A stretch of DNA of 64,000 nucleotides from Castellaniella caeni NBRC 101664. GTDB lineage: Bacteria; Pseudomonadota; Gammaproteobacteria; Burkholderiales; Burkholderiaceae_B. The stretch covers positions 1 through 64,000 of the forward strand of contig NZ_BCWN01000005.1 of NCBI RefSeq assembly GCF_001592225.1, written 5' to 3'. The notes under the pieces were generated by a model that saw only the letters and a program-made list of their open reading frames with translations, had not been told where the DNA came from and made no database searches. The translations under genes were made by a program, and so were the position numbers. Shown in pieces: positions 1 through 64,000 of the stretch; positions within the stretch are counted from its first letter, which is position 1; the number at the start of each line of letters is the position of its first letter.

Positions 1-4
1 CGCA

Positions 5-26
5 GGCGAAGGCTTCGGCCTTCGCC
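5..26 (+). promoter_or_regulatory. UUCG-capped hairpin upstream of rpsJ
   Basis: A perfect 9-bp stem (5-13 with 18-26) is closed by a TTCG loop, an extra-stable RNA tetraloop. It ends 24 bp before the rpsJ ATG and has no T-run after it. It could be an attenuator, an RNA-stabilising element or the end of a terminator for the gene to the left, which lies outside the window. Confidence 0.6.
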
Positions 27-50
27 CAGACTCGTTCTTTAGGGATACCC

Positions 51-362
51 ATGAAAAGCCAGAAAATCCGCATCCGCCTCAAGGCGTTCGACTACAAGCT
101 GATCGATCAGTCCGCCGCCGAGATCGTCGATACGGCCAAGCGCACTGGCGCCGTGGTTCGTGGCCCGGTGCCGCTGCCCACGCGCATCCGTCGCTATGAC
201 GTGCTGCGTTCGCCGCACGTCAACAAGACCTCGCGCGATCAGTTTGAAATGCGCACCCATCAGCGCCTGATGGACATTGTCGATCCCACCGACAAGACCG
301 TGGACGCCCTGATGCGTCTGGACTTGCCCGCTGGCGTGGACGTCGAAATCGCGCTGCAGTAA
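51..362 (+). CDS. rpsJ: 30S ribosomal protein S10 (also NusE)
   Basis: The product is 103 residues, the usual S10 length, and begins [19 protein letters not shown], a typical S10 start. S10 sits in the 30S head and, as NusE, joins the NusB antitermination complex. It is normally the first gene of the S10 operon, and here it heads rplC-rpsQ. It is set apart from rplC by 238 bp that contain a strong hairpin terminator, so its transcript may be partly separate from the rest. Any promoter lies left of the window. Confidence 0.97.
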
Positions 363-397
363 TCCGGTAGCCCGCCCCCCTGTGGGGCGTATACCTC

Positions 398-431
398 AAG
401 CCGCTCTGTTTGTCTAGGCAGAGCGGCTTTT
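398..431 (+). terminator. rho-independent-type terminator between rpsJ and rplC
   Basis: An 11-bp perfect stem (398-408 with 419-429) with a 10-nt loop ends in a short T stretch (428-431). It is positioned 36 bp after the rpsJ stop codon. Partial readthrough or antitermination would be needed for one S10-operon transcript, unless rplC has its own promoter. Confidence 0.75.
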
Positions 432-600
432 GCATGTTAGAATGCAAGGCTTCGCTATCTGTATTTATGGGTAGCGTGCGCGGCGCTTGCAGTACGCGCC
501 GTCTGGGATGGCGTTTGCAGCATCAGGGCGCCGCCCATCGAGCCCCGGCCAATCGTAGTCGGGATTTAAGCTTACGGGTTTCAATACCCCGGAGAAAACA
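430..600 (+). promoter_or_regulatory. rplC leader with possible -10 element
   Basis: This is about 170 bp of non-coding sequence between the terminator and rplC. A TAGAAT box at 438-443, preceded by TG, could serve as a -10 element; no good -35 at normal spacing was found. The rest is GC-rich, with a ribosome-binding site (GGAGAA) just before the rplC ATG. In E. coli the L4-controlled leader lies upstream of rpsJ. A leader here, directly before rplC-rplD, could be the equivalent control region, but that is inference. Confidence 0.4.
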
Positions 601-1290
601 ATGTCGAATTCGACACCTACGCCCGCGGCCTGGCGCCTCGGGCTCGTGGGACGCAAGGTCGGCATGACCCGCATCTTTACCGAGGAAGGCGAGTCCATCC
701 CGGTCACTGTGCTGGACGTGTCCAACAACCGCGTCGCCCAGGTCAAGACGCCTGAAGTCGACGGCTATGCGGCTGTGCAGCTTGCCTATGGCACGCGGCG
801 CGCCACGCGCGTAACCAAGGCGCAAGCCGGTCATTACGCCAAAGCAGGCATCGAAGCTGGCTCCAGCCTCAAAGAATTCCGTCTCGATCCCGCCCGCGCC
901 GCCGAATTCACGGCAGGTGCCGTGGTCGCCGTCGAGTCCGTGTTCGAAGTGGGTCAACAGGTTGACGTCACGGGCACCTCGATCGGTAAAGGCTTTGCCG
1001 GTACGATCAAGCGCCACAACTTCGGTTCGCAGCGCGCTTCGCACGGCAACTCCCGCTCGCACCGCGTGCCCGGCTCCATCGGCCAGGCGCAAGATCCGGG
1101 CCGCATCTTCCCCGGCAAACGCATGTCCGGTCACATGGGCGACGTCACCTGCACCGTGCAGAACCTGGACGTCGTGCGCGTGGACGCCGAGCGCGGTCTG
1201 CTGCTGGTCAAGGGCGCCGTCCCCGGCCACAAAGATGCCGACATCGTCGTGTGCCCTGCCGTCAAGGCAGCGCCCAAGAAAGGAGCCTAA
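601..1290 (+). CDS. rplC: 50S ribosomal protein L3
   Basis: The 229-residue product has the L3 features: an N-terminal [14 protein letters not shown] segment and the central conserved loop [18 protein letters not shown] around residues 143-160, which reaches toward the peptidyl transferase centre. L3 is an early assembly protein of the 50S subunit. It is 2 bp from rplD, so the two are co-translated. The start is supported by GGAGAA about 6 bp upstream. Confidence 0.97.
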
Positions 1291-1292
1291 TC

Positions 1293-1916
1293 ATGGAACT
1301 CAAGCTCCTGAACGATCAGGGTCAGTCGTCGGCCACCGTTGCCGGCAACGATGAAATTTTCGGTCGCGAATTCAACGAAGCGCTGGTTCACCAGATCGTG
1401 GTGGCCTACCAGGCCAACGCCCGCATGGGCAACCGCGCGCAAAAGAATCGCGAAACGGTCAAGCACTCCACGAAGAAGCCCTGGCGCCAGAAAGGCACCG
1501 GTCGTGCGCGCTCCGGGATGACGTCCTCGCCCATCTGGCGTGGGGGTGGTCGCGCGTTCCCGAACTCGCCCGACGAAAACTTTAGCCACAAGGTCAACAA
1601 GAAAATGTACCGCGCAGGTCTGCGCGCCATTTTCTCGCAGCTGGTGCGCGAAGACCGTCTGGCCGTGGTGGAAAGCTTCACCCTCGAAGCCCCGAAGACC
1701 AAGCTGGCTGCCGCCAAGCTGAAAGATCTGGGCATCGCCGAGTCCGTCCTCATCATCACTGATGCGCTGGACGAAAACGTCTATCTCGCGACGCGCAACC
1801 TGCCTCACGTGGCGGTCATTGAAACGCGCTACGCCGACCCGCTTTCGCTGGTGCACTACAAGAAAGTGCTGGTCACCAAGCCGGCGGTCGCCCAACTCGA
1901 GGAGTTGCTGGGATGA
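1293..1916 (+). CDS. rplD: 50S ribosomal protein L4
   Basis: The product is 207 residues starting [10 protein letters not shown]. The start at 1293, 2 bp after the rplC stop with AGGAGC upstream, fits L4 better than an in-frame upstream ATG inside rplC. The conserved exit-tunnel loop ([14 protein letters not shown], about residues 63-76) is present. In many bacteria L4 represses its own operon by binding the leader RNA; whether it does so here is not shown by sequence. The last bases overlap the rplW start (ATGA). Confidence 0.97.
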
Positions 1917-2209
1917 ATGCCGAACGTCTGATGCAAGTCATTCTGGCGCCCGTGGTCACTGAAAAGGCCACGATGATCGCCGAAAAGAACAACCAGGTCG
2001 CTTTCCGCGTGATTGCCGACGCCACCAAGCCCGAAATCAAGGCCGCCGTCGAGCTGCTGTTCAAGGTCGAGGTCGAGTCCGTGCAGGTTGCCAACCGCAA
2101 GGGCAAGGAAAAGCGTTTCGGCCGTTTCATCGGTCGTCGCCGCAACGAGCGCAAGGCCTTCGTCTCCCTGAAGGCCGGCCAGGAAATCGACTTTACGGAG
2201 GTAAACTAA
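1913..2209 (+). CDS. rplW: 50S ribosomal protein L23
   Basis: A 98-residue L23 with the typical start [20 protein letters not shown]23 lines the exit of the nascent-chain tunnel and is the docking site for trigger factor and SRP. The start codon overlaps the rplD stop by 4 bp, indicating translational coupling, and the stop codon directly abuts the rplB ATG. Confidence 0.97.
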
Positions 2210-3037
2210 ATGCCGCTGGTTAAAGTCAAACCGACGTCCGCTGGCCGTCGTGGCATGGTCAAGGTCGTGCACCCCGAACTGCACAAGGGCCCGGGCTATG
2301 CGCCGCTGCTCGAACAGAAAACGCGTGGCTCTGGTCGCAACAACAATGGCCACATCACGGTGCGCCATCGTGGGGGCGGTCATAAGCAGCACTACCGCGT
2401 CGTCGATTTCCGTCGCAACAAAGACGGCATCGTCGCCAAGGTAGAGCGTCTCGAATACGACCCCAACCGCACGGCCCACCTGGCCCTGCTGTGCTACGCC
2501 GATGGCGAGCGCCGTTACATCATCGCTCCGCGCGGTCTTGAAGTCGGTGCCACCGTGGTGTCCGGCGCCGAAGCCCCCATCCGCTCCGGCAACACGCTGC
2601 CCATCCGTGCCATCCCCGTGGGTGCCACGATCCACTGCATCGAAATGCAGCCGGGCAAGGGCGCCCAGATGGCCCGCTCGGCCGGCGCATCCGCCGTGCT
2701 GCTGGCCCGCGAAGGCGTCTACGCCCAGGTTCGTCTGCGCTCGGGCGAAGTGCGCCGCGTGCACATCGATTGCCGCGCCACCATCGGTGAAGTCGGCAAC
2801 GGCGACCACAGCCTGCGCCAGATCGGCAAGGCCGGTGCCACGCGTTGGCGCGGTATCCGCCCGACCGTTCGTGGCGTGGTCATGAACCCGGTGGATCACC
2901 CGCACGGTGGTGGTGAAGGCCGCACAGGCGAAGGCCGCGTGCCCGTCAGTCCGTGGGGCACTCCGACGAAGGGTTATCGTACCCGTCGTAACAAGCGCAC
3001 AGACAATATGATTGTCTCGCGCCGCAAGCGCAAATAA
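2210..3037 (+). CDS. rplB: 50S ribosomal protein L2
   Basis: A 275-residue L2, full family length. It shows the N-terminal RNA-binding beta-barrel region, the [11 protein letters not shown] motif near residue 53 and the C-terminal [18 protein letters not shown] segment carrying the conserved histidine near the peptidyl transferase centre. L2 is one of the primary 23S rRNA binders. It starts immediately after the rplW stop. Confidence 0.98.
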
Positions 3038-3049
3038 GGGGCGAACACT

Positions 3050-3325
3050 ATGTCACGTTCGATCAAGAAAGGCCCATTCGTCGATGCGCATCTGATCAAA
3101 AAGGTCGATGCCGCCGTCGGGGGCAAAGAAAAGAAGCCGATCAAGACCTGGTCGCGTCGTTCCACCATCCTGCCCGAGTTCATCGGTCTGACGATTGCCG
3201 TGCACAATGGCCGTCAGCACGTTCCCGTGTACATCAACGAGAACATGGTCGGTCACAAGCTCGGCGAATTCGCCCTGACGCGTACCTTCAAGGGTCACGC
3301 GGCAGACAAAAAGGCCAAGAGGTAA
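3050..3325 (+). CDS. rpsS: 30S ribosomal protein S19
   Basis: A 91-residue S19 beginning [15 protein letters not shown], with the conserved [20 protein letters not shown] core. S19 pairs with S13 in the 30S head near the A site. It lies 12 bp after rplB and 3 bp before rplV, consistent with one message. Confidence 0.98.
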
Positions 3326-3328
3326 GCC

Positions 3329-3658
3329 ATGGAAACTACCGCAGTCATTCGCGGCGTCCATATTTCCGCTCAGAAGACCCGCCTGGTGGCGGATCTGATC
3401 CGTGGAAAATCCGTGGCGCATGCGCTCAACATCCTGACGTTCAGCCCGAAAAAGGCGGCTGGCATCCTCAAGAAAGCGCTCGAATCGGCCATCGCCAATG
3501 CCGAGCACAATGACGGTGCCGACATCGACGAACTGAAGGTCACCACCGTTTATGTGGACAAGGGCCAGTCGATGAAGCGTTTCTCGGCACGCGCCAAGGG
3601 CCGTGGCAACCGCATCGAAAAGCAGACCTGCCACATCGTGGTCAAGGTCGGGGCGTAA
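3329..3658 (+). CDS. rplV: 50S ribosomal protein L22
   Basis: A 109-residue L22 with the usual [17 protein letters not shown]-terminal helix and the C-terminal [16 protein letters not shown] beta-hairpin, which lines the nascent-peptide tunnel. The length equals that of typical proteobacterial L22. It is followed by rpsC after 9 bp with an AAGGAG ribosome-binding site. Confidence 0.98.
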
Positions 3659-3667
3659 GGAGTCGCA

Positions 3668-4456
3668 ATGGGACAGAAAATCCACCCAATCGGGTTCCGC
3701 CTCGCGGTCAACCACAACTGGACTTCTCGCTGGTACGCCAACGATAAGGTCTACGGCGACATGCTGGCCGAAGACATTCGTGTGCGCGAGTACCTGAAGA
3801 AGAAACTGAAATCGGCTTCGGTCGGTCGTGTCGTCATCGAACGTCCAGCCAAGAACGCCCGCATCACGGTCTACTCGGCTCGCCCGGGTGTGGTGATCGG
3901 CCGTCGCGGCGAAGACATCGAGACGCTCAAGACCGATCTGCAGCGCCTGATGGGCGTGCCCGTGCACGTCAACATCGAAGAGATCCGCAAGCCTGAAACC
4001 GACGCGCAACTGATCGCCGACTCGATTGCCCAGCAACTCGAAAAGCGCATCATGTTCCGTCGCGCCATGAAGCGTGCCATGCAAAACGCCATGCGTCTGG
4101 GTGCCCAGGGCATCAAGATCATGTCGTCGGGCCGTCTGAACGGCATCGAAATCGCGCGTACCGAATGGTATCGCGAAGGCCGTGTGCCGCTGCACACCCT
4201 GCGTGCCAACATCGACTACGGCTTCTCCGAAGCGCAGACGACGTACGGCATCATCGGCATCAAGGTCTGGGTCTACAAGGGCGACATGCTGCCCAACGGC
4301 GAAATGCCGCCGGAAACCGCTGCCCCGCGCGACGAAGAACGTCGCCCGCGCCGCCCGCGTGGTGATCGTCCGGGCCGTCCCGGCGACAACCGTGGCCGTG
4401 GCCGTGGCCCGCGCCGCGACGCCGCCTCGGCGGCACCGGCGCCTGAAGGAGAATAA
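3668..4456 (+). CDS. rpsC: 30S ribosomal protein S3
   Basis: A 262-residue S3 with the N-terminal [12 protein letters not shown] signature, a KH RNA-binding domain ([14 protein letters not shown], about residues 76-89) and the C-terminal domain that contributes to the mRNA entry helicase. It is about 30 residues longer than E. coli S3. The extra tail is rich in Arg, Pro and Gly and ends in an Ala/Pro/Glu stretch, the kind of disordered basic extension seen in other betaproteobacteria. Confidence 0.97.
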
Positions 4457-4458
4457 CC

Positions 4459-4875
4459 ATGTTGTCACCCTCTCGCAGGAAATACCGCAAAGAGCAAAAA
4501 GGCCGCAACACCGGCCTGGCGACGCGCGGCACCAACGTGTCGTTTGGCGAGTACGGCCTGAAGTCCACCGATCGCGGCCGCCTCACGGCGCGCCAGATCG
4601 AGGCTGCCCGTCGTGCCATCAACCGCCACATCAAGCGCGGCGGCCGCATCTGGATCCGCATCTTCCCGGACAAGCCCATTTCCCAAAAGCCCGCCGAAGT
4701 CCGGATGGGTAACGGCAAGGGCAATCCAGAATTCTGGGTCGCTGAAATTCAACCTGGCAAAGTGCTGTACGAAATGGAAGGCGTGTCCGAAGAAGTCGCA
4801 CGCGAAGCATTCCGTCTGGCCGCCGCCAAGCTGCCCCTGCGCACGACCTTCGTGTCGCGCCGCGTGGGCGCCTAA
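4459..4875 (+). CDS. rplP: 50S ribosomal protein L16
   Basis: A 138-residue L16 with the family start [16 protein letters not shown] and the conserved [20 protein letters not shown] segment. It binds near the A-site tRNA and is a late assembly protein. It starts 2 bp after the rpsC stop, behind AAGGAG. Confidence 0.97.
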
Positions 4876-4886
4876 GGGGACCATCT

Positions 4887-5078
4887 ATGAAAGCCAGTGA
4901 ACTGCGCGAAAAAGATGCCGCCGGGCTCCAGACCGAGCTCGAGAGCCTGCTGAAGGCACACTTCAACCTGCGCATGCAGCGTGCCACTCAGCAGCTTTCC
5001 AACACCAGCCAGTTGGGCAAGGTGCGCCGCGACATCGCGCGCATCCGCACCATCATGACTGAGAACGCAGGAAAGTAA
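4887..5078 (+). CDS. rpmC: 50S ribosomal protein L29
   Basis: A 63-residue L29 ([20 protein letters not shown]), two predicted helices, next to L23 at the tunnel exit in the mature subunit. It has the usual length and operon position between rplP and rpsQ. The stop is 1 bp from the rpsQ start. Confidence 0.96.
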
Positions 5079-5079
5079 T

Positions 5080-5361
5080 ATGACTACCGAAACGCAAAAA
5101 GACACCGCGAAGCGTCAACGCACGCTGACCGGCAAGGTCGTCAGCAACAAGATGGACAAGACGGTCGTCGTCAGCGTCCAGACCCGCGTCAAGCACCCCG
5201 TGCTGGGCAAGTTCGTCAACCGCACCGCGAAGTACAAGGCGCATGACGAAGCCAACCAGTACAACGAAGGCGATACCGTCGAGATCGCCGAAGGCCGTCC
5301 CATCTCCAAGCAGAAGTCCTGGACGGTGGTGCGCCTGATCGAGGCTGTGCGCATCATCTGA
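5080..5361 (+). CDS. rpsQ: 30S ribosomal protein S17
   Basis: A 93-residue S17 with the conserved [16 protein letters not shown] strand pair, an OB-fold primary 16S rRNA binder. In the usual bacterial order rplN follows directly. Here the ribosomal run stops, a terminator follows at 5431, and rplN is 14.3 kb away. The gene itself is intact. Confidence 0.97.
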
Positions 5362-5430
5362 TGCCGCCGTGTCCGGCTGGGGCTTGCGCCCTGGCTGGTC
5401 GGCCCGATTCGTGTGACCTCGCAGTACCCC

Positions 5431-5460
5431 AAGCCCCGCCCCGTGCGGGGTTTGTTCGTT
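5431..5460 (+). terminator. terminator after the S10 operon
   Basis: A 9-bp GC-rich stem (5431-5439 with 5445-5453, one G-T wobble) has a 5-nt loop and is followed by a T-rich stretch. It lies 70 bp after rpsQ and marks the end of the S10 operon. The rest of 5362-5575 holds no clear gene; AGAGGAG before 5576 is the ggt ribosome-binding site. Confidence 0.7.
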
Positions 5461-5575
5461 GTGCGGCGTCCGTGGATGTCGCCTCCCGGCTGGTGACGAA
5501 CGGCTTCAGGCCTGGTGAATCGGCCAAGTCCCGTGTTAGCGTAGCAGGCAGAAAAACCCCAAGAGGAGACCTGCC

Positions 5576-7351
5576 ATGCCGATACGCCGATTGTTTCTGC
5601 CGCTGGCGGTGGTGGCCGCGCTGCTGTCCGCCTGCGCCACGCCCGCCCCGCACGATGCCGCGCGCGCCGCGCCGACCACCACCGCCGCGGCGCAGTCCGC
5701 CGCTGCCGCCTACGACTTCGACATGGACGTCTTCCATCCGGTCGTGGCCAAGCACGGCATGGTGGTCTCCGAACAGGCCCTGGCCAGCCAGGCGGGCCTC
5801 GAAACCCTCAAGGCGGGTGGCAATGCGGTGGATGCCGCCGTGGCCGTGGGCTTTGCCCTGGCGGTGGTGCTGCCCAATGCCGGCAACCTGGGCGGTGGCG
5901 GTTTCATGATGGTGCACAGCGCCCAGGATGGCCGCGACATTGCCCTCGATTTCCGCGAGACGGCGCCGGGCCGGGCGTCGCGCGACATGTATCTGGACGC
6001 CAGCGGCCAGGTGGCGGATGGCCGTTCGCTGTTCACGCACCTGGCTGTGGGCGTGCCCGGCAGTGTGGCCGGCCTCACCCATGCCCAGCAGCGCTGGGGC
6101 ACGCTGCCGCTGTCGCGGGTGATGGCGCCCGCCATCCGCCTGGCCGAACGGGGCTATCCGGTCAGCCAGACCCTGGCCGAGACCCTGGCCAAGACGGCCA
6201 AGACGATGGGCCAGTGGCCGGCCACGCGCGCCATCTTCTGGCGCGATGGCGCGCCCCTCAAGGCGGGCGACCCGCTGGTGCAGAAAGACCTCGCCCGCTC
6301 GCTGCGCCTGATCGCCAGCCAGGGGGCCAGGGCTTTCTACCAGGGGCCCATCGGCCAGAAGATCGTGGCCGAAATGGCCCGGCACGGCGGCCTCATCAGC
6401 GCCCAGGATCTGGCCCGCTACCGGGTGGTCGAACGCACGCCCATCGTGGGTGAGTATCGCGGCTTTCGGGTGGTCACCATGCCGCCGCCCAGCTCGGGTG
6501 GCATTCACCTGGTGCAGATTCTCAACATGATGGAAGGCTGGCCCGTCCGCGACTGGGGCGCGGGCAGCGCGCAGACCATCCATCACATGGCTGAAGCCAT
6601 GAAGCTGGCCTACGCCGACCGCTCCGAATATCTGGGTGACACCGACTTCGTCAAGGTGCCCGTGGCGGGGCTTACCTCCAAGGCCTACGCGCGCGCGCTG
6701 GCGGCCACTATCGACGCGACCCATGCCCGGCCCTCCAGCGACATTCACCCCGGCAAGCCGCAGCCCTACGAAAGCGACCAGACCACGCACTTCTCGGTGG
6801 TGGATGCCGCGGGCAACGCGGTGGCGGTCACCTATACGCTCAACACCAATTTCGGCAGTGGCATCGTGGCGGATGGCACCGGCATCCTGCTGAACAACGA
6901 AATGGACGACTTCTCCGCCAAGCCGGGCGTGGCCAACGTCTATGGACTCATTGGCGGCGAGGCCAACGCCATCCAGCCAGACAAGCGTCCCTTGTCGTCC
7001 ATGACGCCCACGCTGGTGATGAAGGACGGGCAGCCCTGGCTGGTCACGGGCAGCCCGGGCGGGGCGCGCATCATCACCACCGTGCTGGAAACCGTGGTGG
7101 ATGCGATCGATTTCCAGATGAACCCGGCCGAGGCCGCCGCCACCCCGCGCTTTCACCACCAGTGGTGGCCCGACCAGCTGCGCGTCGAAAAGGGCTTCAG
7201 CCCCGATACGCTGCGCCTGCTGCGCGGCTATGGCCAGCACATTGCCGTGATGCCCACGATGGGCCGCACGCAGACGGTGCAGGTGCGCGACGGGCTGCTG
7301 TATGGCGCCTCCGACCCGCGCAACCCGGATGGCGCAGCCCTGGGGTACTGA
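5576..7351 (+). CDS. ggt: gamma-glutamyltransferase, predicted lipoprotein
   Basis: The 591-residue product matches the Ntn-hydrolase gamma-glutamyltransferase family, which cleaves glutathione and other gamma-glutamyl compounds in the periplasm. The precursor self-cleaves before a threonine in a TTHFSVVD motif; here this is Thr403. Other family marks are GGNAVDAAVAVGFAL, NLGGGGFM and PLSSMTPT with GSPGG near the C-terminus. The N-terminus is a signal peptide with an LLSAC lipobox (Cys20), so it is probably membrane anchored, unlike the soluble E. coli enzyme. It sits alone after the S10-operon terminator. Confidence 0.93.
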   Translation: MPIRRLFLPLAVVAALLSACATPAPHDAARAAPTTTAAAQSAAAAYDFDMDVFHPVVAKHGMVVSEQALASQAGLETLKAGGNAVDAAVAVGFALAVVLPNAGNLGGGGFMMVHSAQDGRDIALDFRETAPGRASRDMYLDASGQVADGRSLFTHLAVGVPGSVAGLTHAQQRWGTLPLSRVMAPAIRLAERGYPVSQTLAETLAKTAKTMGQWPATRAIFWRDGAPLKAGDPLVQKDLARSLRLIASQGARAFYQGPIGQKIVAEMARHGGLISAQDLARYRVVERTPIVGEYRGFRVVTMPPPSSGGIHLVQILNMMEGWPVRDWGAGSAQTIHHMAEAMKLAYADRSEYLGDTDFVKVPVAGLTSKAYARALAATIDATHARPSSDIHPGKPQPYESDQTTHFSVVDAAGNAVAVTYTLNTNFGSGIVADGTGILLNNEMDDFSAKPGVANVYGLIGGEANAIQPDKRPLSSMTPTLVMKDGQPWLVTGSPGGARIITTVLETVVDAIDFQMNPAEAAATPRFHHQWWPDQLRVEKGFSPDTLRLLRGYGQHIAVMPTMGRTQTVQVRDGLLYGASDPRNPDGAALGY

Positions 7352-7425
7352 GAGAGCCCCGGGCGCAGGAGGACTTGAACTGTCGGAATGCCGATCGCTT
7401 GGAATCTGAAATAAGGGGTCAAATG

Positions 7426-7457
7426 ATCTATTCATATAGATGACTGGATGATACAAT
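7426..7457 (+). promoter_or_regulatory. inverted repeat and -10 box upstream of the permease operon
   Basis: A perfect 6-bp inverted repeat with a 4-bp centre (ATCTAT-TCAT-ATAGAT, 7426-7441) is followed by TACAAT at 7452-7457, a good -10 box. The repeat covers where the -35 would lie, as expected of a repressor site. The GntR/UTRA regulator encoded at 9578 in the same operon is the obvious candidate to bind it. The implied transcript start near 7464 favours the ATG at 7482 over the GTG at 7470. Confidence 0.5.
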
Positions 7458-7481
7458 TCGCCATCTTTCGTGGGTATTTCT

Positions 7482-8771
7482 ATGACTTTCCTTATCGTGG
7501 GCGCCATTCTGCTGTCGATCGCAGTGGGCTACCGGACAAAAATCAACATCGGCTTTTTTGCCATCGTGTTCGCCTATCTGATCGGCGCCTACGGCATGGG
7601 CATGTCGGCTTCGCAGGTGGTGCAGTTCTGGCCAGTGAAGATTTTCTTCGTCATCCTGTCGGTGACGCTGTTCTACAACTTCGCCATGGCCAATGGGGCG
7701 CTGGAGAAGCTGGCCGGACATCTGCTATACGCCTGTCGGCATTTTCCGGCGCTGCTGCCCCTGGCCATCTTCGCCGCGTCCACCCTCATCGCCGCCCTGG
7801 GGGCGGGCTTCTACACGGTGCTGGCCTTCATGGCCCCGATGACGCTGCTGCTGTGCCAGAAAACCGGCATGAGCAAGATGATCGGCGGCATGGCGGTCAA
7901 TTACGGCGCGCTGGCGGGAGCCAATTTCATGACCTCGCAAAGCGGCGTGATCTTTCGCGGCCTGATGGAAGGGGCGGGTGTGGCGCCGTCGGCGGCCTTC
8001 ACCTATGCCTCGGCCATGTTCATCACCACGCTGATCCTGCCGCTGCTGGTGGTGGGCGGCTATGTGCTGGTGTTCCGGCACCGACTCAACATCCGCGTCG
8101 CCACCGAAAAGCCGGCTCCTTTCGATGCCCGGCAGAAGCAGTCGTTGTGGCTCATCATCCTGCTCATGGCACTGCTGCTGGTGTTTCCGCTGCTGCACAT
8201 CCTGTTTCCGGAAAACCACAGCATCACGTACCTGAATGCCCGGGTGGACATCGCCTTCATGGCCATCATCTTCTCCGTCATCAGCCTGCTGCTGCGCCTG
8301 GCCGACGAGAAGAAGGTCGTGGCCTTCGTCCCCTGGGGCACGCTCATCATGATCTGCGGCGTGGGCATGCTCATCGAGGTGGCAATCAAGGCCGGGGTCA
8401 TCAGCACGCTGTCCGACTGGGTGTCCACCACCATCCCCCTGTGGATGATTCCGCTGGCCATGTGCGTCATCGGCGCCATCATGTCCTTGTTTTCAAGCAC
8501 GCTGGGCGTGGTGACGCCCGCCCTGTTTCCGGTGGTGCCCGCCATTGCAACGGCCACCGGCTACGACCCCATGATCCTGTTCGTCTGCATCGTGGTTGGG
8601 GCGCAGGCGTCCGCCATTTCGCCGTTCTCGTCGGGCGGCAGCCTGATTCTCGGCTCGGCGCCGCACGGCATGGATCAGCGGCGGCTGTTCAACGATCTGT
8701 TGTTTCGTGCCGTGCCGCTGGGGTTTGGCGCGGCGCTGCTGGCAACAGCGGTGCTGCAGGGGGTGCTGTAA
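7482..8771 (+). CDS. MatC-like / SLC13-type dicarboxylate permease
   Basis: The product is about 429 residues and almost entirely hydrophobic, with roughly a dozen predicted membrane segments. The N-terminal half (GYRTKINIGFFAIVFAYLIG, later GAGFYTVLAFMAPM) resembles the MatC N-terminal domain of malonate/dicarboxylate carriers; the C-terminal half has the repeated SPFSSGGSLILG-type element of the ion-transporter superfamily. The substrate cannot be read from sequence; a carboxylate is likely. It is the first of three coupled genes: its stop is directly followed by the hydrolase ATG. An alternative GTG start lies at 7470. Confidence 0.75.
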   Translation: MTFLIVGAILLSIAVGYRTKINIGFFAIVFAYLIGAYGMGMSASQVVQFWPVKIFFVILSVTLFYNFAMANGALEKLAGHLLYACRHFPALLPLAIFAASTLIAALGAGFYTVLAFMAPMTLLLCQKTGMSKMIGGMAVNYGALAGANFMTSQSGVIFRGLMEGAGVAPSAAFTYASAMFITTLILPLLVVGGYVLVFRHRLNIRVATEKPAPFDARQKQSLWLIILLMALLLVFPLLHILFPENHSITYLNARVDIAFMAIIFSVISLLLRLADEKKVVAFVPWGTLIMICGVGMLIEVAIKAGVISTLSDWVSTTIPLWMIPLAMCVIGAIMSLFSSTLGVVTPALFPVVPAIATATGYDPMILFVCIVVGAQASAISPFSSGGSLILGSAPHGMDQRRLFNDLLFRAVPLGFGAALLATAVLQGVL

Positions 8772-9581
8772 ATGAAGCAGGTCGATACCCATGCGCACGT
8801 ATTCCGCGCCGACAGCCCCCTGGCGCCTGGCGCTCGCTACCGCCCCGCGGCGGACGCCACGCCGCAGGCCTATCTCGCGCACCTCGACCAGCACGGCTTT
8901 GAATACGGCGTGCTGATCCAGCCCAGCTTTCTGGCCTGCGACAATACGCAGATGCTGGCGGCGATCGCCGCCAATCCGCAGCGACTGAAAGGGGTGGCCG
9001 TGGTGGCCGCCGACAGCGATCCGGCGGCCCTGAAGGCGCTGGATCAGCAGGGCATCGTGGGCCTGCGCCTGAATCTGTTCGGGCAGCCGACCCCCGATCT
9101 GTCCGGCCCGGCCTGGCGCCGCCTGTTGGCGCAGGCCGAGGCGCTGGGCTGGCAGATCGAGCTGCACTGCCCCCCGCGGCTTGCCCACGGGCTGATGGCG
9201 CAGCTGCGCGATTATCAGGCGCCCGTGGTGCTGGATCACTTCGGCCGTATCGATCCCGACCAAGGCGTCCAGGATCCCGATTACCAGCGCGTGCTGGCGT
9301 TGCTCGATCCGGGCCGCCACTGGGTCAAGGTGTCGGGTTTCTACCGGCTGGGCCAGGGGCACCGGGGTGAATCCCTGGCCCAGGAGGCGCTGGCCTTGCT
9401 GCTCGATCTGGGCATGCGCGATCATCTGGTCTGGGGCAGCGACTGGCCGCACACGCAGTTTCACCAGTCGATGACGTACGAGGCCGCCGTTGCTTTCATG
9501 GCACACTTGCTGCCCGACGCTGCTTTGCGCAGCCAGATCCTGGCAGACAATGCCTGCCGCCTGTTTGGGTTTCCCGCATGA
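8772..9581 (+). CDS. TIM-barrel amidohydrolase (PDC-hydrolase-like)
   Basis: A 269-residue metal-dependent hydrolase of the amidohydrolase-2 family, which includes 2-pyrone-4,6-dicarboxylate lactonase and related lactonases. The N-terminal DTHAHVF gives the HxH metal site, VVLDHFGRID the central His-Asp strand, and WGSDWPHTQ near the C-terminus the catalytic aspartate. It begins at the base after the permease stop and its stop overlaps the regulator start (ATGA), so the three form a unit that probably imports and opens a lactone or related carboxylate. The exact substrate is unknown. Confidence 0.8.
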   Translation: MKQVDTHAHVFRADSPLAPGARYRPAADATPQAYLAHLDQHGFEYGVLIQPSFLACDNTQMLAAIAANPQRLKGVAVVAADSDPAALKALDQQGIVGLRLNLFGQPTPDLSGPAWRRLLAQAEALGWQIELHCPPRLAHGLMAQLRDYQAPVVLDHFGRIDPDQGVQDPDYQRVLALLDPGRHWVKVSGFYRLGQGHRGESLAQEALALLLDLGMRDHLVWGSDWPHTQFHQSMTYEAAVAFMAHLLPDAALRSQILADNACRLFGFPA

Positions 9582-10324
9582 CGACTTCACCCCTGCCCAG
9601 CGCCCAGACGCTGGAAAACCTCAGCATCCCGCGCTACGAGCGCGTGCGCATTGCCATCCAGCAAAGGCTGGCGCAGCAGGCCTGGGGTGTCGATCAGCCG
9701 ATTCCGACCGAGCAAGAATTCGCTCGGGAATACGGTGTGTCGATCGGCACTGTGCGCAAGGCGATCGAGCGGCTGGTGGCCGATGGGCTGCTGGTCAAGC
9801 GCCAGGGCAGCGGCACGTTTCTGCGACGCCCCGATTTCAGCCATTCGCTGCTGCGCTTCTTTCGTCTGCGCGACGCCGCGGGCCAGCCTGTCTTGCCGGT
9901 GGGCGTCGTCAAGCAGGTGGCGCTGGCGGCCGGTGATGCCGTCATCAACCAGAAGCTGCAACAGCCCGAGGACGCGCGCCTGGTGCACCTGACGCGCATC
10001 CGCCTGGTGGAAAACAGCGTCGTGCTCAGCGAGCGCATCTGGCTGCCCGCCGCCTTGTTCGCCGCCCTGGCCGAGGTGCCCGCCGCCCGCTTCGGCAATC
10101 TGCTGTACCCCTTTTTTGAAGAGACCTGTCAACAGCGGGTGTTTTCCGTCGAAGAGACCCTGTCGGTTTCCTGTGACTGCACGGACGCCTACCTGGGTGT
10201 GCGCCCGCCCGATCCGGTGGTCTGCATCGAGCGGGTGGCGCACGACCTGGTCGGGCAGCCCCTCGAGTACCGGAAGTCGTACGGCTTGCCGCAGCACTTC
10301 CGCTATCAGGTCAAAATCCACTGA
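9578..10324 (+). CDS. GntR-family regulator, HutC/UTRA type
   Basis: The 248-residue product has an N-terminal winged helix (about residues 10-80, with [20 protein letters not shown] as the recognition region and RQGSGTF as the wing) followed by a UTRA ligand-binding domain (about 95-240). This class usually represses the neighbouring catabolic operon until a pathway metabolite binds. It is coupled to the amidohydrolase by a 4-bp overlap and likely acts at the inverted repeat at 7426-7441; this is inferred from context. Confidence 0.88.
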
Positions 10325-10370
10325 AAGGCGCCGGGGGCCGCGGCCCGTCCGGCACGCCAAGAGACTCATC

Positions 10371-11942
10371 ATGTTCAAAAATATCAAGATTTCCAATACC
10401 CTGCTGACCGTCGTCCTGGCCTTCATCTGCCTGCAGGCGGTGCTGGGCGGACTGGGGTACTGGGCCCTGAATCGCGTCAACGACCGGGTGCAGACGCTCT
10501 ACCAGAGCGCCATCGTGCAGACCAATACGGTCAATGCCGCCACGCTTTCCCTCATCACGGCGCGCACCGACCTCAGCCGCTACTCCACCCGGGTCGCCCA
10601 GAATCACCCGGAGCAAAACGACACCCTGCTCAATGCGCGCAAGTTGATCGCCGCCGCGGACGTTCGCATCGCCGATCTGCAAAAAGGCCTCGGGGCCGAT
10701 GACGCGCGCGCCATGGCGCCGTTTCTGACGGCCTACCGGCAGTACAGCGACAACCTCAAGGGGGTCGATCGCGTCTTGTCGGCGGGCGACATGCAGGCCT
10801 ACCTGAAGCAGGGCACCCAGAAGGTGCAGGACAACTACATGTCGGTGCGCGATCGCTTCGTGAGCAATGCCGAACAATTTGGGCAAAGTACCATGCAGCG
10901 CATCGAGTCGTTCTACACGCTGTTCATCGGCGCCCTGGCCGTGACGCTGCTGGTCAGTCTGCTGGCGGCCCTGGGCGTCAACGTCATGGCGCGACGCCTG
11001 ATCGTGCGTCCCCTGCTGGCTGCCGCCGAGCAGTTCAAGCGGATTGCGGCGGGCGACCTGACGCGCCGGATTCACGCCGACGGACGCAACGAGATCGGCG
11101 TGCTGCTGCGCGCCTTGCAGGACATGCAGCATAGCCTGGTGGGCTTGGTGGCCCAGGTGCGCGAAGGCGTACAGGAAATCCACCTCAGCACGCAGGAAAT
11201 TTCGGCGGGCAATACCGATCTGTCCAGCCGCACCGAAGAACAGGCCGCCTCGCTGCAGGAGACGGCGGCCAGCATGGAGCAGCTGTCCTCCACGGTGAAG
11301 CAGAACGCCGAGCACGCCCATCAGGCGAGCAGCACGGTGTCCGCGTCTTCCTCGGTGGCGCAGCGCGGCGGCGAGGCGGTCGAGGGCGTCATCCAGACCA
11401 TGGGCGCGATTGCCGACAGCTCCGCTCACATGGCGGAAATTGTGGGCGTCATCGACAACATTGCCTTCCAGACCAACATCCTGGCGCTCAATGCCGCCGT
11501 CGAGGCGGCGCGCGCGGGCGAGCAGGGCAAAGGCTTTGCCGTGGTGGCCTCCGAGGTGCGTGCCCTGGCGCAGCGCAGCGCGGGCGCGGCCAAAGAGATC
11601 AAATCGCTGATCGACGACTCGGTGCTGAAAGTCTCCACCGGCACCCAGCAGGTCAGTCGCGCGGGCGACACGATCCGCCAGGTGGTTGATTCAGTGGCGC
11701 AAGTGACGCGCATCATGAGCGAAATCTCGACGGCATCGGCTGAACAGGCGAGCGGCATCGGGCAGATCAATACGGCGGTCTCGCAGATGGACGGCGTCAC
11801 GCAGCAAAACGCGGCGCTGGTCGAGCAGGCCGCCGCTGCGGCCCAGGCCCTGCAGGATCAGGCGCAGCACCTGGCGCAGGCCGTGGCCTTGTTCAAGCTG
11901 CCCCTTCAGGCTGACGGCGTGGCGCTGCTGGCCGCTTCTTGA
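10371..11942 (+). CDS. methyl-accepting chemotaxis protein
   Basis: A 523-residue Tar-like transmembrane chemoreceptor. It has one membrane segment near residues 8-30, a periplasmic four-helix sensor region (about 31-190), a second membrane segment (about 190-212), a HAMP domain (about 213-265) and a long cytoplasmic coiled coil with the conserved signalling tip ([20 protein letters not shown]). No CheR-docking pentapeptide is seen at the C-terminus. The ligand is unknown. The start at 10371 gives a normal N-terminus; upstream in-frame codons lie inside the regulator gene. Its last 37 bp overlap the end of convergent fadD. Confidence 0.93.
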
Positions 11943-13597
11943 TTTTTCAGTTCGCGGCGCAAGATCTTGCCGACGTTGCTGCGCGGCAGGTCGTCGCGGA
12001 ATTCGACGAACTTGGGCACTTTGTAGCCGGTCAGCAGCTTGCGGCAGTGCGCGATGACCTCGGCCTCGGTGAGATTGGGGTCTTTGCGGATGACGTACAG
12101 CTTGACAACCTCGCCCGAATGGCCGTTGGGCACGCCGATGGCGGCGGCTTCGAGGATGCCCGGGTGCTCGATGGCGGCAGCCTCGACTTCGTTGGGATAG
12201 ACGTTGAAGCCGGACACCAGAATCATGTCTTTCTTGCGATCCAGCAGAAAGACGTAGCCCTTGTCGTTCATGTAGCCGATGTCGCCGGTGAGCAACCAGC
12301 CATCGGCGTCGAAGACCTTGGCGGTTTCTTCGGGACGGTTCCAGTAGCCTGACGTCACTTGCGGGCCCTTGACGCAGATTTCGCCCGATTCGCCGATGGC
12401 CATGCTGCGGTTGTCGGTGCGCACGGCCACGTCGGTGGATGGCACGGGCAGGCCGATCGAGCCGTTGAAATCGACCTTGTCGAGCGGGTTGATGGTGACC
12501 GCGGGCGAGGTTTCCGTCAGGCCATAGGCCTGGGCGATGGGTTTGCCGGTGACCTTCAGCCAGCGCTCGGCGATGGCTTCTTGCACGGCCATGCCGCCGC
12601 CCAACGTGGTGTGCAGGCTGCTGAAATCCAGCTTGGCAAAATCGGGGTTGTTGAGCAGGGCGTTGAACAGGGTGTTGACCCCCGTGAGCGCCGTGAATTT
12701 GACGCTGCCCAGCTCTTTGACGAAACCCGGGATGTCGCGCGGGTTGACGATGAGCAGGTTGCTGGCCCCCAGCTTCATGAAGGTGAGGCAGTTGGCCGTG
12801 AGCGCGAAGATGTGATAGAGCGGCAGGGCCGTGACCACGCATTCGCGTTCGCCCGCGCAGAAGGGCTTGACCCAGCTATAGGCCTGGCAGACGTTGGCGA
12901 TGAGGTTGCCGTGGCTGAGCATGGCGCCCTTGGCCACCCCGGTGGTGCCGCCCGTGTATTGCAGCGCCGCCAGGTCGTGGTGCGTGAGCTCGGGGCGCTG
13001 GTAGGATGCCCGGGCGCCCGCGGTCAGCGCATCTTTGAGCCGGAAGGCCCCGGGGATGCGCCAGGCCGGCACCATCTTTTTCACGTGGCGCACCACCAGG
13101 TCGGTGATGAGGCCCTTGGGAAACCCCAGCATCTCGCCCAGCGAGGTGACCACCACGCGTTGTACGGTGGTGCCCGGCATGGCTTCTTGCAGTGTATGGG
13201 CGAAGTTTTCGGCCACCACCACGGTGGTGGCGCCCGAGTCGGCCAGCTGGTGGTTGAGCTCGTGCGCGGTATACAGCGGGTTGGTGTTGACCACCACGGC
13301 ACCCGCCATCAGCGTGCCGAACAGGCAAATGGGGTACTGCAGCAGATTGGGCATCATCAGGGCCACGCGGTCGCCCTTGGCCACCCCCTGCGTTTGCAGC
13401 CAGGCGGCGAAATGCTGGGCCCGTTGATGCACTTCGGTGTAGCTGAGGGACGCACCCATGCTGATGTACGCCGTGTTGTGGGCGTACAGCCGACAGCTTT
13501 CCTCGAAGAGATCGGCCAGGGATTGGTAGCTTGCGGCCATCTCCGTGATGTCAGCCGGCACCCCGTGCGGGTAATGTTCCAGCCAGATGCGTTCCAT
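11906..13597 (-). CDS. fadD: long-chain fatty acid-CoA ligase
   Basis: The 563-residue product is an AMP-forming acyl-CoA synthetase of the FadD type, which activates imported long-chain fatty acids at the inner membrane. The ATP-binding P-loop [11 protein letters not shown] and the C-terminal [20 protein letters not shown] hinge/signature are intact, and length equals E. coli FadD. It is preceded by AAGGAA. It is the last gene of a minus-strand cluster with fadL, a thioesterase-like gene and a chalcone-isomerase-like gene. Its 3' end overlaps the convergent chemoreceptor gene by 37 bp. Confidence 0.92.
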
Positions 13598-13628
13598 GGT
13601 GTGTTTCCTTATTGCAAATCGGGATCAA

Positions 13629-14216
13629 TCAGTTGTTTGCGGATTTCTGACCCAACAGGGCCAGTTTCAGCGATTCTTGCGCTGGCGTCGAGCCCAGCCA
13701 GACTTTCAGCAGCGCGGTGGCGAAGCGCGGGTCGTTGACTTCGCCCAGCGCCTTGCCCTTGAACGTCACGGCCACCTTGCCCTGCTGGAAGACGATGTCC
13801 ACCAGATCGCCCGAGGCGCCTTCGCCGCCCGTCTGCATGAAGGCTTCAAAGGCCTTGATGGTGGCGCCCATGGCGGCCAGCTCGGCTTCGCTGTTGTTGG
13901 CCTTGAGGCCGTCGTTCAGTGCGTCGGTGAGGGCCTTGCTGTTGATGTCGCGCAAGAGCGTCAGGCGCAGCAGCTGCGGCTCGCTGCTCTTCAGGATGGC
14001 CTCCACGTCGTGCGTGGGCTGCGGGCGGTAAAGCGCCGCCACATAGATGTGGAAGACAAAGCGTTGGCGCAGGCCCGCGCCATTGAGCACCAGGGCCTGG
14101 CCATCGACGGTCTGCTGCTCGGGGACGTTGACGGTGCCGACGGTGACCGCTTGGGCTGCGGGGCTCAGGCCCAGGGCCGCGCCGGCCAATGTCAGGGCCA
14201 GCAGCGTTTCGCGCAT
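13629..14216 (-). CDS. exported chalcone-isomerase-like protein
   Basis: The 195-residue product starts with a clear signal peptide (MRETLLALTLAGAALGLSPA, cleavage near AQA) and continues as a chalcone-isomerase-like domain of the bacterial periplasmic type (QRFVFHIYVAALY; LVDIVFQQGKVAVTFKGKAL). Plant members of this fold include fatty-acid-binding proteins. The start at 14216 was chosen over an upstream in-frame ATG at 14324 because it places the signal peptide at the N-terminus. Lying between fadD and the thioesterase-like gene, it may bind fatty acids in the periplasm; that role is inference. Confidence 0.75.
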   Translation of the reverse strand: MRETLLALTLAGAALGLSPAAQAVTVGTVNVPEQQTVDGQALVLNGAGLRQRFVFHIYVAALYRPQPTHDVEAILKSSEPQLLRLTLLRDINSKALTDALNDGLKANNSEAELAAMGATIKAFEAFMQTGGEGASGDLVDIVFQQGKVAVTFKGKALGEVNDPRFATALLKVWLGSTPAQESLKLALLGQKSANN

Positions 14217-14320
14217 GGCTGTCGTGGCGCGTTGCCGTGTGTTGCCGCGCTTGTCCTGGCGGACGCTGGCGGCCGGGCGGCGTGGCAAGGCATTGAAAAT
14301 GACCGATGGAAGGCGGAATG

Positions 14321-14848
14321 TCATGTGGGGTCTCCTGCCGCGCCGTGGCGCAGCTTGTGTTGTTTGTACCAGGCCTTGTCGGCCAGATAGAGCGTGCGTT
14401 GCACTTCGGTATGCACCGTGCCGTCCGGGCCCTTGAGCTCGACGGGGTAGGTGCGCTCGGTTTCGTGGTCGCGCCGCAGGGCCTCGCGGATGTCCCGCAG
14501 TTCGGCTTCCGACAGGCGGAAGTCCGCCGTCAATGTGTGGAAGGCGGGCTTGCGGTAGCGGATGGTGGCGGCCTTGTCCCAGACGATGACGTCGCTGCCG
14601 AGCCGCGCCATCAGCATGCCGGCGTGCACGCCGTCCGTGACGGCAAACAGCGAGCCGCCATAGATGGAGCCCACCAGGTTGCGCGTGCGCCGGGTCAGCG
14701 CCAGGCGCACGCGGATGTGCAGCAAGTCAGGCGCGACGAAGACCACCCGGCCGCCGGTTGCCCGGAAGGCCGGGTGGAGATTGAAGCCCATGCGCATGGC
14801 ACGGGCCGCCCATCGTGGCGACAGGCGGGATAACTGCGACAGCTTCAT
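14321..14848 (-). CDS. DUF4442 hotdog-fold thioesterase-like protein
   Basis: The product is 175 residues starting MKLSQLSRLSPRWA, with the hotdog-fold core (TRRTRNLVGSIYGGSLFAVT, then AATIRYRKPAF) typical of DUF4442 proteins related to acyl-CoA thioesterases. No catalytic assignment is possible by eye. The start at 14848 is preferred to one 150 bp upstream because the family normally begins near this point. It lies between fadL and the chalcone-isomerase-like gene on the same strand, so a role in acyl-chain handling is likely. Confidence 0.75.
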   Translation of the reverse strand: MKLSQLSRLSPRWAARAMRMGFNLHPAFRATGGRVVFVAPDLLHIRVRLALTRRTRNLVGSIYGGSLFAVTDGVHAGMLMARLGSDVIVWDKAATIRYRKPAFHTLTADFRLSEAELRDIREALRRDHETERTYPVELKGPDGTVHTEVQRTLYLADKAWYKQHKLRHGAAGDPT

Positions 14849-15024
14849 GCCCGTGTCCTGCCCTTTATCGACCAGACGGCATTTGCCGACTTGGCGCCGA
14901 CCCGCGCGGCCAGAGCCGATCGGGTTGAATACAAGCTGCCGGGCTTGGGGCAGGCCGAGGATGCCGCATTCGAGCCTGGCCAAAACCGCAGCGGGCAAAA
15001 CACAGGGTTCACAGCGTCTCCTGC

Positions 15025-16371
15025 TCAGAAACGATGCGAGAACTGCACGCCGATCAGGTCGGCGCTGCTGTCGTAGGTGCCCTTCAGCGTGCCGGCCGAG
15101 CTGTCCGCCGAGTGGTTGTTCACCGAGGTGCTCTTGACGAACAGGTGGGCATAGCCGACGTCGATGCTGGTGTTCTTGCTGAAGTTGTACTTCGCGCCCA
15201 GCGACACCCAGTAGCGGTCATTGTCCGGCAGCGCGGAGGGACGGTAGGCATCGCTTTGCACCGGCGATTGATCCCAGGCCACGCCGCCCTTGAACGTCCA
15301 GCTGTCGCTGTAGCGGTAGTGCGCGCCCAGGGCCACGCGCCAGGCATCCTTGAAGCGCAGATCGAGCTCGGCATCCGGCACGCCGCTGTTCTTGATCTTC
15401 AGCTCGGGGATGCTGCTCCAGCCCGTCCACGAGACGTCGCCCAGCAGCGTCCAGCGATCGTTCAGGTTATGGACGACGCTGAAGATGGCCGTGTCGGGCA
15501 GTTCGATGGAGGCGTCGGCGCTATGCGAGCCGAGGATCCCCTGGGCCTGCAGGCCGCCTAGAATCGTGGCGTTGGCGACATCCCTATTGCTGATTTTTGT
15601 CGTCCCATCCGCGTCGATTTTGACCTTGGATCGGTAGGACAGACCCAGCCGTGTATCTGGGGTCGCTTGCCAGAGAACGCCTGCGTTCCAGCCCCAGCCG
15701 TCGCCGTCGGCCTTGACCTTGGCATTGAGATCACCCATGTAGGTGCCTGCTCCCGGCATCGGGGCCGGCACGCGAACGGCCTGCGCTTTACGGTAGTCGG
15801 CGTTCAGCTGCATCCAGTTCAGGCCGACGCCGAAAGACAGGGTGTCAGTGGCCTTGAAGGCAATGGACGGATTGACGTTGATGCTTTCAATCGAGAATTT
15901 TTCCGAGTGATAGCGTCCAGCCCAGCCTTTTTCGTAGTCTGTCATCAGGCCAAACGGCGCGCCGATGCCCAGGCCCAGCCATACCTTGGGATTCACTTCC
16001 CAGGTGAAGTAGGCGTTGGGGACGACGCCCCAGGATCCCGCGTTGCCTCCGTCAGAGCCGCCCGAAGGTTGGCCGGAGAGGGCCGGGACACCGTTGTTTC
16101 CCTTGGTCGTGCCGTCATTCGAAAACTCGAAATTCGGCTTGATGGCCACCACGCCCGCGCTGGCGTTCATGCCGGGCAGCAGCGTCATGCCGGCCGGGTT
16201 GAAGAACACGGTGCTGGCGTCCTCGGCGATGGCCGCCGAGCCCGCGAAGGCGCTGCCGATGCCGCTGGCGTTCTGTTCCAGCAGCTGGAAGCCCGCGGCA
16301 TGGGCCACGCCCACACTGCCCAGGCCCAGGATCAGGGCCGACAGGGTCTTGATCGGGTGATGCGATTTCAT
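15025..16371 (-). CDS. fadL: FadL-family outer-membrane fatty acid transporter
   Basis: A 448-residue FadL-type beta-barrel. A signal peptide (cleavage after AHA) is followed by AGFQLLEQNASGIGSAFAG, the family hatch start with the NPAGM-type motif (FFNPAGMTLLPG), and the chain ends in a terminal aromatic residue (FSHRF), as outer-membrane barrels do. FadL moves long-chain fatty acids and other hydrophobic compounds across the outer membrane. The start at 16371 has a strong AGGAGA site; an in-frame ATG farther upstream would bury the signal peptide. Confidence 0.92.
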   Translation of the reverse strand: MKSHHPIKTLSALILGLGSVGVAHAAGFQLLEQNASGIGSAFAGSAAIAEDASTVFFNPAGMTLLPGMNASAGVVAIKPNFEFSNDGTTKGNNGVPALSGQPSGGSDGGNAGSWGVVPNAYFTWEVNPKVWLGLGIGAPFGLMTDYEKGWAGRYHSEKFSIESINVNPSIAFKATDTLSFGVGLNWMQLNADYRKAQAVRVPAPMPGAGTYMGDLNAKVKADGDGWGWNAGVLWQATPDTRLGLSYRSKVKIDADGTTKISNRDVANATILGGLQAQGILGSHSADASIELPDTAIFSVVHNLNDRWTLLGDVSWTGWSSIPELKIKNSGVPDAELDLRFKDAWRVALGAHYRYSDSWTFKGGVAWDQSPVQSDAYRPSALPDNDRYWVSLGAKYNFSKNTSIDVGYAHLFVKSTSVNNHSADSSAGTLKGTYDSSADLIGVQFSHRF

Positions 16372-16523
16372 AGGTTCTCCTCCAGTGATGAGTGTCGGGG
16401 CTTGTTCGTCCGAGAAATTCAGGCGCGCAAAGACCCCTGCCGCACCCGGTGGGGCGGCGTTCAAGGCATACAGAAGCCCGCACGGCGCTCGTGAGCGCAG
16501 TGTCTGGGTGTTTTCAGAAAGAC

Positions 16524-16540
16524 GCCGGGATCAGACCGGC
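16524..16540 (-). terminator. weak hairpin after the TetR gene
   Basis: A 5-bp GC stem (16524-16528 with 16536-16540) is followed, reading the minus strand, by a pyrimidine run with several Ts. It could terminate the regulator message before fadL. The remaining 16372-16559 spacer holds a second short inverted repeat at 16485-16498 and no gene. Confidence 0.35.
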
Positions 16541-16559
16541 ATGAGCGGGGGATCAGCCA

Positions 16560-17324
16560 TCATTTGGTGTCATGAATGCCCCCCTGAGAAGATGAAGACG
16601 TGTGGTGGTCGGTGGCCGCCCGCGCGGAGGCTCCGGCCGGTGCGTGCGCCTGCCCGGCGGGCAGGGCGGAAAGCTGGGTGGGCAGCGGCGCGCGCAGCCC
16701 GCCCAGCAAAAATGTCATCAAACGGTTGAGCAGTTCTTCGGCGTTGATGCTGGTGTCGCCTTGCAGGTTCATGACCTGGCTGGAGGACTCGGCCCCCATG
16801 ATGGCGTAGGCCGTGGCCCCCAGCATGAAGTGGAAGCGCCAGACGATCTCGGCTTCGGGCACGCCGGGCAGCGACGTCAGCAGGGCACGGGTGAAGCGGT
16901 GGGCCACGACGGAGCGCTCGGCCTCGAACAGGGCGGTGATGGCCCCGTTGGGGTCGGACAGGTTGCTGCTTTGCAGCGGCATGAAGGCGCGCCGTTCGGC
17001 CCCCGCGCTGCAGGCGTGGCGCACGAGCGGGCCGAAGTAGGCCTCGACGATGGCCGATGGTTTCAGGGGCTGGCCCCCGGCCTGGGTCTCGAGGTCGTCG
17101 AGGATGCGCAGGCGTTCGTCGTTGAGGGCGTCCAGCCGACGCTGGAAAACCGCTTCAATCAGGGCGTCTTTGGAACCAAAATGATAATTGACCGCCGACA
17201 GGTTGACCTGCGCCGTCTTGGTGATCTGGCGCATGGATGTCTTGTCGTGCCCTTGCTCTGCGAACAGGCGTTCTGCGGCATCGAGAATGGCATCACGGGT
17301 GAGGGAGGAGCGGGAAAGTGTCAT
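16560..17324 (-). CDS. TetR-family regulator (PsrA-like)
   Basis: A 254-residue TetR regulator. The N-terminal helix-turn-helix (ILDAAERLFAEQGHDKTSMR and VNLSAVNYHFGSKDALIEAV) resembles PsrA-type fatty-acid-responsive repressors. The C-terminal ligand domain is long, with a low-complexity Ala/Gly tail. It lies just upstream of fadL on the same strand, and a CAAACGTTTG palindrome sits at its own promoter, so control of the fad genes and of itself by an acyl ligand is likely but unproven. The start at 17324 is preferred over 17360. Confidence 0.85.
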   Translation of the reverse strand: MTLSRSSLTRDAILDAAERLFAEQGHDKTSMRQITKTAQVNLSAVNYHFGSKDALIEAVFQRRLDALNDERLRILDDLETQAGGQPLKPSAIVEAYFGPLVRHACSAGAERRAFMPLQSSNLSDPNGAITALFEAERSVVAHRFTRALLTSLPGVPEAEIVWRFHFMLGATAYAIMGAESSSQVMNLQGDTSINAEELLNRLMTFLLGGLRAPLPTQLSALPAGQAHAPAGASARAATDHHTSSSSQGGIHDTK

Positions 17325-17332
17325 GTCTGATT

Positions 17333-17355
17333 CAAACGTTTGTTTTAAAACTATA
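17333..17355 (-). promoter_or_regulatory. TetR promoter with palindromic operator
   Basis: A perfect 10-bp palindrome CAAACGTTTG (17333-17342) lies 8 bp before the regulator start, next to a TATAGT box (17350-17355 on the minus strand) that can serve as a -10. PsrA-type repressors bind CAAAC/GTTTG half sites. The position over the transcription start suggests autorepression. Confidence 0.55.
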
Positions 17356-17428
17356 CACAATCCGTTGGCAAACGGTATACGTGTTAGCCCTAGGACGGGT
17401 GGTATCCGTCAACGATTTGATGCTTTTC

Positions 17429-17478
17429 TTGGGGATTCAGAGCGCAAAGGATACACTTTCGAAGTTCGTTTCAAAGTG
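17429..17478 (+). promoter_or_regulatory. promoter of the LapD-like gene
   Basis: TTGGGG (17429-17434) and TACACT (17452-17457) are separated by 17 bp, 36 bp before the start codon. A CACTTT/AAAGTG inverted repeat (17454-17459 with 17473-17478) spans the probable transcription start and could be an operator. AGAGGAG follows as the ribosome-binding site. Confidence 0.45.
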
Positions 17479-17493
17479 ATATAGAGGAGCACG

Positions 17494-19398
17494 ATGGCGT
17501 CTGTTCGGCAGCTGCTGGTGATCTCGACCCTGGTCATTGCCTGCATCCTCGTCGGGATGCTGGCGGTCGGCACCCGAATGATGGATCGGCAGCTCGATGG
17601 CCAGCTGCAGATCGACGGCGACAATGCCGTCGCCACGCTGGCCCTGCTGGTCAGTGTGCAGCCCGATGCCGCCGCGCGGGCCCGCGTGCTTGCGGCCGCC
17701 TTCCAGCAGGGGCGCTTTGCCGCGCTCGCGCTGCGGGGGGATGACGACACCGTGGCGTTCGAGGCCCGCCGCCTGTCGCCCGGCGTGGCCGGAGCGCCCA
17801 GCGGCCTGATGGCCTGGGCCGACATCCAGCCGCACCAGGCCCAGCGGCAGATAGCGGGGGTGGGGCGCCTGTCCCTGGTGCTCGATCCCACGCCCGCGCG
17901 CGAGGCCTTGTGGGCCCACGTGGCGCAGTGGCTGTGGCTGGCCCTGGGCATCGCCGCCTTCTGGGCGCTGTTTTTGGCCGCGTTGCTGGCACGCCTGCGC
18001 AAGGCGCTGGCCGAGACCCCCGCCGCCGAAGGCCCCGAGATCAAGGTCACGCAAACGCACGGCGATGAAAACGCCGAGCTGCTCGACGAAGTGCGCGAGC
18101 GGGTGGCGCCCTCGATGGGCGAACAGATGGCGCGCATCGAGCAGCTGGAAATCGAACTCAACCGCGATCCGGTCACCGGCCTGGCCAACCGCGTCTATTT
18201 TCTCAACGAACTCAAGCGCGTCTTGCGCGACGACACCCGCCAGGGGGCCGTCAGCGGCTATGTGCTTCTGGTGCGCCAGCGCGACATGGCGCGTCTGCAA
18301 AATCAAAGCGATCGCCAAGAAATGGACGATTGGCTGCGTCTGCTGGGCAGTCGCCTCACCGAAGTGCTGGCGGGCTTTCCCCAGGCCCGCGCCATGGCGG
18401 CGCGCCTGAACGGCGCTGATTTCGTGGTGCTGTTTCCCGTGGGCGGCGGGCCCGAGGTCATGCGCCCGGTGCAGCGCCTGCACGAACTCTTCGAGACATT
18501 GCGCGTCAAGCTCGACAGCCACAATCTGTCGCGCTGGGCCTTTGCGCTGACGGACTACACGGCGCAGTGCACGCCCAAAGACGTGCTGACGCGCCTCGAC
18601 CTGGCCCTGATGTGCGCCGAGAGCGCCGGGCACTCCGAGGTCGAGTTCCTGTCGCACGCCGACCGCGAGACGGGCGAGCTGCGCATGGGCGAGGCTTCCT
18701 GGCGCACGCTGATCTCGCAGGCGCTCGACCACGACCGCCTGTCGCTGGACGTGCGCGCCGTGCGCTACGAGGGCGATGACATCGCGCAGCGCTACGAGGC
18801 TTCGCTCAGCCTGCAGGAAGACGACCCCGCGCAGCCGCCGCTTTCGGGCTATCTCTTCATGCCGCCCGCCGCGCGCCTGGGCCTGTCGTCCGATTGCGAC
18901 ATGCGCGCCCTGGCCCTGGCCCTGAGCTGGCTGGGCGAGCACGAAGGCGTGCTGGTCGTGCGCATGTCGATGTCCTCGATCCTGGATTCCCAGTATCTGG
19001 ACGAGGTGCGCCGCGTGGCCGACTTCGCCGATCCCGAGCTTTTGCGGCGCGTGGTGGTCGAACTCGACGCCTATGGCCTGAGCCGCCACTTCGAGGCCTT
19101 CAAGGTCTTTGCCCAGGGGCTCATTCAGCTGGGCATTGCGGTGGGCCTGCGCGGGCTCGATCAGCAGCCCGATGCCTTGCGCAAGATCCACGAGGTCGAT
19201 TTCGCCTATGTGAAGCTGGGGGGCGCCTTCGTGCGCGAGCTGCTGTCCAGCCCCGGCGGGGTGCAGATGATGGTGGCGGTCACTGAAACAGCCATCGGCA
19301 TGGGCATGCGGGTCTATGTGGATGATGCCGACGATGAGGCCACCCGGCAGATGGTCATTGAATACGGCGGCCTGCCGCGCCTGCAACAGGGCGGGTGA
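17494..19398 (+). CDS. LapD-like c-di-GMP receptor, degenerate GGDEF and EAL
   Basis: The 634-residue product has the LapD layout: membrane helix (about 7-27), periplasmic LapD/MoxY-type sensor (28-140), membrane helix (about 145-167), linker, GGDEF domain (about 222-385) and EAL domain (about 400-634). Both catalytic signatures are broken: NGADF (306-310) replaces GGDEF and EAS (435-437) replaces EAL. It should therefore bind c-di-GMP rather than make or cleave it. LapD controls periplasmic proteolysis of adhesins through LapG, but no lapG or adhesin gene is nearby. The gene ends 8 bp before the spc promoter -35. Confidence 0.85.
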   Translation: MASVRQLLVISTLVIACILVGMLAVGTRMMDRQLDGQLQIDGDNAVATLALLVSVQPDAAARARVLAAAFQQGRFAALALRGDDDTVAFEARRLSPGVAGAPSGLMAWADIQPHQAQRQIAGVGRLSLVLDPTPAREALWAHVAQWLWLALGIAAFWALFLAALLARLRKALAETPAAEGPEIKVTQTHGDENAELLDEVRERVAPSMGEQMARIEQLEIELNRDPVTGLANRVYFLNELKRVLRDDTRQGAVSGYVLLVRQRDMARLQNQSDRQEMDDWLRLLGSRLTEVLAGFPQARAMAARLNGADFVVLFPVGGGPEVMRPVQRLHELFETLRVKLDSHNLSRWAFALTDYTAQCTPKDVLTRLDLALMCAESAGHSEVEFLSHADRETGELRMGEASWRTLISQALDHDRLSLDVRAVRYEGDDIAQRYEASLSLQEDDPAQPPLSGYLFMPPAARLGLSSDCDMRALALALSWLGEHEGVLVVRMSMSSILDSQYLDEVRRVADFADPELLRRVVVELDAYGLSRHFEAFKVFAQGLIQLGIAVGLRGLDQQPDALRKIHEVDFAYVKLGGAFVRELLSSPGGVQMMVAVTETAIGMGMRVYVDDADDEATRQMVIEYGGLPRLQQGG

Positions 19399-19406
19399 CT
19401 TTTTGC

Positions 19407-19436
19407 TTGCTTTCCATATCACGACATGCCTATAAT
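19407..19436 (+). promoter_or_regulatory. spc operon promoter
   Basis: TTGCTT (19407-19412) and a consensus TATAAT (19431-19436) are separated by 18 bp. The start point would be near 19443, giving an untranslated leader of about 250 nt before rplN. It lies directly after the LapD-like stop codon. Confidence 0.75.
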
Positions 19437-19442
19437 GTCGAT

Positions 19443-19696
19443 CTTGGCCTAACTACCTAGTGGGTAGTATTCATCAGGGATGCCGCAGGGCTTCTTTTGT
19501 TGCCAGCCACCGGGTCGGGTCAAGTTGGTAATCTCGTTTATGTGCAAAGTCTTTGCACAAACAGGAATTTCAACCCAGAGCTTGTGCGCCGTCAGTGCGC
19601 CGGGCTTGACGGGACCAAAACTGGCTGCGTAGCTGAAGGTCGGTCTGACCAAGACCATTCCTTGGGCCTCGTTGTTAAGTTGGAACAGGAAAAATC
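19443..19696 (+). promoter_or_regulatory. structured leader of the spc operon
   Basis: This is about 250 nt of non-coding leader. It contains a small hairpin (CTACC/GGGTAG near 19450-19466), a perfect 9-bp inverted repeat with one central base (19541-19549 with 19551-19559) and further short pairings near 19590-19660. There is no T-run terminator. Such a long leader before rplN suggests control of the spc operon at the RNA or DNA level; no known ribosomal-protein site was recognised. Confidence 0.5.
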
Positions 19697-20065
19697 ATGA
19701 TCCAAATGCAGACCACGCTGGACGTGGCCGACAACACAGGTGCACGCTCTGTCATGTGCATCAAGGTGTTGGGCGGCTCCAAGCGCCGCTATGCCGCCAT
19801 TGGCGACATCATCAAGGTGTCCGTCAAAGACGCAGCACCCCGCGGGCGCGTGAAAAAAGGCGAAATCTACAACGCCGTGGTGGTGCGTACCGCCAAGGGC
19901 GTGCGCCGTAAAGATGGTTCGTTGATCCGCTTTGGCGGCAACGCGGCCGTGTTGCTCAACGCCAAACTCGAGCCCATTGGCACGCGTATCTTCGGACCGG
20001 TCACGCGCGAACTGCGTACCGAGAAGTTCATGAAGATCGTGTCCCTGGCGCCCGAAGTGCTGTAA
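19697..20065 (+). CDS. rplN: 50S ribosomal protein L14
   Basis: A 122-residue L14 ([20 protein letters not shown] start; [20 protein letters not shown] core). L14 forms an intersubunit bridge and is the docking point of the silencing factor RsfS. Normally it follows rpsQ; here it is the first gene after its own promoter and leader. AGGAAAAA lies upstream of the ATG. Confidence 0.98.
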
Positions 20066-20075
20066 GGAGCAGATC

Positions 20076-20396
20076 ATGCAAAACATTCGCAAAGGCGACG
20101 AAGTCATTGTCCTCAGCGGCCGCGATCGCAGCCGTCGCGGCACCGTCATCGCGCGCGTCGATGACGACCACGTGCTGGTCGAGGGCATCAACGTCGTCAA
20201 GAAGCACAGCCGTGGCAACCCCATGGCGGGCGTGCCCGGCGGCATCGTCGACAAGACCCTGCCCATCCACATCTCCAATGTGGCGATCTTCAATCCCGAA
20301 ACCGGCAAGGGCGACCGCGTAGGCGTCAAGGTGGTTGACGGAGCCAAGGTCCGCATTTTCCGCTCCAACGGCGCTGTCGTTGGCGCGAAGGCATAA
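20076..20396 (+). CDS. rplX: 50S ribosomal protein L24
   Basis: A 106-residue L24 with an N-terminal KOW motif ([21 protein letters not shown]), an assembly-initiating 50S protein. It lies 10 bp after rplN behind AAGGAG and 12 bp before rplE, in normal spc order. Confidence 0.97.
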
Positions 20397-20408
20397 GGGG
20401 CGCAACAA

Positions 20409-20948
20409 ATGGCTCGTTTACAAGATTTCTATCGCACCAAGGTCGCTGCCGACCTGCAAGCCAAGTTCGGCTACAAGTCGGTCATGGAAGTGCCGCGCAT
20501 CACCAAGATCACGCTCAACATGGGTGTGTCCGAGGCCGTTGCCGACAAAAAGATCATCGAAAACGCCGTGGGCGATCTCACCAAGATCGCTGGTCAGAAA
20601 CCCGTGATCACCAAGACCCGCAAAGCTATCGCGGGCTTCAAGATCCGTGAAGACTACCCGATCGGCTGCATGGTCACCCTGCGCGGCCAGCGCATGTACG
20701 AATTCCTCGATCGTCTGATCTCCATCGCCCTGCCGCGCGTGCGCGACTTCCGTGGTGTGTCCGGTCGTGCCTTCGATGGCCGTGGCAACTACAACATCGG
20801 CGTGAAAGAACAGATCATCTTCCCCGAAATCGAATACGACAAGATCGATGCCGTGCGCGGGATGAACATCAGCATCACGACCACCGCAAAGACCGACGAG
20901 GAAGCCAAGGCGCTCTTGAGCGCATTCAGCTTCCCCTTCCGCAACTAA
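20409..20948 (+). CDS. rplE: 50S ribosomal protein L5
   Basis: A 179-residue L5 ([17 protein letters not shown]-like N-terminal core, [20 protein letters not shown] loop). It binds 5S rRNA and contacts S13 across the subunit interface. In E. coli the S8 repressor site overlaps the start of this gene; no assignment was made here. Confidence 0.97.
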
Positions 20949-20957
20949 GGGGCTGAC

Positions 20958-21263
20958 GTGGCAAAACTTTCCCTCATCAATCGCGATATCAAGCGCGCCA
21001 AGCTGGCCGAGAAATTCTCCGCCAAGCGCGCGGCACTGAAGGCCGTCATTGCCGATCAGTCCAAATCCGACGAAGAACGCTATCAGGCTCGCCTCGCTTT
21101 GCAAGCGCTGCCGCGCAACGCCAACCCCACCCGCCAGCGCAACCGCTGCGTGGTCACGGGTCGCCCGCGCGGTGTGTTCAGCAAGTTTGGGCTGACGCGC
21201 CACAAACTGCGTGAAATGGCCATGCGCGGCGAAGTGCCGGGCATGACCAAGGCCAGCTGGTAG
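20958..21263 (+). CDS. rpsN: 30S ribosomal protein S14, zinc-free type
   Basis: A 101-residue S14 of the long form that lacks the CxxC zinc motifs; the single cysteine in [13 protein letters not shown] is not a zinc site. The C-terminal [11 protein letters not shown] is the family end. The start codon is GTG, 9 bp after rplE. Confidence 0.97.
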
Positions 21264-21274
21264 GAGAATTACAC

Positions 21275-21670
21275 ATGAGCATGAGCGATCCCATCGCCGA
21301 TATGCTGACCCGCCTGCGCAATGCGCAAATGGTCAACAAGACGTCGGTTTCCATGCCCTCCTCGAAGCTGAAGGCTGCCATCGCAGCCGTGCTCAAGGAT
21401 GAAGGCTACATTGAAGATTTCCGCGTGGCCGGCGAACAAGCCAAGCCGCAGCTCGAAATCACCCTGAAATACTACGCCGGCCGTCCGGTCATCGAGCGCA
21501 TCGACCGCGTCTCGCGTCCCGGCCTGCGCATCTACAAGGGCAGCAATCACATTCCTCAGGTCATGAACGGCCTGGGCGTGGCGATTGTCTCCACCCCCCG
21601 TGGCGTCATGACGGACCGCAAGGCCCGCGCCAACGGTGTGGGCGGCGAAGTGCTCTGCTACGTGGCATAA
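21275..21670 (+). CDS. rpsH: 30S ribosomal protein S8
   Basis: A 131-residue S8 beginning [18 protein letters not shown], with the C-terminal [13 protein letters not shown] motif. It is a primary 16S rRNA binder and in E. coli represses the spc operon. The spacing from rpsN is 11 bp with an AGGAGA site. Confidence 0.98.
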
Positions 21671-21683
21671 GGGGGTAACAGAC

Positions 21684-22217
21684 ATGTCACGTATCGCTAA
21701 ATACCCCGTCGCGCTGCCCAAGGGCGTCGAAGCCACCATCAGCGCCGGTCAGATCGTCGTCAAGGGCCCGCTGGGCACCCTGACGCAAGCCCTGAGCGGC
21801 AACGTCCGCGTGGCCCAGGAAGACGGTCAGCTCACGTTTGCCGTCGCCAACGATTCCCGCGAGGCCAATGCCATGTCGGGCACCACGCGCGCGCTGGTCA
21901 ACAACATGGTCACGGGCGTGAGCCAGGGCTTCGAGCGCCGTCTCACCCTGGTTGGCGTGGGTTTCCGTGCCCAGGTGCAAGGCAATGCGCTGAAACTGCA
22001 ACTTGGTTTTTCGCACGACATCCTGCACGACATCCCCGCCGGGATCAAGATCGAGTGCCCGTCCCAGACTGAAGTCGTGGTCAAGGGCGCCGACAAGCAG
22101 GCTGTCGGTCAGGTGGCCGCCGAGATCCGTGCCTACCGTCAACCCGAGCCCTACAAGGGCAAGGGCGTACGGTACGCGGACGAGCGCGTCATCCTGAAGG
22201 AAACCAAGAAGAAATAA
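21684..22217 (+). CDS. rplF: 50S ribosomal protein L6
   Basis: The 177-residue product starts [17 protein letters not shown]. This start, 13 bp after rpsH, matches L6; an in-frame ATG at 21636 lies inside rpsH and would add a non-homologous segment. The C-terminal [14 protein letters not shown] is the L6 signature near the sarcin-ricin loop. Confidence 0.97.
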
Positions 22218-22238
22218 GCGCGCAGGCAAGGACGAATC

Positions 22239-22604
22239 ATGGATAAGAAACTCTCCCGTTTGCGTCGTGCTGCGGCCACCCGCCGCAAGATTCACGAACT
22301 GCGTGTGCACCGCCTGTCGGTGTACCGCACGAATCTGCACATCTACGCCAACATCATCTCCCCGGAAGGCGATCGGGTTCTGGTCAGCGCCTCGACGCTC
22401 GAGCCCGAAGTCCGCAAGGAACTCGCCAGCCAGCAGGCCAACGGCGGCAACGCCGCCGCGGCCAGCCTGGTCGGCAAGCGTGTGGCCGAGAAGGCCAAGG
22501 CTGCCGGTATCGAACTCGTCGCTTTCGACCGTTCGGGCTTCCGTTACCATGGCCGCGTCAAGGCGCTGGCCGAAGCCGCGCGTGAAGCCGGCTTGAAGTT
22601 CTAA
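22239..22604 (+). CDS. rplR: 50S ribosomal protein L18
   Basis: A 121-residue L18 with a basic N-terminal tail and the conserved [21 protein letters not shown]-terminus. It binds 5S rRNA together with L5. It lies 21 bp after rplF and 9 bp before rpsE. Confidence 0.97.
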
Positions 22605-22613
22605 GGGAATCAC

Positions 22614-23135
22614 ATGGCTAAAGCACAAGGCAAGCACGCCGCCGAGCAGGAACGCGACGACGGCATGCGCGAAAAAATGATCGCGGTCAACCGCGTCAGC
22701 AAAGTCGTCAAGGGTGGTCGCACCATGAGCTTCGCTGCGCTGACCGTGGTGGGCGATGGCGATGGTCGCATCGGCATGGGCAAGGGCAAGGCACGCGAAG
22801 TGCCGGTCGCGGTTCAAAAGGCAATGGAACAGGCCCGTCGCGGCCTGGTCAAGGTTGCCCTGAAGAACGGCACGCTGCACCACACGGTGGTGGGCAAGCA
22901 TGGCGCCTCCACGGTGCTGATCTCGCCCGCTGCGGAAGGTACTGGCGTCATCGCCGGCGGCCCGATGCGCGCCATCTTTGAAGTCATGGGTGTGCGCAAC
23001 GTCGTGGCCAAGAGCCTCGGTTCGAGCAACCCCTACAACATGGTGCGCGCCACGCTCAACGGCCTGCGCGCCTGCTCCACCCCGTCGGAAATCGCTGCCA
23101 AGCGCGGCAAGACCGTCGAAGAAATCCTGGGGTAA
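22614..23135 (+). CDS. rpsE: 30S ribosomal protein S5
   Basis: A 173-residue S5 with the N-terminal RNA-binding domain ([20 protein letters not shown]) and the C-terminal segment with [21 protein letters not shown]5 affects decoding accuracy and mRNA unwinding. It is 3 bp from rpmD. Confidence 0.98.
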
Positions 23136-23138
23136 GAC

Positions 23139-23324
23139 ATGGCACAGAAGCAAATCAAAGTCACGCTCGTGCGCTCTGTCATCGGCACGCACAAGTCTCA
23201 CCGCGCCACCGTGCGTGGTCTGGGCTTGGGCAAGGTCAACAGCAGCCGCGTCCTGATCGATACTCCCGAGGTGCGTGGGATGATCCGCAAGGTGGATTAT
23301 CTCGTCACCGTCTCGGAAGCCTGA
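23139..23324 (+). CDS. rpmD: 50S ribosomal protein L30
   Basis: A 61-residue L30 ([40 protein letters not shown]), full length for the family and in the normal spc position between rpsE and rplO. Confidence 0.97.
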
Positions 23325-23338
23325 AGAAAGGAATTCAG

Positions 23339-23779
23339 ATGTCCGTTACTCAACTGAATACACTCGCGCCCGCCGAAGGTGCCAAGCGTCCCCGCCGTCG
23401 CGTGGGTCGTGGCATCGGTTCGGGCCTGGGCAAGACCGCGGGCCGCGGCCACAAGGGCCAGAAGTCGCGCGCAGGCGGCTTCCACAAGGTCGGCTTTGAA
23501 GGCGGTCAAATGCCGCTGCAGCGCCGCCTGCCCAAGCGCGGTTTCACGCCGCTGGGCCGTCACCTGTACGCCGAAGTCCGCCTGTCCGACCTGCAAGCGC
23601 TGCCCGTCGATGAAATCGACGTGCAAGTGCTCAAGGCCGCCGGCGTCGTGGGCGAAATGGTGCGCTATGCCAAGGTCATCAAGACCGGCGAACTCACCCG
23701 CAAGGTGTCGCTCAAGGGCATCACCGCCACGGCGGGCGCGCGTGCCGTGATCGAAGCTGCTGGCGGTTCGCTGGCTTAA
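23339..23779 (+). CDS. rplO: 50S ribosomal protein L15
   Basis: A 146-residue L15 with the glycine- and arginine-rich N-terminal extension ([17 protein letters not shown]) and [11 protein letters not shown]. It is a late 50S assembly protein. It lies 9 bp before secY. Confidence 0.97.
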
Positions 23780-23788
23780 GGGGCAGCA

Positions 23789-25111
23789 GTGGCCAAAGCT
23801 CAGGCACATAAGCCCGGTGCGGGATACGGCGATCTCAAGCGCCGCATCCTGTTTCTCGTGCTGGCGCTGATCGTCTACCGCATGGGGACGCACATCCCCG
23901 TGCCCGGCATCAACCCCGACGCACTGTCCGACCTGTTCCAACAAAACCAGGGGGGTATCCTGGGCTTGTTCAACATGTTCTCGGGTGGTGCACTCGAACG
24001 CTTCTCGGTGCTGGCGCTGGGTATCATGCCGTACATTTCGGCGGCCATCATCATGCAGCTGCTGGCAGTGGTGGTGCCCAGTCTCGAAGCCATCAAGAAA
24101 GAAGGGCAGTCGGGGCAGCGCAAGATCACGCAGTACACCCGCTATGGCACGGTGTTTCTGGCACTGTTCCAGGCAGTGGGCATTTCGGTGGCACTCGAAT
24201 CCCAGCCTGGCCTGGTGATCGATCCGGGGCTGATGTTCCGCTTCACCACCATCGTGACGCTGGTCACCGGCTCCATGTTCCTCATGTGGCTGGGTGAGCA
24301 GATCACCGAACGTGGCCTGGGCAATGGCATTTCCCTGCTGATCTTCGCCGGGATCGTGGCCGGCCTGCCGGGCGCGCTGGGCGGCATGCTCGATCTGGTG
24401 CGCACAGACTCGATGTCGGTGCTGTCGGTGCTGTTCATCCTGGCCCTGGTGGTCGCGGTCACCTACTTCGTCGTCTACGTCGAACGGGGCCAGCGCCGCA
24501 TCACGGTCAACTATGCCAAGCGCCAGGTGGGCAACAAGCTCTACGGCGGCCAGTCCTCGCACCTGCCGCTCAAGCTGAACATGTCCGGCGTGATTCCGCC
24601 CATCTTTGCCTCGTCGATCATCCTGCTGCCCGCCACGGTGACCAGCTGGTTCTCCAGCAATCCCAACATGCGCTGGCTGGGTGATCTGGCTGCGGCGCTG
24701 TCCCCGCGCCAGCCGCTGTATGTCACCTTGTATTCGGGCCTGATCATCTTCTTCTGTTTCTTCTACACGGCGCTGGTGTTCAACAGCCGTGAGACGGCGG
24801 ACAACCTGAAGAAAAGCGGTGCCTTCGTGCCCGGGATTCGTCCCGGCGAGCAGACGGCGCGCTACATTGACAAGATTCTCATGCGGCTGACGCTGTCGGG
24901 GGCCATCTATGTCACTTTGGTGTGTCTGTTGCCCGAACTGATGCAGATGCGCTGGAACGTGCCGTTCTACTTTGGCGGCACCTCGCTGCTGATCATCGTC
25001 GTCGTCGCCATGGATTTCATGGCCCAGGCACAGGCCTACATGATGTCTCAACAGTACGATTCGTTGCTCAAGAAGGCGAACTTCAAGGGTGCGGGTCTTC
25101 CAATGCGCTAA
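23789..25111 (+). CDS. secY: preprotein translocase subunit SecY
   Basis: The 440-residue channel subunit of the SecYEG translocon has ten predicted membrane helices and the conserved [26 protein letters not shown] and [14 protein letters not shown] segments. It starts with GTG at 23789, behind AAGGGG, which gives the normal N-terminus. As usual it closes the spc operon after rplO, and infA follows after 6 bp. Confidence 0.98.
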
Positions 25112-25117
25112 AGAATC

Positions 25118-25336
25118 ATGTCCAAGGACGACGTCATCCAGATGCAAGGGGAGGTCATCGAGAACCTGCCCAACGCAACGTTTCGTGTCAAGCTTGAAAA
25201 CGGCCACATGGTGCTGGGCCATATTTCCGGCAAGATGCGTATGCACTATATCCGGATCCTTCCGGGCGACAAGGTCACAGTGGAGCTCACGCCCTATGAC
25301 CTGTCGCGCGCCAGGATAGTTTTCCGCTCCAAATAA
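25118..25336 (+). CDS. infA: translation initiation factor IF-1
   Basis: A 72-residue IF-1 ([20 protein letters not shown]; an S1-like OB fold), full length. IF-1 occupies the 30S A site during initiation. The infA position between secY and rpmJ is common in betaproteobacteria. Confidence 0.97.
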
Positions 25337-25363
25337 GCGGCCGGTCAAAACCAGGAGAATCCC

Positions 25364-25477
25364 ATGAAGGTAATGGCATCGGTAAAGCGGATCTGCCGCA
25401 ACTGCAAAATCATCAAACGTCACGGCGTGGTGCGAGTCATCTGCACCGACCCGCGTCACAAGCAACGCCAAGGCTAA
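25364..25477 (+). CDS. rpmJ: 50S ribosomal protein L36, zinc-binding type
   Basis: A 37-codon gene beginning [14 protein letters not shown]. Cys11, Cys14, Cys27 and His32 form the zinc ribbon of the C+ form of L36. A clear AGGAG lies 6 bp upstream. It heads the alpha-operon genes, 33 bp before rpsM. Confidence 0.96.
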
Positions 25478-25510
25478 GGCCGGGCATCACGGATTTCACG
25501 AGGAACAGTC

Positions 25511-25876
25511 ATGGCCCGTATTGCTGGCATCAATATTCCGCCGCATCAACACACCGAAATTGGCTTGACCGCCATTTTCGGCATCGGACGCGCTCGTGCC
25601 CGCAAGATTTGCGAAGCGACAGGTATCGAGTATTCCAAGAAGATCAAAGATCTTTCCGACGCTGAACTGGAAAAGATCCGCGAGCAAGTGCATTCTTTCA
25701 CGGTTGAAGGCGACCTGCGCCGTGAAGTGCAGCTGTCGATCAAGCGCTTGATCGACCTGGGCACGTACCGTGGCATGCGCCACAAGCGCGGCCTGCCGGT
25801 GCGTGGTCAACGTACCCGCACGAATGCGCGTACCCGCAAGGGCCCGCGTCGCGCAGCAGCGTCCCTGAAGAAATAA
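25511..25876 (+). CDS. rpsM: 30S ribosomal protein S13
   Basis: A 121-residue S13 ([21 protein letters not shown]-terminal [12 protein letters not shown] tail reaching the P site). It contacts S19 and forms bridges to L5. It is followed by rpsK after 13 bp. Confidence 0.98.
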
Positions 25877-25889
25877 TTAAGGAATCACC

Positions 25890-26288
25890 ATGGCGAAAGC
25901 ACAAGCCGGCGCCACTCGCGTCCGCAAGAAAGTCAAGAAGAACGTGTCCGACGGGATTGCTCACGTCCACGCGTCCTTCAACAACACCATCATCACCATC
26001 ACCGACCGCCAGGGCAATGCCCTGTCGTGGGCCACTTCGGGTGGCGCCGGCTTCAAGGGTTCGCGCAAATCGACCCCGTTCGCCGCTCAGGTGGCTGCTG
26101 AATCCGCTGGCCGCGTGGCCCAGGAATACGGCATCAAGACGCTCGAAGTGCGTATCAAGGGCCCGGGCCCGGGCCGCGAATCTTCGGTGCGCGCCCTGAA
26201 TGCCCTGGGGATCAAGATCTCCAGCATTTCCGACATCACGCCGGTGCCGCACAACGGCTGCCGTCCGCCCAAGCGCCGTCGCATCTAA
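25890..26288 (+). CDS. rpsK: 30S ribosomal protein S11
   Basis: A 132-residue S11 with [20 protein letters not shown] and a C-terminal [14 protein letters not shown]. It lies on the platform near the E-site mRNA. It is 10 bp from the TTG start of rpsD. Confidence 0.98.
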
Positions 26289-26298
26289 GGGGATCATC

Positions 26299-26922
26299 TT
26301 GGCTCGTTATACTGGACCCAAATGCAAGCTTTCGCGTCGCGAAGGCACCGACCTGTTCCTGAAGAGCGCCCGCCGCTCGCTGGACTCCAAATGCAAGCTC
26401 GAATCCAAGCCCGGCCAGCATGGCCGCACCTCGGGTTCGCGCACCTCCGACTTCGGTCTGCAGCTGCGTGAAAAGCAAAAGCTCAAGCGCATGTACGGCG
26501 TGCTGGAAAAGCAGTTCCGCCGCTACTTCGAAGAGGCCGATCGCCGCCGTGGCAACACCGGTGAGACCCTCATCCAGCTGCTCGAATCGCGCCTGGACAA
26601 CGTCGTCTACCGCATGGGCTTTGGCTCGACGCGCGCCGAAGCGCGCCAGCTGGTGAACCACCGCGCCATCGAAATCAACGGCCACACCGCCGACATCGCC
26701 TCCATCATCGTGAAGGCGGGCGACGTGGTTGCCGTGCGCGAAAAGGCCAAGAACCAGATTCGCATCAAAGAATCGTTCGAGCTGGCTTCCGGCAATGGTC
26801 TGCCCCAGTGGGTGGAAGTCGATGCCGCCAAGCTGTCGGGTGTCTACAAGCAGGCCCCCGATCGTGCCGACGTGGCGCACGACGTCAACGAATCGATGGT
26901 CGTGGAATTGTATTCCCGCTAA
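26299..26922 (+). CDS. rpsD: 30S ribosomal protein S4, TTG start
   Basis: The product is 207 residues when started at the TTG at 26299 (then [20 protein letters not shown]). S4 proteins begin exactly here, and AAGGGGA lies 7 bp upstream. An in-frame ATG at 26200 lies inside rpsK and adds a non-homologous peptide. S4 is a primary 16S binder and, in E. coli, the alpha-operon repressor, so a weak start codon may matter for its dosage. The S4 domain ([20 protein letters not shown]) is intact. Confidence 0.95.
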
Positions 26923-26942
26923 GCGATCGCGCTGGTTTCACT

Positions 26943-27004
26943 CAGCCCACCTCTGGCTTTGCGGCCAGGTGGGCTGTGGTCATTCTCCGGCCTGGCCGGT
27001 TTTA
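26943..27004 (+). promoter_or_regulatory. hairpins between rpsD and rpoA
   Basis: A perfect 10-bp stem (26943-26952 with 26967-26976, 14-nt loop) is followed by a short GC palindrome (26987-26999) and TTTTA. The 135-bp spacer thus holds terminator-like structure that could lower rpoA-rplQ expression relative to the ribosomal genes. Confidence 0.5.
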
Positions 27005-27057
27005 TTCCCATCAGCCTTATCGGTGTAACGAGCCGAGGGTATTGAAAAGGAACATTC

Positions 27058-28056
27058 ATGTCTGCACAAGGTTTTCTCAAGCCCCGCACCATCACGGTCG
27101 AGTCCGTGGGCCCCTACCACGCCAAGGTCGTCATGGAACCTTTCGAGCGTGGCTATGGCCACACGCTGGGCAATGCGCTGCGCCGCATCCTGCTGTCGTC
27201 CATGACCGGCTATGCTCCCACCGAGGTGCAGATCGTCGGCGTGGTGCACGAATACTCCACCATCGCGGGTGTGCGCGAAGACGTGGTCGATATCCTGCTC
27301 AACCTCAAGGGCGTGGTGTTCAAGCTGCACAACCGTGAAGAAGTCACGTTGCAGCTGAACAAGCAAGGCCCGGGCGAGGTGCGCGCGCGCGACATCGATC
27401 TGCCGCACGACGTCGAGATCATCAACCCCGACCACCTCATCGCCACGCTGACCGACACGGGCCGCATCGAGATGCAGATCAAGGTCGAGCAAGGCCGCGG
27501 CTATGTGCCGGGCAACGTGCGCGCCCTGGTGGACGACCGCTCGGCCACCATCGGCCAGATCGTGCTGGATGCCTCGTTCAGCCCCGTGCGCCGCGTCAGC
27601 TACGCCGTGGAAAACGCTCGCGTCGAACAGCGCACCGACCTCGACAAGCTGGTGCTGGACGTGGAAACCAACGGCGTCATCAGCCCCGAAGAAGCCGTGC
27701 GCCAATCGGCCCGCATCCTGATGGATCAGGTGGCGGTGTTCGTGTCGCTGGCCGACAAGGACGCTGGCCAGCTCACCACCAGCACGCCGCTGGGCGGCCA
27801 GTCGGCCCCCATCGACCCGGTGCTGCTGCGCCCGGTGGACGACCTCGAACTCACCGTGCGTTCGGCCAACTGCCTGAAGGCCGAAAACATCTACTACATC
27901 GGCGATCTCATTCAGCGTACCGAAAACGAGCTGCTCAAGACCCCCAATCTGGGTCGCAAGTCGCTCAACGAGATCAAGGAAGTGCTGGCTGCACGTGGCC
28001 TCACCTTGGGCATGAAGCTCGAGAACTGGCCGCCCGTGGGGCTTGAGCGCCCCTGA
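27058..28056 (+). CDS. rpoA: RNA polymerase alpha subunit
   Basis: A 332-residue alpha subunit with the N-terminal dimerisation domain ([20 protein letters not shown], about residues 26-45) and the C-terminal DNA-binding domain (helix-hairpin-helix [20 protein letters not shown] near residue 300). It is full length, in its usual place between rpsD and rplQ, with AAAGGAA before the ATG. Confidence 0.98.
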
Positions 28057-28063
28057 TGTCAGC

Positions 28064-28106
28064 CGCCTGGCGGCCCCTGGTCTTGCTGGCTGGGGGCCGC
28101 CAGGCG
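28064..28106 (+). terminator. long hairpin between rpoA and rplQ
   Basis: A 14-bp perfect GC-rich stem (28064-28077 with 28093-28106) with a 15-nt loop follows the rpoA stop by 7 bp. There is no T-run after it, so it may be an mRNA-processing or stability element rather than a terminator. Confidence 0.5.
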
Positions 28107-28132
28107 ATCGCGGCCCCTGTCTGGCTGCGTGG

Positions 28133-28138
28133 TAAAAT
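28133..28138 (+). promoter_or_regulatory. possible -10 element for rplQ
   Basis: TAAAAT within GGTAAAATACC lies 110 bp before rplQ. No good -35 is visible upstream because the sequence is GC-rich. It may give rplQ separate transcription after the preceding hairpin. Confidence 0.3.
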
Positions 28139-28248
28139 ACCGCGCCTGTCCATCTGGACGGCGATCATCAACCCATCCGGGCCGCAGCACCGGGCTTTGC
28201 CCCCGCTGATAGAAGATCCGGGTTTATAGATTCAACAAGGAAAGCAAA

Positions 28249-28629
28249 ATGCGCCATCGTCACGGCCTACGTAAACTCAACCGCACCAGCAGCCACCGTC
28301 TGGCCATGTTCCGCAACATGGCGGTCTCGCTGCTGACGCACGAAGCCATCAAGACCACGCTGCCCAAGGCCAAAGAACTGCGCCGCATCGTCGAGCCCCT
28401 CATCACCCTGGGCAAGAACCCTACGCTGGCCAACCGCCGCCTGGCCTTTGCCCGCCTGCGCGATCGTGAACTCGTCACCAAGCTGTTCGCCGATATTGGC
28501 CCGCGCTTTGCCGCGCGCAACGGTGGCTACACGCGTATCCTGAAGATGGGCTTTCGCCAGGGCGACAACGCCCCCATGGCGTACATGGAACTGGTCGATC
28601 GCCCCGAGACCGAGTCCGCTGCCGAATAA
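28249..28629 (+). CDS. rplQ: 50S ribosomal protein L17
   Basis: A 126-residue L17 ([40 protein letters not shown]). It is the last gene of the alpha operon and is followed by a strong terminator. AAGGAAAG precedes the ATG. Confidence 0.98.
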
Positions 28630-28671
28630 GCACGCATGGACGGCGCCCGTCAGGGCGCGCCAGCCTGCCGC

Positions 28672-28706
28672 AAAACCCCCGCATGGTGTGCCCTGCGGGG
28701 GTTTTT
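28672..28706 (+). terminator. rho-independent terminator after rplQ
   Basis: A 12-bp stem (28672-28683 with 28694-28705) has a 10-nt loop and a run of five Ts (28702-28706). It ends the ribosomal supercluster. A TTGACA at 28732-28737 lies downstream, but no -10 at proper spacing was found for a cutA promoter. Confidence 0.85.
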
Positions 28707-28801
28707 CTTGGACGCCATCCGCGCACAGGCTTTGACATGAGTCCTATGGAATCAGGGAAAACCCGTGTAGAATCAAACGGTTTCGTTCAGTTGAGCCTGC
28801 C

Positions 28802-29233
28802 ATGACCAATCCTGCCGATGCGCCTGTCCCTGCCGACCCCCAACGCCCCCAGGCCGGGCCGACAGCGCCCGAAACCGCCGCCTTGCTGTGGCGCCAGGAC
28901 AGGCAGCCCAGCGACACGGTGGTGGTGGCCACTACGGCGCCCGACGAGCTGCTCGCCAAGCGCATCGCCCACATTCTGGTGGAAGAATCGCTGGTGGCCT
29001 GTGCCCATGTGGGCGCCGCCGTCACCTCGATGTACTTGTGGCAGGGCAAGCTGGAAGGCACGGACGAAGTGCCGCTGACCTTCAAGACGACCGCGCAGGC
29101 CTTGCCCGCTTTGTACGCGCGCTTTGCCGAGCTGCATCCCTACGAGATCCCCGAGTTTCTCGTGCTGGGCGTGCCGGTGGGCAGCGCGGCGTATCTCAAC
29201 TGGGTGGCGCAGTCCGTGCAGCCGCGGGCCTGA
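28802..29233 (+). CDS. cutA: CutA divalent-cation tolerance protein
   Basis: The product is 143 residues; about 38 N-terminal residues precede the conserved core, which starts TVVVATTAPDELLAKRIAHI. The core has the family marks LVACAHVGAAVTSMYLWQGK and HPYEIPEFLVL and forms PII-like trimers in relatives. CutA was linked to copper tolerance in E. coli, though its true role is uncertain. It precedes dsbD, as in several proteobacteria. Confidence 0.92.
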   Translation: MTNPADAPVPADPQRPQAGPTAPETAALLWRQDRQPSDTVVVATTAPDELLAKRIAHILVEESLVACAHVGAAVTSMYLWQGKLEGTDEVPLTFKTTAQALPALYARFAELHPYEIPEFLVLGVPVGSAAYLNWVAQSVQPRA

Positions 29234-29337
29234 GACCGCACGGTGGCGCGTATGCCTGGCGGGCGGTTCAATCACCGTTCGCCTGGCCCGAAATCGGGGT
29301 GTGCCGCGCGCACGCCCCTGCTGTGAGCGAAGTATTC

Positions 29338-31590
<2,253 letters not shown>

Positions 31591-31679
31591 TCTGTACGTT
31601 TGATTCGAGCAGGCGCTTCGAGCCGGCACGCCGTCCTGGCGAGGCGCGCACTGCCGTGATCGCCGTGCTGCCGCGAGGC
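31591..31679. other. convergent dsbD/tatC spacer
   Basis: An 89-bp GC-rich spacer between convergent genes. Only imperfect inverted repeats were seen (around 31635-31675); no convincing bidirectional terminator was identified. Confidence 0.4.
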
Positions 31680-32498
31680 TCAGGCGGATTCTTTCTTGTC
31701 GGCCTGCTCGTCGTCTTGCGTGGCAAGCGCACTGCCGGTGTCGTCGTCTTCTGGGGTGGTGCGCCGTTTTTCGATGGCGGCCCCGGCCAGGATGCCGATT
31801 TCATAGAGCAGGCACAGCGGCGTGGCGAGCAAGACCTGGCTGAGCACGTCGGGCGGCGTGACCACGGCGGCCAGGATGAAGGCACCCACGACCACGTAGC
31901 CGCGCACTTCGCGCAGTTTCTTGACAGTGACGATGCCGGTCTTGACCAGCAGCACGACGGCCACGGGCACTTCGAAGGTGACACCGAAGGCCATGAACAT
32001 GGTCATGACGAAGTTGACGTAGGCCTCGATGTCTGGCGCCGGGGTGATGGAGTGCGGTGCGAAGTGCGCGATGAAGCGAAAGACCGTGTGAAAGACCACG
32101 AAGTAGCAGAAGGCCATGCCCAGCAGAAACAGGAAGGTGCTGGAAATGATGAGTGGCAGGGCCAGGCGTTGTTCGTGGCGGTAGAGCCCCGGTGCGACGA
32201 AGGCCCAGGCCTGGTAGAGCACCACGGGCAGGGCCAGCACGAAGGCCGCGAGCAGCGTGACCTTGATGGGCACCATGAAGGGTGTGATGACCCCCGTGGC
32301 GATCATGCGTGTGCCCTCGGGCAGCGAGTTGAGCATGGGCTGGGCCAGCACGTCGTAGATGGCTGAGGGCCCCGGGTAGAGGAACAGCACGACGAAGATG
32401 CCCAGGACGGCCATGACGGCCCGCAACAGGCGTGTGCGCAGTTCGATCAGGTGCGAGATGAAGGTGTCCTGGGACGAGGCGTCGGTTGCGTCGGTCAT
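31680..32498 (-). CDS. tatC: Sec-independent translocase TatC
   Basis: The 272-residue product has six predicted membrane helices and the TatC N-terminal signature FISHLIELRTRLLRAV. TatC is the twin-arginine signal receptor. Its start overlaps the tatB stop by 4 bp. The tail after the last helix is acidic and poorly conserved. It ends the long minus-strand run. Confidence 0.96.
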   Translation of the reverse strand: MTDATDASSQDTFISHLIELRTRLLRAVMAVLGIFVVLFLYPGPSAIYDVLAQPMLNSLPEGTRMIATGVITPFMVPIKVTLLAAFVLALPVVLYQAWAFVAPGLYRHEQRLALPLIISSTFLFLLGMAFCYFVVFHTVFRFIAHFAPHSITPAPDIEAYVNFVMTMFMAFGVTFEVPVAVVLLVKTGIVTVKKLREVRGYVVVGAFILAAVVTPPDVLSQVLLATPLCLLYEIGILAGAAIEKRRTTPEDDDTGSALATQDDEQADKKESA

Positions 32499-33070
32499 GC
32501 CGTGGGCGTCTGGCTGGATTCGGGGGAGGCGGGCTCTTGGGCGCGCGCGGGTTCGGGCTGCGCGGGTTCACCGACGCGCGGCTGGATGACGGCCGGTGTC
32601 GGGATGGTGGGCGCGGCGGGGATTTCGGGGGTCGGCGCGGACGCGGGCTGCGCTGCCGCTTCGGGCACCGGGGCACTGCGATTGGCGTCGGTCTGGCTTG
32701 CGGGCGCGCTGGATTCGGCGGCGGGGGCCGTGGCCGCCGTGGCGTGGATATCCAGCGCCTGGCGGGCCTCGTCCAGCGAGTCTTTGAGCGCCTGCGTAGG
32801 CTGGGTGACGGCGGCCTTGAGGTCGTCCACCGACGACGTCATGGACGACTGCACCGAGCGGGCGGCGTCTTCCATCTGGTTCTTGATGTCGCCGATTTCC
32901 TTGAGATCGATTTCTTTCTGGATGTCGGATTTGACTTCGTTGACGTAGCGCTGGGCACGGCCCAGCAGGTGCCCGACGGTGCGGGCAACCTTGGGCAGGC
33001 GTTCGGGGCCAATGACGATCAGCGCGATGACGCCGATGAGCATCAACTCGCTGAAGCTGACATCAAACAT
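32495..33070 (-). CDS. tatB: Tat translocase subunit TatB
   Basis: The 191-residue product has an N-terminal membrane helix and amphipathic helix (MFDVSFSELMLIGVIALIVI, then GPERLPKVARTVG), followed by a long Pro/Ala-rich cytoplasmic tail. TatB joins TatC in the substrate-receptor complex. It is coupled to tatC by ATGA and lies 26 bp after tatA. Confidence 0.95.
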   Translation of the reverse strand: MFDVSFSELMLIGVIALIVIGPERLPKVARTVGHLLGRAQRYVNEVKSDIQKEIDLKEIGDIKNQMEDAARSVQSSMTSSVDDLKAAVTQPTQALKDSLDEARQALDIHATAATAPAAESSAPASQTDANRSAPVPEAAAQPASAPTPEIPAAPTIPTPAVIQPRVGEPAQPEPARAQEPASPESSQTPTA

Positions 33071-33096
33071 GGTGGCTGTGACTCAAGGACGAGGGA

Positions 33097-33330
33097 TCAG
33101 GCGTCGGTCTTTTCGCGGGCCTGGACATCCACGGTGTTGGTGTCGTCCTGAACCTTCTGGGTGACGGCGGGTTTGCTTTCGGCTTCGTCCTGGGCGTCTT
33201 TCATCCCCTTTTTGAAGCCCTTGACGGCACCGCCGAGGTCTTCACCGATGTTGCGCAGCTTTTTGGTGCCGAAGATGAGGGCCACGATGACCAGAACGAT
33301 CAGCCAGTGCCAGATGCTGAAACTACCCAT
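33097..33330 (-). CDS. tatA: Tat translocase subunit TatA
   Basis: A 77-residue TatA with a short membrane helix ([20 protein letters not shown]), the FGTKKLRN hinge and an amphipathic helix, then a charged tail. TatA forms the pore. It lies between hinT and tatB in the common betaproteobacterial order. Confidence 0.95.
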
Positions 33331-33339
33331 GAGTGCTCC

Positions 33340-33708
33340 TTAGGCGGCGGGGGCCGCGCGTTTTGACCAGGGGCGTGCGCCGCCCATGATGTGAAAATGC
33401 AGGTGGTCGATTTCCTGGCCGCCTTCGGTGCCAGTATTGGCGACCAGCCGGAACCCCCCTTCGGGCAGCGGGTTGCAGCCATTGGCGAAGGCCAGCTCGG
33501 GCACGAGTTGCAGCATGCGCGCGAGCCAGGGCTGGTCGTCGGCGGTGATGCTTGCCAGCGACGCGACGTGGTGCTTGGGGATCAGCAGCAGATGCACGGG
33601 GGCGGCCGGATTGATGTCGTGAAAGGCGAGAAATTCGTCGTCTTCGTGCACGATTTTGGCCGGGATTTCGTGCCGGGCGATTTTACAGAACAGGCAATCG
33701 TGGCTCAT
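33340..33708 (-). CDS. hinT: HIT-family nucleotide hydrolase HinT
   Basis: The 122-residue product has CLFCKIARHEIPAKIVHEDD at the N-terminus and the histidine triad HLHFHIMGG, which hydrolyses purine nucleoside phosphoramidates. The start at 33708 (MSHDCLF) fits the family; an ATG 12 bp upstream is possible. It sits between hisE and tatA. Confidence 0.93.
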   Translation of the reverse strand: MSHDCLFCKIARHEIPAKIVHEDDEFLAFHDINPAAPVHLLLIPKHHVASLASITADDQPWLARMLQLVPELAFANGCNPLPEGGFRLVANTGTEGGQEIDHLHFHIMGGARPWSKRAAPAA

Positions 33709-33855
33709 GGGAATCAACACAGATGGGGCCGGACATCGACCCGCTCAACTTCGTATGTTGCCACAATTTTCAAGAGACTGTACTGATCTAGGCCAAGGCG
33801 CGCGCGGCCCGAGGGTTATCCCCCAAGACCGGCGCGTGGGCGGGCCTGGCCGGGT
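33709..33855. other. hisE-hinT spacer
   Basis: This 147-bp spacer is the widest gap between consecutive genes in the his-to-tat part of the run, so a hinT-tat promoter is plausible. No convincing promoter pair or terminator was identified. Confidence 0.3.
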
Positions 33856-34203
33856 TCAGTCTTTGGGGCGGGCGGCCTTTTCCGCCAGGCCGGACAGGCC
33901 TTCGCGGCGGGCGAGTTCGGCCAGCACGTCCTCGGGGCGCAGATTGAAATGCGTGAGCGCGACCAGGCAGTGAAACCAGAGGTCGGCGGTTTCGGCCACG
34001 ATGCGCTCGGGGCGCTCGTCCTTGGCGGCCATGACCAGTTCGGTGGCTTCTTCGCCGATTTTCTTCAGAAAGGCGTCGGGGCCGCGCGCGAGCAGCTTGG
34101 CCGTGTAGGAGGTGGCCGGGTCGCCACCGTGGTCGGGACGGCGGGTCGCCAGGGTGTCGGCCAGGCGGGCGAGGATGTCGGTATTGGAATCAGTCGGGGT
34201 CAT
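33856..34203 (-). CDS. hisE: phosphoribosyl-ATP pyrophosphatase
   Basis: The 115-residue product is the second enzyme of histidine synthesis, converting PR-ATP to PR-AMP. It shows the MazG-like all-alpha signature [17 protein letters not shown] and [16 protein letters not shown]. It is separate from HisI, as is usual in betaproteobacteria, and lies 25 bp after hisI. Confidence 0.95.
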
Positions 34204-34228
34204 GGGGATGGAAACGGGCGGTGAGCCG

Positions 34229-34672
34229 TCAGGGGTGCGTGTGGCCTGACCCGTAGATGGCCTGCGGGTCTTTCAGCACGGGGTCTTGCGCGACCCAGGC
34301 AGGGTCGGGGCGCGTGCGCTCGAGGCTGCGATAAAAGCAGCGTTCGCGGCCGGTATGGCAGGCGATGCCGCCCACCTGGGTGATTTTCAGCAGCAGCACG
34401 TCGCCGTCGCAATCGAGGCGGATGTCGTGCACCTGCTGGACGTGGCCAGATTCTTCGCCCTTGCGCCACAGGCGCTGGCGCGAGCGGGAAAAATAGACGG
34501 CCCGGCCCGTGCGCACGGTTTCTTGCACGGCTTCGGCGTTCATCCAGGCCATCATCAGCACGGTGCCCGTGTGCGCGTCTTGTGCGATGGCGGGGATGAG
34601 GCCTTGCGCGTCGAAACGCAGCTCGGACAGCCAGGCGGGCGCCGGTTGGGCGGGGACTTGCTGCGGGCTCAT
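34229..34672 (-). CDS. hisI: phosphoribosyl-AMP cyclohydrolase
   Basis: A 147-residue HisI that opens the purine ring of PR-AMP. The Zn/Mg site residues lie in [13 protein letters not shown] and [12 protein letters not shown], and [13 protein letters not shown] is typical. The start overlaps the hisF stop by 4 bp. About 17 N-terminal residues rich in Pro/Ala precede the conserved core. Confidence 0.95.
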
Positions 34673-35520
34673 CGGCGCACCTGGATGCCCTGGGCGGCCA
34701 GATAGTCTTTGGCCTGGGCCAGCGTGTATTGGCCGAAGTGAAAGATGCTGGCGGCCAGCACGGCGCTGGCGTGGCCCTGGAGGACGCCGTCGGCCAGGTG
34801 CTGCAACGTGCCCACGCCCCCGGAGGCGATCACGGGGATGGGGACGGCATCGGACACGGCGCGCGTGAGTTCGAGGTCGAACCCCGCTTTGGTGCCGTCA
34901 CGATCCATGCTGGTGAGCAGCAGTTCGCCCGCACCGAGGTCGGCCATGCGCTGCGCCCACTGCACGGCGTCGATGCCCGTGCCCTTGCGTCCGCCGTGGG
35001 TGAAGATTTCCCAGCGGGGGGGCTCGCCGTCGCCCGACACCCGGCGGGCGTCGAGCGCCACGACGATGCATTGCGAGCCGTGGTGGCTGGCGGCTTCGGC
35101 CACGAGTTCGGGGCGGGCCACGGCGGCGCTGTTGATGGAGACCTTGTCGGCCCCGGCGTCGAGCAGGCGCTGGATATCGGCCACCTGGCGCACCCCGCCG
35201 CCCACAGTGAGGGGGATGAAGACCTGGCGGGCCACGGCTTCGATGATGGGCAGGATGAGGCCGCGGTCGTCGGAGGTGGCGGTGATGTCGAGGAAGGTGA
35301 GTTCGTCAGCGCCTTGTTCGTCGTAGCGGCGGGCGATTTCGACCGGGTCGCCCGCGTCGGTGAGGTTGACGAAGTTGACGCCCTTGACCACCCGCCCCGC
35401 ATTGACGTCCAGGCAGGGGATGATGCGGCAGCACAGGCCGGAGTCAGGTTGGGGGGGCGTGATGTCAGATCGGCTGGCGGGGGCCTGACTTGCCTGCGAG
35501 GAGGCGTGCGTGGGGGTCAT
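34669..35520 (-). CDS. hisF: imidazole glycerol phosphate synthase cyclase subunit
   Basis: The 283-residue product is a TIM barrel with the catalytic Asp in [16 protein letters not shown] and the second in the [12 protein letters not shown] strand. With HisH it makes IGP and AICAR. The start at 35520 overlaps the hisA stop by 4 bp and gives an extra N-terminal segment of about 30 residues before the barrel, compared with the usual 255 or so. Later in-frame starts were not obvious. Confidence 0.93.
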
Positions 35521-36308
35521 GCCGACTGCCCGGGCTCGGCGTCCGCCGCGTCGTCGGGGTCGTCTTCGCGTTCGTCGAGCGTGTCGGCCAGCGCCTGGGC
35601 CTGGGCGAGGTCGAGCGTGCCTTCGTAGATGCTGCGCCCGAGGATGGCCCCGTCGATGCCTTCGCCCGCGACCGCGCACAAGGCGCGGATGTCGTCCAGC
35701 GAGGCCACGCCGCCGGAGGCGATGACCGGGATGCGCACCTGCTGCGCGAGGCGCACGGTGGCTTCGATGTTGACACCGCTGAGCATGCCGTCGCGCCCGA
35801 TGTCGGTGTAGATGATGGCGTCGCAGCCGTAGTCTTCGAACTTGCGGGCGAGGTCGATGACGTCGTGGCGCGTGAGCTTGGACCAGCCGTCGGTGGCCAC
35901 CTTGCCGTCGCGCGCGTCGAGCCCGACGATGATGTGGCCGGGAAAGGCTGAGCAGGCATCGCTGAGAAACCCAGGGTCTTTGACGGCGGCCGTGCCGATG
36001 ATGACGTAGGAGATGCCGTTGTCCAGGTAGTATTCGACGGTGTCGAGGTCGCGGATGCCGCCGCCGATCTGGATGGGGATGTCTTCGTCGGTGGCATCCA
36101 CGATGGCCTGGATGGCGGCGCGGTTGCGCGGCTTGCCGGCCACGGCGCCGTTGAGGTCAACCAGGTGCAGGCGGCGGGCGCCCTGGTCTACCCACTGCCT
36201 GGCCATGGCGGCGGGATCGTCGGAAAAGACGGTGGCATCGGCCAGGTCACCTTGGCGCAGGCGCACGCAGCGCCCGTCTTTGAGGTCGATGGCAGGGATC
36301 AGAAGCAT
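35517..36308 (-). CDS. hisA: ProFAR isomerase
   Basis: A 263-residue TIM barrel with [20 protein letters not shown] at the N-terminus (catalytic Asp) and [12 protein letters not shown] carrying the second Asp. It performs the Amadori rearrangement before HisFH. It lies between hisH and hisF; the C-terminus ends in an acidic tail. Confidence 0.96.
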
Positions 36309-36356
36309 GGTCGTCGTGTCAGTGCAGGAGGAACTTGAAAACGGATCCGGATGGAT

Positions 36357-37076
36357 TCAGGGGTGCCAGCGGGCGAAGTTGCGGTACATCCGCAGGCCGG
36401 GTGCGGCGCTCTTTTCTGGGTGAAACTGTACGGCAAAAATATTGTCGGCCGCAACGCCGCAGCAAAACGGCTGGCCATAGCGGCTGGTGGCGATGATCAG
36501 GGCTGGATCGGCGGGGTCGGCGTAGTAGCTGTGTACGAAATAAAACGGGGTGTCCTGGGCGATGCCGTGCCACAGCGGGTGGGCGCGTGTCTGGGTGACG
36601 GCGTTCCAGCCCATGTGCGGCACTTTCAGGCGCATGGCCGGGCCGGGGCCTGTCGCCATCGGCTGCGCGGCGGTGTCGGGCGGCGTCGGGGCTGCGGACA
36701 GGCAGCTGGGGCCGTCGGCGACGGGGCGTTCGAAGGCGGGGCCCTGGAAGCGGCGCACGCGCCCCTGGAACAGGCCCAGGCCGGGAGTGTCGCCTTCGTC
36801 GCTGTCCTCGAAGAGCATCTGCTCGCCCACGCACACGCCCATGAGCGGCTTGCTGCGGGCGGCCTGCAGGACGGCCTCGCGCAGGCCCGAGGCGTCGAGC
36901 GTGTGCATGCAGTCGGGCATGGCGCCCTGGCCGGGAAAGACGATGCGATCCGCCGACTGGATGTCGCCCGCGCTGCGGGCGATGCGGATGGTCTGTTCGG
37001 GGGCGGCGGCTTGCAGAGCGCGCGCCACCGAGTGGAAATTGCCCATGCCGTAATCGACGATGGCGATGTGGGCCAT
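36357..37076 (-). CDS. hisH: imidazole glycerol phosphate synthase glutaminase subunit
   Basis: A 239-residue class I glutamine amidotransferase. The nucleophile lies in [12 protein letters not shown], and the His-Glu pair in [10 protein letters not shown]. It supplies ammonia to HisF. It starts directly after the hisB stop. An insert of Pro/Thr-rich sequence (about 125-140) makes it somewhat longer than usual. Confidence 0.95.
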
Positions 37077-37664
37077 TTAGAGCGCCCCCTTGGTGGAGGG
37101 GATGGTGCCGCCGGCGCGCGGATCGACTTCCGTGGCCATGCGCAGCGCCCGGCCGAAGGCCTTGAAGATGGTTTCACACTGATGGTGGGCGTTTTCGCCC
37201 CGCAGGTTGTCGATGTGCACGGTGGCCTGGGCGTGGTTGACGAAGCCCTGGAAGAATTCGCGCGCCAGATCGACGTCGAAGGTGCCGATGCGTGCGCGGT
37301 GGTAATCGACGAAATAGAACAGGCCCGGACGCCCGGAGAGATCGACGACCACGCGTGACAGGGCTTCGTCCAGCGGCACGTAGGCGTGCCCATAGCGGCG
37401 CAGGCCCGCCTTGTTGCCCACGGCGGCGGCAAAGGCCTGCCCCAGCGTGATGCCCACGTCTTCGACGCTGTGGTGGTCGTCGATGTGGGTGTCGCCCTGG
37501 CAGTGGATGTCGAGGTCGAACAGGCCGTGGCGGGCGATCTGGTCGAGCATGTGATCGAGAAAGGGCACGCCGGTGGCCAGCGTGCGTGCCCCGGTGCCGT
37601 CGAGGTTGATGCTGACGCGGATGCGGGTTTCCTGGGTGTTGCGTTCGATCGTGGCGGTGCGCAT
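37077..37664 (-). CDS. hisB: imidazoleglycerol-phosphate dehydratase
   Basis: A 195-residue monofunctional IGP dehydratase. The Mn-binding histidine motifs [10 protein letters not shown]-like ([14 protein letters not shown]) and [15 protein letters not shown] are present. No phosphatase domain is fused. It is preceded by hisD rather than by hisC, which is absent. The start at 37664 was chosen because the conserved sequence begins there; the frame remains open upstream into hisD only by chance. Confidence 0.96.
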
Positions 37665-37759
37665 GACGTGAGACTGAGCCTGGTGATTAAGCGGGGTGAA
37701 GGCCGCGGGGAGGGCGGGGGCTGGCTGCCGGGTATCTGCTGCGGGGCGGCATGCGGGCG
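37665..37759. other. hisD-hisB spacer where hisC is expected
   Basis: In Bordetella-type his operons hisC lies between hisD and hisB. Here only 95 bp remains, with no recognisable HisC fragment in any frame. It is GC-rich and holds no clear promoter. Confidence 0.6.
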
Positions 37760-39061
37760 TCAGGGGTCGAGGCGCAGCGTGGCGCTGGCCGCGTGGGCGT
37801 GCAGCCCCTCGCCGGTGGCCAGCACTGCGGCGATACGCCCCAGGGTTTGCGCCCCGGCCTTGGAGACCTGGATGAGGCTGCTGCGCTTTTGAAAGTCGTA
37901 GACGCCCAGCGGAGACGAGAAGCGCGCCGTGCGCGCCGTGGGCAGCACGTGGTTGGGCCCGGCGCAGTAGTCGCCCAGGGATTCGGAACTGTAGGCGCCC
38001 AGGAAGATGGCGCCCGCGTGGCGGATGTGCGGCAACAGGGCCTGCGGGTCTTGCACCGAGAGTTCGAGGTGTTCGGGGGCGATGCGGTTGACGATCTCGC
38101 AGGCCTGCCGCAGGCTGGCCGTGTGGATGAGTGCGCCGCGCTTGGCAAGGCTGGTGCGCAGGATGTGTGCGCGCGGCTGGCCGGGCAGCAGGCGTTCGAT
38201 GGCGGCGTAGACGGCATCCAGGTAGGCCGCGTCGGGGCACAGCAGGATGGCCTGGGCGAGTTCGTCGTGTTCGGCTTGCGAGAAGAGGTCGATGGCCAGC
38301 CAGTCGGCGGGCGTGCTGCCGTCGGCCAGGATGAGGATCTCGGAGGGCCCGGCGATCATGTCGATGCCCACGGTGCCGAAGACGCGGCGCTTGGCGGCGG
38401 CCACGTAGGCGTTGCCCGGGCCGACAATCTTGTCCACGGCGGGCAGCGTTTGCGTGCCGTAGGCCAGGGCGCCCACGGCCTGGGCCCCGCCGATGGCGAA
38501 GACACGATCGACCCCGCCCAGCGCGGCGGCGGCCAGCACCATGGGGTTGCGCGTGCCGCCCGGCGTGGGGGTGACCATGATGAGTTCGGGCACGCCGGCC
38601 ACCTTGGCCGGGATGGCGTTCATCAGCACCGAGGACGGGTAGGCGGCCTTGCCGCCGGGCACGTACAGGCCCACGCGGTCGAGCGGGGTGATTTTCTGCC
38701 CCAGCAGCGTGCCGTCGGGTTCGGTGTAGGTCCAGGTGTCGGCGCGTTGGCGTTCGTGGTAGCTGCGCACGCGCTGGGCGGCGGCCTGCAGGGCGGCGCG
38801 CTGGTCGGCGGGCAGACCGTCGAGCGCCGCCTGCCAGTCGGCGCGCGGGATTTCGAGGGCCGAGAGCTGCGTGGCCTGCACGTGGTCGAAGCGTGCAGTG
38901 TAGTCGAGCACGGCGGCGTCGCCGCGGCTTTGCACGTCGTGCAGGATGTCGCGCACCGTGGACTCGATGGATTCGTCCTGCGAGGCGTCGTAGGCCAGCA
39001 GCTGGGTGAGTGCGGCGTCGAAATCGGCGGCACGGGCATCGAGACGGTTGATGAGCGACAT
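37760..39061 (-). CDS. hisD: histidinol dehydrogenase
   Basis: A 433-residue HisD catalysing the last two oxidations to histidine. It has [20 protein letters not shown], the [13 protein letters not shown] segment, and the zinc-site region around [12 protein letters not shown] with catalytic glutamate and histidine in IAPEHLELS. It lies 114 bp after hisG. Confidence 0.97.
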
Positions 39062-39175
39062 GACAGTTTGAGCGTGTAAAAGGCTATCTTACCGAATTTG
39101 CCGCAGGCGGGCGCTCAGGCATGTTGCCGACCGTGTCTGTGCCGGGCGCCGTGGGGGCTGCCCGGCGGGCGGGCC

Positions 39176-39841
39176 TCAGGCCATCTGGGTGGAGGCCTGG
39201 GCGAAGGCATCCAGAAACGGCTGCAGGCGCGGGCCGTGCATCTTGAGGGCGGCCTGGTTGACGATCAGGCGCGAGGAAATCTGGCGGATTTCCTCGACTT
39301 CGACCAGCTGGTTGGCGCGCAGCGTGCCGCCCGACGAGACCAGATCGACGATGCAGTCGGCCAGGCCCACCAGCGGGGCGAGTTCCATCGAGCCGTAGAG
39401 CTTGATGATGTCCACGTGCACGCCCTTGGCGGCGAAGTGCTCGCGGGCGGCACGCACGTATTTGGTGGCGACGCGCAGGCGCGAGCCCTGGCGCACGGCG
39501 ATCTGGTAGTCGAAACCCTTGGGGGCCGCCACGCACAGGCGGCAGCGCGCGATGTTGAGGTCGATGGGCTGATACAGGCCGCCCGGGTGCTGGGCCATGT
39601 GCTCATAGAGCACGTCTTTGCCGGCGATGCCGAAATCGGCCGCGCCGTACTGTACGTAGGTGGGTACGTCGGAGGCGCGCACGATGATGATGCGCAGGGC
39701 GTCGGAGTCGGTGGGCAGGATCAGCTTGCGCGAGGTTTCGGGGTTTTCGGGCACCCCCACTCCCGCGGCGGCCAGCAGCGGCAGGGTTTCTTCGAAGATG
39801 CGCCCTTTGGACAGGGCCAGGGTGAGGGGGGCTTGTGCCAT
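39176..39841 (-). CDS. hisG: ATP phosphoribosyltransferase, short form
   Basis: The 221-residue product is the short HisG that lacks the C-terminal regulatory domain and normally needs HisZ as partner; no hisZ is in the window. Motifs are [16 protein letters not shown] and [16 protein letters not shown]. It catalyses the committed step of histidine synthesis. It follows murA by 21 bp. Confidence 0.95.
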
Positions 39842-39862
39842 GTGGTGTCTCGCTGATCGGGC

Positions 39863-41108
<1,246 letters not shown>

Positions 41109-41116
<8 letters not shown>

Positions 41117-41360
41117 TGTCTTGCGAGGCCGCGTATTCGGCGGGGGTGAGGTTGCGCATGGACAGTGCGTGGATTTCGGCGCGCATGCGGTCGCCCAGTG
41201 CCTGGTAGACCGTGCGGTGGCGCGCCAGGGTGTTCTGGCCTTCGAAGGCCTTGCTGACGATGAGCGCTTCGAAGTGGGCGCCGTCGCCATAGACTTCGAG
41301 GTGCTCGCAGTCGAGGTGCTCGGCGATGTATTGGCGGACGTGTTCGGGGGTCGGCTGCAT
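41109..41360 (-). CDS. ibaG: BolA/IbaG-family protein
   Basis: An 83-residue BolA-like protein ([20 protein letters not shown]) of the IbaG type, which in relatives works with monothiol glutaredoxins in iron-sulfur handling. The pairing with murA is conserved across many proteobacteria. It lies 3 bp after the permease stop. Confidence 0.93.
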
Positions 41361-41363
41361 GGC

Positions 41364-42155
41364 TTAACTCCGTAGTTTGTAGCCGCGCGCCAGCAGGCGC
41401 AGGGCGAAGAGGCTGAGGGCGACGGCGACGGCCAGCACGACGGCCAGGCCAAGCCAGGGAGAAACGTCGGACACCGCGAAGAAACCGTAGCGGAAACCGT
41501 CGATCATGTAGAACACCGGGTTCCAGCGCGAGACGGCCTGCCAGAAGGGCGGCAGGCTGTGGATGGAGTAGAACACACCCGAGAGGAAGGTGGCGGGCAC
41601 GATGAGAAAATTCTGGAAGGCGGCCAGCTGGTCGAATTTTTCCGACCAGAGGCCGGCAATGAGCCCCAGCGTGCCCAGTATCCAACAGGACAGCACGGCA
41701 AACGCCAGCATCCACAGCGGCGCCGTGACCGGCAGGCGCACGAAGAACAGCGCCACGGCCCAGATGCACAGGCCCACGCACAGGCCGCGCGTCACCGAGG
41801 CGACCAGGTAGGCGGTGAAGATCTGCCGGTGCGAAAACGGCGGCAGCAGCACGAAGATGAGGTTGCCGGTGATGCGGCTCTGGATGAGCGAGGACGAGGG
41901 GTTGGCAAAGCTGTTTTGCAGCATGCTCATCATCATCAGGCCAGGGATGAGAAAGGCGGTGTACGGCAGGCTGTTGTACACCTGCACGCGGTCTTCCAGG
42001 ACGTGCGAGAAGATCAGCAGGTACAGCAGCGCCGTGACGACGGGTGCCGCAATGGTTTGCAGGCCCACCTTCCAGAAGCGCATCAGTTCTTTGTGCAGCA
42101 GGGTGGGAAAGCCCGACCCCATCGCCGGGCGAGCTTGAGAAACGGGACGGATCAC
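41364..42155 (-). CDS. ABC-2 type exporter permease
   Basis: The 263-residue product has about six predicted membrane helices and resembles YadH/NodJ-type permeases ([34 protein letters not shown]). It pairs with the ATPase directly upstream. The substrate is unknown; lipid or polysaccharide export has been proposed for the family. It is part of the mla-ibaG-murA neighbourhood. Confidence 0.88.
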
Positions 42156-42198
42156 GACGAGGCCTTGTCTGTAGCGGGTGAAACGGCGGGGGTGCGGC

Positions 42199-42990
42199 TC
42201 ATGGCGCGACCTCGACGAGCGAGTCGTCGTGCATGATGTGCACGAAGGCGTCTTCGAGGTCGCGGCCGCCGAAGCGCGCCATGATGGCCTGGGTGGTGTC
42301 CAGGGCGACGATGTGGCCGGCCTTGAGCATGGCCACGCGCCCGCACAGGGATTCGGCTTCTTCGAGGTAGTGGGTGGTGAGCAGGATGGTGTGGCCCGCC
42401 TGGTTCAGCCGCGTGATGAAATCCCACAGGGTGCGGCGCAGATCGACGTCCACCCCGGCCGTGGGTTCGTCGAGAATGATGACCGGCGGGCGGTGCACCA
42501 GCGCCTGGGCCACCAGTACGCGGCGTTTCATGCCGCCCGAGAGCGCGCGCATGTTGGTTTCGGATTTGTCGAGCAGGCCCAGGTTGTCGAGGATTTCGTC
42601 GATCCAGTCGTCGTTGTTGCGCAGGCCGAAGTAGCCCGATTGCAGGCGCAGGGTTTCACGCACCGTGAAGAAGGGGTCGTAGACGATTTCCTGGGGCACC
42701 ACCCCCAGCGACTGCCGGGCGCGGCGAAAATCGGCGACCACGTCGTAGTCGCAGACGCGCGCCGTGCCCCGCGTGGCGTGGGCCAGGCCCGCCAGGATGG
42801 AGATGAGCGTGGTCTTGCCGGCCCCGTTGGGGCCCAGCAGGCCGAAGAATTCGCCGTGTTCGACGGTCAGGCTGACGTCGTGCAGGGCTTGAAAGCCCCG
42901 GGGGGCGGGGCGCCTCAGCAGGCGCTCGCGCAGGGGCTGATGCGCCGGCGCGTAAATCTTGGAAATATGTTGCAGGTCGAGAGCAGGCAT
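42199..42990 (-). CDS. ABC-2 exporter ATP-binding protein
   Basis: A 263-residue ABC ATPase of the YadG/NodI type, with Walker A GPNGAGKTTLISIL, the signature ALSGGMKRRVLVAQAL, and Walker B VIILDEPTAGVD. It energises the permease that follows after 43 bp. A promoter candidate with TATAAT lies upstream. Confidence 0.92.
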   Translation of the reverse strand: MPALDLQHISKIYAPAHQPLRERLLRRPAPRGFQALHDVSLTVEHGEFFGLLGPNGAGKTTLISILAGLAHATRGTARVCDYDVVADFRRARQSLGVVPQEIVYDPFFTVRETLRLQSGYFGLRNNDDWIDEILDNLGLLDKSETNMRALSGGMKRRVLVAQALVHRPPVIILDEPTAGVDVDLRRTLWDFITRLNQAGHTILLTTHYLEEAESLCGRVAMLKAGHIVALDTTQAIMARFGGRDLEDAFVHIMHDDSLVEVAP

Positions 42991-43026
42991 GTCGGGCGGG
43001 AAAACCCCAAGTGGGCACCACCCAGC

Positions 43027-43056
43027 ATTATATCGTTTGCCGCTGCCTTGCCTGAA
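43027..43056 (-). promoter_or_regulatory. promoter candidate before the ABC exporter genes
   Basis: Reading the minus strand, a consensus TATAAT (43032 to 43027) is preceded by TTCAGG at 18 bp. It lies 37 bp before the ATPase start, in the 131-bp mlaC-ATPase gap. It could drive the ABC - ibaG - murA - his run independently of mla. Confidence 0.5.
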
Positions 43057-43121
43057 TGGCGGGTATGAACCCGGCGGCCGCGCATCAGCGGGGCGTCCGG
43101 CCGCTGTGCCGATAGGCCGGG

Positions 43122-43769
43122 CTAGCCACCGTTCTTGGCGTTCAGGGCCTGGATGAGGCCGTCGATGCCGCTGCGGGCGATTTCCTGGGAAAACTGGTTG
43201 CGGTAGTTCTGGATGAGCCAGATGCCTTCGACGGCCAGGTCGTAGACTTTCCAGCCCGCGTCGGTCTGCTCCAGGCGGTAATCGACGTTGATGGGCGAGC
43301 TGTTGGATTGCGACACGGTGGTGCGCACGACGGCGTCGCCCGTGGCGTCGTCACCGCGGAAGGGCAGCAGGGCCATGGAGGTGTCGGGGGTCACCTTGGT
43401 GAAGGCGCCGCTATAGGTGCGGATGAGCGTGCCCATGAAGGCGTCCACCAGCGCCTGCTGCTGGGCGGGCGTGGCCTGGCGCCAGTAGCGTCCGGCGGCC
43501 AGGCGGGTGGTCTTGTTCATGTCCACGTACGGCAGCGCGTATTCGCGCACCAGGGCGGTGATGTGGCTGGTGTCGCCCTGCAGCGCCTTGGGGTCGGCCT
43601 TGACGGCGTCGAGCATGTTGCCGGCCACGGCCATCATGAAGGCGTCGGGGGCCGCCTTGGGGTTGACGGCCTGCCTGGCTTGTGCGGCAGGCAGCACGGC
43701 CAGGCTCAGGGCCAGCCCCAGCAGCGCGGTGCGGCTGGATTGGAAAAAACGGGAGAAGAACATCGTCAT
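43122..43769 (-). CDS. mlaC: MlaC periplasmic phospholipid carrier
   Basis: The 215-residue product has a signal peptide (cleavage near AQARQ) and the MlaC/Ttg2D fold (FMGTLIRTYSGAFTK; INVDYRLEQTDAGWKVYDLA). It shuttles phospholipid between outer-membrane MlaA and the inner-membrane MlaFED complex. The start is MTM at 43769. The STAS protein MlaB, usually next, is absent. Confidence 0.94.
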   Translation of the reverse strand: MTMFFSRFFQSSRTALLGLALSLAVLPAAQARQAVNPKAAPDAFMMAVAGNMLDAVKADPKALQGDTSHITALVREYALPYVDMNKTTRLAAGRYWRQATPAQQQALVDAFMGTLIRTYSGAFTKVTPDTSMALLPFRGDDATGDAVVRTTVSQSNSSPINVDYRLEQTDAGWKVYDLAVEGIWLIQNYRNQFSQEIARSGIDGLIQALNAKNGG

Positions 43770-43848
43770 GGTTGGAGGCTCCGGGGGGTCGGGACGGGCG
43801 CCGACACCCGAGTGGTTGCACCGGCCCGCGTCGGGCGGCAAGGGCGCG

Positions 43849-44691
43849 TCAGTGGGTGTCGGGGGCGTCCGGGTCTTCGTAGACGGGCAACGCGCCCTGG
43901 TCGGCAGGCCGGGCGGCCTGGTCGAGCGTGTCTTCGGTGCTGGCCTGCGCGCCCGTCTGGCGGCTATCCAGCATAGCCTTGCGGCGCTGCAGGTAGGCGT
44001 CGCGAATGAAACTGTATTTGTCCAGCGCGATCTGGTCGACCAGGCGGTCGGCCTGCAGCAGGCCGGCACGGGTATCGACGATGTACAGGCCGAAGAGGGA
44101 GTTGCGCACGGGGACGTTGTCGATGGCGAGCACCGCCGCCGTGGGGGTGACGGGTGCTGCCAGCGTGACCGCCGTGCCCGCGCCGTCGCGCACGGTGCTG
44201 GGGCCCAGGAACGGCAGTACCACGTAGGGGCCCTGGCCAAAGCCCCACACGCCCAGCGTCATGCCGAAGTCGTTGGGGATCTTGCGGGCGCCATGCATCG
44301 AGGCGACGTCGATGCAGCCGCCCAGGCCCGCCGTGGTGTTGAACAGCACGCGCCCGAAGGTATCGACGAAATCGCGGCCGCGACCCTGCAGCAGGCTGTT
44401 GATGCCCGACCAGACGTCGCCCAGGTTGCCGAAGATGTTGTGGATGCAGGTGCGCACCGGCTGCGGCGTGACCTTTTCGTAGCCGGTGGCGATAGGCTTG
44501 AGCACGGCCCGATCCACCGTGTCGTTGAAGGTGTACATGCCCCGGTTGTAGGATTCCCAGGGGTCGTTGGGCGAGGGGTGGGGTACGTTTGCACAACCGG
44601 CCAGCACGACTGCGGCGGCCCCTGCCGCGAGGGTGCGCGCAAGGCGGCGGTGGCGGATACAGGGCGGACGGGGCTGGGCGGTCGTGGTCAT
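43849..44691 (-). CDS. mlaA: MlaA/VacJ outer-membrane lipoprotein
   Basis: The 280-residue product has a signal peptide with a VVLAGC lipobox (Cys33), then DPWESYNRGMYTFNDTVDRA and GLGGCIDVASMHGARKIPND, marks of MlaA. It removes misplaced phospholipid from the outer leaflet with the porin partner. Location between mlaD and mlaC is normal for betaproteobacteria. The C-terminal tail is longer and charged. Confidence 0.94.
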   Translation of the reverse strand: MTTTAQPRPPCIRHRRLARTLAAGAAAVVLAGCANVPHPSPNDPWESYNRGMYTFNDTVDRAVLKPIATGYEKVTPQPVRTCIHNIFGNLGDVWSGINSLLQGRGRDFVDTFGRVLFNTTAGLGGCIDVASMHGARKIPNDFGMTLGVWGFGQGPYVVLPFLGPSTVRDGAGTAVTLAAPVTPTAAVLAIDNVPVRNSLFGLYIVDTRAGLLQADRLVDQIALDKYSFIRDAYLQRRKAMLDSRQTGAQASTEDTLDQAARPADQGALPVYEDPDAPDTH

Positions 44692-44849
44692 GGTGAAGAA
44701 AAGTCGGAGGCGGTCAGGTCGGGGGTGTTCGGATCGGGCTGAATGTGCTTCGCATTGTAACGGATGGCCTGGAGGCGGCGGTGGCGGACACGGGGCGGGC
44801 GGCGCGGGACGGGCGGCCGGTGCACCGCGCGGGGCATGGCGGCCCGGTG

Positions 44850-45383
44850 TCAGTGCGCGGCGGCGGGGGCTGCCGCGCTGCCGCCCGCCGCCGCGGGCGC
44901 CGCGCCCGTATCCGGGGCCGCCGAGCCTTGTTTCTCTGCCGAGTTGTACAGGAATTTGCTGATCAGGTCTTCGAGCACGACCGCCGATTGCGTGAAGCGG
45001 ATGGTGCCGCCGTCGGCCAGGTTCTTGTCTTCGCCGCCCGGCGTGAGGCCGATGTATTGTTCGCCCAGCAGCCCCGAGGTGAGGATGGAGGCCGAGGAAT
45101 CGACCGGGAATTGATACTGTTTTTCGAGATCGACCACCACGCTGGCTTGAAAGCGCTGGTTGTCGAAGCCGATGGAGGCCACGCGCCCCACCACGACCCC
45201 GCTGCTCTTGACGGGCGCGCGCACCTTGAGGCCGCCGACGTTGTCGAAGTAGGCCTGCACCTGGTAGGTGGGGGCAAACGAGAACGAGCTCATGTTGCCC
45301 GCCCGCAGGGCGAGGAAGACCAGGGCAATGATGCCCAGCAGGATGAACAGGCCAACCCAGAAATCGGTTTTTTCGCGTGTCAT
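44850..45383 (-). CDS. mlaD: MlaD, MCE-domain substrate-binding subunit
   Basis: The 177-residue product has one N-terminal membrane helix and an MCE domain (YFDNVGGLKVRAPVKSSGVV; ILTSGLLGEQYIGLTPGG). MlaD forms the hexameric lipid channel on top of MlaFE. A Pro/Ala-rich tail follows the domain. Confidence 0.94.
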   Translation of the reverse strand: MTREKTDFWVGLFILLGIIALVFLALRAGNMSSFSFAPTYQVQAYFDNVGGLKVRAPVKSSGVVVGRVASIGFDNQRFQASVVVDLEKQYQFPVDSSASILTSGLLGEQYIGLTPGGEDKNLADGGTIRFTQSAVVLEDLISKFLYNSAEKQGSAAPDTGAAPAAAGGSAAAPAAAH

Positions 45384-45395
45384 GAAATAGAACCC

Positions 45396-46184
45396 TCAGT
45401 GCGCGAACATGAGCGCGGTGAGCAGAAAGTCGAGCCCCAGCACGGCCAGTGCGCCATTGACGACGGTGCGGGTGGTGGCGCGCGAGACGCCTTCGGGGGT
45501 GGGCTGGGTCGTCCAGCCCTGGTACAGGGCGATGAGCGTGACCACCACGCCGAACACGAGGCTTTTGATGACGCCGTTGAGCACGTCGTTGAGGACGTCC
45601 ACGCCGCCTTGCATCTGCGACCAGAAGGCGCCCGGGTCGATGCCGATGAGCACCACGCCCACGAACCAGCCCCCCAGGACGCCCACCATGGAAAACACGG
45701 CGGCCAGCACGGGCATGGCGATGACCCCGCCCCAGAAGCGTGGGACGAGCACCCGGCGGATGGGATCGACGGCCATGACTTCCATGGCCGAGAGTTGTTC
45801 ACCGGCCTTCATGAGGCCGATTTCGGCGGTGAGCGAGGTGCCTGCCCGCCCGGCGAACAGCAGCGCCGTGACCACGGGCCCCAGTTCGCGTACCAGCGAC
45901 AGGGCCACCAGCAGGCCCAGGGCTTCTTCGGAGCCGTAGCGGTTGAGGGTGTAATAGCCCTGCAGGCCGAGCACGAAGCCCACGAACAGCCCCGAGACGC
46001 CGATGATGAGCAGCGAGTGGTTGCCGATGAAGTGCACCTGCTGGGCGGTGAGCCGAGGGCGGCGCCAGAGCACGCTGCTGCGCGCCAGGATGGCGGCGAG
46101 CAGGCGGGCGAAGGCGCCCAGGCCAGTGAGCAGGGCGATGAGCCCGTGTCCCAGGGCCGCGATGCGGTGCGTCAGCGTTTTCAT
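45396..46184 (-). CDS. mlaE: MlaE phospholipid ABC permease
   Basis: A 262-residue permease of the MlaE family, with about five hydrophobic helices and the signature ELGPVVTALLFAGRAGTSLT / AEIGLMKAGEQLSAMEVMA. The start at 46184 overlaps the mlaF stop by 4 bp; an apparent upstream extension is the mlaF gene read in another frame. Confidence 0.95.
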   Translation of the reverse strand: MKTLTHRIAALGHGLIALLTGLGAFARLLAAILARSSVLWRRPRLTAQQVHFIGNHSLLIIGVSGLFVGFVLGLQGYYTLNRYGSEEALGLLVALSLVRELGPVVTALLFAGRAGTSLTAEIGLMKAGEQLSAMEVMAVDPIRRVLVPRFWGGVIAMPVLAAVFSMVGVLGGWFVGVVLIGIDPGAFWSQMQGGVDVLNDVLNGVIKSLVFGVVVTLIALYQGWTTQPTPEGVSRATTRTVVNGALAVLGLDFLLTALMFAH

Positions 46185-47002
46185 GCGGCCCCCCGGCGCG
46201 CGGCCAGCCAGCGTTCGAAGGCGGGCGTGAGCGGGTAGTGAAAGCCGATGGGGCCGTCGGGCTTGCCCTGCAGGAACTGCTGCAAGTAGTCGTCTTGCGC
46301 CGCTGAGAGCTGGGCCGGGGTGCCGTGCGCCATGAGCCGCCCCTGACCAATGAGGTAGACCTGATCGACGATGGCGAAGGATTCGGCCACGTCGTGGGTG
46401 ATGAGGATGGAGGCGCAGCCGAGCTTGTCGGTCATGCCGCGGATGAGCTGGGCCGTGATGCCCAGGGAAATGGGGTCGAGCCCGGCGAAGGGTTCGTCGT
46501 AGAGGATGAGTTCGGGTTCGAGCACGATGGCGCGCGCCAGGGCCACGCGCCGCGCCATGCCGCCCGAGATTTCGGCGATGCGCAGGTGCGCGGCGTGGCG
46601 CAGGCCGACGGCTTCGAGCTTGTCGAGCACGCGTTCGAGGATTTGTTGTTCGGAGATGCAGGTGTGTTCGCGCAACGGAAACGCCACGTTCTCGAAGACG
46701 TCGAGGTCGGTGAACAGGGCCCCGCCCTGAAACAGCACCCCCATGCGCTGGCGGGTTTCGCGCAGGGCCTCGCCGCGCAGCGTGGCCATGTCGCGGCCAA
46801 ACACCGTGATGGTGCCGGCGCGGGCCGGCAGCTGCCCGGTGACGGCGCGCAGCAAGGTGGTCTTGCCCGAGCCCGAACCGCCCATCATGGCCACGACCTG
46901 GCCCGGCATGACTTGCAGGTCGATGTCGCGCAGCACCGTGAAGTCGCCGTAGCCCAGGGCAACGTCGGCGAATGTCACGAGAGGAGTGGGGGTGGGGGTC
47001 AT
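46181..47002 (-). CDS. mlaF: MlaF phospholipid ABC ATPase
   Basis: A 273-residue ATPase with Walker A GGSGSGKTTLLRAV, signature ISGGMARRVALARA and Walker B ELILYDEPFAGLDP. It powers the MlaFEDB complex and is the first gene of the mla operon. A TACAAT at 47044-47049 (minus strand) is a possible -10, without a clear -35. Confidence 0.95.
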   Translation of the reverse strand: MTPTPTPLVTFADVALGYGDFTVLRDIDLQVMPGQVVAMMGGSGSGKTTLLRAVTGQLPARAGTITVFGRDMATLRGEALRETRQRMGVLFQGGALFTDLDVFENVAFPLREHTCISEQQILERVLDKLEAVGLRHAAHLRIAEISGGMARRVALARAIVLEPELILYDEPFAGLDPISLGITAQLIRGMTDKLGCASILITHDVAESFAIVDQVYLIGQGRLMAHGTPAQLSAAQDDYLQQFLQGKPDGPIGFHYPLTPAFERWLAARRGAA

Positions 47003-47073
47003 GAGAACGGAGCGCGCCTTCTGGCCTTCTGCTATGACTCTGGATTGTACCTGTTGTGTTGCGCGCCGATCGT

Positions 47074-47111
47074 GAAAACGCCGCCGCGCCCGTCAAGGGC
47101 ACGGCGGCGTT
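47074..47111 (-). terminator. rho-independent terminator after gltD
   Basis: Reading the minus strand, a 10-bp perfect stem (47102-47111 with 47077-47086) ends in TTTT (47078-47075). It lies 58 bp after the gltD stop and separates gltBD from mla. Confidence 0.75.
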
Positions 47112-47168
47112 CGTGCGCGGGTGCGCGGTCGGTCGTGCGTCAGCGCGCCCCTGGCGCGGCAGGGCGGT

Positions 47169-48632
47169 TCAGCGTGGCAGCACCGATGCGCCCATCAGGT
47201 ACTCGTCCACCGAGCGCGCGCATTGGCGCCCCTCGCGGATGGCCCAGACCACCAGCGACTGCCCGCGGCGCATGTCGCCCGCGGCGAATACCTTGGCGCG
47301 GCTGCTGCAGTAGTCGTCGGTGTTGGCCAGCACGTTGCCGCGCGGGTTCACCTCGACGCCGAAGGCATCCAGGACGGAGCGCACCGGCGCGACGAAGCCC
47401 ATGGCCAGCAGCACGAGGTCGGCCTGGATTTCGAAGCGGGAGTCTTTCACCTCGCGCATCTTCATCTGGCCGGTGGCCTTGTCCTTGAGCCATTCGAGGC
47501 GCGTGGCCACGAGTTTTTCCACTTTGCCGCCCTTGCCCTCGAAGGCCTGCGTGCCCACCGCCCAGTCGCGCTGGCAGCCTTCCTCGTGCGAGGTCGAGGT
47601 GCGCAGCTTGATGGGCCAGTAGGGCCAGGTGAGCAGTTTGTTTTCTTCTTCGGGGGGACGGAACATCAGCTCGAACTGGGTGACCGAGGCGGCCCCCTGG
47701 CGGTTGCTGGTGCCCACGCAATCCGAGCCCGTGTCACCGCCGCCGATCACGATCACGTGCTTGCCCTTGGCGTTGATGGGCTTGGCGATGCGGTCGCCAT
47801 GGTTGACCTTGTTCTGCTGGCGCAGAAAGTCCATGGCGAAGTGCACGCCGCGCAGATCGCGCCCGGGCACCGGCAGGTCGCGCGGGTGCTCACAGCCGCC
47901 GGCGAGCACCACGGCGTCGTGGCTGGTCAGCAGATCATCCGGGGCGATGGTGTTCAAGCCGTCCTCGGCGTCCTCGGGGCGGCCGATGTAGGTGGAGGGG
48001 AAAAACTCCACGCCTTCGGCCTCCAGCTGCGCCAGGCGCCGGTCGATATTGGTCTTTTCCAGCTTGAAGTCGGGGATGCCGTAGCGCAGCAGGCCGCCGA
48101 TGCGGTTGCTCTTTTCGTAGACCGAAACGCTGTGGCCCGCGCGCGCCAGTTGCTGGGCACAGGCCAGGCCGGCGGGCCCCGAGCCGACGATGGCCACTTT
48201 CTTGCCCGTCTTGCGGGCGGGCGGCTGCGGCACGACCCAGCCTTCCTGCCAGCCGCGCTCGATGATGGTGTGCTCGATCGACTTGATGCCCACGGCGGTG
48301 TCGTTCAGGTTGAGCGTACAGGCGGCTTCGCAGGGCGCCGGGCAGATGCGCCCGGTGAACTCGGGGAAGTTGTTGGTGGACAGCAGCGTGTCCAGCGCGC
48401 GCTTCCAGTCCTGCTTGTAGACCAGGTCGTTCCAGTCGGGGATGATGTTGTTGACCGGACAGGCGTGGGTGCAGAAGGGGACGCCGCAGTCCATGCAGCG
48501 CGCGCCCTGCACGCGTGCTTCTTCGTTGGTGAGCGGCGAGACGAATTCCTTCCAGTGGTGCATGCGCACCTCGGGGGCCTGCTTGGCGGGCGAGACCCGG
48601 TCGAATTCCATGAAACCAGTGATTTTTCCCAT
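47169..48632 (-). CDS. gltD: glutamate synthase small subunit
   Basis: The 487-residue NADPH-dependent subunit has an N-terminal 4Fe-4S domain ([19 protein letters not shown]), the FAD site [20 protein letters not shown] and the NADP site [13 protein letters not shown]. It supplies electrons to GltB. The start at 48632, 14 bp after gltB, gives the normal N-terminus [18 protein letters not shown] is upstream. Confidence 0.97.
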
Positions 48633-48646
48633 GATGCAGTATTCCT

Positions 48647-53344
<4,698 letters not shown>

Positions 53345-53683
53345 GGCTGGACTCGCTAGGGTGACACGGAAGCCGACGACGGCGGCCTCATGGAATGCCC
53401 GCCCGGCAGGTCTGCGCGCGGCGCCCGCAGGGTGGAATCAGAAAATTACGCCCACAAGCCCTTGTCCACAATAGGTTTTTACTTGATACGTCCCTATTTA
53501 CTTCGCCTATATATCAAATGATTTATAAATGGGGACATATCAAATTCGATGAAAAATAAAATGAGCCGTCTCACTGTTCAAAGCGATGGCTCAGGGAAAG
53601 CCCGGGTTGAATGCGTGCGGAATTTTCTGGGCACGGCTGTGGCGCCCGTTGAACGGCGCCCGTTGCCGGGGCCGTCCACCGAC
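53345..53683. other. intergenic region between gltB and entA
   Basis: This 339-bp spacer separates the core run from the siderophore operon. Its middle (about 53440-53570) is clearly AT-rich against GC-rich surroundings. It includes a possible gltB promoter on the minus strand (TTGTGG and TAATTT with 17-bp spacing, within 53446-53474) and the inverted repeat at 53483-53543. No gene was recognised. Confidence 0.6.
53483..53543. repeat. 18-bp imperfect inverted repeat in AT-rich DNA
   Basis: The arms are 53483-53500 and 53526-53543, matching at 16 of 18 positions, with a 25-bp AT-rich spacer. Both arms carry a GTCCC-type core next to AT-rich ends. It may be a remnant of a small mobile element, a REPIN-like pair or an operator. 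Confidence 0.7.
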
Positions 53684-54652
53684 TCAGCCTTGATCCAGCG
53701 TGGCGCCGCCATCGACGCGCAGGTCGTGCAGCGTGATGTGGCTGGCCTGATCCGACAGCAGGAAGCGCACGGCGTCCGCGATTTCGTCGGGCGTGGCGAT
53801 CTTGCCCAGGGGGATGCCCAGCCGCCACTGCGATGCATTGCCCTGGATGACGGTTTCACGCGAGCTGCCCAGCGCCCACATGGCTTGCTGCATGGCGGTG
53901 TCGGTCGAGCCGGGCGAGACGATGTTCACGCGGATGCCGTGCGGGGCCAGTTCCAGCCCCAGACAGCGGCTGAACTGCGTGACGGCGGCCTTCGAGGCGG
54001 CATAGGCGGCCATGCCGGCGCGCGGCGTGCTGGCGGCGTTCGAGCTGACGGTGACGATGGCGCCCGCGTGGCGTGCCCGCAGGCGGCGCGCCACGGCGCG
54101 ACAGACGTGAAACACCCCGGTGGCGTTGACCGCAAAGCAGTGCGCCCACTGGGCATCGTCCAGATCGACGACTTCGCCCATTTCGAGCACGCCGGCCACG
54201 CTGGCCAGGCCGTCCAGCGGCCCCAGCACGGCTTCCGCCTGGGCGACGACGTGTTCCACCTGGGCGGCGTCGCGTACGTCCAGGGCGGCTGTCCAGAGCC
54301 GGCCTGCCAGCGGTGGCAGGTTGGCCTGGGTGCGGGCTGTCGGCGTGTGTGCGGCCTCGTGCGGTTCGGGCTGGATGCCCGGTGTTCCGGGTGTTGCCTG
54401 GGCCTCGGAGACGTGCGCAATCGACAGGTGCCGCAGACCTTCGGCGTTCAGGTCAACGGCGGAGACGCGCGCGCCGTGGGCCAGCAGTTGCCGCGCGACC
54501 GCCGCGCCGATGCCACTGGCAGCGCCTGTCACCAGGATGTGGCGGCCTTGAAAGTCGGCTGGCTGAGGCTGGGTCATCGGGGCGTGCGCGCCGACGGGGG
54601 AGGATGCGACGGAGGATGCCGTCATGGGGGATGGTGTGGCGGGGGTGTTCAT
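53684..54652 (-). CDS. entA: 2,3-dihydro-2,3-dihydroxybenzoate dehydrogenase
   Basis: The 322-residue short-chain dehydrogenase makes 2,3-dihydroxybenzoate. The NAD motif VTGAASGIG (41-49) and catalytic Tyr217/Lys221 (YAASK) are intact, and the C-terminus matches EntA/DhbA. Two oddities stand out: about 35 extra N-terminal residues when started at the ATG coupled to entB (ATGA overlap), and an insert of roughly 40 Pro/Thr/Ala-rich residues (about 77-118) between the second and third strands. An internal start at 54577 would remove the extension. It is the last gene of the operon. Confidence 0.9.
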   Translation of the reverse strand: MNTPATPSPMTASSVASSPVGAHAPMTQPQPADFQGRHILVTGAASGIGAAVARQLLAHGARVSAVDLNAEGLRHLSIAHVSEAQATPGTPGIQPEPHEAAHTPTARTQANLPPLAGRLWTAALDVRDAAQVEHVVAQAEAVLGPLDGLASVAGVLEMGEVVDLDDAQWAHCFAVNATGVFHVCRAVARRLRARHAGAIVTVSSNAASTPRAGMAAYAASKAAVTQFSRCLGLELAPHGIRVNIVSPGSTDTAMQQAMWALGSSRETVIQGNASQWRLGIPLGKIATPDEIADAVRFLLSDQASHITLHDLRVDGGATLDQG

Positions 54653-55323
54653 GCGTGGATTTCCTGTGCCGCGGCCTGCTGACCGCTGTGTTCCAGCGCG
54701 GCGAGCGTTTCGGCGGTGGTCAGACTCATGCCGCAGCGCTGCGCCACGTGGCGGATGGCCATCTGGTGATCCGCCAGACTGAAGTCGGCGCAGGCGTCGA
54801 TGAGCAGAAAAGGCTGCACGTCCTGCATGAAGGCGTCCAGCGCCGTGCTCAGGCAGCCGATGTGCGCGTAGACCCCGGTGATGAGCAGCTGGTCGCGCCC
54901 CAGGCCCGCCAGGCGGGCGCGCAGGTCGCTGCGCTGAAAGGCGCTGTAGCGCCATTTGGTCAGCACGGTGTCGTGCGGCCGGGGGCTGAGCGCCGCCACG
55001 ATGCCCGCCTGCGCTTGCTGCCCGGGTGCGGTCAGGCCCGGCCCCCAGAAGTCGTTGAGCAGCGCGCGGTCGGCGGCGGGCTGCACGGGCGGCTGGGCGG
55101 TGTAGAACACCGGGATGCCCAGGGCGTCGCAGCGGGCGCGCAGGCGGGTGATGGCCGTGATCAGCGCGGGGATGGGGGCCTGGGCCACGTCGTACTTGCC
55201 CAGGAAGTAGTCCTGCATGTCGTGGATCAGCAGTGCGGCGCGGCGGGCGTCGGGCGCCCAGTGCGCGCGATTGTCGACCGGCGCGTCCGGCATGGTGTAG
55301 GTGGGCAGCGAGGGAATGCTCAT
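54649..55323 (-). CDS. entB: isochorismatase without carrier domain
   Basis: The 224-residue product has the isochorismatase marks LLIHDMQDYFLGKYD, LTKWRYSAFQRSDL and TGVYAHIGCLSTALDAFM, matching the N-terminal part of EntB. The C-terminal aryl carrier domain of EntB (about 285 residues in E. coli) is missing; a separate carrier protein is encoded at 61625. It converts isochorismate to dihydro-dihydroxybenzoate and pyruvate. Both ends overlap neighbours by 4 bp. Confidence 0.93.
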   Translation of the reverse strand: MSIPSLPTYTMPDAPVDNRAHWAPDARRAALLIHDMQDYFLGKYDVAQAPIPALITAITRLRARCDALGIPVFYTAQPPVQPAADRALLNDFWGPGLTAPGQQAQAGIVAALSPRPHDTVLTKWRYSAFQRSDLRARLAGLGRDQLLITGVYAHIGCLSTALDAFMQDVQPFLLIDACADFSLADHQMAIRHVAQRCGMSLTTAETLAALEHSGQQAAAQEIHA

Positions 55324-56483
55324 GCGGCGGCCTCCAGGCCAAGGGCGTCGAGGATGGTGCGCAGCTTGTTGCCGGTTTCGGTGCGTTCCAGCGCGGGCAC
55401 CGAGCCGGGCACGATGCCCGCGCCGGCGTACAGCGTCAGGCGGCGCGCGTGGGTGTGGGCGCAGCGGATGGCAACCGACCAGACGCCGTCGCCGTGGGCG
55501 TCGCACCAGCCGACGGCACCGGCGAAGTAGCCGCGTTCGAAGGGTTCGATGTCGGCGATGGCCTGTCGGGCCTGTGCGGTGGGCAGCCCGCAGACGGCGG
55601 GCGTGGGGTGCAGGGCGATGGCGAGATCCAGGGCCGTAAGGCTGGCGTCGGCCAGTTCGCCGTGGATGGGGGTGCCCAGGTGCCAGAGCCGGGCGGTGGA
55701 CGTGAGGCTGGGTCGCGCGGGGATGTCCAGCGTGCGGCACAAAGGCCGCAGCACGGTCTCGATGGCCTCGACCACGACGGCGTGCTCGCGCAGATCTTTG
55801 GGTGAGTCGAGCAGGGCTTGCGCCTGGTGGGCGTCGCGCTCGGCCTCGGGGTGGCGCGCCGCCGTGCCCGCCAGGGGATGGATGTAAATCCGGCGGCCCC
55901 GGCGCTGCACCAGCAACTCGGGGCTGGCGCCGATGAAGTAGGCGCCGCCGTCGGTCCCCAGCGGCATGGCGTAGGTGTAGCCGTGAGGGTTGCCGCGCCA
56001 CAGCCGGGCGAGCACGCCGGGCAGGTCGATGGGCTCGGCCAAATCCAGCCGCAGCGTGCGTGCCAGTACCAGCTTGCGCAGGCCCGGTTCGTGCGCCAGG
56101 CGCGCCAGGGCGGCGCGCACGCCTTCTTCGTAGCGGGCGCCCGAGGGCAGCTCGTGGCGCCGCAGCACCGCGGTCGGGCGCGGGGCCGTGGCGGGCGCCG
56201 CGGCATTGGGCGTGTGCAGCAGGGTTTCGGGGATCAGCAGCTGCGCCGGGTGCGCCGGGTCGTAGGGCAGCAACCCCAGCAGCCGGGGGGCCGCCTGCTG
56301 GCGGGCGGCCTCGGCCAGCAGACGCGCCGCCTGTGCGCCGACATCGCCCTGCGCTTCGGCGCGCAGCAGGCAGCCGCGCCCGTGCAGCACCTCGTCGGCA
56401 GTGGCAAACAGCGTGTCGCCGGGGCGGAAGTCAGCGTTTGCGCCGGGGGCGGCGCAAGCCGTGGTGCGAGTCAGCATGTCCAT
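55320..56483 (-). CDS. entC: isochorismate synthase
   Basis: The 387-residue chorismate-binding enzyme has LHPTPAVCGLPTAQARQAIA and FERGYFAGAVGWCDAHGDG, the EntC/DhbC active-site region, plus the C-terminal LYAGAGIVPGSVPALERTET segment. It converts chorismate to isochorismate. The start at 56483 lies 1 bp after the propeller gene stop and fits EntC length; an upstream ATG would lie within that gene. Confidence 0.94.
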   Translation of the reverse strand: MDMLTRTTACAAPGANADFRPGDTLFATADEVLHGRGCLLRAEAQGDVGAQAARLLAEAARQQAAPRLLGLLPYDPAHPAQLLIPETLLHTPNAAAPATAPRPTAVLRRHELPSGARYEEGVRAALARLAHEPGLRKLVLARTLRLDLAEPIDLPGVLARLWRGNPHGYTYAMPLGTDGGAYFIGASPELLVQRRGRRIYIHPLAGTAARHPEAERDAHQAQALLDSPKDLREHAVVVEAIETVLRPLCRTLDIPARPSLTSTARLWHLGTPIHGELADASLTALDLAIALHPTPAVCGLPTAQARQAIADIEPFERGYFAGAVGWCDAHGDGVWSVAIRCAHTHARRLTLYAGAGIVPGSVPALERTETGNKLRTILDALGLEAAA

Positions 56484-56484
56484 T

Positions 56485-57606
56485 TCAGCGGCGGGCCTCG
56501 ATGCGTACCAGGCGATCCGCGCGCGGGTCGTCCTTGCTCTTTTTGACCAGCGCCCAGGCCGTGCCTTGCGCATCGAGGGCGATGTGGTTGGGCGCCGAAC
56601 CGGTGGCGATCTGTGCCTGGACGACGCCCGCGTCGTCCAGCACCGTGACCGTGCCCGCCATCCGGTTGGCCACGTAGACCAGGCGGTGCAGGGGGTCGAA
56701 GGCCACGTTCAAGGCGCCCGCGCCTGTGGCGATATGTTGCAGCACTTGGCCGTTGCGGCTGTCCAGCACCGTGACGTCGCCCGACTTCTGTGCCGTCACG
56801 TAGAGGCGCTGCGCCTGGCTGTCGACCGCCAGCCCCGAGGCTCCCTGTGCACCGGGGACGTTGTAGCGGGTGACCTGGCGGCCCGTCATCGTGTCGATGC
56901 CGAAGACTTCCGCCGTGTTCAGGCTGACGGTATAGAGCCGCTGGTGGGCCGCGTCCAGCGCCAGGCTCATGGGCTTGGGCGCCTCGCCCGCGCCGCTGAG
57001 CGTGATGCCGGGCAGGGGTTGCAGCGTGTCGGTGTCAAAGACGTGGATCACGTTGCTGGCGGGCGACGACACGTAGGCGCGGCTGTGCGCGGCGTCGATC
57101 AGCACGTCGCGGGCATGTGGCGTGGCATCGTCGGGAAACTGCTTGACCAGGCTCAGGTCGTCCTGCCGGTAGACCGCGATCGAGCCGCTGCGGGTGTTGC
57201 TCGTCCAGACTTGCCCATGGGTGTCGTCCACGGCGATGCCGTAGGCGGCTTGCACCTGCCCGTCCTGGCGGCTGGCCTGCGGCGCGGGCGTGACCAGGGT
57301 TTCGATGCGCAGACGGGATGGGTCAAACTTCACGAGCTTCGATTCACGCACGGGTGGGCGGCCCACGGCGCTGGCGACGTACAGGCGCTGGCTGCGGGCG
57401 CTGTAAGCGCCTTGGTAGACGCCTGGCACGAGGTCGATGGCTTGTGCCTGGAAGGCCCATTGCGGGGCGACGGTGGCCGTGGCCGCAGTGTCGGCGGGCG
57501 CGCCGGCCTGGGTGGCGCAGCCTGCCGCCAGGCCCAGCAGCGCGCAGGCGAGGGCGGTCTTCAGGACGCGGTTCAGCGGGGTGCGTTGGGCAAAGTGCGG
57601 GGTCAT
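56485..57606 (-). CDS. YncE-like beta-propeller lipoprotein
   Basis: The 373-residue product has a signal peptide with lipobox LAAGC (Cys30), then repeated blades of the YVTN/NHL type (RLYVTAQKSGDVTVLDSRNG; LVYVANRMAGTVTVLDDAG). E. coli YncE is a periplasmic seven-bladed propeller reported as Fur/iron regulated, of unknown role. Here the gene sits inside the siderophore operon, overlapping the synthetase stop by 4 bp, which strongly suggests a task in siderophore handling. The function is not known. Confidence 0.82.
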   Translation of the reverse strand: MTPHFAQRTPLNRVLKTALACALLGLAAGCATQAGAPADTAATATVAPQWAFQAQAIDLVPGVYQGAYSARSQRLYVASAVGRPPVRESKLVKFDPSRLRIETLVTPAPQASRQDGQVQAAYGIAVDDTHGQVWTSNTRSGSIAVYRQDDLSLVKQFPDDATPHARDVLIDAAHSRAYVSSPASNVIHVFDTDTLQPLPGITLSGAGEAPKPMSLALDAAHQRLYTVSLNTAEVFGIDTMTGRQVTRYNVPGAQGASGLAVDSQAQRLYVTAQKSGDVTVLDSRNGQVLQHIATGAGALNVAFDPLHRLVYVANRMAGTVTVLDDAGVVQAQIATGSAPNHIALDAQGTAWALVKKSKDDPRADRLVRIEARR

Positions 57607-60600
57607 GCGGTTTCCTTGTTCAATGGAAAAGCGAAAGAGGGGGCGTGCGGCGCCGGGTCGCGGGCGCACAGGTCGGCGTCCAGCCAGGGCGCCATGCGGC
57701 GGACGGCATCCGCGCCGGGCAGCGCTGCGTGCGTCGTGGCAATGGCATGGGTGTGCAGGTCGCCGACGTGCGGCAGCCAGGCCTGGGGGCGCAAGCCCGA
57801 GTCGCCGTGATCCAGCGCCGCCTGGACGTGCAGCACGGCGCCGTCGTAGGCGCTGTGCCGGTGGCTGCGCACGAGGCGGTTGGTGTGGTTGACCGTCTCG
57901 AAGATGGCTTCCAGCTGGGCGTCGGACAGCTCGCCCAACGGATGGCCCGCGGCGCGCAGAAAGGCGACCACGCCGGCGCGGTTCAACTGTTCGGATGGCA
58001 GCGCCTGCGGGTCGGCGCCGGCGATGTGCAGCAGGGCCTTGTACAGGTCGTCCGGGCCGGGGGCGGGATGGTCATGCCAGACTTCGCAGGGGTAGGCGTC
58101 CAGCAGGATGACGCTGCCGACGCGCTGGCCCCGCTGCCGCAGCCGGGTGGCCACGACCTGTGCCAGGATGCCGCCCACCGACCAGCCCAGCAGGTGATAG
58201 GGCCCCTGGGCCTGCAGGGATTCGATCCGCTCGACGTAGCCCTGGGCCATCTCGGCGAGGCTGGCGGCGGGCGGACGGCCTTGGGGTGAGAGCGTGGCTG
58301 CCTGAAGGCCATAGACCGTGCGAGGTGTCGCCAGGGCATGGGCCAGGGAGCGATAGCACCAGGACAGGCCGCCCGCCGGGTGGATGCAGAACAGGGCCGG
58401 GCGTCCGGGCGCTTCGCGCAGCGTGATCACGTCGCCAAAGCCGTCGTGGGCCGTGCTGGCCGGGTGCGCGTCCAGGTGATCCAGGTGAGCGGCCAGGCGC
58501 GCCACCGTCGGGTGCTGGAAGATGGTGCCCAGCGCGATGTCGTGCGCGCCGCGCAGCTGCAAGGCCAGGCGCGCGGCCAGCAGCGAGTGGCCGCCCAGGG
58601 CGAAGAAATCATCCTCGGCGCACGGGGTCTCGGGCAGGCCCAGCACCTGACGGAAGGCCTGGGCGACGCGTGCTTCGTTGGCGCCGCGCGGCGGGCGGCC
58701 CTGGGTCTGGGGGGTGTGGGCCGGGGCGGGCAGCGCCTTGCGGTCGAGCTTGCCGTTGGCGGTCACGGGCAGGTGCGGCAGGAACACCCAGGCCGTGGGC
58801 ACCATGTAGTCGGGCAGCCGCGCCGCCAGGTCGGCGGCCAGGGCCGCGCGTTCGGGGGCCGTGCCTGGTTCGGCCACGACGTAGGCGGCCAGCAGCGCGT
58901 GGCCGGGCAGGTCTTCGCGCACCAGCACGACGGCCTGGGCGACGTCTGGCCGGGCCATGAGCACGGCCTCGATCTCGCCCAGTTCGAGGCGCTGGCCGCG
59001 CAGCTTCACCTGGTGGTCGATGCGTCCCAGATAGACGATGGCGCCGTCGTCGCGGCGTGTGGCGAGATCGCCCGTGGCGTACAGGCGCGGGCCGGGCAGC
59101 CCCGCAGGGGCCGGGATGAAGCGTTCGGCGGTCAGGTCGGGGCGGCCCAGATAGCCCGTGGCCAGCTGCCGCCCGCCCAAGTAGAGCTGGCCCGGCGTGC
59201 CGGGCGGCACGGGCCGCAGCAGGGTGTCGAGCACGTGCAGCTGGGTGTTCCACACCGGCCAGCCGATGGGGATGGGCTGGCTGTCGTCGCTGGCGCTGGC
59301 GGCCCACCAGGAGACATCGACGGCGGCTTCGGTGGGGCCGTACAGATTGTGCAGTTCGGCCTCGATGGTCTCGTGGAAGCGATCGCGCAGGGCGGCGGGC
59401 AGGGCCTCGCCGCTGCAGAACACCAGCCGTGGGCACAGGCCTCGCGCGTCGGGGTCTTCCAGCAGGGCCGCCAGCATGGACGGCACGAAGTGCAGCACGG
59501 TGACGGTGTGTGCGCGGATCAGGCGGCACAGCCAGGCCGGGTCGCGGTGCGCGTCGGGTGGGGCCACCAGCAAGCGTGCGCCGCTTAAAAAGGGCAAGAA
59601 CAGTTCCCAGACGGAGACGTCGAAGGTGGCCGGGGTCTTTTGCAAAATGCGGTCGTCCGGGCCGATGGCGTAGTGCACCTGCATCCATTCGAGCCGGTTG
59701 ACGATCGCCGCGTGCGGCACGATCACCCCCTTGGGGGCGCCCGTTGAGCCCGAGGTGTAGATGACGTAGGCCGGGTCGTCCGGCCCTGCCGCCGGGGCGG
59801 TGTCCGTCTCCGTCCCGGCGACGGGGCGTTCGAGGTCGTCGGGCGCCAGCGGCCGGGTGCTCAGCCCGTCGCAGAGGGCGGCGGGGCCCAGCAAGATGCC
59901 CGCCTGGGCATCGTCCAGAATCTGTCGCAGGCGGGCGGCTGGTTGTCCGGGGTCGAGCGGCAGGTAGGCGGCGCCACTGCGCAGGATGGCCAGCAGACAC
60001 AGCACGCGCCGGGCCGAGCGTGGCAGGGCCACGGCCACGCGCGTACCGGGCCGCGCGCCCAGGGCGCGCAGGTGGCGGGCGGCGTTGGCCGTCCAGGCGT
60101 CGATCTCGGCGTACGTCCAGGCGTGCGCATCGGCAGCGGCGTCTTGCAGGCCCGGGTGCCGCGGCTGGGCCCGCAGCCGGGCGTGGATGCGCGACCACAG
60201 GGTGCCAGGGGGCAGCGGATGATCGCTGCGGTTGGGGGCGAGCGCCCAGCGTTCGTGCTCGTCGGGAGTGAGGGTGGCGACATCGGCCAGCCGCGCGGCG
60301 CCCAGGGCGGTGCCCAGGAAATGCGCCAGGCGTCGCAGGTGCGCCCGTATTTGTGCTTCGGTGTACAGGCGCGGGTTGGCTTCGATTTCGAGACGCAGCC
60401 CGCCACCGTCGGGCGCGGCGCGAAAGCTGAAGGTGAGGTCTTCGACCGGCCCGGTGCACAGCACCGCCTGTGCGGCGTCCAGGCCCGCTGCGGCGTAGGG
60501 GGCGTCAAAGGGCAGCACGTTCAAAATCGGGCCGTGCAGGCGCGGCAGCCCGCCGGGCAGCGTCAGGTCGCGGCGCAGCTGCTCGGCCCGATAGCGGCTG

Positions 60601-61628
60601 TGGCGCCGCAGGCCACGCAGGCCGCGGGCAGCCTGCGTCAACAGATCGGGCAGCGGGGCGGTTTCGTCCAGCGCGCACACCCAGGGCACGACGTTCATGA
60701 CGGTGGCGACGGTGCGCGCGCTGCGGCTGCCCAGGCGGCCCATGGCGGGCACCCCGACCACGCAGGCCGTCGGCCCCAGGTGGCGCGCCACGTAGGCCGC
60801 GCCCAGTGTCGTGAGAATGTCGGGCCAGCTGACCTCGGTGGCGGCTTCCAGCGCCTGCAGGGCGGTGACGAGCGCGGGAGCGGCCGCCTGCTCGTGGCGC
60901 AGGCAGCGCGGTGCGCTCAGCGCGCTGCCGGTCGCCAGGCTGGCGGCGGGGACGTGTGCGGCGCAGTGCTCGCGCCAGAAGGCCTGCGCCCGCAGACGGG
61001 CCTCGCTGCCGCGCCAGGCCTGGTCTTCGTCCCAGACCGGCGCGAGCGGAGTGAGTGCGTTGTCCGGTGCGCCATCCGCCTGGCCGCCGGAAGCAGCGTA
61101 CAGGCGGATGGCGCGGCCCTCGATGAGGGCCATGGCATAGCCGTCGGCGGCCAGGTGATGGACGCGCTGATACCAGAGGGCGAGGGCCGGGCCGCAGAGA
61201 AACAGCACCTGGCGGCAGAGCGGGTCGCGCAGCGGATCGACGGGGCGTTCGAGGTCGGCCCGGATCCAGGCCCAGGCCTGGTCGTGGGCTGGTTCAGGAG
61301 GCAGGTGGCGCAGGTCGCGCACATCCAGGCGTGGCTGGCGTGCGGGGTCGAGGCATTGCCGCGGGCCTTCGGGGCCCGTGGCAAAGCGCAGCGCCAGCGC
61401 CTGGGCTTCAGCCAGGGCCTGGTTGACGGCCTGCTCGAAGCGCGGCACGTCCAGCGGCGTGCGCACCGTGGTGCAGTGCGCCGGATTGAAGATGGGATTG
61501 CCCGGATCCAGCTGCTGGGCGTACCAGAGCCCTTCCTGTGCCTCGGTGAGCGGCACCCAGGCGGGGGCTGGCGACGCGGCGTTGGACGGCCGTGCGCCAT
61601 CGGGGGAGGCCGGTGCCGTGGCGTTCAT
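57603..61628 (-). CDS. entF: EntF-like non-ribosomal peptide synthetase (C-A-T-TE)
   Basis: The 1341-residue synthetase has a condensation domain (HHLAADG at 157-163), an adenylation domain (YVIYTSGSTGAPKG near 620; FDVSVWELFLPF, HFVPSM and NLYGPTEAAVDVSWW match the serine-activating EntF pocket), a carrier domain (DDFFALGGHSLL near 1010) and a thioesterase (GWSVGG near 1148). This is the architecture that builds the cyclic tri-(dihydroxybenzoyl-serine) enterobactin. The final ring size cannot be read from sequence. The start at 61628 overlaps the carrier-protein stop. No MbtH-like gene is in the window. Confidence 0.92.
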   Translation of the reverse strand: MNATAPASPDGARPSNAASPAPAWVPLTEAQEGLWYAQQLDPGNPIFNPAHCTTVRTPLDVPRFEQAVNQALAEAQALALRFATGPEGPRQCLDPARQPRLDVRDLRHLPPEPAHDQAWAWIRADLERPVDPLRDPLCRQVLFLCGPALALWYQRVHHLAADGYAMALIEGRAIRLYAASGGQADGAPDNALTPLAPVWDEDQAWRGSEARLRAQAFWREHCAAHVPAASLATGSALSAPRCLRHEQAAAPALVTALQALEAATEVSWPDILTTLGAAYVARHLGPTACVVGVPAMGRLGSRSARTVATVMNVVPWVCALDETAPLPDLLTQAARGLRGLRRHSRYRAEQLRRDLTLPGGLPRLHGPILNVLPFDAPYAAAGLDAAQAVLCTGPVEDLTFSFRAAPDGGGLRLEIEANPRLYTEAQIRAHLRRLAHFLGTALGAARLADVATLTPDEHERWALAPNRSDHPLPPGTLWSRIHARLRAQPRHPGLQDAAADAHAWTYAEIDAWTANAARHLRALGARPGTRVAVALPRSARRVLCLLAILRSGAAYLPLDPGQPAARLRQILDDAQAGILLGPAALCDGLSTRPLAPDDLERPVAGTETDTAPAAGPDDPAYVIYTSGSTGAPKGVIVPHAAIVNRLEWMQVHYAIGPDDRILQKTPATFDVSVWELFLPFLSGARLLVAPPDAHRDPAWLCRLIRAHTVTVLHFVPSMLAALLEDPDARGLCPRLVFCSGEALPAALRDRFHETIEAELHNLYGPTEAAVDVSWWAASASDDSQPIPIGWPVWNTQLHVLDTLLRPVPPGTPGQLYLGGRQLATGYLGRPDLTAERFIPAPAGLPGPRLYATGDLATRRDDGAIVYLGRIDHQVKLRGQRLELGEIEAVLMARPDVAQAVVLVREDLPGHALLAAYVVAEPGTAPERAALAADLAARLPDYMVPTAWVFLPHLPVTANGKLDRKALPAPAHTPQTQGRPPRGANEARVAQAFRQVLGLPETPCAEDDFFALGGHSLLAARLALQLRGAHDIALGTIFQHPTVARLAAHLDHLDAHPASTAHDGFGDVITLREAPGRPALFCIHPAGGLSWCYRSLAHALATPRTVYGLQAATLSPQGRPPAASLAEMAQGYVERIESLQAQGPYHLLGWSVGGILAQVVATRLRQRGQRVGSVILLDAYPCEVWHDHPAPGPDDLYKALLHIAGADPQALPSEQLNRAGVVAFLRAAGHPLGELSDAQLEAIFETVNHTNRLVRSHRHSAYDGAVLHVQAALDHGDSGLRPQAWLPHVGDLHTHAIATTHAALPGADAVRRMAPWLDADLCARDPAPHAPSFAFPLNKETA

Positions 61629-61879
61629 GGGTGGCTGGCTGGGGTCGGCGTGGCGGTGCGCGACACCAGCGCCCACCACTGCGCCAGCGTGGCTTCGAGC
61701 GCGAGGTCGGCGAATTCGACCTGGGCACCGGCTTCGCGCCAGAGCGAGGCGAGCTTCATGAGCCGCATCGAATCGAGGCCGAGATTCATCAGGTTGTCGT
61801 CGTCGAGAATGTCGGCGGGGGATTCATGCAGCAGGCGGGCGACGTCGGCGCGCATGCTTTCGAGGGTCAGGGTGGTCAT
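61625..61879 (-). CDS. stand-alone aryl carrier protein
   Basis: The 84-residue product is a single acyl-carrier domain. The phosphopantetheine serine lies in NLGLDSMRLMKLASLW. It is the equivalent of the C-terminal half of EntB, here free. It would carry dihydroxybenzoate from EntE to the synthetase condensation domain. It overlaps entE and entF by 4 bp on each side. A readthrough frame from entE is only a shadow. Confidence 0.88.
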   Translation of the reverse strand: MTTLTLESMRADVARLLHESPADILDDDNLMNLGLDSMRLMKLASLWREAGAQVEFADLALEATLAQWWALVSRTATPTPASHP

Positions 61880-63567
61880 GAGGTGGCGGTTGAGTCGTTG
61901 GCGGCGGTAGTGCCGGCGGCGCTGGCTTCCTGGGCCAGCAGTTGGGCCCGCAATTGGGCGCGCAGGGCCTTGCGGCTGATTTTCAGGGCGGCTGTGGCGG
62001 CGAATTGCGTGACGAAGACGATCTGGTCGGGCACTTTGAAGTCGGCGATGCCGCGCCCGCGTATCCACTTTTTGAGGTCGGCGGCACGCGGCTTGTCGCC
62101 CTTGGGGATGATGAAGGCGCAGCTGCGTTCGCCCAGGTATTCGTCGGGCACGGAGACGACGGCGGCATCGAAGACCTGGGGGTGCGAGAGCAGGTGGTCT
62201 TCGATTTCCTCGGCGGAGATTTTTTCGCCTGCCCGGTTGATGTGGTCGCCCGCGCGGCCCTGCACTTCGAGATAGCCCTCGGGCGTCATGCGCACGATGT
62301 CGCCCGTGCGGTAGTAGCCGTCTTCGGTGAACGAGCGGGCGTTGGCTGAGGGGTTGTCGTGGTAGGCGCGGATGGTGTAGGGGCCGCGGGTGAGCAGGTG
62401 CCCCGCCTGGCCGGGGGCCACCGGCTGGCCCGCGTCGTCCAGGATGAGGATTTCGTCGTCCGGGCTGATGGGGCAGCCCTGGGTGTGGATGATGCGTTCT
62501 TCGGGGTCGTCGAGCCGGGTGTAGTTGACCAGCCCTTCGGCCATGCCGAAGACCTGCTGCAGCGTGGCGCCCAGCACCGGGCGTACCCGGCGGGCGATCT
62601 CGGCCGACAGCTTGGCGCCGCCCACCTGGATCGTGCGCAGGCTGCTGAGATCGTGCGCGCTGCGCGGCGCCAGGTCGAGCCATTGCAGCAGCAGCGGCGG
62701 CACCAGGCTGGTGACGGTGACGTGTTCGCGCTCGATCAGCGCGAAGGCTGATTCCGGGTCGGGCGAGGGGCTGAGCACGACGCGCCCGCCCGCATACAGC
62801 GTGCCCAGAAAACCGGGCGAGCTCATGGGGAAGTTGTGCGCGATGGGCAGCGCGCCCAGAAAGACGGTGTCGGGCCCCAGGCCGCAGATGCGCGCCGATT
62901 CGCGCAGGGTGTAGATGTAGTCGTCGTGCGTGCGCGGGATGAGCTTGGACAGCCCCGTGCTGCCGCCCGAGATTTGCAGGAAAGCCACCTGCGAACCCTG
63001 CGAGACGCTGGAGGGCAGGGCGCTGCCGTCGATGGCGTAGAGCGCGTCCAGCGGTGTGAACGGCTCGGCGTCGCCGCTGATCCAGACGTGTTCGACGGAG
63101 GGGCAGCGGGCCTGCAGTTCGGTGGCGAGCGCGCGGTAATCGAAGCCGGCGTGCGTGGCGGCGGCGACGTAGGCCCGGGCGCCCGAGCCCTTGGCGAAGT
63201 GCTCGATCTCGGTGATGCGGTGGGCGGGCAAGGCGTAGACGGGGATCAGCCCCGCGCGAAACAGGCCCATGACCGTGCCGATGAAGTCGGGGATGTTGGG
63301 CAGGTGTACCACCACGCGATCGCCGCGCTGCAGGCCGGCCTGGGCGAAGCCCGCCGCCAGCGAGGAAGCCCGGCGGTCGAGTTCGGCGTACGTCCAGCGC
63401 TGTTGGCCGCCGACCACGGCCAGTCGGTCGGGGTGGGCGGTGGCGCGCTCGCGCAGCCAGGCGCCGAAGGTTTCGTTGCGCCAATGGCCGACGGCCCGGT
63501 AGCGTTTGGCGAATTCATCCGGCCAGTGCTGGGTCGGGAGCGGTGTGCTTGAGGTCACTTTGCACAT
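61876..63567 (-). CDS. entE: 2,3-dihydroxybenzoate-AMP ligase
   Basis: The 563-residue adenylating enzyme resembles EntE/Dhb[21 protein letters not shown] near the N-terminus, [20 protein letters not shown], the aryl-pocket segment HNFPMSSPG, and the C-terminal [20 protein letters not shown]. It activates dihydroxybenzoate and loads the carrier protein. It is the first gene of the operon. The ATG at 63567 has no ribosome-binding site and abuts the Fur-box-like site; a GTG at 63558 is possible. Confidence 0.93.
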
Positions 63568-63598
63568 GATAATGAGAATGAGAACGGTCTTAAGTATA
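63568..63598 (-). promoter_or_regulatory. Fur-box-like site and -10 of the siderophore operon
   Basis: Plus-strand bases 63568-63586 (GATAATGAGAATGAGAACG) match the 19-bp Fur consensus at 13 positions and contain three head-to-tail NATAAT-like hexamers. A TATACT box (63598 to 63593, minus strand) gives a transcription start inside the site. No strong -35 was seen. Iron-dependent repression of the whole operon is expected. Confidence 0.75.
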
Positions 63599-63672
63599 GA
63601 AAATGTGCCGGACGTTGGTCTAGTGCCTCGTGGTTTTCGCCTGCGGGCCGACGCGCCTGGTTTCGCGGCGGT

Positions 63673-64000
63673 TCAGCGCGGCCCGTCCAGCCAGGCGTCC
63701 AGCGAGCACCGGGTCAGGCACCAGCTGGCCGTGGGCGTGGGCAGGCACAGCGCCGCGCAGTGGGCTGCCGAGTCCCAGAGCAGCCGGACGTGCCACCCGG
63801 CCACCTGGGTGGGGGCCAGCACGGCCTGCCAGCCTGGCCCTGGCGCGAAGCGCAGCTGCCCGGGTTCGAGCAGCAGGCCCAGCCCGCAGGCCTTGAGCGT
63901 GGCTTCGCGGCGCACCCACTCGGCACAGAATGCCTGTTCGCCGCTGACGTTGCTTTCTGCGCTGCCTTCTGGCTGATGGCGGTTCGGCGTGCCCGTGGCG
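63673..64000 (-). CDS. 4'-phosphopantetheinyl transferase, partial
   Basis: The C-terminal part (about 108 residues) of an EntD/Sfp-type transferase is present; the frame is open to the window edge. The family motif FCAEWVRREATLKACGLGL (the WxxKEA-type helix, here WVRREA) marks it, followed by the C-terminal strand pair. It would convert the carrier domains to the active form. It ends 105 bp before entE, on the same strand, and is probably transcribed separately from the right. The start is outside the window. Confidence 0.8.
   Translation of the reverse strand, partial: ATGTPNRHQPEGSAESNVSGEQAFCAEWVRREATLKACGLGLLLEPGQLRFAPGPGWQAVLAPTQVAGWHVRLLWDSAAHCAALCLPTPTASWCLTRCSLDAWLDGPR

Follow-up and report, generated by a model that had tools for sequence, protein, structure and literature searches.

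The passage of long-chain fatty acids across the periplasm is called unclear in the accessible part of a 2022 review (PMC9329746), and a gene cluster of Castellaniella caeni raises the question of whether an exported protein with a chalcone isomerase (CHI) fold takes part in it. The cluster lies on the minus strand of the window (the whole 64,000-nucleotide stretch analyzed) and encodes, from 5' to 3', a PsrA-like TetR-family regulator, FadL, a DUF4442 protein, a CHI-fold protein with a signal peptide (Chalcone_3), and FadD.

This five-gene order, proposed in the first-pass annotation, is borne out by coordinates and domain matches for each gene, all on the minus strand. The regulator gene (16560..17324, ATG at 17324) matches TetR_N (1e-15) and TetR_C_30 (4e-23). 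Next is fadL (15025..16371), for the outer-membrane long-chain fatty acid transporter, which has GGAGG before its ATG and encodes a Toluene_X domain (1e-108, 364 bits); it is the only FadL-family match in the genome (E <= 1e-15). The DUF4442 gene (14321..14848; PF14539, 6e-15) encodes what we take to be a hotdog fold, and the exported CHI-fold protein (13629..14324) matches PF16036 Chalcone_3 (9e-42) and Chalcone_2 (7e-7). The last gene, fadD (11906..13597; AMP-binding 1e-90, AMP-binding_C 1e-17), encodes a probable long-chain fatty acid-CoA ligase whose best NCBIfam model is the long-chain-fatty-acid--CoA ligase PRK07059 (4e-252, 837.8 bits against a cut-off of 869); it scores 806.9 bits with the FadD equivalog model, for which the cut-off is 884. 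The span originally given, 11906-17355, holds for the gene set, but its upper limit runs slightly beyond the likely TetR start at 17324. Gaps of 188 nt (TetR-fadL), 176 nt (fadL-DUF4442), and 31 nt (CHI-fadD), together with the overlap of the DUF4442 stop with the CHI start (ATGA, with AGGAG ahead), fit an operon. The CHI gene clearly belongs to a fatty-acid operon. A promoter scan found none, and a terminator scan did no better than on shuffled sequences.

Control of this CHI-containing operon by PsrA is predicted from sequence. The regulator resembles the NCBIfam PsrA (Vibrio) model (5e-39) and scores 134 bits where the cut-off is 300, so that its earlier description as PsrA-like stands as a resemblance but does not extend to equivalog status. 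A predicted PsrA-type operator, TTAAAAC-AAAC-GTTTGAA (17331..17348, minus strand), is located 6 nt ahead of the TetR ATG; the PsrA box presumably has the form TTCAAAC-N4-GTTTGAA. The sequence CAAACGTTTG occurs once in the window, with 0.01 occurrences expected. An inverted-repeat search missed the operator at 17331..17348. When the C. caeni genome was scanned with a pattern derived from the sites of the window and of relatives, this box had no mismatches, and the three best sites (at most one mismatch) lie upstream of the fadL-CHI-fadD operon, of an acyl-CoA dehydrogenase gene, and of a fadB-like gene; no sites were found with the pattern reversed. By sequence match, PsrA-type boxes are thus found upstream of the TetR gene itself and of fad genes. 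The acyl-CoA dehydrogenase downstream of the box at C6:97684 is of non-FadE make-up, and an E. coli-type FadE was rejected for this genome because there is no ACDH_C match. The operator 10-mer also occurs upstream of psrA in six of eight CHI-less relatives examined, with near-forms in the remaining two. Of the 80 named CHI loci, only 4 have an operator-like box.

The association of CHI and fad genes extends through the family. In the family sample, FadL is encoded within 4.5 kb in 26 of the 27 genomes that have the strong CHI type (co-occurrence table 26/1/47/77, Fisher p = 8e-9 with kinship ignored), and among seven genomes of the same genus four have both CHI and FadL and three have neither. 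Relatives carry a fuller operon, fadE-thiolase-fadB-fadL-(DUF4442)-CHI-fadD. When up to 7 kb on each side of CHI was surveyed, a same-strand fad gene was present at 65 of 80 named loci, in 25 of 35 genus-level groups (read from record titles, with MAGs lacking a genus given their own labels). The same-strand genes comprise fadL (56), fadD (47), fadB (62), thiolase (62), and fadE (22), counts that are not independent of the fad models, since these were built from the named loci. The linkage is wider than first annotated, joining beta-oxidation and uptake (fadE, thiolase, fadB, fadL, and fadD) in one operon with a shared PsrA-type box. We dropped the idea that CHI is an obligatory partner of FadL, because 47 of 73 FadL-bearing family genomes are without the strong CHI type. 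Twelve of these 47 were examined; in all of them fadL adjoins further fad genes and CHI was not found, and six of the 12 have psrA, fadE, thiolase, fadB, fadL, and fadD.

A class-wide sample and 20 control stretches are independent of the fad models. Chalcone_3 matches occur in 116 of 369 class genomes. The sample comprised 80 genomes with a strong CHI match, of which FadL was searched in 73 and neighborhoods were read in 60, mostly one per genus. FadL lies at most 7 kb from CHI in 9 of the 73 genomes, representing five families, where 0.49 are expected (Poisson, kinship ignored), and a FadL match (1e-15) is absent from 12 of them. In control stretches elsewhere in such genomes, fadL was found in 0 of 20 and thiolase in 1 of 20. 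Other arrangements include psrA-fadE-fadB-thiolase-CHI (locus L180) and fadL with a lipase and CHI (L143, L161, and L191). On a tree of 99 CHI proteins, the fad label undergoes 13 or more changes, at least six of them forced by starred branches; the labeling accepts fadL whichever strand it is on (L144), and excludes a lone opposite-strand fadE (L194) and the ligase of L153. The linkage of CHI to fad genes is not chance. The first-pass annotation had listed a lack of recurring linkage to fadL or fadD among the findings that would refute its proposal; in the survey that was run such linkage recurs in both the family and class samples. A general fad linkage of Chalcone_3 proteins was discarded, given that 52 of the 60 class neighborhoods have no same-strand fad gene.

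The CHI-fold protein itself begins with a Sec-type signal peptide (14148..14324, minus strand), ...LLALTLAGAALGLSPAAQA|VTV, which was read from the sequence and judged by eye; a lipobox was not found in it by eye. The start at ATG 14324 carries a ribosome site and gives the signal peptide a long N-terminal region, and ATG 14216 is an alternative start. In two CHI proteins of the same genus (L018 and L020), the start lies 37 and 41 codons ahead of the domain, respectively. A simple rule applied to the 80 loci, one of them unparsed (L077), finds signal-like N-termini in 78 of 79 CHI relatives, and the lone failure (L103) has a Leu/Ser-rich core. A possible lipobox lies within the signal core of 11 CHI proteins, all from Achromobacter.

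The protein is a clear member of the bacterial CHI-like proteins of Pfam Chalcone_3 (143.4 bits against a curated cut-off of 27, over positions 1-165 of 165) and is the sole PF16036 match in the C. caeni genome. What is new relative to other members is the fad-operon setting; the sources consulted assign no function to the bacterial proteins. CHI-like proteins outside plants were reportedly first described by Gensheimer and Mushegian in 2004. Accessible sections of later papers report CHI-like genes in gamma-proteobacteria without the upstream enzyme (PMC8301071) and list a flavobacterial chalcone isomerase as upregulated, under the label of stress response (PMC12758843). No paper on a link between CHI and fad genes in bacteria was found in the library searched, which is incomplete.

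The chalcone-isomerase fold originally assigned to this protein is confirmed by its predicted structure, and the closest solved sequence is a plant fatty-acid-binding protein. An AlphaFold2 model of the mature protein (pLDDT 94.9) has a complete CHI fold and matches CHI-fold PDB entries over its whole length (Z 16.5-21.0). The top structural match is the ancestral chalcone isomerase 5wl4 (Z 21.0, rmsd 2.3, 168 aligned). Ancestral chalcone isomerases rank ahead of FAPs both by Foldseek (1.9e-11 versus 3.8e-9) and by Z (21.0 versus 18.8). By sequence profile, AtFAP3 is the top solved relative (4.5e-11), and the ancestral CHIs are a close second (3e-10). A profile search was required here, since a single-sequence search of the PDB gave one match, due to chance. 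In a local segment that scores only 5-8 bits, the LNGAGLR arginine lines up with that of GTGFR in AtFAP3 and with residue 37 of the ancestral CHIs. This active-site arginine is common to CHIs and FAPs according to the portion available of PMC10276294. Plant AtFAP1 and AtFAP3 (PDB 4doo and 4dol) thus share with the C. caeni protein the whole-length fold (Z 18.0 and 18.8) and, in AtFAP3, the arginine, whereas the C. caeni protein is bacterial, exported by a signal peptide, and 14-18% identical to them. Linolenic and palmitic acid stabilized AtFAP1, as stated in an excerpt of PMC9996372.

The first-pass idea of a periplasmic carrier between FadL and FadD is supported in part. We consider a periplasmic accessory that binds or shuttles fatty acids to be the most likely role of the CHI-fold protein, with about an even chance of being correct. 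Its signal peptide would direct the protein to the periplasm, and its gene shares with fadL and fadD an operon headed by the gene for a PsrA-like repressor. Most probably it binds free long-chain fatty acids admitted by FadL and holds them soluble until they reach the inner membrane, at which FadD would trap them as CoA esters. Such an accessory would make uptake safer or increase its capacity, or broaden the substrate range, and probably confer a growth benefit, rather than perform an essential step. FadL and FadD, the components of vectorial uptake in E. coli, are both encoded beside the C. caeni CHI gene, but in E. coli, which served as a control, FadL is present and there is no Chalcone_3 match.

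A stronger version is possible and less probable. Here the protein would be a dedicated periplasmic carrier that completes a FadL-carrier-FadD relay in part of the Proteobacteria, and the CHI fold would have served fatty-acid carriage in bacteria from early on, before plant FAPs and flavonoid enzymes. FadL is described as discharging fatty acid laterally into the outer membrane (PMC9329746), so that uptake could do without a soluble carrier. The absence of the strong CHI type from 47 of 73 FadL-bearing family genomes, the 52 of 60 class neighborhoods without a same-strand fad gene, and the binding of heme, and not of fatty acid, by yeast CHI-fold proteins also argue against an essential carrier.

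That yeast precedent leads to an alternative that we regard as unlikely, in which the protein binds heme or porphyrin in the periplasm and its gene is carried along in the operon, for instance to serve the respiratory load of beta-oxidation. Aim18p and Aim46p (8ew8 and 8ew9) share the CHI fold and the conserved arginine, match the CHI model over their full length (Z 18.4 and 16.5), and are described in the available text of PMC9996372 as binding heme, with a role for the arginine, and as not stabilized by fatty acid. According to the same text they differ in being mitochondrial, heme-binding, and equipped with a fungal loop. Sharing the fold and the arginine does not by itself discriminate between heme binding and other roles. 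The recurrent neighbors of CHI are instead fatty-acid genes, with no heme gene among about 30 neighbor proteins searched against families, and the best sequence match of known structure is AtFAP3, with no yeast protein among the 12 solved matches at E <= 1.

The likelihood also seems low that the protein is a periplasmic enzyme, such as an isomerase or hydrolase with a lipid or a compound resembling one as its substrate, and not a carrier. Plant chalcone isomerases share its fold, and the ancestral ones (5wl4, 5wks, and kin) are nearest to it structurally, with the arginine at residue 37. Counting from Met 14216, R50 (the active-site arginine, 94/98), Y58 (97/98), Y63 (95/98), and W173 (94/99) are kept in nearly all alignment rows. 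A second Chalcone_3 subfamily, which adjoins a cyclopropane-synthase-like gene (L242), would also suit an enzyme. Compared with chalcone isomerases, however, the C. caeni protein is exported, bacterial, and about 20% identical, with the arginine as the only catalytic residue compared. The neighbors examined included no flavonoid gene, and both plant CHIL (PMC10276294) and yeast Aim18p and Aim46p (PMC9996372) are described without isomerase activity in the sections available of these papers.

Protection of the envelope is a somewhat weaker candidate. The protein would then act as a sink that takes up surplus free fatty acid, or the products of its oxidation, while the cells grow on fatty acids, and would not be a transport step. 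The optional presence of CHI in the fad operon is compatible with this, as is a report, in the accessible part of PMC7598926, that fatty-acid metabolism activates envelope stress responses in E. coli. A sink and a shuttle both need binding, and the present data do not separate them. Least probable is a passenger gene with an unrelated periplasmic role and a historical operon position, which would suit the 52 of 60 class neighborhoods without same-strand fad genes and the several CHI genes that adjoin housekeeping-type genes (tRNA deacylase, sugar kinase, or glycine dehydrogenase), but not the fad linkage in several lineages with differing gene orders or the box common to the operon and other fad genes of the genome.

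Because the link between CHI and fad genes recurs in several bacterial families, the CHI-fold protein can be put to the test as a possible participant in the poorly understood movement of fatty acids from one cell membrane to the other. A soluble exported protein, encoded alongside FadL and FadD and sharing its fold with plant proteins that bind fatty acids, opens the question of how the periplasm is crossed to experiment. If the carrier role is true, it would suggest what a Pfam family common in bacteria does, one found in nearly a third of the class genomes (116/369), and would bear on the origin of the plant CHI fold.

The minus-strand order given by the first-pass annotation is borne out by the sequence: a PsrA-like TetR regulator gene (16560-17324), fadL (15025-16371), a DUF4442 gene (14321-14848), a gene for an exported chalcone-isomerase-fold protein (CHI; Pfam Chalcone_3, PF16036; 13629-14324) and fadD (11906-13597). 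We read these genes as one operon because they share strand and order, are separated by short gaps, and include a DUF4442/CHI overlap at ATGA. The CHI N-terminus carries a Sec-type signal peptide, as judged by eye, and its start may be ATG 14324, with a good ribosome site and a long N-terminal region, or 14216. Same-genus loci L018 and L020 likewise have early starts (37 and 41 codons ahead of the domain), and the C. defragrans DSM 12141 CHI is 79% identical to that of the window, whose genome groups with Castellaniella. The 3' end of fadD overlaps, tail to tail by 37 bp (11906-11942), a plus-strand chemotaxis receptor frame that ends at 11942. A gene for a LapD/MoxY-GGDEF-EAL protein (17494-19398) diverges from the TetR gene, starting about 170 bp away.

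The pairing of CHI with FadL is nearly constant for one CHI type in the family. PF16036 matches 63 of 151 family genomes. In 27 the match is of the strong type (E at or below 1e-36), and 26 of these have FadL within 4.5 kb of CHI. A FadL search of the remaining genome (G036) gave no match; it carries fadB-thiolase-CHI (L233). FadL is found in 73 of the 151 genomes, 47 of which lack strong CHI. Within the window's genus, four of seven sampled genomes have both proteins and three have neither.

Recurrent CHI neighbours in relatives are fatty-acid genes. Neighbour clusters were named via Pfam (thiolase; 3-hydroxyacyl-CoA dehydrogenase with enoyl hydratase; acyl-CoA dehydrogenase with ACDH_C, the fadE type), and fadL and fadD were located using the window's own proteins as queries. 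Alcaligenes and Advenella have the order fadE-thiolase-fadB-fadL-(DUF4442)-CHI-fadD, Achromobacter has fadL-fadB type-thiolase-DUF4442-CHI-fadD, and Iodobacter and Chitinibacter kin have fadE-fadL-fadB-thiolase-CHI. The five genes of the window have none of fadE, thiolase and fadB beside them and look like a shortened form of this operon. CHI in turn seems to be an optional component of an old fatty-acid operon, since all 12 genomes fetched from the 47 without strong CHI keep fadL grouped with other fad genes. No CHI was found in these 12 fadL loci, six of which have psrA, fadE, thiolase, fadB, fadL and fadD, and one (L231) fadL and fadD only. In Chitinibacteraceae, CHI ends the fad operon, and downstream, on the CHI strand, lie an Omp85 gene and tamB (L071 6800-14125, identified by Pfam; L076, L079, L081, L084, L095 and L097, by cluster). 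Directly downstream of CHI in Gallionellaceae lies a gene for a protein of about 420-440 aa (L086 7488-8819; L090, L093, L100, L105, L107, L110); the L086 protein, the one searched, gave no Pfam match.

PF16036 matches 116 of 369 genomes in the class sample, 80 strongly (E at most 2e-21). The FadL search covered 73 of these and gave no match in 12; FadL occurs within 7 kb of CHI in nine, from five families (G211, G295, G516, G423, G408, G251, G468, G504, G284), versus 0.49 expected. Neighbourhoods were read in 60 of the 80, where a same-strand fad gene lies near CHI in eight and none is seen in 52. Arrangements include psrA-ligase-fadL-CHI (L165), fadE-thiolase-fadB-ligase-CHI (L171) and fadE-fadB-thiolase-CHI (L179, L180). 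Twenty stretches elsewhere in such genomes contain no fadL and one thiolase. A gene of one shared cluster sits between fadL and CHI in L143, L161 and L191; it has a Lipase_bact_N domain in L143 and is assigned by cluster only in the other two. In gene arrangement these loci recall V. cholerae, where vca0862 is described as a FadL homologue and vca0863 as the lysophospholipase VolA (PMC9496633). On a tree of 99 CHI proteins the fad label requires at least 13 changes in a short search, six of them forced by starred branches. Because the label is clustered on the tree, part of the linkage is due to descent.

A predicted PsrA-type operator (17331-17348, minus strand), TTAAAAC-AAAC-GTTTGAA, lies 6 nt ahead of the TetR start. 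The sequence CAAACGTTTG has a single occurrence in the window, against 0.01 expected. An exact copy also stands upstream of psrA in six of the eight CHI-less relatives that were checked; L227 and L228, the remaining two, have near-forms, as does L180. In L165 no box was found ahead of psrA, but the beginning of the ligase frame has a related one. With up to two mismatches, the pattern matches five places in the window's genome, and the backwards pattern none. The best three (at most one mismatch) precede the TetR-fadL-fadD operon, a fadB-like 3-hydroxyacyl-CoA dehydrogenase frame (C5:72367, just ahead) and an acyl-CoA dehydrogenase frame (C6:97684, about 60 bp ahead). Weaker sites lie 5 bp ahead of a nitronate-monooxygenase-like frame (C5:88818) and ahead of a histone-deacetylase-family frame, inside a listed SLT protein frame (C3:149144), the latter with no fatty-acid link. 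Counted by a rule other than the genome-scan pattern, there are eight boxes in the 12 CHI-less fad loci, eight in four of 80 CHI loci of named relatives, six in 60 class loci and one in 20 other stretches. The named loci may have few because the stretches were cut before the operon start.

The model of mature CHI (44-row alignment; pLDDT 94.9) matches CHI-fold chains along its whole length, with structural Z scores of 21.0 for ancestral CHI, 18.8 for AtFAP3, 18.4 for Aim18p, 18.0 for AtFAP1 and 16.5 for Aim46p. Foldseek places ancestral CHIs first (1.9e-11) and AtFAP3 at rank 15 (3.8e-9). Sequence comparison places AtFAP3 at the top (4.5e-11), with ancestral CHIs close (3e-10) and AtFAP1 at 3e-6, so that fold and sequence point to different nearest types. 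The arginine of LNGAGLR aligns with an AtFAP3 arginine and, in ancestral CHIs, with residue 37; this active-site arginine is described as common to CHIs and FAPs (PMC10276294). Conserved positions in a 99-row alignment are R50 (94/98), Y58 (97/98), Y63 (95/98) and W173 (94/99). The fold by itself does not separate fatty-acid binders from heme binders, because yeast Aim18p and Aim46p are reported to retain the arginine, bind heme and gain no stabilisation from fatty acid, whereas AtFAP1 is stabilised by it (PMC9996372). A second, weaker Chalcone_3 subfamily has two copies (4747-5385 and 8816-9487) in locus L242 of family genome G032, in the order CHI, amine oxidase, DUF1365, cyclopropane-synthase-like, CHI, MFS, DUF3833. 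This cluster is another lipid-modifying setting for the fold, and other family genomes also have weak matches, spaced about 4 kb from each other.

The protein family (Pfam) and fold are already known, and CHI-like genes in gamma-proteobacteria are cited as recorded since 2004 (PMC8301071). The fad-operon setting of CHI, its recurrence and the shared predicted box appear to be new; a literature search that covered few subscription papers found no report of them. A 2022 review describes a sideways opening of FadL into the outer membrane and calls passage from there to inner-membrane FadD unclear (PMC9329746). CHI is best read as a periplasmic fatty-acid binder, because it is exported, plant members of its fold bind fatty acids, and its gene stands with fadL and fadD behind a single regulator gene. 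Fatty acid comes in through FadL, and FadD traps it at the inner membrane; between the two, CHI would bind it in the periplasm, keep it soluble and hand it on. As the gene is optional, CHI would be an aid to uptake rather than a necessity.
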